Assembly: GCA_026393975.1 (NCBI GenBank)
Contig: JAPKZD010000004.1
Coordinates: forward strand, 1-34,114
DNA from: Candidatus Aminicenantota bacterium
GTDB taxonomy: Bacteria; Acidobacteriota; Aminicenantia; Aminicenantales; Saccharicenantaceae
Direction: 5' to 3'
Length of the DNA: 34,114 nt
This document shows positions 1-34,114 of the stretch, piece after piece. Position 1 is the first letter of the stretch. Each line of letters opens with the position of its first letter. The notes beneath the pieces were generated by a model, which saw only the letters and a program-made list of their open reading frames with translations, made no database searches and had not been told where the DNA came from. Made by a program: the position numbers and the translations under genes.

Positions 1-400
1 CCGCGGCCCTATTCCTCGAGTATATGGAAAAGAAGTTCCCTTTCCCCATCCAGGCCATCCAGATCGATGGCGGGTCGGAGTTTAAAAAGCACTTCGAACA
101 GGCTTGCCGGGAGCGGGGGATCCGACTCTTTATCATCCCCCCTAGAACTCCTAAGCTGCAAGGCTATGTGGAGAGCGCTAATAAAACACATCGGGTAGAG
201 TTTTATGAAGTCGAAGATATCGGCCTGAAGATGGAGGAGCATAATAGGCAACTAGAAGAGTGGGATAAGATCTATAACCATATCCGGCCGCATCAGTCGC
301 TTGATTATCTGACGCCGGCCGAATACTATCAGGGCTGGCTGAAAACTCATCCTCAGCCCTCCGCGTCACTAATGTAGTGGACGAGACCAGGTCCTTGACA
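1..400 (+). mobile_element. 3' part of an IS481/IS3-like insertion sequence
   Basis: The first 377 bases encode the C-terminal part of a DDE transposase, so the window opens inside an insertion sequence. IS481-type elements usually end in TGT...ACA. Shortly after the transposase stop there is a G/C-rich stretch ending in TTGACA at 395-400, which I take as the probable right tip. The left end is outside the window, so the inverted repeat and target duplication cannot be checked. The right boundary is an inference. Confidence 0.55.
3..377 (+). CDS. DDE transposase, IS481/IS3-like, C-terminal fragment (5' end outside window)
   Basis: The reading frame is open from the window start to TAG at 375-377. 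It encodes the second half of a retroviral-integrase-type (rve) catalytic core. Visible landmarks are the second catalytic aspartate in the IQIDGGSEF block, the RTPKLQGYVE block with the catalytic glutamate, and the C-terminal YNHIRPHQSLDYLTPAEYY block typical of IS3/IS481 transposases. The first Asp and the N-terminal helix-turn-helix lie upstream of the window. An ATG at 24-26 is internal to the family alignment and is not the real start. The role is DNA cleavage and strand transfer for transposition of its own element. No frameshift is seen in the part present, so the element may be intact. The stop overlaps a GTG that could extend the next gene, but that longer start is unlikely. Confidence 0.85.
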   Translation, partial: AALFLEYMEKKFPFPIQAIQIDGGSEFKKHFEQACRERGIRLFIIPPRTPKLQGYVESANKTHRVEFYEVEDIGLKMEEHNRQLEEWDKIYNHIRPHQSLDYLTPAEYYQGWLKTHPQPSASLM

Positions 401-423
401 TGTGACGAACAACAGAGGATATT
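395..423 (+). promoter_or_regulatory. Candidate outward promoter at the IS right end
   Basis: TTGACA (395-400) is followed after exactly 17 bp by GATATT (418-423), with the downstream gene's ATG at 440. The -35 matches consensus perfectly and the -10 matches 4 of 6. If the IS ends at 400, the -35 sits on the element tip and the -10 in flanking DNA, forming a hybrid promoter. Confidence 0.4.
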
Positions 424-439
424 GTTTCCGGGGGCAGTA

Positions 440-1447
440 ATGAATCTAACCACTTTTCTATATGATAAGGCCGTCCGACAAAAGTTTTATACTGAGTTCA
501 CAAAACCCAAAGTCCTCGGCCACCCTGAACCTATGTGCAAGGCCTTGACCAAGCACTATATATTGGTCGGCACGGCATTCGATTACATGGCACGACTTTA
601 TCTGCTGAGAATGTATCCAAAAGCTAAGCGCCAGCAGACCGTGGCCGAAATGACTGCCAAGCAGTTGAACAAACCCACCGCTTGGAGTGATGAATTCAAT
701 GCCTGGGCTGGCATCGTGTTTGGTATGTCCTTCGATATCGTTCAAGGGCTTTTGGACTTCCCCCTACTGGCCGCTCTGCAAGACGCCCAAACCTCGGCGG
801 ACGAGCCTTGTACCTATCCGTTTTTACTGCATAGAGAAGCCTGGCTGACCAGAGCCGTTGCGTCGGCCTATGCCGCTGAAGTCCAAGATATCGTCAATGA
901 AGCAAAGGAGACAAGGGAGCGCTATGTTTCGGGCGCGCGAGTCCCTTTAAAGAAACTTGCCGAACAATGCCTTAAACTCGCTCAGATTGATCCCATTTAC
1001 AGAGCCAGCCGCCCGGACCCATGGTTGGGCATAACTGACCCCAAAGACGTTGAGGACTTGGTTGCTCTGTTCCACCTCTTCGAGAAACAGAAATGGCTGA
1101 GGGGCAAGAAACGTATCTTCCTGAATCCGACCTTCGGCAAGGGGTCAGCACTGGTAGGCAATGCAGATGCCGATCTTGTCTTAGACGATGTGTTGGTGGA
1201 TATTAAATGCGCCAAACACCGGGAGTTCTTTGGCGGGGTGTTTCACCAGCTCTTGGGGTACTATATTCTGTCGAGTATTGGCGGGGTCGGTGAACCGCCA
1301 CGCCCCCACACGATCAACCACGTTGGGGTCTATTATGCCAGGCACGGAGAATTGCTGACATTTCCGGTTCAGTCTTTTATTACCGAAGATGAACTCCCCA
1401 ATGTGCAAAAGTGGTTCAAGCAGTTGGCCAAGAAGACGAGGGATTAA
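440..1447 (+). CDS. Uncharacterised protein with a PD-(D/E)XK nuclease-like C-terminal domain
   Basis: The protein has 335 residues from the ATG at 440, which has a G-rich stretch (GGGGGCAG) just upstream. A longer GTG start at 377 overlaps the transposase stop and is less likely. I do not recognise a named family. Residues about 225-280 look like a restriction-endonuclease-like fold: a glycine-rich lead-in, Asp243/Asp245, then VDIK (Asp254, Lys256), and a following QLLGYY (Gln270) resembling the QxxxY motif of RecB/Cas4-type nucleases. The N-terminal about 220 residues are mostly helical and unassigned. The 3' end overlaps the convergent membrane-protein gene by four bases. Lower GC than the downstream chromosome and a transposase next door suggest acquired DNA. 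A role in DNA cleavage or defence is inferred from the motifs and context. Confidence 0.6.
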   Translation: MNLTTFLYDKAVRQKFYTEFTKPKVLGHPEPMCKALTKHYILVGTAFDYMARLYLLRMYPKAKRQQTVAEMTAKQLNKPTAWSDEFNAWAGIVFGMSFDIVQGLLDFPLLAALQDAQTSADEPCTYPFLLHREAWLTRAVASAYAAEVQDIVNEAKETRERYVSGARVPLKKLAEQCLKLAQIDPIYRASRPDPWLGITDPKDVEDLVALFHLFEKQKWLRGKKRIFLNPTFGKGSALVGNADADLVLDDVLVDIKCAKHREFFGGVFHQLLGYYILSSIGGVGEPPRPHTINHVGVYYARHGELLTFPVQSFITEDELPNVQKWFKQLAKKTRD

Positions 1448-1692
1448 TCCCGTCCAAGTATTTTCAAAATGGCGTTGATCAATCCGCCTGACGCAACCGC
1501 CACCAGTGCCCAACGAAGCATCCGGTTTCTCCTCGCCTGACGCACCATCCATTGATTTGGCACCGGCTTGCCCGCCTGATCAAGTTCTCCAAGATGATCC
1601 ATGACCGACCCGAAATGGATTTTGTTTGGGATGAAGATCAACACAATAGCCACGAGGGACACAGCCCCAGAAATCCACTCAGCTAGCGTCAT
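1444..1692 (-). CDS. Small two-helix membrane protein, function unknown
   Basis: The protein has 82 residues, starting at the ATG at 1692. That start has a clear AAGGAG ribosome binding site about seven bases upstream, so a longer in-frame start at 1785 is rejected. Residues about 8-22 form one hydrophobic segment and residues about 60-78 a second. Between them is a charged cytoplasmic or periplasmic loop (HLGELDQAGKPVPNQW) and a basic RQARRNR stretch. I do not recognise the family. It is the last gene of the minus-strand cassette, 20 bases downstream of the HEPN-like gene, and it overlaps the convergent nuclease-like gene by four bases. Small membrane proteins of this shape occur as partners or effectors in defence cassettes, but nothing in the sequence proves that here. 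Confidence 0.6.
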   Translation of the reverse strand: MTLAEWISGAVSLVAIVLIFIPNKIHFGSVMDHLGELDQAGKPVPNQWMVRQARRNRMLRWALVAVASGGLINAILKILGRD

Positions 1693-1712
1693 TGTTGATC
1701 TCCTTCCTCTGC

Positions 1713-2171
1713 CTATTTTGTAATATGTCCCTTCGAGAGTCCTTCGTTTATGAACTTCTCTAATTCGTCCAGGTAGACCTCGCATAGATGGAGAACTTCC
1801 TTATCAGGTTCTGGCCGAGCACTAAATGAGTATCGAAAAGATACTGAACTTGATCCAATTGCAACAATGTGACCGATCGGCATAATTGGGGTTGAATGGA
1901 TATTGATATCCCGCTTGCCTTTAAAAAATCGGAGCACAGGACTAGCCACCATTTTGTCTTCATACCATGTCTTTGCTTCTTGTTTCGCAGTTGTCTCCGT
2001 CTTGCGCTTTATCTCGTCGCACATATATTGGAGAACCGAGCGTGATGCCGAAAGAAACGCGCTGAAGTTATAAGTGAAAAATATTCGGTTGTTTTGGATA
2101 TTGTTCTTCTGAACTTCAATCATGCGATCGTAGAAGTGCTTAGCCTCGTCTAACTTTTCATGTTCTTTCAT
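1713..2171 (-). CDS. Small HEPN-like protein (candidate RNase)
   Basis: The protein has 152 residues, starting at the ATG at 2171. The N-terminal half is helical and contains NFSAFLSASRSVLQYM (about 35-50). This is followed by a tryptophan/acidic linker and then FFKGKRDINIH. The last part contains Arg87 and His92 in an RX4H arrangement with Asp right after the Arg, which is the signature of HEPN-fold ribonucleases. The C-terminal 50 residues are a beta-rich stretch followed by a helix. HEPN proteins are common toxins and RNA-cleaving effectors in toxin-antitoxin and anti-phage loci. No MNT-type nucleotidyltransferase antitoxin is adjacent. The assignment rests on the motif and its helical context, without a database comparison, so it is moderately secure. 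The gene lies between two membrane-protein genes on the same strand. Confidence 0.6.
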   Translation of the reverse strand: MKEHEKLDEAKHFYDRMIEVQKNNIQNNRIFFTYNFSAFLSASRSVLQYMCDEIKRKTETTAKQEAKTWYEDKMVASPVLRFFKGKRDINIHSTPIMPIGHIVAIGSSSVSFRYSFSARPEPDKEVLHLCEVYLDELEKFINEGLSKGHITK

Positions 2172-2261
2172 TACCCATCACCCCACTGAGACTTCCGCGC
2201 CTCCCCAAACGTCTATCTCTTTGAACCCGATTAGACGAGATAGCCCAACGGTAGCGTTAAC

Positions 2262-2804
2262 CTATTCAGGTCTCGGTTTAAAACCCTTCTGATGTGCGTT
2301 CATAAGTGAACCAACGTATTCTCGGACAGACAGCAATTCTCGAACATAATCATTCCTCACCTGCGGGGTCCAATCTTTTTCAAGCATAGTGCGTGCGTCA
2401 ACAAGCAATCGAGATGATCGTACTTCGATAGGATCATTTATTAGACCTATCTCTCTAATGTGGTGAAGAGATTGACCCAGCCCCCAGACGATAATATCTC
2501 GTGGAGCGTTTCGTAAGATTACATCGCAGGTCCACATAACGTCATGGCCGGCCCAATAAATACTCGCTACTTTTTCCCATTTGATATTATCGCGCTTATC
2601 CGATTCTAGCTCGATCTGGGTATCTTGTTTAGCCACCTTTCCTTTAGGTAGTTCATCAGCAGGGGATTGGCCCCACTCGAGTGGGCCAGCCTTCTTTAGT
2701 CTATCTAATAGATTCCCAACCTTGTCCCTGAAAATAAGAACCAGAATAAGCACGATCACAGGCCATGAAGCTAATACCTTCAATACTGAGATCGCTGTTT
2801 TCAT
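2262..2804 (-). CDS. Membrane-anchored protein of unknown function
   Basis: The protein has 180 residues from the ATG at 2804, with an AAGGG-type ribosome binding site upstream. A GTG three codons earlier is possible but badly spaced. One N-terminal transmembrane helix (about residues 10-26, VLASWPVIVLILVLIF) is followed by a basic juxtamembrane helix (RDKVGNLLDRLKKAG) and a linker. A soluble, tryptophan-rich alpha-helical domain (about 75-175) follows. It contains WAGHDVMWTCDVILRNAP and LHHIREIGLI and is predicted to face the cytoplasm, because the positive charges follow the helix. I cannot name the family. The gene sits 95 bases downstream of the TIR-like gene and 90 bases upstream of the HEPN-like gene, all on one strand. 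Membrane anchoring next to TIR and HEPN genes fits a multi-gene defence cassette, but that function is inferred. Confidence 0.6.
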   Translation of the reverse strand: MKTAISVLKVLASWPVIVLILVLIFRDKVGNLLDRLKKAGPLEWGQSPADELPKGKVAKQDTQIELESDKRDNIKWEKVASIYWAGHDVMWTCDVILRNAPRDIIVWGLGQSLHHIREIGLINDPIEVRSSRLLVDARTMLEKDWTPQVRNDYVRELLSVREYVGSLMNAHQKGFKPRPE

Positions 2805-2899
2805 TTTATGCACCCTTCCCCAAGCGTCTATCCCTTACGAGGCGCGATCACGGCCTTAACCGGCGTCTTTACGAGCAACCGACAGAAAAAATCGCCCTT

Positions 2900-4840
2900 T
2901 CATTTTGCGGGGCCACTGTAAAGCACGTCGGTTATCTTCTCATATATCTCGTGGCTCAGGGTACGCCGTTGTTCCGGGGTCCAGGTTCGATTGTCCCCCA
3001 GTTCACCGAGGATTGGAACATCAATTCCAATCGACACTGCCGGAGCCCATGGCCGAAGATCATCACGTTCTGGATGATCAACAATCCCGATATCTACCTC
3101 CACCTTATCCCCCGTTGTCTGCCGTGCGAAGATCCAACTCTCCGAAGTTTTTGCCACCTCGATCTTCTCTGCCTTTAGAACCGTCATGGCGGCAGTCCAC
3201 ACCTGCTTCTTCGAGAAACCCGTAAGGTTCGCAGTCCCCAATTCCTTATCAAACCCCGGTTTCCGCGCTTGCCGTTCTCCCCTGATCTGATTAGGTTGTT
3301 CGGGTGTGCCGCTAAGCCATCCCAGGGCCGCGCCATCAAAATCCCCCGCACTCATCCAATCTGTTCGATCGTCAATGCAGACGTCACATCCGGCCATTTT
3401 TAGTCTATCAACCAGTTCTTTCCGTTTTTCGGGTTGATTAGACATTCGCAATACATAGCGTCCACCAATATCGCTGAACGCTTTCGTCCTTTCTTTATCC
3501 AATTCCACCAGGACCGTTCTATCCGGATGAGTTCCAAAAGCCCTGCCCGCCTCGAAAACAACATTTGTTCTCGCTTGTAGAGATGGACGTCCTTCATGCT
3601 CGGTGTCATTAGGTTTTATGTATTCTTCCCTCAAGTGGGCAATATCATCTCCTGTCAATAAAACGATGACTGCTTGGGATTCCTTGAATGCTTCATCTAA
3701 TATTTCTCCAACATAAGGAGAAGCTTTCCCTGTCTTCTTAACTGCCTCACCCCATTCAAAGGGCTTCAGGTCAACTGCTCGGAGAAGTTCGAATATTGCT
3801 TTTCTCGCCTTTTCATTCCTTCCGTAGACTACTAAAATCCTTTTAGGATCCGGTGTTTCTATCCTATCGGTCAATTTTTTTCCCTCCGCCAGCTCTTTAT
3901 CCGTTCTGGTTTCTCCCGTCTTAAGGTCTATCTGCAATAACCTTACCTCTCTTCCTACCTCTTTCAAGAATTCGTCTTTGGCCGACTCGTAATAAGTCAT
4001 CCCGTGGCAATCTTCGTATTGGTCCTTAAGGTTATTCAGAACAGATTCCTTCTTTTCTTCCCAAAAGCTCCTGATCCGCTCCGATAAGAAATTAATATTA
4101 TCGAGATATGAGACCACTTCAGCACCGATAATAACCTCTTTGTCTATCTCAAGCTTTTTTTCTAACTTTAGTTTTATTGACTCAAGTAAAATGTCTCTGA
4201 TCTGACGAGCCATGGTGCTTGAGTATCTATTACCTATCACGCCAACCTTTTCTTTCGCATTAGCTATTCTAAAGTTAGTATCCTTATCAATCTTCACGCT
4301 GATCAACTCGATTTTCTCATTGGCAAGCTGGACTCTTTGTAGCCTGTCTATCCGTTCCCATCCATGTGGCGTGATGCGAATGGTTCCACGAGCGACATAG
4401 TCGAGGTATCCCAGCTTCTGTCGTGCTAAATCCGAGATTAAGTACGTGAATTCTTTATCATCTGCTGAATAAATAATTGGAATCTCAAGTCTCTCATCGA
4501 AATTAATATAGTGGCCAGGCCGTGGCTCTTTTATTGAGTAAAATATGAGTAGTAAATCTACCTTATCAAGATGCGATAGTCTTGTATGGCTTATGATAAT
4601 CTCGTTGAAATTGTTTACGGTTATATCTACGGGAGGTTTTCCCAAGATCTTGGCCCATTTCGTGTGTCCTGACATTATGGCTCTTGCTTCAGTATCTGCT
4701 GGAGGTCCTTTGCAAATTAGCATCCCATCAATATAGAAGTCGCCACACCTCTTACAAGAAACCCCCATCTCATCTCTTGCCCGATGAGGTAAGGTTTCTG
4801 AATCAAGGCCACAGAGCGGACACTTCACCCCGGTTTCCAT
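2900..4840 (-). CDS. Zinc-ribbon / winged-helix-like / TIR-like nucleotide-binding protein (candidate defence effector)
   Basis: The protein has 646 residues. Residues 1-35 hold a CPLC...CKRC zinc-binding pair (Cys7, Cys10, Cys29, Cys32). Residues about 130-170 read like a winged-helix element ending in ITPHGWERIDRLQ. Residues 175-325 are helical and charged. Residues about 334-490 match the TIR-like/CAP12-type nucleotide-binding domain: RILVVYGRNEKARKAIFELL, an AVIVLLTGDD strand, and ARTNVVFEAGRAFG. Glu430 in that last motif is the likely catalytic glutamate by analogy with TIR NAD-hydrolases. Residues 540-640 form a further mixed alpha/beta domain that I do not recognise. In this family, TIR-like domains degrade NAD+ when an upstream sensor is triggered. 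The zinc ribbon and winged-helix regions could be that sensor. The gene is first in a four-gene minus-strand cassette and divergent from the NYN operon. Confidence 0.75.
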   Translation of the reverse strand: METGVKCPLCGLDSETLPHRARDEMGVSCKRCGDFYIDGMLICKGPPADTEARAIMSGHTKWAKILGKPPVDITVNNFNEIIISHTRLSHLDKVDLLLIFYSIKEPRPGHYINFDERLEIPIIYSADDKEFTYLISDLARQKLGYLDYVARGTIRITPHGWERIDRLQRVQLANEKIELISVKIDKDTNFRIANAKEKVGVIGNRYSSTMARQIRDILLESIKLKLEKKLEIDKEVIIGAEVVSYLDNINFLSERIRSFWEEKKESVLNNLKDQYEDCHGMTYYESAKDEFLKEVGREVRLLQIDLKTGETRTDKELAEGKKLTDRIETPDPKRILVVYGRNEKARKAIFELLRAVDLKPFEWGEAVKKTGKASPYVGEILDEAFKESQAVIVLLTGDDIAHLREEYIKPNDTEHEGRPSLQARTNVVFEAGRAFGTHPDRTVLVELDKERTKAFSDIGGRYVLRMSNQPEKRKELVDRLKMAGCDVCIDDRTDWMSAGDFDGAALGWLSGTPEQPNQIRGERQARKPGFDKELGTANLTGFSKKQVWTAAMTVLKAEKIEVAKTSESWIFARQTTGDKVEVDIGIVDHPERDDLRPWAPAVSIGIDVPILGELGDNRTWTPEQRRTLSHEIYEKITDVLYSGPAK

Positions 4841-4846
4841 AGTCAG

Positions 4847-4875
4847 ATTATGTTCTCAAAATGAAATTGATGCAA
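4847..4875 (-). promoter_or_regulatory. Candidate promoter for the TIR-like gene (near-leaderless)
   Basis: On the minus strand, TTGCAT (4870-4875) is followed after 17 bp by CATAAT (4847-4852), which ends six bases before the ATG at 4840. No ribosome binding site is visible before that ATG, which fits a leaderless transcript. The -35 matches consensus only partly. Confidence 0.35.
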
Positions 4876-5000
4876 CGCCTTTGATAGGACCAAAACAGTT
4901 TATTATTAACGAGATGAAATATTGGGAACTTTTTGCATTTATTTTTTGGAACAGCCGGATTTCGCCGCCTCCCAACCTTAGCCGCCCAGGATTATTTCCG

Positions 5001-5029
5001 TTGCGTCGCTGGCAGTGTTGCGATAAAAT
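5001..5029 (+). promoter_or_regulatory. Candidate promoter for the membrane protein / NYN operon
   Basis: TTGCGT (5001-5006), a 17-bp spacer and TAAAAT (5024-5029) lie 34 bases before the ATG at 5064. The -10 matches 5 of 6 and the -35 is weak. It lies in the 223-base divergent gap shared with the TIR-like gene, so the two cassettes could be controlled together. Confidence 0.35.
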
Positions 5030-5063
5030 CAAAACATTACGAGTTCAGCAATGGGAGGATAGA

Positions 5064-5822
5064 ATGCCACAAGTCTCAAGTATTCCGTTTTATCAAAATT
5101 GGACATTTTGGGCGGTTGTAATTGCAACGATCGCACTGATCCTTTCGCAGTTGCCCCCACTATACAATTTGTTTAAACGAGCCAAATTGGACTTAGAATT
5201 ATTTTCTCGAATCTTCATCACTCATAAAGTGGGGAATCTGAACGCTCACGTGAATCTTGTTCTCAGTAATATTGGAGGGAAGTCTGTTAGGATCAAAGGC
5301 GCAACCATTTATTTAAAACGGGAAGGGAAGGACATCGGTGCTATGACTGCACAAACCTACCTTCGAAATCCAAATGACGTTACAACGACTGTGCTGTTCA
5401 CACCTTTCAGTCTGAAACCCAAGGATGACTGGAGTTATTCGGTTCACTTCTTTAAGGTCTTTTCTCGGAATACTGAAAAGAAATACAGAACGGCCGAAGC
5501 AGCTCTTAGAGAAAATGTTATTAAAAAAAGGGAAGTCCCAGAAAACAAAGATAAGAATATTGAAGCAGACAGCGAACTTGTTAAGCCCTTATTAGATATG
5601 TTTCAGGCGATGTTTGAATGGACGCCCGGAGAATATGAAATGCAGGTTTCTATTGACACGGTTCCTGGAGGAGCTCGCGTTCTGAAGACATATAGGTTTA
5701 CGCTATTTGAAACCGATTCCTTAGAGCTGACGAAGATTTCGGAGGATTATAAGTACGGGGACGGAATCTATTGGGATTCACGCCTCAAGGGAGTAGCTGT
5801 TCCCATAAATGAGGCCCAATAA
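5064..5822 (+). CDS. Single-pass membrane protein with beta-rich domain, function unknown
   Basis: The protein has 252 residues from the ATG at 5064, which has a GGGAGGAT ribosome binding site. An in-frame start at 4881 would add 61 residues of low-complexity, unconvincing sequence and is rejected. A transmembrane helix at about residues 14-30 (FWAVVIATIALILSQLPP) is followed by a beta-rich domain. That domain begins with HVNLVLSNIGGKSVRIKGATI, which resembles the immunoglobulin-like fold of many membrane-anchored proteins of unknown function. A lysine/glutamate-rich helical insert (about 140-175) precedes more strands. It is the first gene of a two-gene operon, 19 bases before the NYN gene. 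It may anchor or regulate that nuclease, which is inference from adjacency. No enzymatic motif is visible. Confidence 0.65.
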   Translation: MPQVSSIPFYQNWTFWAVVIATIALILSQLPPLYNLFKRAKLDLELFSRIFITHKVGNLNAHVNLVLSNIGGKSVRIKGATIYLKREGKDIGAMTAQTYLRNPNDVTTTVLFTPFSLKPKDDWSYSVHFFKVFSRNTEKKYRTAEAALRENVIKKREVPENKDKNIEADSELVKPLLDMFQAMFEWTPGEYEMQVSIDTVPGGARVLKTYRFTLFETDSLELTKISEDYKYGDGIYWDSRLKGVAVPINEAQ

Positions 5823-5841
5823 GTCGCTCTGAGGCAATAAA

Positions 5842-6792
5842 ATGAGCATGGTCTTAATTGATTTGTCCAACTTTTTCAACGGGCTTATCGCTGAATCTTC
5901 CGTCGGTCCAGGACTGACAAGGGCGTATTTCATGGATTGGCTCGATCTGGAGCTCTTGGCATCAGTGATAAATCCCGATCCCTCCGCGTCGATAGGAACA
6001 TGGATCTTCTATTCAAACCGGGCAATGGGACGTGGCCCTGCGAGACTCTCGGCTGAGGAACTCAAGGAGTTCGCCAAGAGGCATAACCGGATTTCTGGAA
6101 TAAGTGCGATAGATGTCGGTATTCCCGGCGAACAGGGTGAATCGTTTAGGTTTACTTGTTCAAAATGCCGCGCAGAGAATGATACACAGACGCAATCGGA
6201 AAAAGGAATAGACAGCTCGCTAATTACCCATCTGTTCGATACAATGGATCATTGGAAAACCGCCACTATCGTATCGCAAGATGCTGATTACGTTCCCGCC
6301 GTACGTGCCTTAAGGAAAAGGGGCAAACTCGTATGTGGCGCCGGGTTTATCAAGAGGGCAGCCGACCCACTCATCACGGAATGCTTTGAATACAAGGATG
6401 TCATGGACGAGTATATCCGGGAGGATCTGCGTCTATTTTTACTTTTTCAAAAGGGCGGGCGGCTTAGCCAATTCGTCAAGAACGCTTCAAGTGTGGATGG
6501 TATAAGCGTTTCAGCCACTATAATTGCAACTCCGACGAGAAACCGTGTTACGTGGACCCTACGCGTCCGGCGTACCGACAAAAATCCGATAGGTTCAGGA
6601 CATGAGGATTTTCTTCAGCAGATAAAGACCATAAAGGAAGAATTTCCCTACGTTATCGGAAGAGAGAATGGTCCATTGGATTCAGAGATAGAAATTTATG
6701 TGCGTCTTGACCTACGCCAGCATGCGAGCTTAAAGAGAATAAGCAAACGGTATCTTGATTTTGAAGTCAGAGGTTTTATAGACGTCGATTGA
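5842..6792 (+). CDS. NYN-domain (PIN-like) protein, candidate RNase
   Basis: The protein has 316 residues. The start is at 5842, with GAGG seven bases upstream. The N-terminal about 190 residues match the NYN/LabA branch of PIN-like nucleases. They begin with VLIDLSNFFN (Asp7, Asn10), then KGIDSSLITHLFD (Asp124), then TATIVSQDADYVPAVRALRKRG (Asp147, Asp149). These four aspartates form the expected metal-binding acidic cluster. A CSKC pair at 106-109 is only half a zinc site. Residues about 200-316 form a separate alpha/beta domain with no recognised motif. NYN proteins cleave RNA, and related ones occur in bacterial defence loci. The gene directly follows a membrane-anchored protein gene and is the last gene of the accessory block. 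Biochemical activity is likely from the motifs. The biological role is inferred. Confidence 0.75.
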   Translation: MSMVLIDLSNFFNGLIAESSVGPGLTRAYFMDWLDLELLASVINPDPSASIGTWIFYSNRAMGRGPARLSAEELKEFAKRHNRISGISAIDVGIPGEQGESFRFTCSKCRAENDTQTQSEKGIDSSLITHLFDTMDHWKTATIVSQDADYVPAVRALRKRGKLVCGAGFIKRAADPLITECFEYKDVMDEYIREDLRLFLLFQKGGRLSQFVKNASSVDGISVSATIIATPTRNRVTWTLRVRRTDKNPIGSGHEDFLQQIKTIKEEFPYVIGRENGPLDSEIEIYVRLDLRQHASLKRISKRYLDFEVRGFIDVD

Positions 6793-6931
6793 GCATGATC
6801 TTAGGTTGTCCGTTTTTGCGTCCGCTTTGTGGGCAAAAAGGGGGCTAAACTGGTGAAAGCCGGTCACGTCGATTTTCGCGGCCCTGACCCGCAACTCGCT
6901 GATTCTCTCGGGACAACAGGGGAAAAATGAG

Positions 6932-7008
6932 TGGGGTGAGTGAGGGGAATCGAACCCCCAACCTTCGGATCCACAGTCCGATGCTCTAACCGTTGAGCTA
7001 CACCCACC
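6932..7008 (-). tRNA. tRNA-His (anticodon GTG)
   Basis: Read on the minus strand, a full cloverleaf can be folded: a seven-base acceptor stem (GTGGGTG with CACTCAC, one G-T pair) and a D arm with AGCTCAACGGTTAGAGC. The anticodon stem is TCGGA/TCCGA around loop CTGTGGA, giving anticodon GTG at 6972-6974. The T arm has loop TTCGATT. The extra 5' G (position -1) opposite C73, diagnostic of histidine tRNA, is encoded, and so is the 3' CCA (6932-6934). It lies 41 bases downstream of era on the same strand. Its 3' end faces the accessory block. Confidence 0.95.
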
Positions 7009-7049
7009 GTCCGATTGGAGCTAAATTATCGCACGGCGGCCCCGAGTAG

Positions 7050-8123
7050 TCAACGGGTAGATGGGTCGGAGAGGGGAACGCTGCCCTTCTGGCCCTCGAT
7101 GAGGTCAAGGACGTCCTCGGAGTCGCGCCAGCCCTCGCGGACCTTGACGTGGAGCTCCAGGTAGACCTTGTGCCCGACGTACTCCTCGATCTCGCGGCGG
7201 GCCTCGATGCCGACCTGCTTGACGAGCGAGCCGTGGCGGCCGATGACGATCTTGCGGTGGTTGTCCTTCTCGACGAAGATCGAGGCGCGGATCAGGGTCA
7301 GCGGCCTCGTCTCGCCCGGCTTCTTCCAGTCCGCCTGCTCTTTCTTTTCGATCGTCTCGATGTAGACGGCGGTGACGAAGGGCAGTTCCTCCTTGACGTA
7401 CTTGAGGATCTTCTCCCGGACGATCTCGGCGAAGAGGAACCGCTCCGACTGGTCCGAGATCTCCTCGTCCGAGTAGAGCTTCGGCGCTTCGGGCAGGATT
7501 TCCGCGAGGAGCCTCTCCAGGAGGTCGAGGTTGATGCCGGTCAGGGCCGAGATGGGGATGATCTCGCGGAAGGGGAAAAGATCATTGTAATGGGCGATGA
7601 TCGGCAGGACCTTGTCCTTGCGGACGATGTCGACCTTGTTGATAAGCAGGAAGACGGGCGTTTTCACCTTGCGGAGCGTCTCCAGGACGAACTCGTCACC
7701 GTGGCCGAATTTTTCGGTCGCGTCGACGAGGAGGCAGACGACGTCCGAGGTTTCGAGCGAGGAGTAGACGAAATTCATCATCCTCTTGTTCAAAGAGTGG
7801 AGCGGCTTGTGGATGCCCGGGTTGTCGACGAAGACCGTTTGCCCCTTGTCGGTCGTCTTGATCCCCAGGATGCTGATCCGGGTCGTCTGGGGTTTGTCCG
7901 AGACGATGGCCACTTTCTGGCCGAGCAGGGCGTTGAGGAGCGTCGATTTCCCCGTGTTCGGCCGCCCGACGAGGGCTACGTATCCGGTCTTGAAGACGGG
8001 CTTCGGTGCCGCCTTTTTCGGGCCGGCCTTTTTTGGCCCAGCCGTTTTCGCGCGTGTCTTTTTCGGAGCGGCCGGCTTCGCGGCTTTTTCCGCAGGCGTC
8101 TTGGTTTTCGTCGTCCTCGGCAC
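7050..8123 (-). CDS. era: GTPase Era with basic N-terminal extension
   Basis: Era binds the 3' end of 16S rRNA and assists 30S ribosomal subunit maturation in the cytoplasm, at the membrane. The G motifs are in order: G1 GRPNTGKST (53-61), G2 around Thr81, G3 DNPG (100-103) and G4 NKVD (162-165). A C-terminal KH domain (about 265-345) contains the GRHGSLVKQVG loop. The protein has 357 residues, against about 300 for typical Era. The excess is a 43-residue tail of Lys, Ala, Pro and Thr before the G domain. The start is a GTG at 8123 preceded by GAGGGGGAACA, and no later start fits. It is the last gene of the phoH-pgpH-ybeY-corC-era operon, 19 bases after the CorC-like gene. Confidence 0.95.
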   Translation of the reverse strand: MPRTTKTKTPAEKAAKPAAPKKTRAKTAGPKKAGPKKAAPKPVFKTGYVALVGRPNTGKSTLLNALLGQKVAIVSDKPQTTRISILGIKTTDKGQTVFVDNPGIHKPLHSLNKRMMNFVYSSLETSDVVCLLVDATEKFGHGDEFVLETLRKVKTPVFLLINKVDIVRKDKVLPIIAHYNDLFPFREIIPISALTGINLDLLERLLAEILPEAPKLYSDEEISDQSERFLFAEIVREKILKYVKEELPFVTAVYIETIEKKEQADWKKPGETRPLTLIRASIFVEKDNHRKIVIGRHGSLVKQVGIEARREIEEYVGHKVYLELHVKVREGWRDSEDVLDLIEGQKGSVPLSDPSTR

Positions 8124-8142
8124 TGTTCCCCCTCGGCCCGTT

Positions 8143-9369
8143 TCAGGCCTTCCGGATCCTCAGCTTCTTGACTTTCTTCTGGTCGATATCGAGGACCTCG
8201 AGAAGGAGGCCCTTGATGGTCAGGGTTTCGCCCTTGTAGGGAAGCCGTCCCAGATCGTGGGTGATGAGGCCGCCGACGGTGATGAAGTCGTCCTCGGCCA
8301 GCTCGACGTCGAAAAGCTCCTCGAGCTCCTCGACCTCCGTCGCCCCCGAAACCGTGAAATCGAGGGGACCGTTCTCGGTGATCTGGGCCTCCTCGGTGTC
8401 GTACTCGTCCTGGATCTCCCCGACGATCTCCTCGACCACGTCTTCCATCGTCACCAGGCCGGAAACCCCGCCGTGCTCGTCGACGACGATGGCCAGCTTT
8501 TGCTTGACCTTCTGGAACTCGCGCAGGAGTCCGGCGACGGGCATGGACTCGGGGACGAAGGCGACGGGCCGGATGAGGGCCTCGATAGGCTGGCCCTTGT
8601 GCTTCTCGTCGGAGTACTCGAGGATGTCCTTGGCCATGACGACGCCTTCCATATTGTCGAGCCTGTCCTTGTAAACAGGGATCCGCGAGTACTTATCCTT
8701 GATGATGAGGTCCTTGAGGTTGTCGATGGTCGCGTCCTTGCGGATGCAGACCATGTTGACCCGGGGCGTCATGACCTCCCGGACCACGGTGTCGCCGAAC
8801 TCGACGACGCTCCGCAGGAGCTCGTCCTCGCCCTTGTCGATGATCCCCTCCTCCGTCGCCTCGTCGATGAACGTTTCGATCTCCTCGTCCGAGGCCTCGC
8901 GGTCCTCCTCCTTCTCCTCCCGCTGTTCCTCCCGCTCGAGGAGGTTGCGGGAGACGGCGAGCACGGGGGAGGCGAGGAAGCGGACGAGGGAGAAGGCCGG
9001 CAGGAACATCCGCAGGAGGACGTCCTTGCCGGCGGAGACGAGCAAGCGGGGGACGAGGTCGAGAAAGGTCCCGTAGACGGCCACGGCGGCCAGGAACAGC
9101 CACAGGGGCCGGAGCCCGGAGTCGGGCAGGACGACGAAACCGTAGACGACCAGGGCCAGGATGACCAGGATCCTCAGGAATTCGACGGCCAGCCGGGTTT
9201 CCTCGAAGTTCCCGAGGATCTTTGCCCGGGCGGCCTTGTCCCAGTTCTCGAGGAAACGGCTCAGCGATATCTTCGAGTACGAGTCCAGGCAGACATGGAT
9301 GAGCGACAGGAGGAACGCGGCGAGGAAGGCGAAGGCCAATCCTGTCCAGGTGACGGTGGCCATGGTCAT
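8143..9369 (-). CDS. CorC/HlyC-type hemolysin-family protein with paired CBS domains
   Basis: The protein has 408 residues. The N-terminal about 140 residues contain three or four hydrophobic segments (about 9-27, 65-82, 90-112, 120-138). This is a short membrane part in the position of the DUF21/CNNM domain. After an acidic linker (EREEQREEKEEDREASDEE) comes EVMTPRVNMVCI, opening a CBS pair (about 199-315) that includes YSRIPVY and VDEHGGVSGLVTMEDVVEEIVGEI. Residues about 330-405 are the CorC_HlyC domain. Relatives are implicated in magnesium or cobalt transport and tolerance, and the CBS pair binds adenine nucleotides. The N-terminal part lacks clear CNNM motifs, so transport is uncertain. 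The start ATG overlaps the ybeY stop (ATGA), suggesting translational coupling. Confidence 0.85.
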   Translation of the reverse strand: MTMATVTWTGLAFAFLAAFLLSLIHVCLDSYSKISLSRFLENWDKAARAKILGNFEETRLAVEFLRILVILALVVYGFVVLPDSGLRPLWLFLAAVAVYGTFLDLVPRLLVSAGKDVLLRMFLPAFSLVRFLASPVLAVSRNLLEREEQREEKEEDREASDEEIETFIDEATEEGIIDKGEDELLRSVVEFGDTVVREVMTPRVNMVCIRKDATIDNLKDLIIKDKYSRIPVYKDRLDNMEGVVMAKDILEYSDEKHKGQPIEALIRPVAFVPESMPVAGLLREFQKVKQKLAIVVDEHGGVSGLVTMEDVVEEIVGEIQDEYDTEEAQITENGPLDFTVSGATEVEELEELFDVELAEDDFITVGGLITHDLGRLPYKGETLTIKGLLLEVLDIDQKKVKKLRIRKA

Positions 9370-9776
9370 GTCAGGTAGAGCCGGTGGGCCTTCCGCTCCT
9401 CATCCTCGATGCCGGCGGAATGGTCGTAGCCGAGGAGGTGGAGGAAGCCGTGGATGGCGAGCAACCGGAGCTCCCGGTCGAGGCTGTGGCCCTTGGTCCG
9501 GCTCTGGCGGAAGGCCACGGGCACGGCGATGACGATGTCGCCCAGGTAGAACTTGCCGTCGGCCCCTTTTTCCCCGAGGGGGAAGCTCAGGACGTCGGTA
9601 GGCCTGTCCTTCTTCAAGAACTTTCGGTTGAGGGTGCGGATGGCCCGCTCGCCCACGAAAGCCAGGGTGACTTCCGGGTCGGCGAGACGGTAGCGCGCGC
9701 TGAGCTCGCCGAGGAGGCGTTTAAACGCCTTCGTCCGGATCGGGTACTTTTTCTGGCGGTTGATGATCTCGATCAT
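9366..9776 (-). CDS. ybeY: Endoribonuclease YbeY
   Basis: YbeY is a zinc-dependent endoribonuclease for 16S rRNA 3' maturation and ribosome quality control. The protein has 136 residues, a normal family length. The signature HGFLHLLGYDH gives metal ligands His109, His113 and His119. Upstream is the conserved NRKFLKKDRPTDVLSFPLG block (50-68) and a GDI strand. The start at 9776 (MIEIINRQ) is the normal family N-terminus, has AAGGA two bases upstream, and lies 56 bases inside the end of the preceding HD-phosphodiesterase gene. The stop overlaps the next gene's start by four bases. The neighbours phoH and era are classic genomic partners in ribosome maturation. Confidence 0.95.
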   Translation of the reverse strand: MIEIINRQKKYPIRTKAFKRLLGELSARYRLADPEVTLAFVGERAIRTLNRKFLKKDRPTDVLSFPLGEKGADGKFYLGDIVIAVPVAFRQSRTKGHSLDRELRLLAIHGFLHLLGYDHSAGIEDEERKAHRLYLT

Positions 9777-12114
9777 TGTCCTTTTTCCTGGCCGGGGTGG
9801 TTTGTTTAGGCTTCCGGCCGTTGAAGCCGAAGCCCGGGTATTCGACCCGGGGATGGTAGATGGCGAAGAGGATGGTCAGGAAGGAGGCGGCGACGGAGCG
9901 GAGTTCTCGGAGGGAGAAGTCGCAGCCGTCGAGCTGGCCGTCCTGGAGCGTCGAGTTGATGATGTCGGTGATGACCCTCTTGAGGTTGTCCTTGGTCGGG
10001 AACTTGAGGCTCCGCGAGGCGGCCTCGATGGAGTCGGCCAGCATGACCAGGCCGGCTTCCTTGGTCTGCGGCGCCGGCCCGGCGTAGCGGTAGGACTCCT
10101 CGCCGACGGTCTGCTGTTCGGGGTCGGTGGTCTGCTTGGCCTTGGCGTAGAAAAAACGGACGAGCGAACTGCCGTGGTGCTGTTCGATAATATCCCGGAG
10201 GGGCCGGGGGAGCTTGAGCTTGCGGGCGAGCTCGACGCCTTCCTTGACGTGGTTCTTGATGACGAGCGTGCTCATGGAGGGCGCCAGGTCCTTGTGCAGG
10301 TCGAATTCCCGCGACCGGTTCTCGATGAAATACTCGGGCATCTTGGACTTGCCGATGTCGTGATAGAGGGCCCCGGCCTTGGCCAGCTGGGCGTCGAGGC
10401 CCAGTTCCTCGGCGGCCTTCTCGGCCAGCGTGGCGACGATGAGGGAGTGGTGGTACGACCCCGGTGCCTCCAGGGAGAGCTGCCGGAAAATGGGCAGGTC
10501 GGAATTCGTCAGCTCGAGGAGCTTGGAGCCGGTGACGAAGCCGAAGGCCGTTTCGACGAGCGGCAGGAGGAGGAAGGCCAGGACGGCGCTGGCCGCCCCG
10601 CCGAGGAGGCCCATGGCAACCTCCGACGAGAAGAGGGCGATGTCCGCGCTCCTCTCGATGAGATGGAAGGCCAGGATGACGAAGGCGTTGACGGCCGGCA
10701 GAATGATGAACCCGACCCGGAGCGTCGCTGCCCGGTAGCGTTTCTTGTAGTACTTGACGCCGTAGACCGCGGCCAGGCCGCCGATCAAGGAGAAGATGGT
10801 CAGAAGGAAATCCCCGCCGAGAAGAATCCCGACGGTCAGGCTGTTGAGGATGATGTAGAGGAGCGCCATCGGGTCCGGGACGAGGAAGGCGAAGATCAGC
10901 GTGCCGGCCTGGAGGGGGAAGGCGTAATGATACGTCTCTAACCGCGAGAGGGCGGGCGAGGTGACTGCCCCGCTGATCGTCACGGCCAGGGCCAGGAACA
11001 CCTTATAGAGGACGAGGCTGCCGACGAGGGCGGTCCCCGCCATCCGGAACTGCCTTTCGGCCGGCTGCGGCTTGAAGACGGTCTGGAGATAGTGCCAGAG
11101 GGTGGAGAAGAGGAAAAGGTAGAGGAGGAGGCTGCCGACGAAGTTGGGGAGCCAGCTCGACCTCCGGAGGATCCGCCGGTTGTACTCGTCCAGGACCTTG
11201 AGCGTGTCGGCCGTGACCTCGTCGCCCTTCCGGACGATGACCCGGTCCTTCTTGACGGTGTAGGTGACCATGCCTACTTCGGCGCGGGCCTGGGCCTTCC
11301 TTTTCTCCGTTTCTATCTTGTTGTAGGTGACGTTGGCGGTCAGGAAGAGCTGGCCCAGATTCGAGAGAAGCGTCCGGCTCCGGGCCGGGATCTCGATCTT
11401 CTCCAGCTCGTCGACGCAGCGACGCTCGCTTTCCCCGATGTCCAGGATGTCCCCGACCCGGACGGTCCTTTCGGCGCCCAGGAGGTCGTGGAGGGTCAGG
11501 CCGTGTTCTGCTTCGCCGTGGATGAAGAGATTCTTCGACAGGATGATGCCCTGGCTGAAGATCTTCGCGGACAGGCCGACCAGAACTTCTTCGAGTTCGG
11601 CCGGGAACTTCAGCCGGACGAGCAAGGCGAGGTCCTGGAGCTCGATGTCGATGCTGAGCTTGTCGAGGAGCAGGGTCCGAAGCTCGTCGGTCGTGTGGTT
11701 CCCCGGGTAGCGGGCGGTCCATCCCCGACCCTCGGCGAAGAGAAGGCGGACCTTGTCCTCCGTGTTGGCGAAGACGTTAGCGTCGAAGCTGTAGACGGGA
11801 AGGACCGCGGCCGCGGCCTCTTCTTTCTTCAGGTCCGTCACCTCCGGATCCTCGATGAGGAGGTCGAAGGGCGCCGTGACGTCCGCCGGCGCGACGGCGC
11901 CCGCGACGAGCGCCGACAGGCTCCGGGAGGGGCGGGCGGTCAGAAATAGGGCGATGACGATGGCGGTCACGGCGAGGAACAGCCAATGGCCCTTGAGCAG
12001 CCTCTCGCCGAGCGGGAGTTTCTTTTCCTCTTCGGTGTGTTCCGCGGTGGTGCGCCCGGGTTGGATCTCGGCCCCCTTGAAGAGCTTGATCTTGTCGAAG
12101 AAGGAGGTCGGCAT
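9721..12114 (-). CDS. pgpH: 7TM-HD domain phosphodiesterase, PgpH-like (cyclic-di-AMP hydrolase family)
   Basis: The protein has 797 residues. A signal-anchor helix at about 43-60 precedes a large extracytoplasmic 7TMR-HDED domain (about 75-315). Seven hydrophobic helices follow (about 322-525). The cytoplasmic HD hydrolase domain (about 545-760) contains SYHHSLIVA (His555/His556), ALYHDIGKSKMPEYF (His585, Asp586), EQHHG (645-649) and a later Asp in MLADSIEAA. PgpH-type enzymes hydrolyse cyclic-di-AMP to pApA in the cytoplasm, controlling osmotic and cell-wall homeostasis. No c-di-AMP synthase gene is in the window. The C-terminus is a Lys/Pro/Asp-rich tail whose coding sequence overlaps ybeY by 56 bases. 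The start at 12114 has GAGGAC upstream and lies six bases after the phoH stop. Confidence 0.85.
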   Translation of the reverse strand: MPTSFFDKIKLFKGAEIQPGRTTAEHTEEEKKLPLGERLLKGHWLFLAVTAIVIALFLTARPSRSLSALVAGAVAPADVTAPFDLLIEDPEVTDLKKEEAAAAVLPVYSFDANVFANTEDKVRLLFAEGRGWTARYPGNHTTDELRTLLLDKLSIDIELQDLALLVRLKFPAELEEVLVGLSAKIFSQGIILSKNLFIHGEAEHGLTLHDLLGAERTVRVGDILDIGESERRCVDELEKIEIPARSRTLLSNLGQLFLTANVTYNKIETEKRKAQARAEVGMVTYTVKKDRVIVRKGDEVTADTLKVLDEYNRRILRRSSWLPNFVGSLLLYLFLFSTLWHYLQTVFKPQPAERQFRMAGTALVGSLVLYKVFLALAVTISGAVTSPALSRLETYHYAFPLQAGTLIFAFLVPDPMALLYIILNSLTVGILLGGDFLLTIFSLIGGLAAVYGVKYYKKRYRAATLRVGFIILPAVNAFVILAFHLIERSADIALFSSEVAMGLLGGAASAVLAFLLLPLVETAFGFVTGSKLLELTNSDLPIFRQLSLEAPGSYHHSLIVATLAEKAAEELGLDAQLAKAGALYHDIGKSKMPEYFIENRSREFDLHKDLAPSMSTLVIKNHVKEGVELARKLKLPRPLRDIIEQHHGSSLVRFFYAKAKQTTDPEQQTVGEESYRYAGPAPQTKEAGLVMLADSIEAASRSLKFPTKDNLKRVITDIINSTLQDGQLDGCDFSLRELRSVAASFLTILFAIYHPRVEYPGFGFNGRKPKQTTPARKKDNDRDHQPPEKVPDPDEGV

Positions 12115-12120
12115 GGGTCC

Positions 12121-13013
12121 TCAGTCCTCTTGGGACTCGGCCTTCTGGTAGGCTCGAATGATCTTCTGGACCAGGGGGTGGCGGACGACGTCCCTGTCGT
12201 TGAAATGGACGAAGGCGATCTCCTCGAGCGGGGAGAGGATCTTCATGGCCTGGAGGACGCCCGATTTCCGGGGCTGGGGCAGGTCGATCTGGGTGACGTC
12301 GGCCGTGATGACCAGCTTCGAATCGAACCCGGCCCGGGTCCGATCTCGATGACCCCCCGTTCGATGAGGCGGTTGGCCTGTTCGTACTGGAAGAGGTCGA
12401 AGAGGGCGTCGTAGAGGGGGCGCAAGTAAGGGTTGACTTTCTGGATGATGTCGCCGGGCAGGAAGCCGAGCTTTTCCCCGGCTTCGACGGCCGGGCGGGT
12501 GAGGATGATCCGATTGACGGCCTTGTTCTGCAGGAAGACGAGGGCCATGGCCATGGCCAGGTAGGTCTTGCCCGTGCCCGCCGGCCCGATCCCGAAGACG
12601 AGGTCGTAGTTCTTGATGGCCTGGAGATAGGCCTGCTGGTTCAGGCTCTTGGGGCTGACGGACTTGCGGGACAGGTTCAGCGGTTCGGAAGGGCGGAAGT
12701 CGTCCAGGGACGTGATCGCCCCCTCCTCGAGCATGTCCAGGGCGATGAACAGGTCTTCCTCGCGGAGCTCCCGGCCCTTTTCCCCGAGCTTGCGGAGCTT
12801 CTCGAAGTAGTCCTTGGCGAAGGCGGTCCTCTGGGAGTCGCCGTCGATAAGGAGTTGGTCGCCGCGCAAGGCCAAGCTGACGCCCAGGCGGGATCCTAGC
12901 TTTTTGAGGTTTTTGTCCAGGACGCCGGACAGGGTGGATTCGTTCATCAGGGGCTGGAGGATTTTTTCCATGTTTCGGGGGGGGGTGGGGGAGGGGTCTT
13001 CGGTTTCGGTCAT
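12121..13013 (-). pseudogene. phoH: PhoH-family ATPase, disrupted by a deletion and frameshift removing Walker B
   Basis: The start is ATG at 13013 (MTETEDPSP). The N-terminal RNA-binding-like region and the PhoH P-loop GPAGTGKT are intact, followed by [21 protein letters not shown] and [10 protein letters not shown]. The PhoH pattern then expects about 37 residues, including the RGRTLN block and the Walker B DEAQN. Instead only 14 bases (12328-12341) separate the EI from [17 protein letters not shown], and that segment is in another frame. It continues through [14 protein letters not shown] to a TGA at 12121-12123. This implies a net loss of about 97 bases. The upstream frame ends at 12243 after unrelated residues. 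The product as read lacks the ATPase active site. It could be real inactivation or a collapsed assembly. Downstream genes keep tight spacing, so the operon is otherwise normal. Confidence 0.8.
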
Positions 13014-13022
13014 GACCACGGC

Positions 13023-13053
13023 ATTATAACCACGTGCCCGCGGTTCTTGTCAA
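13023..13053 (-). promoter_or_regulatory. phoH operon promoter (consensus boxes, near-leaderless)
   Basis: On the minus strand, perfect TTGACA (13048-13053) and perfect TATAAT (13023-13028) are separated by 19 bp, slightly longer than ideal. The -10 ends nine bases before the ATG at 13013. Transcription should start within a few bases of the start codon, and no ribosome binding site is visible. Confidence 0.6.
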
Positions 13054-13064
13054 GCCGACCGACC

Positions 13065-13093
13065 TTGAAAAAAAAGGCCGGCTGGTATATAAA
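13065..13093 (+). promoter_or_regulatory. Promoter for the RHH-sat operon (near-leaderless)
   Basis: TTGAAA (13065-13070), a 17-bp spacer and TATAAA (13088-13093) lie directly before the ATG at 13101, with seven bases between. It is divergent from the phoH promoter, and the two -35 boxes are about 11 bases apart. A regulator bound here could control both directions. Confidence 0.55.
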
Positions 13094-13100
13094 AACCGGT

Positions 13101-13316
13101 ATGGACAAAGAATTTACGACCGTTTCCATACCGACCTCGCTCCACAAGAAGATCGAGGAGTTTATCAAGGGGACCGAATACGGGTCCGTCTCGAGCTATG
13201 CGGCCAAGGTCCTCAGGGAAAGCCTGTCCAAGGCGGAACCCGCGACCGAGGTTTTCAGTAAGGACGAAGAAGAGAAGGTCAAGGAGCGCCTGAAAGCTCT
13301 GGGATATATCGATTAA
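13101..13316 (+). CDS. Small ribbon-helix-helix-like protein
   Basis: The protein has 71 residues. The N-terminus FTTVSIPTSLHKKIEEFIKG is a ribbon-helix-helix pattern of the MetJ/Arc/CopG type: a short beta strand, helix 1, a glycine turn (GTEYGS), then helix 2 (VSSYAAKVLRESL). A C-terminal acidic helix ends in DEEEKVKERLKALGYID. RHH proteins dimerise through the strand and usually bind operator DNA. This one is the first gene of the sulfate-activation cluster and lies next to a divergent promoter pair, so it may regulate that operon. No toxin gene is adjacent. The start at 13101 is chosen because a longer frame from 13047 would run through the promoter. Family assignment is reasonably secure. 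The regulatory target is inferred. Confidence 0.7.
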   Translation: MDKEFTTVSIPTSLHKKIEEFIKGTEYGSVSSYAAKVLRESLSKAEPATEVFSKDEEEKVKERLKALGYID

Positions 13317-13373
13317 CCCGCCCGGCGGTCCGAAACCGCAATCCCCCCCGGTACCGGAATCAAGGAGGAGCCC

Positions 13374-14522
13374 ATGATCCAACCCCACGGCGGAAAGCTC
13401 GTCGACAGGGTTCTCTCGGGGAAGAAGAGGGACGAAGCGCTGGCCCGCGCCGCGCGCCTGCCCCGCCTGGCCATCGATTCCGAGCTCGTCTCGGACGTCG
13501 AAAACATCGCCACCGGCGTCTACAGCCCCCTCGAGGGTTTCCTGGGGGAGGCGGATTTCCATGGAGTTCTCACCGGCATGCGGCTCCGGAACGATATCCC
13601 CTGGACCGTGCCCATCGTTCTCGACACCGACCGGGAGACTGCGGCCAGGCTGAAGACGGGCGAAGATGTCCTCCTTGCGGGCGAGGACGGCCGGCCCGTC
13701 GCCCTCCTCCATCTCGAGGAAAAGTACGCTTATGACAAGGGTGAGACCGCCGATAAGGTCTTCGGGACCCGCGACCCGGCCCACCCCGGTGTGGCCAAGG
13801 TCCTGGGGATGAAGGATATCCTCCTGGCCGGGCCCGTGGACCTCATCGATGTGACGCCGACCCCGTTCGACCGCTACAAGCTGACGCCCAAGGAGACCCG
13901 TGTCCTTTTCGAAGCCAAGGGCTGGCGGACGGTCGTCGGCTTTCAGACGCGGAACACGCCCCACCTCGGCCACGAATACGTCCAGAAGGCCGCCCTGACC
14001 TTCACTGACGGCCTGTTCATCAATCCCGTCATCGGCCGGAAGAAGAAGGGCGATTTCAAGGACGAAGTCATTTTGGCCTCTTATGAGGAGGCCATCCGCC
14101 ACTACTACCTGAAAGAGCGGACGGTCATGGCCATCCTCCAGATGGAGATGCGCTACGCCGGGCCCCGGGAGGCCATCCACCACGCCATCCTGCGCAAGAA
14201 CTTCGGCTGTACCCACATCATCATCGGCCGCGACCATGCCGGCGTGGGGTCCTATTATCCTCCCTTCGCCGCCCAGGACATCTTCGAGGCCTTCCCCGAC
14301 CTGGGCATCGCGCCCATGTTCTTCCGGTCCTTCTCCTATTGCAAGAAGTGCGGCTCGGTGGTCAACGAGAAGATCTGCCCCCACCCGCCGGCCGACCAGA
14401 TCCAGTTCAGCGGCACGAAGATCAGGGACCTCCTGGTCAAAGGGGAGTATCCCCCGGCCGAGCTCATGCGGCCCGAGGTGGCCGCGGTCATCATGCGCTT
14501 CAAGGACCCTTTCAATGAATGA
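13374..14522 (+). CDS. sat: Sulfate adenylyltransferase (ATP sulfurylase)
   Basis: The enzyme makes adenosine 5'-phosphosulfate from sulfate and ATP in the cytoplasm. The protein has 382 residues, typical of the homo-oligomeric bacterial/archaeal form without a fused APS kinase. Key motifs are QTRNTPHLGHE (191-201, the QXRNPxHxGHE substrate motif) and GRDHAGVG (285-292). A zinc-type cluster Cys323, Cys326, Cys335, His337 is present in the C-terminal region. The start has a strong AAGGAGGAG ribosome binding site. The gene overlaps the next by eight bases. APS kinase lies one gene downstream and no APS reductase is in the window, so here APS seems directed to PAPS rather than to dissimilatory reduction. 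That is inference, since aprAB could lie elsewhere. Confidence 0.95.
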   Translation: MIQPHGGKLVDRVLSGKKRDEALARAARLPRLAIDSELVSDVENIATGVYSPLEGFLGEADFHGVLTGMRLRNDIPWTVPIVLDTDRETAARLKTGEDVLLAGEDGRPVALLHLEEKYAYDKGETADKVFGTRDPAHPGVAKVLGMKDILLAGPVDLIDVTPTPFDRYKLTPKETRVLFEAKGWRTVVGFQTRNTPHLGHEYVQKAALTFTDGLFINPVIGRKKKGDFKDEVILASYEEAIRHYYLKERTVMAILQMEMRYAGPREAIHHAILRKNFGCTHIIIGRDHAGVGSYYPPFAAQDIFEAFPDLGIAPMFFRSFSYCKKCGSVVNEKICPHPPADQIQFSGTKIRDLLVKGEYPPAELMRPEVAAVIMRFKDPFNE

Positions 14523-15894
14523 CCGGAAAGTCCTTGTCGTCGGGCTCGACTGCGCGCCGCCCGAGATCGTCTTCGACCGCCGCGACGAGTTCCCCGTCCT
14601 CAAGGGCCTCATGGAGGGCGGGATTCACGGCCGGCTCCGGAGCTCGGACCCGCCCATCACCATCCCCGCCTGGATGGTCATGGTCACGGGCCGCGACCCG
14701 GGCCGCCTGGGCCTCTACGGCTTCCGCCACCGGAAGGGCTATTCCTACGACGAGATGTGGATCGCCAACTCCAAGGCCGTCCGCGAGAAGAAGCTCTGGG
14801 ATTACATCGGCGAGGCCGGCGGCCAAAGCACCCTTGTCAGCGTGCCGCCGAGCTACCCGCCCTATCCCGTGGCCGGGAACCTTATCTCTTGTTTCATCAC
14901 GCCGCCCGGGCCGGGGAAGGAAACGACTTTTCCGCCGGGTCTCAAGGCGGAGATCGAGGAGCGCTTCGGGCCCTACATCTTCGACGTCGTCTTCCGGACC
15001 GAGGACCGCGACCAGATCCTCCGGGAGATCTACGCCATGACCGAGAAGAGATTCGAGATCATGGACTGGCTCATGACGGCCAAGCCCTGGAACCTGTTCA
15101 TGTTCGTCGAGATCGGCGTCGACAGGGTCCACCACGCCTTCTGGAAGTACATGGACCCGGCCCACCATCTCTATGAACCGGGGAACAGGTTCGAGAACGC
15201 CATCATCGACTACTACAAGGTCCTCGACGGGAAGATCGGCCGGCTCATCGCCAAGGCCGGCGACGACACCGTCGTCCTGGTCGTGTCCGACCACGGGGCG
15301 AAAAGGATGAAGGGAGCCTTCTGCGTCAACGAATGGCTCATCGAAAAGGGTTGGCTGGCCGTCAAGGAAAAGCCCTCGAAGCCGACGAGCATCGACGACC
15401 TGGCCATCGATTGGTCGAAGACCAGGGCTTGGGCCTGGGGCGGCTATTACGCTCGCGTCTTCTTCAACATCGAGGGTCGCGAGCCCAAGGGCATCATCCC
15501 GCCCGAGGACTACGAGAAGGTCCGGGACGAGCTCCTCGCCGAACTCGAGGCTGTCCGCGGGCCGAAAGGGGAGGCCTGGGCGACCCGGGTCATCAAGCCC
15601 CAGGAATACTACGAGGAGCTCGAAGGCGAGTACCCGGACCTCATGGTCTATTTCGACGACCTCTACTGGCGGTCGGCGGGCACCCTCGGCCACGGGACGA
15701 AGTACCTTCCGGAGAACGACACCGGCCCGGACGATGCCGTCCACGCCCAGCATGGGATCTACATCCTCCACGACCCCAGGTCCGGCCGGACGGGGAAGCG
15801 CGACGCCGACATCCTCGACATCGCCCCGACCGTCCTCGACATCATGGGCCTGCCCATCCCGCCGGGTCTCAAAGCGAAGGTTCTAAGACCCTGA
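14515..15894 (+). CDS. Alkaline phosphatase superfamily protein (type I phosphodiesterase/nucleotide pyrophosphatase-like)
   Basis: The protein has 459 residues, starting at the ATG at 14515 inside the end of sat, with AAGGA eight bases upstream. The fold is recognisable from VLVVGLDCAPPE (metal-binding Asp12) and SSDPPITIPAWMVMVTG, with Thr49 in the nucleophile position. These are followed by VDRVHHAFW (Asp203, His207) and VVSDHGAKRMKG (Asp259, His260), and near the end VHAQHGIYIL. These are the metal ligands of nucleotide pyrophosphatase/phosphodiesterase-like members. No signal peptide is visible, so it is probably cytoplasmic. Between sat and cysC, a substrate such as APS, PAPS, PAP or a sulfated or nucleotide sugar is plausible, but the sequence does not say which. 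Sulfatase is less likely because no formylglycine CxPxR motif is seen. Confidence 0.85.
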   Translation: MNDRKVLVVGLDCAPPEIVFDRRDEFPVLKGLMEGGIHGRLRSSDPPITIPAWMVMVTGRDPGRLGLYGFRHRKGYSYDEMWIANSKAVREKKLWDYIGEAGGQSTLVSVPPSYPPYPVAGNLISCFITPPGPGKETTFPPGLKAEIEERFGPYIFDVVFRTEDRDQILREIYAMTEKRFEIMDWLMTAKPWNLFMFVEIGVDRVHHAFWKYMDPAHHLYEPGNRFENAIIDYYKVLDGKIGRLIAKAGDDTVVLVVSDHGAKRMKGAFCVNEWLIEKGWLAVKEKPSKPTSIDDLAIDWSKTRAWAWGGYYARVFFNIEGREPKGIIPPEDYEKVRDELLAELEAVRGPKGEAWATRVIKPQEYYEELEGEYPDLMVYFDDLYWRSAGTLGHGTKYLPENDTGPDDAVHAQHGIYILHDPRSGRTGKRDADILDIAPTVLDIMGLPIPPGLKAKVLRP

Positions 15895-15913
15895 ACGAAA
15901 GGAAACAGAGAAC

Positions 15914-16447
15914 ATGTGCGAAGAACATGACGGCTTCACCCTGTGGTTCACCGGACTGCCGTGCTCCGGGAAATCCGCCGTCGGCGACCGCGTCGCCGCG
16001 ATCCTCAAAGAACGGGGACACCGAGTCGAGAGGCTCGACGGCGACGTCGTCCGCCAGGAGCTGACCCGGGACCTGGGCTTTTCGAAGAAGGACAGGGACG
16101 AGAACATCCGCCGGGTCACCTTCGTGGCCAAGCTCCTCTCCCGGAACGGCGTCGCCGTCCTGACGTCGTTCATCTCGCCCTACCGGGAGATGCGTGACCG
16201 GGCCCGGAAGGAGACGACGAATTTCGTCGAGATCTACGCCAAGTGCCCCCTCGACATCTGCATCCAGCGCGATGTCAAGGGCATGTACCAGAAGGCCATC
16301 CGCGGCGAGATCAAGGAGTTCACCGGCATCTCCGATCCCTATGAGGAGCCGCAGAGCGCCGAGATCGTCCTCGAGACCGACAAGGAGACCGTCGAGGAGA
16401 GCGTCCAAAAGGTCCTCCGCCGCCTGACGGAGCTCGGCCTGCTATAA
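15914..16447 (+). CDS. cysC: Adenylylsulfate kinase (APS kinase)
   Basis: The enzyme phosphorylates APS to PAPS, the universal sulfuryl donor. The protein has 177 residues, the standard length. The P-loop is GLPCSGKS (14-21). LDGD (41-44), RDENIRR (61-67), FISPYR (86-91) and GISDPYE (138-144) are the APS-binding and lid motifs. The start has AAAGGA upstream, 19 bases after the phosphodiesterase-like gene. A standalone kinase together with standalone ATP sulfurylase in one operon gives a complete PAPS route. No PAPS reductase follows in the window. Nucleotide-sugar genes follow immediately instead, which points to sulfation chemistry. Confidence 0.95.
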   Translation: MCEEHDGFTLWFTGLPCSGKSAVGDRVAAILKERGHRVERLDGDVVRQELTRDLGFSKKDRDENIRRVTFVAKLLSRNGVAVLTSFISPYREMRDRARKETTNFVEIYAKCPLDICIQRDVKGMYQKAIRGEIKEFTGISDPYEEPQSAEIVLETDKETVEESVQKVLRRLTELGLL

Positions 16448-16456
16448 TAAAGAACG

Positions 16457-17392
16457 ATGGCGAAATACTTGGTCACCGGCGGGGCGGGCTTCATCGGCTC
16501 GCACATCGCGGAAACCCTCGTCGAGCGGGGGGACGCCGTCCGTGTCCTCGACAACCTCACAACCGGGAAAAAAGAGAACCTGGAAGCGGTTGCCGGCCGG
16601 ATCGAGTTTGTCGAAGGGGACATCCGTGACCCCCAAACCTGCGCCAGGGCCGTCAAGGGAGTGGACCACGTCCTCCATGAAGCCGCCCTCGCCTCCGTCG
16701 TTCGCTCGGTCGAGGACCCCCTCCTGACCAACGCCATCAACGTCACGGGCACGCTCAACATACTCCTTGCGGCCAGGGACGCAGGCGTCAAGAGCTTCGT
16801 CCTGGCTTCCTCGTCCGCCGTCTACGGCGACGACCCGGCCATACCCAAGGTCGAGGGCCGGGAAGGCCGGCCCCTATCGCCGTACGCGGTCAGCAAGCTC
16901 GTCGACGAGAAATACGCCCAGGCCTTTCATGCCCTCTATGGGTTGAACACCGTCGCCCTCCGCTATTTCAACGTGTTCGGGCCGCGGCAGGACCCGTTCT
17001 CCCAGTACGCCGCCGTCATCCCGTTGTTCATCACCAAGATCCTCGGGGGGGAGCGTCCCGTCGTCTATGGGGACGGAGAACAGTCCCGGGATTTCATATT
17101 CGTGGGGAATGTCGTCAGGGCCAATATCGAGGCCGCCGGATCGGCCGCCGCGGCGGGAGAGGTCCTCAACGTCGCCTGCGGGGACGGGATGACGGTCAAC
17201 GGCCTTCTTGCGGCTGTAAACGAGGTCCTCGGCACGAAAGTCGAGGCCGTTTATGCCGACCCGAGGCCCGGCGACATCAAGCACTCGACCGCCGACGTCC
17301 GTAAGGCCCGGCGCCTCATGGACTTCACGCCCGGCGTTTCTTTCATGGACGGTCTCAGGGAGACCGCCGCCTGGTACAAGAAAAGGAGATAA
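16457..17392 (+). CDS. NAD-dependent UDP-sugar 4-epimerase (UDP-GlcNAc/GalE type)
   Basis: This is an extended short-chain dehydrogenase of 311 residues. NAD-binding GGAGFIGSH lies at 8-16, the catalytic Ser in ASSSAVYGD (about 117-125), and Tyr143/Lys147 in SPYAVSKL. RYFNVFGPRQDPFSQYAAVIP is the typical region of UDP-N-acetylglucosamine 4-epimerases of the WbpP group, which convert UDP-GlcNAc and UDP-GalNAc (or the uronic acids). Substrate cannot be fixed from sequence alone, and UDP-glucose is also possible. It follows cysC by nine bases and precedes a UDP-HexNAc dehydrogenase by four bases. The pair would supply UDP-N-acetylgalactosaminuronate or a similar acidic sugar. Confidence 0.85.
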   Translation: MAKYLVTGGAGFIGSHIAETLVERGDAVRVLDNLTTGKKENLEAVAGRIEFVEGDIRDPQTCARAVKGVDHVLHEAALASVVRSVEDPLLTNAINVTGTLNILLAARDAGVKSFVLASSSAVYGDDPAIPKVEGREGRPLSPYAVSKLVDEKYAQAFHALYGLNTVALRYFNVFGPRQDPFSQYAAVIPLFITKILGGERPVVYGDGEQSRDFIFVGNVVRANIEAAGSAAAAGEVLNVACGDGMTVNGLLAAVNEVLGTKVEAVYADPRPGDIKHSTADVRKARRLMDFTPGVSFMDGLRETAAWYKKRR

Positions 17393-17396
17393 GATC

Positions 17397-18721
17397 ATGA
17401 ACAAAGAAGTTACGAAACTACTCAAGAAGATCGAGGCGAAGGAGGCCCGCATCGGGGTCATCGGCCTGGGCTACGTCGGCCTGCCCTTGGTCAAGACCTT
17501 CCTTCAAAAGGGTTTCCGCGTCACCGGGTTCGACATCGATCAGAAAAAGATCGACATGCTCAACCGCGGCAGGAGCTACATCCGCCACATCTCGGCGGCC
17601 GAGCTCAAGGACTTTTTAGGCCGGAAAAAGTTCAAAGCCTCTTCGAATTTCCAGGGCCTGCGGGACATCGACGCGATCCTCATCTGTGTGCCGACGCCGC
17701 TCGACGGCCATGGGAGTCCCGACCTCTCCTACGTTCTCAACTCGACGATCACCGTCGCCGAACACATCCGCAAGGGCCAGCTCGTCATCCTCGAGAGCAC
17801 GACCTACCCGGGGACGACCGACGACGAGATGCTGCCTATCCTCGAGGCCGGCGGCCTCCGGGGCGGCCGCGACTCCTTCCTGGCCTTCTCTCCCGAACGG
17901 GAGGACCCCGGGAACAAGAATTTCTCGACGGCCACGACCCCCAAGGTCGTCGGCGGCCTGACGCCCGACTGTCTGCGAGTGGCCAAGGCCCTCTACGACC
18001 AGATCATCGTCCGGACCGTCCCCGTGTCGTCGACCAAGGCGGCCGAGTCGACCAAGCTGCTCGAGAACATCTTCCGCTCCGTCAACATCGCCCTGGTCAA
18101 CGAGCTGAAGATGATCTTCGACCGCATGGGCATCGACGTCTGGGAGGTCATCCGGGCCGCTTCCTCCAAGCCTTTCGGCTTCATGCCGTTCTATCCCGGG
18201 CCCGGCCTCGGCGGGCACTGCATCCCGCTCGACCCCTTCTACCTGACTTGGAAGGCCAAGGAGGTCGATTACCAAACGAAGTTCATCGAGCTCGCCGGCG
18301 AGATCAACACGTTCATGCCCTACTACGTCAGGGAGAAAACCGTAGCCGCGCCGCCCTGAACGATCGGGGAAAATCGATCAAGGGCGCCAAGGTGCTCGTT
18401 CTCGGGCTGGCCTACAAGAAGGATATCGACGACTCGCGCGAATCTCCGTCCCTGAAGATCATCAGCCTCTTCCAGAAGAAGGGGGCGAAAGTCTCCTACA
18501 ACGACCCCTACATCCCGAAGCTGACCGGGCACCGCGAATACCCGGGGATGGAGCTCACGTCCGTCCCGTTGACCCCGGCCCTGCTCCGGAAATCCGATGC
18601 CGTCGTCATCTCCACGGACCATACGTCCTACGATTACGACTGGATCGTCAAGCACGCGCCGCTCGTCGTCGACACCCGGAACGCCATCAAGCGGCGCAGG
18701 AAAAACGTCGTCAAGGCTTAG
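17397..18721 (+). pseudogene. UDP-N-acetylhexosamine 6-dehydrogenase (WbpA-like), split by a frameshift
   Basis: The start is ATG at 17397 with AAAAGGAGATAA upstream. The first 320 residues contain the NAD motif GLGYVG (23-28), ESTTYPGTT, ESTKLLENIF (Lys219) and the catalytic cysteine loop PGLGGHCIPLDPFYL (Cys275). GRSYIRHI is typical of UDP-GlcNAc/ManNAc dehydrogenases. The frame then ends in TGA at 18357. The C-terminal UDP-binding domain continues in the -1 frame from about 18350 (ALNDRGKSIKGAKV, then LAYKKDIDDSRESP) to a stop at 18719-18721. One missing base, or two extra, near 18340-18356 explains this. With the frame repaired the protein would be about 441 residues, the normal length. 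The family oxidises UDP-HexNAc to the uronic acid with 2 NAD+. Real inactivation and sequencing error are both possible. Confidence 0.8.
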
Positions 18722-18818
18722 GCCGTCGGCCGCTGAGGGGCCTCGGGCATCATCTCCGTCCGCTGCGGTGATACGTTCGCTAGCGCCAAGCGCTGCTCAG
18801 TATTAACCCTGCGCATAT

Positions 18819-18838
18819 CCCCGGGCTTAAGGCCGGGG
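18819..18838. repeat. Small imperfect palindrome
   Basis: CCCCGG (18819-18824) pairs with CCGGGG (18833-18838) across a GCTTAAG-type centre. It is a short hairpin of the kind often found near mobile or repetitive intergenic DNA. Function is unknown. Confidence 0.4.
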
Positions 18839-18918
18839 AGTCGAATGGGTTTATTTTTCACGCCGGTCGGCGCGGCGGACTCGGCGCCAAAACAACTCGC
18901 TCGGCGTCCGCGTAGTCG

Positions 18919-18948
18919 GGGGACATGTACCCTTAGGTACGTGTCCCC
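18919..18948. repeat. Long hairpin, REP-like palindrome
   Basis: GGGGACATGTAC (18919-18930) pairs over all 12 positions (one G-T) with GTACGTGTCCCC (18937-18948) around a six-base loop. It lies between convergent genes. It resembles the extragenic palindromes associated with REP-type transposases, but no such transposase is in the window. It might also serve as a terminator, although the following TTCTT is a weak U-tract. Confidence 0.5.
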
Positions 18949-19084
18949 GTTCTTGAATCACATGGCTCCACCATCTTTGATCACGCCCGAGGAAAAGCTT
19001 GTGGTGGCCGGGCCGATTTGCGATCAGTCTTGACGTCGTCTAGGGGGAGGGGGAAGAAATAGGGAAGGAAAATCTTCTTATTAG

Positions 19085-20071
19085 TCAACAAATGCGAGGC
19101 AAGAGCTCGGAGGTCAGGGGCTCGAGGAGACGGAGGCCTCCGGTGGCCGTCTGAAGGAGGAGCTCGCCGGGCCTGCCGACGCGGCTCTGGATCTCGCCGA
19201 TGACGGCGGCTTTCCGGCCCAGGGGGTGCCTGCGGATAAGGCGGAGGAATTCCCCGGCCTTGGCCTTCGGCACGATGATGACGGCTTTTCCCTCGCAGGC
19301 CATGTAGAGGGGGTCGATCCCCAAGAGCTCGCTCGCCGCCCGCACGGGCCTTGACAATGGAACCTTATCTTCTTCGATAAGAATAGGATAGCGGAGCCGC
19401 TCGGCTAGTTCGAAGAGGACCGTGGCCAATCCCCCCCGGGTGACGTCCCGCATCCACAGGGCGCTCTTCTTCCACAGGGGCAGTAGAAAAAGGAGGGGCG
19501 CGCAGTCGCTCCGGACACTGGAGCTCAAGCCGAATTCGCCGCGGGCGAGCATGACCGCCAGGCTGTGGTCGCCGAGCGTCCCCGTCAGGATGACCTTGTC
19601 CCCGGGGCGGATCTTCCGGACTTCCGGACGGGCGATCGTCCGGCCGATGCCGGCCGTGTTGATGTAGATCTTGTCCCCCTGGCCCCGGCGGACGACCTTG
19701 GTGTCGCCGGTGACGACACGGACGTTCGCGGCTCGGGCCGCGGTGCGGATCGAGCGGATGACCCGTTCGAGGACGTCGAGGTCGAGGCCTTCCTCGAGAA
19801 TGAAGGCGAGCGACAGGAATCTCGGCTCGGCGCCGGAGACGACGAGGTCGTTGACCGTCCCGTTGACGGCCAGGTGCCCGATGTCCCCGCCGGGGAAAAA
19901 GAGCGGGTCGACGACGTAGCTGTCCGTGGTGAAGGCGATCCCGCCCGGAAGATGGCTGGCGTCGGAGAGCTCGTCGAGGACAGGATTGCCGAAGGAGGGG
20001 AGGATCGTGCCGGCGATGAAATCCCGCATTAAGCGGCCGCCGCTGCCGAGCTCCAAGCTGACTTTCTTCAT
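19085..20071 (-). CDS. hypE: Hydrogenase maturation protein HypE
   Basis: HypE dehydrates the thiocarboxamide on its C-terminal cysteine to a thiocyanate, giving the cyanide ligand for the NiFe-hydrogenase active site. The protein has 328 residues. The N-terminus LELGSGGRLMRDFI, the FTTDSYVVDPLFFPGGDIG block, VVTGDTKVV, DVTRGGLATVLFELA and the obligatory C-terminal PRIC (Cys328) are all present. It belongs to the PurM/AIRS-type ATP-binding superfamily. The start at 20071 overlaps the hypD stop (ATGA). A longer frame upstream is only the antisense-like extension through hypD. HypF (the carbamoyl donor side) and hydrogenase structural genes are not in the window. Confidence 0.95.
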   Translation of the reverse strand: MKKVSLELGSGGRLMRDFIAGTILPSFGNPVLDELSDASHLPGGIAFTTDSYVVDPLFFPGGDIGHLAVNGTVNDLVVSGAEPRFLSLAFILEEGLDLDVLERVIRSIRTAARAANVRVVTGDTKVVRRGQGDKIYINTAGIGRTIARPEVRKIRPGDKVILTGTLGDHSLAVMLARGEFGLSSSVRSDCAPLLFLLPLWKKSALWMRDVTRGGLATVLFELAERLRYPILIEEDKVPLSRPVRAASELLGIDPLYMACEGKAVIIVPKAKAGEFLRLIRRHPLGRKAAVIGEIQSRVGRPGELLLQTATGGLRLLEPLTSELLPRIC

Positions 20072-21155
20072 GGCGAGGGCCTGCGCGTCCGGCCGTACTT
20101 GAAGTGGATGAGACAGGCGCCTTCGTAGGAGACCATGCAGGGCCCGAGCGGGGAATCGGGGAGGCACTTTTTCCCGAAGAGGCGGCAGCCTTCGGGCCGG
20201 ATGACCCCCCTCAGGACGTCGCCGCAACGGCAACCGGGCAAGTCGCGGCCGGCAGCGCCCGGCCTTGCCAGCCCGAATTTCGGCGTGGCGTCGAATCCGG
20301 CGAACCTCTCCCGGAAGCGGAGGCCGCTCGCCGGGATGATCCCCAGGCCTCTCCAAGCCGCATCGAACGGCTCGAAGACCTCCTCCATGAGGGCCCGGGC
20401 CACCGGGTTACCCCCGGCGCGCATGGCCCTCGAGTATTCCAGGGCGACGCGCGGGGTTCCCGCCACGGCCTGCTCCAGGACCGAGTGGACGGCGAGCAGA
20501 ATGTCCCCCGGTTCGAAGCCGGCGATGGCCCCGGGGAGGCCGTGGTCCCGGGCGACAAACTCGTAGGGTTCCGCGCCGATGATGGCGCTCACATGGCCCG
20601 GATAGATGAAGCCGCTGACGGCGATCTCTCCCGCTTCCAGGATGGCCCTCAGGGCGGGAGGGACGAGCCAGAGCGCCGGCAGAACCGAGAAGTTGCCGAG
20701 TCCTTCGGCCGCGGCCCGCTTGGCGGTAAAAGCGATGGCCGGGATGGTCGTCTCGAAACCCGCCCCGAAGAAAACCACCTGCCGCGACGGTTCCCGGCGG
20801 GCCTCTTCGAGCGCTTCCTCGGGGGAATAGACGATTTTTATCCGCGAGCCCGGGGCGGGAACGGCCGTCTGCAACGAACCCTTCAGGGTCGGGACCCGGG
20901 TCATGTCGCCGAAGGTGGCCAGAGTCAGGCCCTCTTTTTCGGAAACGAGCGTGATCGCCGCTTCATGGGTAGCGGCTGGGGTGATGCACACGGGACAGCC
21001 CGGCCCGCTGATCAGCCGGACGTTGCCCGGCAGCAGGCTCCGCAGCCCGTGCCGGAAGATCGACACCGTGTGCGTGCCGCAGACTTCCATGATCGACAGC
21101 GGCCGGCCCAGCGTTTTGGCCGCCGGATCGCTTTGGGGTCCCTGAGCTCCTTCAT
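20068..21155 (-). CDS. hypD: Hydrogenase maturation protein HypD, with an N-terminal frameshift
   Basis: HypD is the scaffold, with HypC, on which the Fe(CN)2CO unit is built. Its landmarks are MEVCGTHTVSIFRHG, ISGPGCPVC, FGDMTRVP and the C-terminal cysteine set for the [4Fe-4S] cluster (GCRCGDVLRG, GCRLFGKKC, PCMVSYEGAC). An uninterrupted frame runs only from an internal ATG at 21090. The hypC stop overlaps an ATG at 21155 whose frame reads MKELRDPKAIR. The natural continuation AAKTLGRPLSI into MEVCGTHT lies in the other frame. One base is missing near 21121-21125, within CCGGCGGCC. The original start is therefore 21155. As read, translation from 21155 would fail, while initiation at 21090 would lose about 22 residues and leave the catalytic core. 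Confidence 0.85.
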
Positions 21156-21379
21156 CGGCGGGAAGCGGCGCCCATTTCTTTGAAAAGCTGGAGCGTTTCT
21201 CGGGCTTCTTTTTTGTCCAGGAGGGAGATGGCGAAGCCCGCGTGGATGATGACCCAATCGCCCAGCCGGGCCTTCGGAACGAGGGAGAAATTGGCCTTGA
21301 CCTCGCTGCCCATGTAATTGGCGGTCCCTTGGCCCGAATCCTCGAGCCGGGTGATCTTTGCGGGCACGGCTAGGCACAT
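21152..21379 (-). CDS. hypC: Hydrogenase maturation chaperone HypC
   Basis: The protein has 75 residues, starting with the invariant MCLAVPAKI, whose Cys2 binds the Fe(CN)2CO unit and the hydrogenase large subunit precursor. The rest fits the family: VKANFSLVPKARLGDWVIIHAGFAISLLD. A TTG start seven codons upstream is possible but would bury the essential N-terminal cysteine, so 21379 is chosen. GGAG lies about eleven bases upstream. The stop overlaps the hypD start by ATGA, placing hypC, hypD and hypE in one coupled unit. Cytoplasmic. Confidence 0.93.
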   Translation of the reverse strand: MCLAVPAKITRLEDSGQGTANYMGSEVKANFSLVPKARLGDWVIIHAGFAISLLDKKEARETLQLFKEMGAASRR

Positions 21380-21459
21380 TTTCGTTTTGCTCCAGGCCAA
21401 TACTCTACCAGAATTCCCGCAGCTGTTCTACTTCCTAGCTCGCGGCATCGGGGCGGGAC

Positions 21460-21600
21460 GTTGCCCGGGCAGTGATGGGGGCCATGTAGAGCCCCCGTAG
21501 CGGAGGGGGACCCGCCGCTTACGGCGGGGGAACCGCCGGGACTGGTTCTCAGGGGGGCCGGGGGATATGCATGGCCCCCATCACTGACAAAACGGGCAAC
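21460..21600. repeat. Large multi-hairpin inverted-repeat element (structured DNA or RNA)
   Basis: A perfect 17-base inverted repeat (arms 21470-21486 and 21570-21586, CAGTGATGGGGGCCATG and its complement) is flanked by a second 8-base pair, GTTGCCCG (21460-21467) with CGGGCAAC (21593-21600). The 83-base interior folds into at least two more hairpins: CCCGCCG-CTTA-CGGCGGG (21511-21528) and GAACC/GGTTC (21530-21548). A CCCCC/GGGGG pairing around 21492-21509 is also possible. It lies in the divergent gap between hypC and uppS. It could be a non-coding RNA, a MITE or REP-type cluster, or a regulatory structure. No gene is encoded in it. Confidence 0.65.
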
Positions 21601-21621
21601 ATCTCGCTGCCCCGAGCCGCG

Positions 21622-21650
21622 CTTGTTTCCGCCCCGGCCCGTGATATAAT
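21622..21650 (+). promoter_or_regulatory. uppS operon promoter (near-leaderless)
   Basis: CTTGTT (21622-21627), a 17-bp spacer and a perfect TATAAT (21645-21650) lie nine bases before the ATG at 21660. The -35 is weak and the -10 is strong. The start codon falls at or just after the expected transcription start. Confidence 0.5.
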
Positions 21651-21659
21651 GGGGGGCCA

Positions 21660-22445
21660 ATGCTGAAGAAGCTCGAGGAGTATTTCCCCCCCGGGACAGA
21701 GGAGCACGACCTCCTACTCAAGATCGATCTCCGCCGTCTGCCCGGACATGTCGCCGTGATCATGGACGGCAACGGGCGCTGGGCCCAGCAGAGGGGCCTC
21801 TCCCGGGCCGAGGGCCACAACGCCGGCTCGGCTTCCGTTCGCGAGGTCGTCGAGGCTTCGGCCCGGCTCGGCATCGAGTTCCTGACCCTCTACGCCTTTT
21901 CTCGGGAGAACTGGAAAAGGCCCCGCCTGGAAGTCGGCCAGCTCTGGCGGCTCCTCCGGGAATACCTGGGTAAAGAGGACAAGCTCCTCATCGAGAACGA
22001 CATCCGGATGCGGGTCATCGGCCGGAAAGCGGGCATTCCCCGGCCGGTCCTCAGGGAACTCGAGCGCGTCGAGGAAATGACCCGGACGAACTGCCGGATG
22101 ACGCTTGTCATCGCCCTCAACTACGGCGGCCGGAGCGAGATCGTCGACGCCGTCCGGCGGATCCTGGAAGAGGGACAGCTGGGCCCGGGCGACTTGGACG
22201 AGAAAGAGTTCGCCGCCCATCTCTACACGGAGGGCATCCCCGACCCGGACCTCCTCATCCGGACGAGCGGCGAGCTCAGGGTGTCGAACTTCCTCCTCTG
22301 GCAGATCGCCTACACCGAGATCTACGTCACACCCGTGCTTTGGCCGGATTTCCGGAAGAGGCACCTTCTCGAGGCCGTCCTCGAATACCAAAAACGGGAC
22401 AGGAGATTCGGTGACATCCACGCGGGAACCCCTCCGAAGAAATGA
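21660..22445 (+). CDS. uppS: Isoprenyl transferase (undecaprenyl diphosphate synthase type)
   Basis: This cis-prenyltransferase makes the C55 lipid carrier for peptidoglycan and surface glycans. The protein has 261 residues. The catalytic block is VAVIMDGNGRWA, with Asp36 binding pyrophosphate. YAFSRENWKRP (78-88), LNYGGRSEI (153-161) and LLIRTSGELRVSNFLLWQ (198-215) follow. A 28-residue N-terminal extension precedes the core. The start at 21660 lies just after a TATAAT box, without a clear ribosome binding site. It is the first gene of an envelope/isoprenoid operon, and dxr and ispG in the same unit make its precursors. Confidence 0.95.
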   Translation: MLKKLEEYFPPGTEEHDLLLKIDLRRLPGHVAVIMDGNGRWAQQRGLSRAEGHNAGSASVREVVEASARLGIEFLTLYAFSRENWKRPRLEVGQLWRLLREYLGKEDKLLIENDIRMRVIGRKAGIPRPVLRELERVEEMTRTNCRMTLVIALNYGGRSEIVDAVRRILEEGQLGPGDLDEKEFAAHLYTEGIPDPDLLIRTSGELRVSNFLLWQIAYTEIYVTPVLWPDFRKRHLLEAVLEYQKRDRRFGDIHAGTPPKK

Positions 22446-22451
22446 GCTGAC

Positions 22452-23258
22452 ATGAGTCTGCGCAAGCGCACCTTCACGGCCCTGCCCCTGATCGGAATCC
22501 TGTTTATCGTCGTCCAATATGCCCCGGACTGGGTCTTTTTCCTCTTCGTGCAGGCCTTCATCTTGGCCGCCCTGGTCGAGTTCTACAACCTGGCCGAGCG
22601 GAAACAGCTCCTGCCCCAGAAGATCCTGGGATGCGGGATGGCCCTGCTGGTCAGCCTGACCTTCTATTTCCCGGCTATCCCCCTCGAAGCCGCCCTTTTC
22701 GGCGGCCTCCTCGTCGCGGCAGTCTATTTCGTCGTCACCTTCAACACCCTCGAAAAACTGCCCTATTTTCCCGCTTCCTTCGCCGTCACCGTCATCGGCA
22801 TGGTCTACATCAGCTTTCCCCTCAACTTTCTCTTCAGGATCCGCGCCGAGGCCGGCCCATTCACCCTCTATTTCCTCTTCGCCGTCATTTTCCTAGGGGA
22901 CACGGGCGGCTATCTCATCGGCAAACCGTTCGGCCGGAAAAAAATGACGCCCATCGCCAGCCCGAACAAGACCTGGGAGGGGAGCGCGGGAGGGATCCTC
23001 TTCGCCCTCGGCGGGGCCGTCCTGGCCCGCACCCTCCGTCTCCCCGAGGTCCCTCTCTGGCTGGCCGCCGCGAGCGGGGTCGTCGTCCACGCCGCCGCCC
23101 AGGTCAGCGACCCGCTGGAGTCCCTTTTCAAGAGGGCCGTGGGGGTCAAGGATTCCTCGAACGTCCTGCCCGGACATGGCGGGTTCTTCGACCGGATCGA
23201 CAGCCTGATCCTGGCCGGCCCCCTTTTCTATTTCATCGTCAAGTACTTCTGGAAATAG
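22452..23258 (+). CDS. cdsA: Phosphatidate cytidylyltransferase
   Basis: The enzyme converts phosphatidic acid and CTP to CDP-diacylglycerol in the inner membrane. The protein has 268 residues with about seven or eight hydrophobic helices. The family signature near the C-terminus is complete: DPLESLFKRAVGVKDSSN, then LPGHGGFFDRIDS (residues about 220-251). An upstream FLGDTGGYLIGKPFGRKKMTPI segment and the SPNKTWEGSAGG block are also typical. The gene follows uppS by six bases, the common bacterial order uppS-cdsA-dxr-rseP. The start is ATG at 22452. No unusual features. Confidence 0.95.
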   Translation: MSLRKRTFTALPLIGILFIVVQYAPDWVFFLFVQAFILAALVEFYNLAERKQLLPQKILGCGMALLVSLTFYFPAIPLEAALFGGLLVAAVYFVVTFNTLEKLPYFPASFAVTVIGMVYISFPLNFLFRIRAEAGPFTLYFLFAVIFLGDTGGYLIGKPFGRKKMTPIASPNKTWEGSAGGILFALGGAVLARTLRLPEVPLWLAAASGVVVHAAAQVSDPLESLFKRAVGVKDSSNVLPGHGGFFDRIDSLILAGPLFYFIVKYFWK

Positions 23259-23270
23259 GCGACGGGTTCA

Positions 23271-24428
23271 ATGACGCGCGGCATCGCCATCCTTGGTTCG
23301 ACGGGGTCGATCGGGACATCGGTCCTGGACGTCGTTGACCGGTTGGGCGGGAGGTTCCGGGTGACCGCCCTGGCCGCCGGGTCCAACATCCCTCGCCTGG
23401 CCGCCCAGGTGGAGAAATACCGGCCCGCCCTTGTCTCGGTCAGCGACAAGAGCGATGCCGGGGAGATCCGCAGCCTTTCGCGGCGGTGGCGGACGAAGGT
23501 CGTCCACGGGTCCGAAGGGGCCCTCGAGGTCGCCCGCGCCGAAGGGGCCGACATCGTCGTCTCGGCGATCACTGGGATGAGCGGTTTCGGGCCGACCCTC
23601 GAGGCCGTCCGGGCCGGCCGCCGGGTGGCCCTGGCCAACAAGGAGTCCATGGTCGTCGGCGGCAACCTCCTCCTTAAAGAGGCGGCCCGCTCGGGGGCCC
23701 GGATCATCCCCGTCGACAGCGAGCACAGCGGCGTCTTCCAATGCCTGAACAAGGAGAAAAAGAGGCACGTCCGCAGGGTCATCCTGACGGCTTCGGGCGG
23801 TCCCTTTTTCCGGACGCCGCTCGAGGATCTCAAAAAGAAGACCCTCGAGGAAGCCCTCCGCCACCCCCGCTGGGTCATGGGCAAAAAAGTGACCGTGGAC
23901 TCGGCGACGCTCATGAACAAGGGGCTCGAGCTCATCGAGGCCCGCTGGCTGTTCGACATCGAGCCGGCGAAACTCGACGTCCTCATCCACCCGCAGAGCG
24001 CCGTCCATTCCCTGGTCGAGATGGAGGACGGCTCCGTTCTCGCCCAAATGAGCGCTACGGATATGCGCATCCCCATCCAGTACGCCCTGACGTGGCCGGA
24101 ACGGCTCGACTCGGGCCTGCCCGGACTCGATTTGGGGAAGGTCGGGCGCCTCGAATTCTTCCCCGTGGACGACCGCCGCTACCCGCTCTTCGCCCTGGCC
24201 AAAGAGGCCCTCCGCGCGGGGGAGAGCTTGCCCGTGGCCCTCAACGCGGCGAACGAGGTGGCGGTCGGGGCGTTTCTCGAGGAGAAGATCCTCTTTCCCG
24301 ACATCCCGGCCATCGTCGCGAAAGTCATGGCAGCGCACCGGGCCCGCCCGGCGGATTCGATCGAAGCGATATTCAACATTGATAGGGAGGCGCGGCGCGA
24401 AGCCCGCCGCTTCATCCCCCAGAGGTAG
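23271..24428 (+). CDS. dxr: 1-deoxy-D-xylulose-5-phosphate reductoisomerase
   Basis: This is the committed step of the MEP isoprenoid pathway, converting DXP to MEP with NADPH and a divalent metal. The protein has 385 residues. The NADPH motif GSTGSIG lies at 9-15. NKES (123-126), the metal site around Asp149-Ser150-Glu151 and ASGGPF (174-179) follow, then RHPRWVMGKKVTVDSATLMNKGLE, whose pieces are typical of the family. The C-terminal helical domain is complete. It is 12 bases after cdsA and two bases before rseP. Cytoplasmic. Confidence 0.96.
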   Translation: MTRGIAILGSTGSIGTSVLDVVDRLGGRFRVTALAAGSNIPRLAAQVEKYRPALVSVSDKSDAGEIRSLSRRWRTKVVHGSEGALEVARAEGADIVVSAITGMSGFGPTLEAVRAGRRVALANKESMVVGGNLLLKEAARSGARIIPVDSEHSGVFQCLNKEKKRHVRRVILTASGGPFFRTPLEDLKKKTLEEALRHPRWVMGKKVTVDSATLMNKGLELIEARWLFDIEPAKLDVLIHPQSAVHSLVEMEDGSVLAQMSATDMRIPIQYALTWPERLDSGLPGLDLGKVGRLEFFPVDDRRYPLFALAKEALRAGESLPVALNAANEVAVGAFLEEKILFPDIPAIVAKVMAAHRARPADSIEAIFNIDREARREARRFIPQR

Positions 24429-24430
24429 AC

Positions 24431-25762
24431 ATGGCCAACATCTTCGGCACCATCCTGGCGTTCACCGTCGTCTTCGGCATCCTCGTCTTCGTCCACGAAT
24501 TCGGCCATTTCTTCACGGCCAAGCTCGTCGGTGTCCGGGTCGAGGTCTTCTCCTTCGGCTACGGGAAACGGCTCTTCGGCGTCAAGAGGGGCGATACGGA
24601 CTACCGGATAAGCCTTATCCCCATGGGCGGTTACGTCAAGCTCCTGGGCGAGGGCATGTTCGAGAAGGACCGCCCCGTCGCACCCGACGACATGATGGCC
24701 AAGACCCGCTTCGAGCGGTTCCTGATCATGGCCATGGGCTCGGTCATGAACCTCATCCTGGCCTTCGTTATCGTGGCCTTCATGAACGGTGTCGGCATAT
24801 CCGTCCCCGAGTACCAGAACGAGAAACCGGTCATCGGCTGGATCGAAACCGGCTCGCCGGCGGAAAAAGCGGGGCTGAGGGTCGACGACGAGATCCTCCG
24901 GATCGGCGGTCGCGAGGTCAAGACCTGGAGCGACGTCGAGCTAGCCGTCGGCTCGAAGCCCGACCGGCTCGTCCGGCTCGAGATCCGGCGGGACGGCGGC
25001 GTCCTTCCGGTCGACCTCCAAACGGAGTCGGTGACGCGCTACCAGATGGGCTATGCCGGGTTCCGGGGCAAGATCCTGACCCAGATCCAGATGGTCCTGC
25101 CGAACTCCCCGGCCGAGAAGGCCGGCCTCAAGCCCGGGGATGTCATCCTGGCCGTCGAGGGGAAAACCGTATATTTTTACCAGTTCATCCAGGTCCTCGA
25201 GAAAAACCCGGACAAGGAGCTCCAGTTCTCCCTGGAGAGGGCCGGCCGGATCATGAGCCTGCCGGTCACCCCGCGCCTCGAAGGCAGGGTCGGCAAGATC
25301 GGCATCTCCCAGGTTCCCAAGTCCGTCCTCAAGAAATACGGCTTCTTCGCGGCCATCGGCCAGTCGTTCAAGGAGAACCTGCGCAACGTCTTCCTGGTCA
25401 TCCGCTTTATCAAAGACCTCTTTACGGGCGAGGCCTCGACCCGCCAGCTCGGCGGCCCGCTCGAGATCGCCAACTTCTCCTACGCGGCCTTCCGCATGGG
25501 CTGGATGGCCCTCCTCGGCTGGATCGCCATCATCAGCCTCCAGCTCGGCGTCCTGAACCTCTTCCCCATCCCGGTCTTCGACGGCGGCCAGATCTTCGTC
25601 CTCATCGTCGAGGGGATCACCCGCCGCGACCTCGGCCCCAAGGCCCGTCAGGTCTGGATGCAGATCGGGTTCGTCATCTTCGTCGCCCTGATCGTCTTCG
25701 TCATCCTCAACGATATCGTCAAGCGGCTGCCCAACGGCTGGAACAGCCTCGTTCCATTCTAG
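24431..25762 (+). CDS. rseP: RIP metalloprotease RseP (site-2 protease)
   Basis: This inner-membrane zinc protease cleaves anti-sigma factors or signal-peptide remnants within the membrane. The protein has 443 residues. The first transmembrane helix carries HEFGH (His22, Glu23, His26). The conserved SFGYGKRLFG follows at 41-50. Two PDZ domains are visible (about 125-200 and 210-290), each with a GSPAEKAGL or NSPAEKAGL ligand loop. The last zinc ligand is in NLFPIPVFDGGQ (Asp384). C-terminal helices complete the fold. The start at 24431 is two bases after the dxr stop. The double PDZ arrangement resembles the proteobacterial enzyme. No anti-sigma gene is in the window. Confidence 0.94.
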   Translation: MANIFGTILAFTVVFGILVFVHEFGHFFTAKLVGVRVEVFSFGYGKRLFGVKRGDTDYRISLIPMGGYVKLLGEGMFEKDRPVAPDDMMAKTRFERFLIMAMGSVMNLILAFVIVAFMNGVGISVPEYQNEKPVIGWIETGSPAEKAGLRVDDEILRIGGREVKTWSDVELAVGSKPDRLVRLEIRRDGGVLPVDLQTESVTRYQMGYAGFRGKILTQIQMVLPNSPAEKAGLKPGDVILAVEGKTVYFYQFIQVLEKNPDKELQFSLERAGRIMSLPVTPRLEGRVGKIGISQVPKSVLKKYGFFAAIGQSFKENLRNVFLVIRFIKDLFTGEASTRQLGGPLEIANFSYAAFRMGWMALLGWIAIISLQLGVLNLFPIPVFDGGQIFVLIVEGITRRDLGPKARQVWMQIGFVIFVALIVFVILNDIVKRLPNGWNSLVPF

Positions 25763-25777
25763 ACGGAGGAGGTACGG

Positions 25778-26857
25778 ATGTTTCCGCGCCGGAAGACTCG
25801 TTCCATCTCGGTCGCAGGCGTCGTCATCGGCGGCGGCGCCCCCGTCGTCGTCCAGGCCATGACCAAGACGGACACCCGGGACGTCCGGGCCACCGTCGCC
25901 CAGGTGCGACGGCTGGAGAAGGCCGGGGCCGAGATCGTCCGCCTGGCCGTCCCGGACCGGGCGGCCGCTCGGGCACTCCGAGATATTAGAAAAATGACCC
26001 GGGTCCCGCTCATCGCCGACATCCACTTCGACCATCGGCTGGCCCTGGCCGCGCTCGACGCGGGCGTCGACGGCCTGCGCATCAACCCCGGGAACATCGG
26101 CTCTCGCGAAAAAGTCCGCGAAGTCGTCCGGGCGGCGGCCGAGAGGAGGGCGCCCATCCGGATCGGCGTCAACTCGGGCTCCCTCGAAAAGGACATCCTG
26201 GCCCGGGCGGGAGGAGTGACGGCCGCGGCCATGGTCGAAAGCGCCCTGCGGCACGTCCGCCTGCTCGAGGACCTCGATTTCCGGCTGATCAAGATCTCCC
26301 TCAAGGCCTCCGACATCCCCCGAACCCTCGAGGCCTACCGGCTCCTGGCGGCCCGTGTGGACTATCCCTTTCATGCCGGGATCACCGAGGCGGGGAGGCT
26401 CCTGGCCGGGAGCGTCAAGTCGGCGGCCGGGCTCGCCCTGCTCCTGGCCGAGGGCCTGGCCGACACCGTCCGGGTATCCCTGACGGCCTCGCCCGAGAAG
26501 GAGGTCTTCGTGGCCTGGCAGATCCTCCAGAGCCTGGGCGTCCGCGTCCGCGGCGCGAACTTCGTTTCCTGCCCCACCTGCGGCCGGTGCGAAGTCGACC
26601 TGATGACCCTCGCGGCCCGCGTGGAAAAGGCCGTCCTCGGGCTTCGCGCGCCGCTCACGGTGGCGGTCATGGGATGCACGGTCAACGGGCCCGGCGAGGC
26701 CCGGGAAGCGGATATCGGCCTAGCCTGCGGCCGGGGAAGCGGCGTCATCTTCAGGAAGGGAAAGCTCCTGCGGCGGGTCTCGGGCGTCCGGATGGCCGAC
26801 GAATTCATCGGCGAAGTTTTGAAGCTCGCCGCAGAATCCGGCCGAAAGGAGGGTTGA
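25778..26857 (+). CDS. ispG: 4-hydroxy-3-methylbut-2-enyl diphosphate synthase
   Basis: This [4Fe-4S] enzyme of the MEP pathway reductively opens ME-cPP to HMBPP. The protein has 359 residues, of the short bacterial form without the plant-type insert. The N-terminal TIM barrel includes VPLIADIHFDHRLAL and GLRINPGNIG. The cluster ligands are Cys265 and Cys268 in SCPTCGRC and Cys300 in MGCTVNGPGE, with Glu307. The spacing 3-32-7 is identical to the Escherichia coli enzyme. GGAGGAGG precedes the start. It lies 15 bases after rseP and four bases before larE, in the same operon as dxr. Confidence 0.95.
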   Translation: MFPRRKTRSISVAGVVIGGGAPVVVQAMTKTDTRDVRATVAQVRRLEKAGAEIVRLAVPDRAAARALRDIRKMTRVPLIADIHFDHRLALAALDAGVDGLRINPGNIGSREKVREVVRAAAERRAPIRIGVNSGSLEKDILARAGGVTAAAMVESALRHVRLLEDLDFRLIKISLKASDIPRTLEAYRLLAARVDYPFHAGITEAGRLLAGSVKSAAGLALLLAEGLADTVRVSLTASPEKEVFVAWQILQSLGVRVRGANFVSCPTCGRCEVDLMTLAARVEKAVLGLRAPLTVAVMGCTVNGPGEAREADIGLACGRGSGVIFRKGKLLRRVSGVRMADEFIGEVLKLAAESGRKEG

Positions 26858-26861
26858 CCCT

Positions 26862-27710
26862 ATGGCCAGAAGAACGGGGGAGAGCCTCCCCCGGGCGCTA
26901 GAGCGGAAATATGCCCGGCTCGTGTCGATCCTCGGAGACATGGAACGCGTCCTCGTCGCCTTTTCCGGGGGCGTCGACAGCACGCTTCTCCTCAAGGCCG
27001 CCCATGACGCTCTTGGCCGCGGCGCCGTTGCCGTGACGGCGGCGTCCGTGATCCACCCAGCTTGGGAAACCCGGGAAGCGAGGGACATCGCCCGGGCGAT
27101 CGGGGCCCCGCTCCGTGTCCTTCGGGTCGATCCGCTCGAGGACCGCGCCTTCGCTCGAAATCCGCCCGAGCGCTGTTATCTCTGCAAGAGGAAGATCTTC
27201 TCCCGCTTTCTGGAGATCGCCCGGAGCCGGGGTATTCCCTGGGTCCTCGACGGGACGAACGCCGATGATGCCGGGGATTTCCGTCCCGGCATGAAAGCCC
27301 TTACAGAGCTCGGCATCCGGTCGCCCCTCAAAGAGGCCGGACTCGACAAAGGAGAGATCCGTCGGCTCTCACGGTTCCTCGGCCTGCCTACCGCAGCCAA
27401 ACCGGCTCTGGCCTGCCTAGCCTCGCGCTTCCCGTATGGCACGAAGATCGACAAGGGAAGCCTGGAACGGGTCGGAAAGGCCGAGGACCTGATGCGCGAG
27501 CTCGGCTTCGGCCGGGTCAGGGTCCGCCACCACGGCGCCGTCGCCCGGCTCGAAGTCGATCCGGCCATGATACCGCGACTGGTGAAGGCCGATGTCAGGG
27601 GGAAGATCAGCCGGGGGTTGAAAAAGCTCGGTTACGCTTACGTGGCCCTCGACCTCGACGGCTACCGGACCGGCAGCCTCAACGAAACCCTGAAGCCCCG
27701 CAAGAGATAA
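26862..27710 (+). CDS. larE: ATP-dependent sulfur transferase LarE
   Basis: LarE adenylates and thiolates P2CMN on the route to the nickel-pincer nucleotide cofactor of lactate racemase and related LarA enzymes. The protein has 282 residues. The PP-loop SGGVDST lies at 35-41. NPPERCYLCKRKIF (100-113) and LDGTNADD (129-136) follow, and Cys185 in PALACLASRFPYG matches the sacrificial cysteine of the Lactiplantibacillus enzyme. Members with one such cysteine give up their own sulfur once per cycle. LarA, LarB and LarC are not in the window. It is the last gene of the uppS-to-larE operon, with AAGGAGGG before the start. Confidence 0.92.
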   Translation: MARRTGESLPRALERKYARLVSILGDMERVLVAFSGGVDSTLLLKAAHDALGRGAVAVTAASVIHPAWETREARDIARAIGAPLRVLRVDPLEDRAFARNPPERCYLCKRKIFSRFLEIARSRGIPWVLDGTNADDAGDFRPGMKALTELGIRSPLKEAGLDKGEIRRLSRFLGLPTAAKPALACLASRFPYGTKIDKGSLERVGKAEDLMRELGFGRVRVRHHGAVARLEVDPAMIPRLVKADVRGKISRGLKKLGYAYVALDLDGYRTGSLNETLKPRKR

Positions 27711-27753
27711 AAAAAACGGGGGAAGGGAACGATTTCTCGCTCCCTTCCCCCGT
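27709..27753 (-). terminator. Intrinsic terminator of the tonB-exbB-exbD operon
   Basis: A perfect 13-base inverted repeat (27716-27728 and 27741-27753, ACGGGGGAAGGGA type) with a 12-base loop is followed, on the minus strand, by a run of eight T residues (27709-27716). On the plus strand there is no T-run after the hairpin, so it mainly serves the minus strand. It touches the larE stop. Confidence 0.85.
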
Positions 27754-27801
27754 CCGGTTCTCGATTACAATCGAAGGTGCACGTGGGGGTGAGCCGCGCG
27801 C

Positions 27802-28245
27802 TCAGTCGATCTTTTCCGTCTTCTTCTCCGTGATGATGCCGACCATCTCGATGCCTGCCCCGCGGATGATGTCGATGATGTCCACGATGTTTCCGTACTC
27901 AAGCTCCTGGTCCGCTTTGAGGTAGAGCTTCTTGTCGGCGACGGTCAGAAAAGCCTCTTCGAGCGCGTTCTGCAAGGTCTCCATCGTCACCTTATCCTGG
28001 TTGACATAAAGGAGGAAACCCTTGGGGTCGCGCGCGTCCTTCTTGATTGCCAGGACGACGTCGGGGTTCTCCGGCATGTTCGACGTGAACTGGGCGTTGG
28101 GGAGCCTGACGTCGACGCCTTTCTGGATGAGCGGCGTCACGATCATGAAGATGATGAGAAGGACGAGCAGGACGTCACAGAGAGGGACGACATTCGGTTC
28201 GGATTTGACGGATTCTTTGCCGCCTGTCGATACTGAAAATCCCAT
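27802..28245 (-). CDS. exbD: ExbD/TolR-family biopolymer transport protein
   Basis: The protein has 147 residues from the ATG at 28245. A longer start at 28263 is possible, but GAGAGG before 28245 favours the shorter form. One transmembrane helix (about 21-42) contains the functional Asp24 in VVPLCDVLLVLLIIF, used in proton-motive-force coupling. The periplasmic domain (about 50-140) includes YLKADQELEYGNIVDIIDIIRGAG, in pieces typical of the family. It forms the motor complex with ExbB and TonB in the inner membrane. It is the third gene of the operon and ends about 50 bases before the intrinsic terminator. Confidence 0.92.
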   Translation of the reverse strand: MGFSVSTGGKESVKSEPNVVPLCDVLLVLLIIFMIVTPLIQKGVDVRLPNAQFTSNMPENPDVVLAIKKDARDPKGFLLYVNQDKVTMETLQNALEEAFLTVADKKLYLKADQELEYGNIVDIIDIIRGAGIEMVGIITEKKTEKID

Positions 28246-28294
28246 TGTTTGCCTCTCTCTCAATCCGGTCTAACGAAGACCGGGACCTGGTTCC

Positions 28295-28972
28295 TTAACG
28301 GGCTTCGCCGGACTTGATGAAGAAGTCGATGACCTGAGACGACGTGTTGGACATCTCGGCGTCATAGACCTCGATCTTCGAATTGAGCATGCTGAAGCAC
28401 CACAGGGCGAGGACCGCGACGCCGATGCCGACGGCCGTCGTCACGAGCGCCTCGGAGATGCCGCCGGCCACGGCGCCGATGCCGCCCGAACCCGTCAGCT
28501 GCATGCCGCGGAACGCGTTGATGATGCCGAAGATCGTCCCGAACAGCCCGATGAAGGGGGCCGATGTGGCGATGGTGGCCAGGATGGGCAGGCCGCGCCG
28601 GAGTTCCTGGTTGAACAGGACCTGGGCGCGTTCGCAGCCGCGCAACGCCGTCTCGATCTGCTGATCGAAACTGAGCTTCGCTTCCTTGCCTTCGATGAAG
28701 GCCTGGATGCCGGCCGAGGTGATGCGGGCCAGGTGGCTGCCCTTGTAGTCCCTTTTGTTGGACAGGGCGAGCGCGTCCTTGATGTTGCCGCTCTTCAGCA
28801 GCTCCGCCAGCTTGGGGGCCACTTCGCGGGATTTTTTCCGGGCCCGGGCGAAGACGAGCTGCCGCTCGATGAACATGTAGATCGAGATGATGGACATGGC
28901 GATCAGAATGAACGAGACTGTCTTGGCCACTGCTCCCATGGCCGCCCACATTTCGAGAAGTCCGAATTGCAT
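28295..28972 (-). CDS. exbB: ExbB/TolQ/MotA-family proton channel protein
   Basis: The protein has 225 residues with three transmembrane helices (about 12-35, 125-150, 170-195). The MotA/TolQ/ExbB domain core is present: RGLPILATIATSAPFIGLFGT, then GIINAFRG and GISEALVTTAVGIGVAV, which form the proton path with the ExbD aspartate. A strong AGGAGGTAAAA ribosome binding site precedes the ATG at 28972. It is the middle gene of tonB-exbB-exbD, which energises outer-membrane receptors and so indicates a diderm envelope. TolQ is an alternative name, but the TonB neighbour supports ExbB. Confidence 0.93.
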   Translation of the reverse strand: MQFGLLEMWAAMGAVAKTVSFILIAMSIISIYMFIERQLVFARARKKSREVAPKLAELLKSGNIKDALALSNKRDYKGSHLARITSAGIQAFIEGKEAKLSFDQQIETALRGCERAQVLFNQELRRGLPILATIATSAPFIGLFGTIFGIINAFRGMQLTGSGGIGAVAGGISEALVTTAVGIGVAVLALWCFSMLNSKIEVYDAEMSNTSSQVIDFFIKSGEAR

Positions 28973-29017
28973 GGGTTTTACCTCCTGTTAGATATCGAAA
29001 GCCATTGACTGACTTTA

Positions 29018-29791
29018 CTACTTCAGCTGGAACCGGACGGTAACGGTGAAGATGACCGGCCGGGGACGCCCGTTGATGACCATCGGCTCGTAGACCCACT
29101 GGCGCACGGCGTCGATTGCCGCCTGGTCGAGAAGCGGGATCGACCGCAGGACCTTCACCCCGATGACGCGCCCGTAGACGTCCGTCGTCGCCTCGACGAT
29201 GACGATGCCTTCCACACGCGCCTGGCGGGCGATCTCCGGATAGACCGGGGCGACCTCCTTGACGAGCTTCGGCGGCTTGATGTCGCCGATGGCCCGGACG
29301 GGGGCTTCCACTTCGCCGACGACACCACCCAAGACTCCGCCGACGACACCACCGAGGACGCCGCCGACGACGCCGCCCTCGACTCCGCCCTCGACGCCGC
29401 CTTCGACACCGATGTCCGAAAGCGTTTCTTCGGCGATCTGCTCGGGGATTTCAACGGGGGCGACGAGGCGTCCCGGGTCGACCTGGGCCGTGGCCTGGAC
29501 GCGCTTGATCCGCGCGCTCACCGTAGCGCTCTTCTTCTTGGCCGGCGGCGGGGGCGGCGGCGGCGGCGGGGGAGGGGGTGCGAGGAAGGCGCTGTAGACC
29601 TCGACCGTCGGCAACGCGCCCGTCGACAGCAAGGGAAGAACGATGGCCGTGACGATCAGGCCCACGTGGAGGATCAAGGCGATCGGGAAGACCAGGGCTC
29701 TCCGCGTAGTGCCCTTATCGCCCGTGAAGAAAGAATCCTTGAAGAGGTCGGGCACATCCGTCGTCTGGATCTTCTTTTTGACTTCCGCCAT
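29018..29791 (-). CDS. tonB: TonB-family energy transducer with polyproline and GGV repeats
   Basis: The protein has 257 residues. A cytoplasmic N-terminus and one transmembrane helix (about 32-54) are followed by a run of 12 prolines (72-83) and a KKK stretch. Residues about 128-162 form a Gly-Gly-Val tetrapeptide repeat of seven to eight units (xGGV). The C-terminal TonB domain (about 172-257) contains APVYPEIARQARVEGIVIV and AIDAVRQWVYEPMVINGRP. The repeat replaces the usual Pro-Lys/Pro-Glu periplasmic spacer. GAGG precedes the start at 29791. It is the first gene of the ExbBD operon, driven by a near-consensus promoter. It transfers energy to outer-membrane receptors. Confidence 0.92.
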   Translation of the reverse strand: MAEVKKKIQTTDVPDLFKDSFFTGDKGTTRRALVFPIALILHVGLIVTAIVLPLLSTGALPTVEVYSAFLAPPPPPPPPPPPPAKKKSATVSARIKRVQATAQVDPGRLVAPVEIPEQIAEETLSDIGVEGGVEGGVEGGVVGGVLGGVVGGVLGGVVGEVEAPVRAIGDIKPPKLVKEVAPVYPEIARQARVEGIVIVEATTDVYGRVIGVKVLRSIPLLDQAAIDAVRQWVYEPMVINGRPRPVIFTVTVRFQLK

Positions 29792-29836
29792 GATGCTTAC
29801 CTCACGCTCGTGTTAATGCAGATTCACACAACAGAT

Positions 29837-29865
29837 ATTATAAAATAAAAAAGTCTTTTTGACAA
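29837..29865 (-). promoter_or_regulatory. Strong sigma-70-type promoter for tonB-exbB-exbD
   Basis: On the minus strand, TTGTCA (29860-29865), a 17-bp AT-rich spacer and a perfect TATAAT (29837-29842) are found. About 38 bases of leader carry a ribosome binding site before the ATG at 29791. It lies in the short gap after the secF stop, so secDF and tonB are separate units. Confidence 0.8.
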
Positions 29866-29872
29866 GGGAAAT

Positions 29873-31033
29873 TCATCTCCGGCGGGCATTTTTCGGTTTG
29901 AACAATTTCTGCCAGAAAAGGACGACCGGGCAGGACAGGTAGACCGTCGAGTAGACGCCCTCGATCGTGCCGATGAGCATGAGGAAAGCGAAGTCGTTGA
30001 TGACCTCGCCGCCGAAGAGGAAGAGGGCGAGGACCGTCAGGAAGACCGTGCCCGAGGTGATGATCGTCCGTGCCAGGCACTGGTTGAGGCTGATGTTCAT
30101 GACCTCTTCGAGAGCCTTGCTGCGCATCGTCTTCTGGTTCTCCCGGACGCGGTCGAAGATGACGATCGTGTCGTTGATCGAGAACCCGACGATAGTCAGG
30201 ATGCCGGCGATGATGGGCAGGTTGACCTCGCGGTTGGTGAACGAGTAGAGGCTCATCGTGATCAGGACGTCCTGGGCCAGCGTGAAGATGGCCGCGACGC
30301 CGTATTCGAGCTTGAAACGGAGGGCGATGTAGACGAGCATGCCGAGGAGGGACCAGATGGTCGCCTGGACGGCCTTGCGGCGGAGGTCGGCGCCGACCTG
30401 CGGGCCGACCGTCTCCCGGCTGAGGACGGTCATCTTGCCGAGGAAGGTCTTGTCCTTGAGGAAGGCCAGGGCTTCGGGTTTGAGGCCGAGCCCGGCCAGA
30501 TCCTGGAAATCGGCGATGACGCCGGTGGCGGTCCTGTAGGCGATGACCTTCTGGGCGGCCTCGGGCCCCGACCCGGGGAAGGCCGTCTCGAGGAGCCCAG
30601 TGAGGGTCCTCTCGTCGACGGCGTTCAGATCGACCAGGCCGCGGGCGAGGTCCGCCTTGCCGTCGTCGCCGCGGAGGGCGGAAATGATCTTGTCGGCCAG
30701 CGCCTCGTGGGCCTCGAGCTGGTCCTGCCCGCCGGTCTTGGTGTTGACCGTCTCTATGGCCCGGATCTGGAATTCCCGCCCCGTCGTCCCGGTCCTCTGG
30801 ACCTGGCTTTTGCCCAGGCCGACGCTGCTGAGAAGGTCGCGGACCTGGCCCTCGGACGAGGGGGCCCTCAGCATGATCCGGAGCATGGTCCCTTCCCCGA
30901 AATCGACGCCGAGCTTGAGCCCCTTGAAGACCGTGATGTTGAGGATGCCGGCGAGCACGATGATGCCGGTCACGGCCAGGGCGATGTACTTGTATTTCAG
31001 GAACTTGATGTTGGGGGTTTTGAAGAGTTGCAT
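29873..31033 (-). CDS. secF: Protein translocase subunit SecF with helix-hairpin-helix-like insertion
   Basis: SecF works with SecD and YajC at the inner membrane to drive late steps of preprotein export with the proton gradient. The protein has 386 residues, about 70 longer than usual. The first helix (16-35), GLKLGVDFGEGTML and the conserved TVGPQVGADL (208-217) are present, with five further helices. SINDTIVIFDRVREN is the conserved block of the family. The excess lies at about residues 134-195 of the periplasmic domain. It reads like a ComEA-type helix-hairpin-helix: VDLNAVDERTL, then AAQKVIAYRTATGVIADFQDL. The start at 31033 follows the secD stop by one base. YajC, SecD and SecF are in order with tgt. 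Confidence 0.93.
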   Translation of the reverse strand: MQLFKTPNIKFLKYKYIALAVTGIIVLAGILNITVFKGLKLGVDFGEGTMLRIMLRAPSSEGQVRDLLSSVGLGKSQVQRTGTTGREFQIRAIETVNTKTGGQDQLEAHEALADKIISALRGDDGKADLARGLVDLNAVDERTLTGLLETAFPGSGPEAAQKVIAYRTATGVIADFQDLAGLGLKPEALAFLKDKTFLGKMTVLSRETVGPQVGADLRRKAVQATIWSLLGMLVYIALRFKLEYGVAAIFTLAQDVLITMSLYSFTNREVNLPIIAGILTIVGFSINDTIVIFDRVRENQKTMRSKALEEVMNISLNQCLARTIITSGTVFLTVLALFLFGGEVINDFAFLMLIGTIEGVYSTVYLSCPVVLFWQKLFKPKNARRR

Positions 31034-31034
31034 G

Positions 31035-32579
31035 TCAGATACTCAGCTTCTTGGCGGTTTTCTTGATCGTCAGGTCAAACAGGAGATGGGAGACGAAAAC
31101 GGCCGTGAACAGGTTGGCTATGAGGCTGACCGTCAGCGTCACGGCATAGCCGCGGATCGGGCCTGTGCCGAACTGGAAGAGGAAGACGGCCGAGATGATG
31201 GTCGTCAGGTTGGAGTCGAAGATGGCCGTGAAGGCCCGGGAGAAGCCCTGGGAGACCGAGCTCATGACGCCCTTGCCCAGGGCGATCTCCTCCTTGATCC
31301 TCTCGAAGACCAGGACGTTGGCGTCGACGGCCATGCCGATGGCCAGGATGATGCCGGCGATGCCCGGCAGGGTCAGCGTGGCCTTGAAGTAGGCCAGGGC
31401 GCCGAAGAGGATGAGCACGTTGAGCAGGAGGGCGAAAACCGCGTTGAGCCCGGAGAGCTTATAGAAGATGAGCATGAAGCCCATGACGGCCATGATGGCC
31501 ACGAGCCCGGCGATGAGCCCCTGCCGGACGGAGTCGGCGCCGAGGGCCGGGCCGATCGTCCTCTCCTCGAGGTACCTGATGCCTGCCGGGAGGGCGCCCG
31601 CCTTGAGGATGATGACCAGGTCGTCGGCCTCCGCGGCCGTGTACCGGCCGCGGATGACGCCGCCCTGGGTCCGCATGATCTTGTCCTCGATGCCGGGGGC
31701 GGACTGGACCTTCTTGTCGAGGATGATGGCGATCTGCTTACCGATGTTGGCGCCGGTGACCAGCTCGAACCGGGCGCCGCCGTCCGAGTTCAAAGTGAAG
31801 GAGACGGCCGGGTTGTTCCACTCGTCCTGGGTTCGCCGAATCGTCCGCAGGTCCTTGCCCGTGACCACAGCGACCTTGTTGACGAGGTAGAACCCCCCCT
31901 GGCCCCTCTTCGGGTCGCCCCGGAGGATTTCGGCGTCGTCGGGGACCTGGCCGTTCGTCGCCTGGAGGAGCGTCGCCTCGTCGGCGGCGGGGCCGGCCTT
32001 GACCAGCTTCCACTCCAGGACGGCGGTGACCTTTATGAGCTCCTTGACCTGCTCGGGGTTGTCGACGCCGGGCAGTTCGACGATGATCTTGTCCGTGCCC
32101 TGCCTCTGGATCAGGGGCTCGGCGACGCCGAACTGATTGATCCGGTTGTCGATCGTCTCCTTTGCCTGGCTGACGGACTGGTCGCGGAGCAACTGGGCGA
32201 CGAGCGGCTTCAGGGTCAGGTTGGCCCGGTCGCCCGTGAAACTGTATTCCCAGTCCCGGGAGTACTGGTCGAACATGTCGCGGGTCTTGCTTTCCTCATT
32301 TGCGAGCGTCCCCTGCACGGCGATCCGGCCGAGGCCTTCCTTCGTGATCTTCTGGAAGGTAATGGTGTTCTTCTTGAGGAGTTCCTCGAGCCGGGAGACC
32401 TCCTGGTCCGTTTCCATGTTGATGGAATCGTCGGTGATGACTTGGAGGACGAGGTGGATGCCTCCCTTGAGGTCGAGCCCCCGCTTGATCTTTTTGTCGT
32501 TGAAGGGGTAGGCGAGGATGATCGCGCCGACGATGACGGCCAGCGACAAGATGACCTTCCATTGGAGATTCTTTTTCAT
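31035..32579 (-). CDS. secD: Protein translocase subunit SecD
   Basis: The protein has 514 residues. The N-terminal helix (about 7-25) is followed by KRGLDLKGGIHLVLQV, the conserved SecD opening. The large periplasmic P1 domain follows, including RINQFGVAEPLIQRQGTD and IIVELPGVDNPEQV. Six C-terminal transmembrane helices carry AIGMAVDANVLVFERIKEE, the family's hallmark aspartate-containing helix. SecD forms a complex with SecF, encoded one base downstream. AAGG precedes the ATG at 32579. The 62-base gap after yajC holds no gene. Length is typical for bacteria with separate secD and secF. Confidence 0.95.
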   Translation of the reverse strand: MKKNLQWKVILSLAVIVGAIILAYPFNDKKIKRGLDLKGGIHLVLQVITDDSINMETDQEVSRLEELLKKNTITFQKITKEGLGRIAVQGTLANEESKTRDMFDQYSRDWEYSFTGDRANLTLKPLVAQLLRDQSVSQAKETIDNRINQFGVAEPLIQRQGTDKIIVELPGVDNPEQVKELIKVTAVLEWKLVKAGPAADEATLLQATNGQVPDDAEILRGDPKRGQGGFYLVNKVAVVTGKDLRTIRRTQDEWNNPAVSFTLNSDGGARFELVTGANIGKQIAIILDKKVQSAPGIEDKIMRTQGGVIRGRYTAAEADDLVIILKAGALPAGIRYLEERTIGPALGADSVRQGLIAGLVAIMAVMGFMLIFYKLSGLNAVFALLLNVLILFGALAYFKATLTLPGIAGIILAIGMAVDANVLVFERIKEEIALGKGVMSSVSQGFSRAFTAIFDSNLTTIISAVFLFQFGTGPIRGYAVTLTVSLIANLFTAVFVSHLLFDLTIKKTAKKLSI

Positions 32580-32641
32580 GGGACCTTCACTCTCGCGAGA
32601 GATTCATGGCCGGCGAGGGGCGTCGCCCGTCCGCCAGGGCC

Positions 32642-34113
<1,472 letters not shown>

Positions 34114-34114
34114 G

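Follow-up and report, generated by a model that had tools for sequence, protein, structure and literature searches.

What is the large nested inverted repeat that separates hypC from uppS? The question concerns a 141-nt element in a divergent gap (hypC starts at 21379 on the minus strand, uppS at 21660 on the plus strand) of a Candidatus Aminicenantes contig, of which a stretch of 34,114 nucleotides, referred to as the window, was analyzed. A preliminary description had suggested a structured RNA, a non-autonomous mobile element or a regulator of uppS or hypC. We consider that the feature is probably a single member of a non-autonomous family of mobile repeats that is confined to one order of Candidatus Aminicenantes.

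The 17-bp perfect stem, the outer 8-bp stem and the inner hairpins that had been described in the gap were all recovered, at z scores of about −7 to −8. The perfect stem joins positions 21470–21486 (left arm CAGTGATGGGGGCCATG) to 21570–21586 and lengthens to 28 nt at 89%, and the outer stem joins 21460–21467 (GTTGCCCG) to 21593–21600. The edges of the element, at approximately 21457–21603, lie a little beyond the 21460–21600 originally given. Folding energies of the 141 nt were −97.3 kcal/mol for the plus strand and −86.8 kcal/mol for the minus strand, compared with means of −63.8 and −56.3 kcal/mol for dinucleotide shuffles (z = −7.6 and −8.2, respectively), and none of 200 shuffles matched the stability of the element. 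The inner fold is described better by the family consensus than by the minimum-energy fold of the single sequence. The features of the element are as follows.

21457–21603, plus strand (the putative folding strand): whole element, subclass 1a, as judged from copies aligning over 21456/21464–21597, the ends of the outer stem and the G-T:A-C bias.
21457–21467, plus strand: left arm of outer stem P0 (GACGTTGCCCG), with 10 of 11 pairs formed with 21593–21603; this arm persists in sister genome G004, where the rest is missing.
21470–21486, plus strand: left arm of P1, the perfect 17-bp stem; arms pair better within a copy than with the partners of other copies (10000 permutations).
21492–21496, plus strand: left strand of P2 (CCCCC), pairing with 21560–21564; in genus g4, a different complementary sequence stands in its place.
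21497–21504, plus strand: unpaired conserved junction (GTAGCGGA), near-invariant in 61 aligned copies.
21511–21528, plus strand: inner hairpin P3 (CCCGCCG / CGGCGGG), with changes on both sides in up to 35 of 61 copies.
21529–21549, plus strand: hairpin P4 (GGAACC-GCCGGGACT-GGTTCT) with a conserved loop; 5 of 61 copies show a double change from AU to GC.
21560–21564, plus strand: right strand of P2 (GGGGG), from the family consensus fold.
21570–21586, plus strand: right arm of P1, forming the stem with the left arm (same permutation test).
21593–21603, plus strand: right arm of outer stem P0 (CGGGCAACATC), following an AAAA bulge and pairing with the left arm.

P3 varies freely and co-varies, and in other copies it is the place of replacement or insertion. 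A local CCCCC/GGGGG hairpin at 21492–21509 is disfavored because genus g4 has lost the CCCCC, retained the G run and retained P2 with other sequence. Pairing of the junction with the P4 loop as a pseudoknot is suggestive in single subfamilies and did not rise above permutation (P = 0.22). No intrinsic terminator (GC hairpin followed by a T run) was found on the plus strand at the element, and identity as a terminator was rejected, the one weak minus-strand match (21594–21612) comparing with 0.4 expected by chance. In class 2 copies elsewhere, the outer arms are flanked by A/T. Rfam 15 covariance models gave no gathering-level match in the window and nothing plausible at E ≤ 10 at the element. 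HEARO/IscB omega RNA and other Rfam families are structured RNAs that can occur as many stand-alone copies; the element differs from these in having no Rfam match.

Further copies, whose absence the preliminary description had named as a reason to discard the element, were found by sequence search (E ≤ 2e-9) at approximately 26 places in the same ~2.95-Mb genome, and at 22 by covariance model. Family members range from about 120 to 230 bp. Own-genome copies are mostly 76–95% identical over the whole element or the core, and due to this limited likeness they do not form the simple exact repeat that had been raised as an alternative. Some copies have had the inner hairpin deleted (L026, L030) or swapped for a second repeat of ~100 bases (L012:14232–14445, L020). 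ERICs also vary by internal insertions. When gene calls were made with a codon-usage caller, none of 27 copies was centered in a called gene, in sequence that is 86% coding (P ~6e-23). Neighboring genes are divergent, convergent or codirectional in both senses, and since every arrangement occurs, there is no fixed relation to any neighbor.

Arm pairing was evaluated with 85 unique copies from 13 genomes. Pairing energies were −38.2 kcal/mol for arms of the same copy, −26.6 kcal/mol across copies of one genome and −19.5 kcal/mol across different genomes, and none of 10000 within-genome permutations was as good as self-pairing. RNAalifold, applied to a MAFFT alignment of 61 copies that was not fitted to structure, returned P1, P2, P3 and P4, with double changes in 13 of 23 pairs. 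The covariation score was 0.389, compared with 0.160 for shuffled and at most 0.133 for slid pairings; a lack of covariation was the second outcome that was to have counted against the element. For 100 more divergent copies, which were aligned to the model and are hence biased towards it, the score was 0.550 versus 0.144, and all four P2 pairs co-vary. Conserved letters are found in the unpaired junction (GUAGCGGA) with the G run that follows it and in the P4 stem-loop (loop GNCGGGACU). The arms and P3 are variable between copies, and the arms remain complementary. G-T pairs outnumber A-C mismatches in the stem by 127 to 39 (strand-blind scoring), although this ratio and the shuffle statistics overstate independence, given that the copies and stem cells are related. 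Due to the G-T excess, one strand would be the folding strand, and the evidence points to the window plus strand, as RNA or single-stranded DNA.

The guess of a structured RNA has therefore held, in that the helices carry the covariation expected of a selected structure. It is unlikely, in our judgment, that the copies make up a family of functional non-coding RNAs (protein-binding or catalytic, for example), each useful to the host and with duplication secondary. A conserved unpaired junction and P4 loop amid helices that co-vary freely is typical of a functional RNA, and the wobble bias to one strand agrees with it, but the copies have neither a fixed orientation to genes nor a common neighbor, and the arms reach the ends of the element and leave no obvious internal promoter. 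The same sites are empty in sisters, and most genomes of the class are without the family. The compensatory changes in one orthologous pair of copies, L009 of this genome and L126 of G004, do favor a functional RNA: the flanks are nearly identical, and the stems differ at two pairs, both fully compensated, and at one wobble, without any uncompensated change, and the inner hairpin is exchanged. Such compensation in place could stem from either selection acting after insertion or gene conversion among copies.

A covariance model (R1) detected the family in 39 of the 142 class genomes. Every one of the 13 genomes sampled from the genus was positive (the present one included), and occurrence is patchy in at least six families. 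In a phylum-wide sample of 396 genomes, the 12 positives all fell within the same order. A DNA pattern search matched only Candidatus Aminicenantes and “Acidobacteria” metagenome assemblies, there was no family match in plasmid, phage and viral collections, and nothing was found in the literature on such repeats in Aminicenantes. In genus g4 the element forms short tandem arrays with repeat lengths of ~106, 145 and 173 nt. Arrays of three to four units lie at L199:8704–9237, L200:7382–7697, L201:7973–8366 and L202:7773–8228, those of L199, L201 and L202 having one gene neighborhood in common.

Mobility was assessed by comparing sites between sister genomes. Copy L124 of G004 occupies 212 nt where the present genome has 24 nt, within ~4.5 kb of context at 94–96% identity. 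Class 2 copy L027a of the present genome lies after the end of a PDZ-type gene and is missing in G004, where the gene reads on to ...RPE-stop; because this ancestral C-terminus persists as a fossil beyond L027a, the present genome has the inserted state. No palindrome exists at the corresponding empty site in G004 and the arms arrived with the insert, which does not support an origin of the arms as pre-existing host palindromes. An L012 copy upstream of an SMC-like gene is absent in G011. One empty site lies in the window itself.

16441–16456 (16 nt), no strand assigned: empty site between cysC-like and galE-like genes, where G008 has a family member.

At the hypC–uppS gap, nine genus members have 72–104 nt without the element, G010 has a different subclass in the same place, and in G004 the left outer arm alone remains, as if the rest had been deleted between TGCCC repeats. 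Since empty sites in sister species show both gain and loss, the element moves. The suggestion of a non-autonomous mobile element is thus upheld by the ~26 own-genome places together with sites that are filled in one sister species and empty in another. The properties observed for the family are its copy number, its intergenic placement, the covariation, the bias of wobbles to one strand, and site-specific gain and loss. Counting against a mobile repeat family are the L009/L126 compensatory changes made in place and the fact that no target-site duplication is clear at the several empty sites compared, the flanks of which have diverged. No transposase or autonomous partner of the family was found among the loci examined, and this also counts against it.

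Several other structured repeats were encountered. The second dispersed repeat (GGCAGGGAGCG...AGAAGTGCGGCGGAG...GCCGCACTTCTGGGAAATATC) has dozens of matches in sister genomes and is present at L016:7600–7802, L012:14232–14445, L020:4003–4227, L032:4020–4130 and L164–L169. Fusions of this repeat with either the left or the right half of the studied element recur, with the junction in the same position. Another structured sequence, the third to recur (GCGTTAAGAATCACCGCAGCGAACGAAGACGAT...), is common to L022, L028, L160 and L161. An inner stem-loop (CCGCTTCGAGAGAAGCGG; L013, L012:9454–9602, L153) is found with its loop in both orientations, and a sister genome has it in an unrelated palindrome, which suggests exchange of hairpin modules. 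At L034:4000–4033, a core-deleted copy is an arm-only hairpin with an A-rich bulge.

A classical MITE would be a deletion derivative of a DDE-type insertion sequence, with terminal inverted repeats recognized by the transposase of that sequence, and we regard this as quite improbable here. The family is short, non-coding, dispersed and mobile, as MITEs are; copies are small and intergenic with inverted arms, and mosaic insertions of the second repeat occur. The termini, however, are less conserved than any other part, which is the opposite of what a MITE shows: conserved terminal inverted repeats are absent, and the arms, complementary within each copy, differ between subclasses and genomes. 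The element is also G+C-rich, there is no clear target duplication, and no parent element was seen among the loci examined.

It is very improbable that the element is a palindrome of REP/REPIN type mobilized by a RAYT (Y1) transposase. REPs are 20–40 bp long and carry GTAG at one of their ends, and families with this motif are associated with RAYT genes (PMC3733652). The element resembles REP/REPINs in its structured single strand, its GTAG motif in the core, its mosaic combinations and its extragenic position, and the order has RAYT genes, but its GTAG is internal (at the P2–P3 junction) rather than terminal next to a short hairpin. Association with RAYT genes was rejected: the element occurs in 0 of 32 RAYT loci (98 kb), and the two RAYTs of the present genome with flanking repeats have other palindromes. 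Moreover, at least 15 copies are present in G004, a genome 96% complete in which no Y1 gene was found. The palindromes flanking the two RAYT-like genes (L037:854–920 and 1935–2001; L038:1209–1451 and 2697–2732) are probably REP families in their own right, and that of L038 type (GGGGACATGTACC) is also present in intergenic gaps of sisters.

Regulation of uppS or hypC was considered with reference to the following feature.

21623–21650, plus strand: uppS promoter region (TTGTTT ... TATAAT), outside the element; uppS is closely preceded by TATAAT both in the window and in 18 relatives.

The TATAAT box (21645–21650) is downstream of the element and is present in the 18 relatives whether or not they carry the element. 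The uppS site was missed by a scan for consensus promoters, and the promoter therefore rests on conservation. Because the element is upstream of this box, it lies outside the predicted uppS transcript and, as it is also absent in most sister species, it is not a conserved regulator of either gene, contrary to the earlier proposal. A cis-regulator of uppS or hypC is hardly credible, since the element does occupy the gap common to both genes but the conserved TATAAT box is downstream of it, the nine genus members have gaps without it and G004 has the left outer arm only. Elsewhere in the window (17397–18721), a nucleotide-sugar dehydrogenase is read in two frames (17397–18359 and 18248/18392–18721), possibly due to a frameshift or an assembly error.

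Among known repeats, ERIC (IRU) is ~127 bp, intergenic and dispersed, with a long stem formed by pairing of the 5′ and 3′ ends and an unproven mobilizer (PMC2229807); it has TA ends and target duplications (PMC2229807, Table 1). The studied family was set beside ERIC by description rather than by sequence comparison, and matches in the phylum sample lie only inside the order. Like ERIC, it is intergenic, about 100–200 bp, with a single long stem from both ends; unlike in ERIC, conservation resides in an inner junction and loop, the arm sequences are free to vary, and ends of the ERIC type were not observed. BOX, RUP and SPRITE of pneumococcus are small interspersed repeats with RNA-like folds that were judged parasitic, BOX being modular (A-B-C) (PMC3049150). 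RUP is tied to IS630-Spn1 (PMC2229807), whereas no parent of this kind was found for the studied element. ERIC, NEMIS, RUP and BOX are folded, mostly non-coding and mostly intergenic, with no proven mobilizer (PMC2229807; PMC3049150). Terminal repeats, TA ends and target duplications are found in most of these families, whereas the studied family gave no clear sign of them. Due to these differences and those from REPs, our best reading is that the family is new, a variant of the ERIC/MITE kind whose conserved core is unusually RNA-like, and no member of a named family.

For the mobile repeat family preferred here, folding of the plus strand would give the long stem P0/P1, the closing helix P2 and hairpins P3 and P4, with the conserved junction and loop left unpaired. 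An enzyme of the host or of a transposon would copy the element in trans and may recognize the folded single strand (single-stranded DNA or RNA), as the conservation pattern and wobble bias suggest. Its targets would be the conserved core and the shape of the arm duplex, and we propose that arms drift yet stay complementary because their shape, not their sequence, is read. Effects on neighboring genes would be incidental, such as hairpins in untranslated regions or at gene ends. Only tentatively do we go further and suggest a new class of mobile structured RNA or single-stranded DNA with a conserved three-helix junction, the folded strand of which is copied by a trans-acting enzyme that recognizes core and shape rather than termini.

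The family would provide a clean case of a bacterial mobile repeat in which the interior is conserved and not the ends, and in which the arms drift with compensation. A defined folded core, several empty sites and close species that differ in carrying the element make it possible to test how ERIC-like repeats move. The finding also adds an undescribed repeat family that is able to break up assemblies of an uncultured order.
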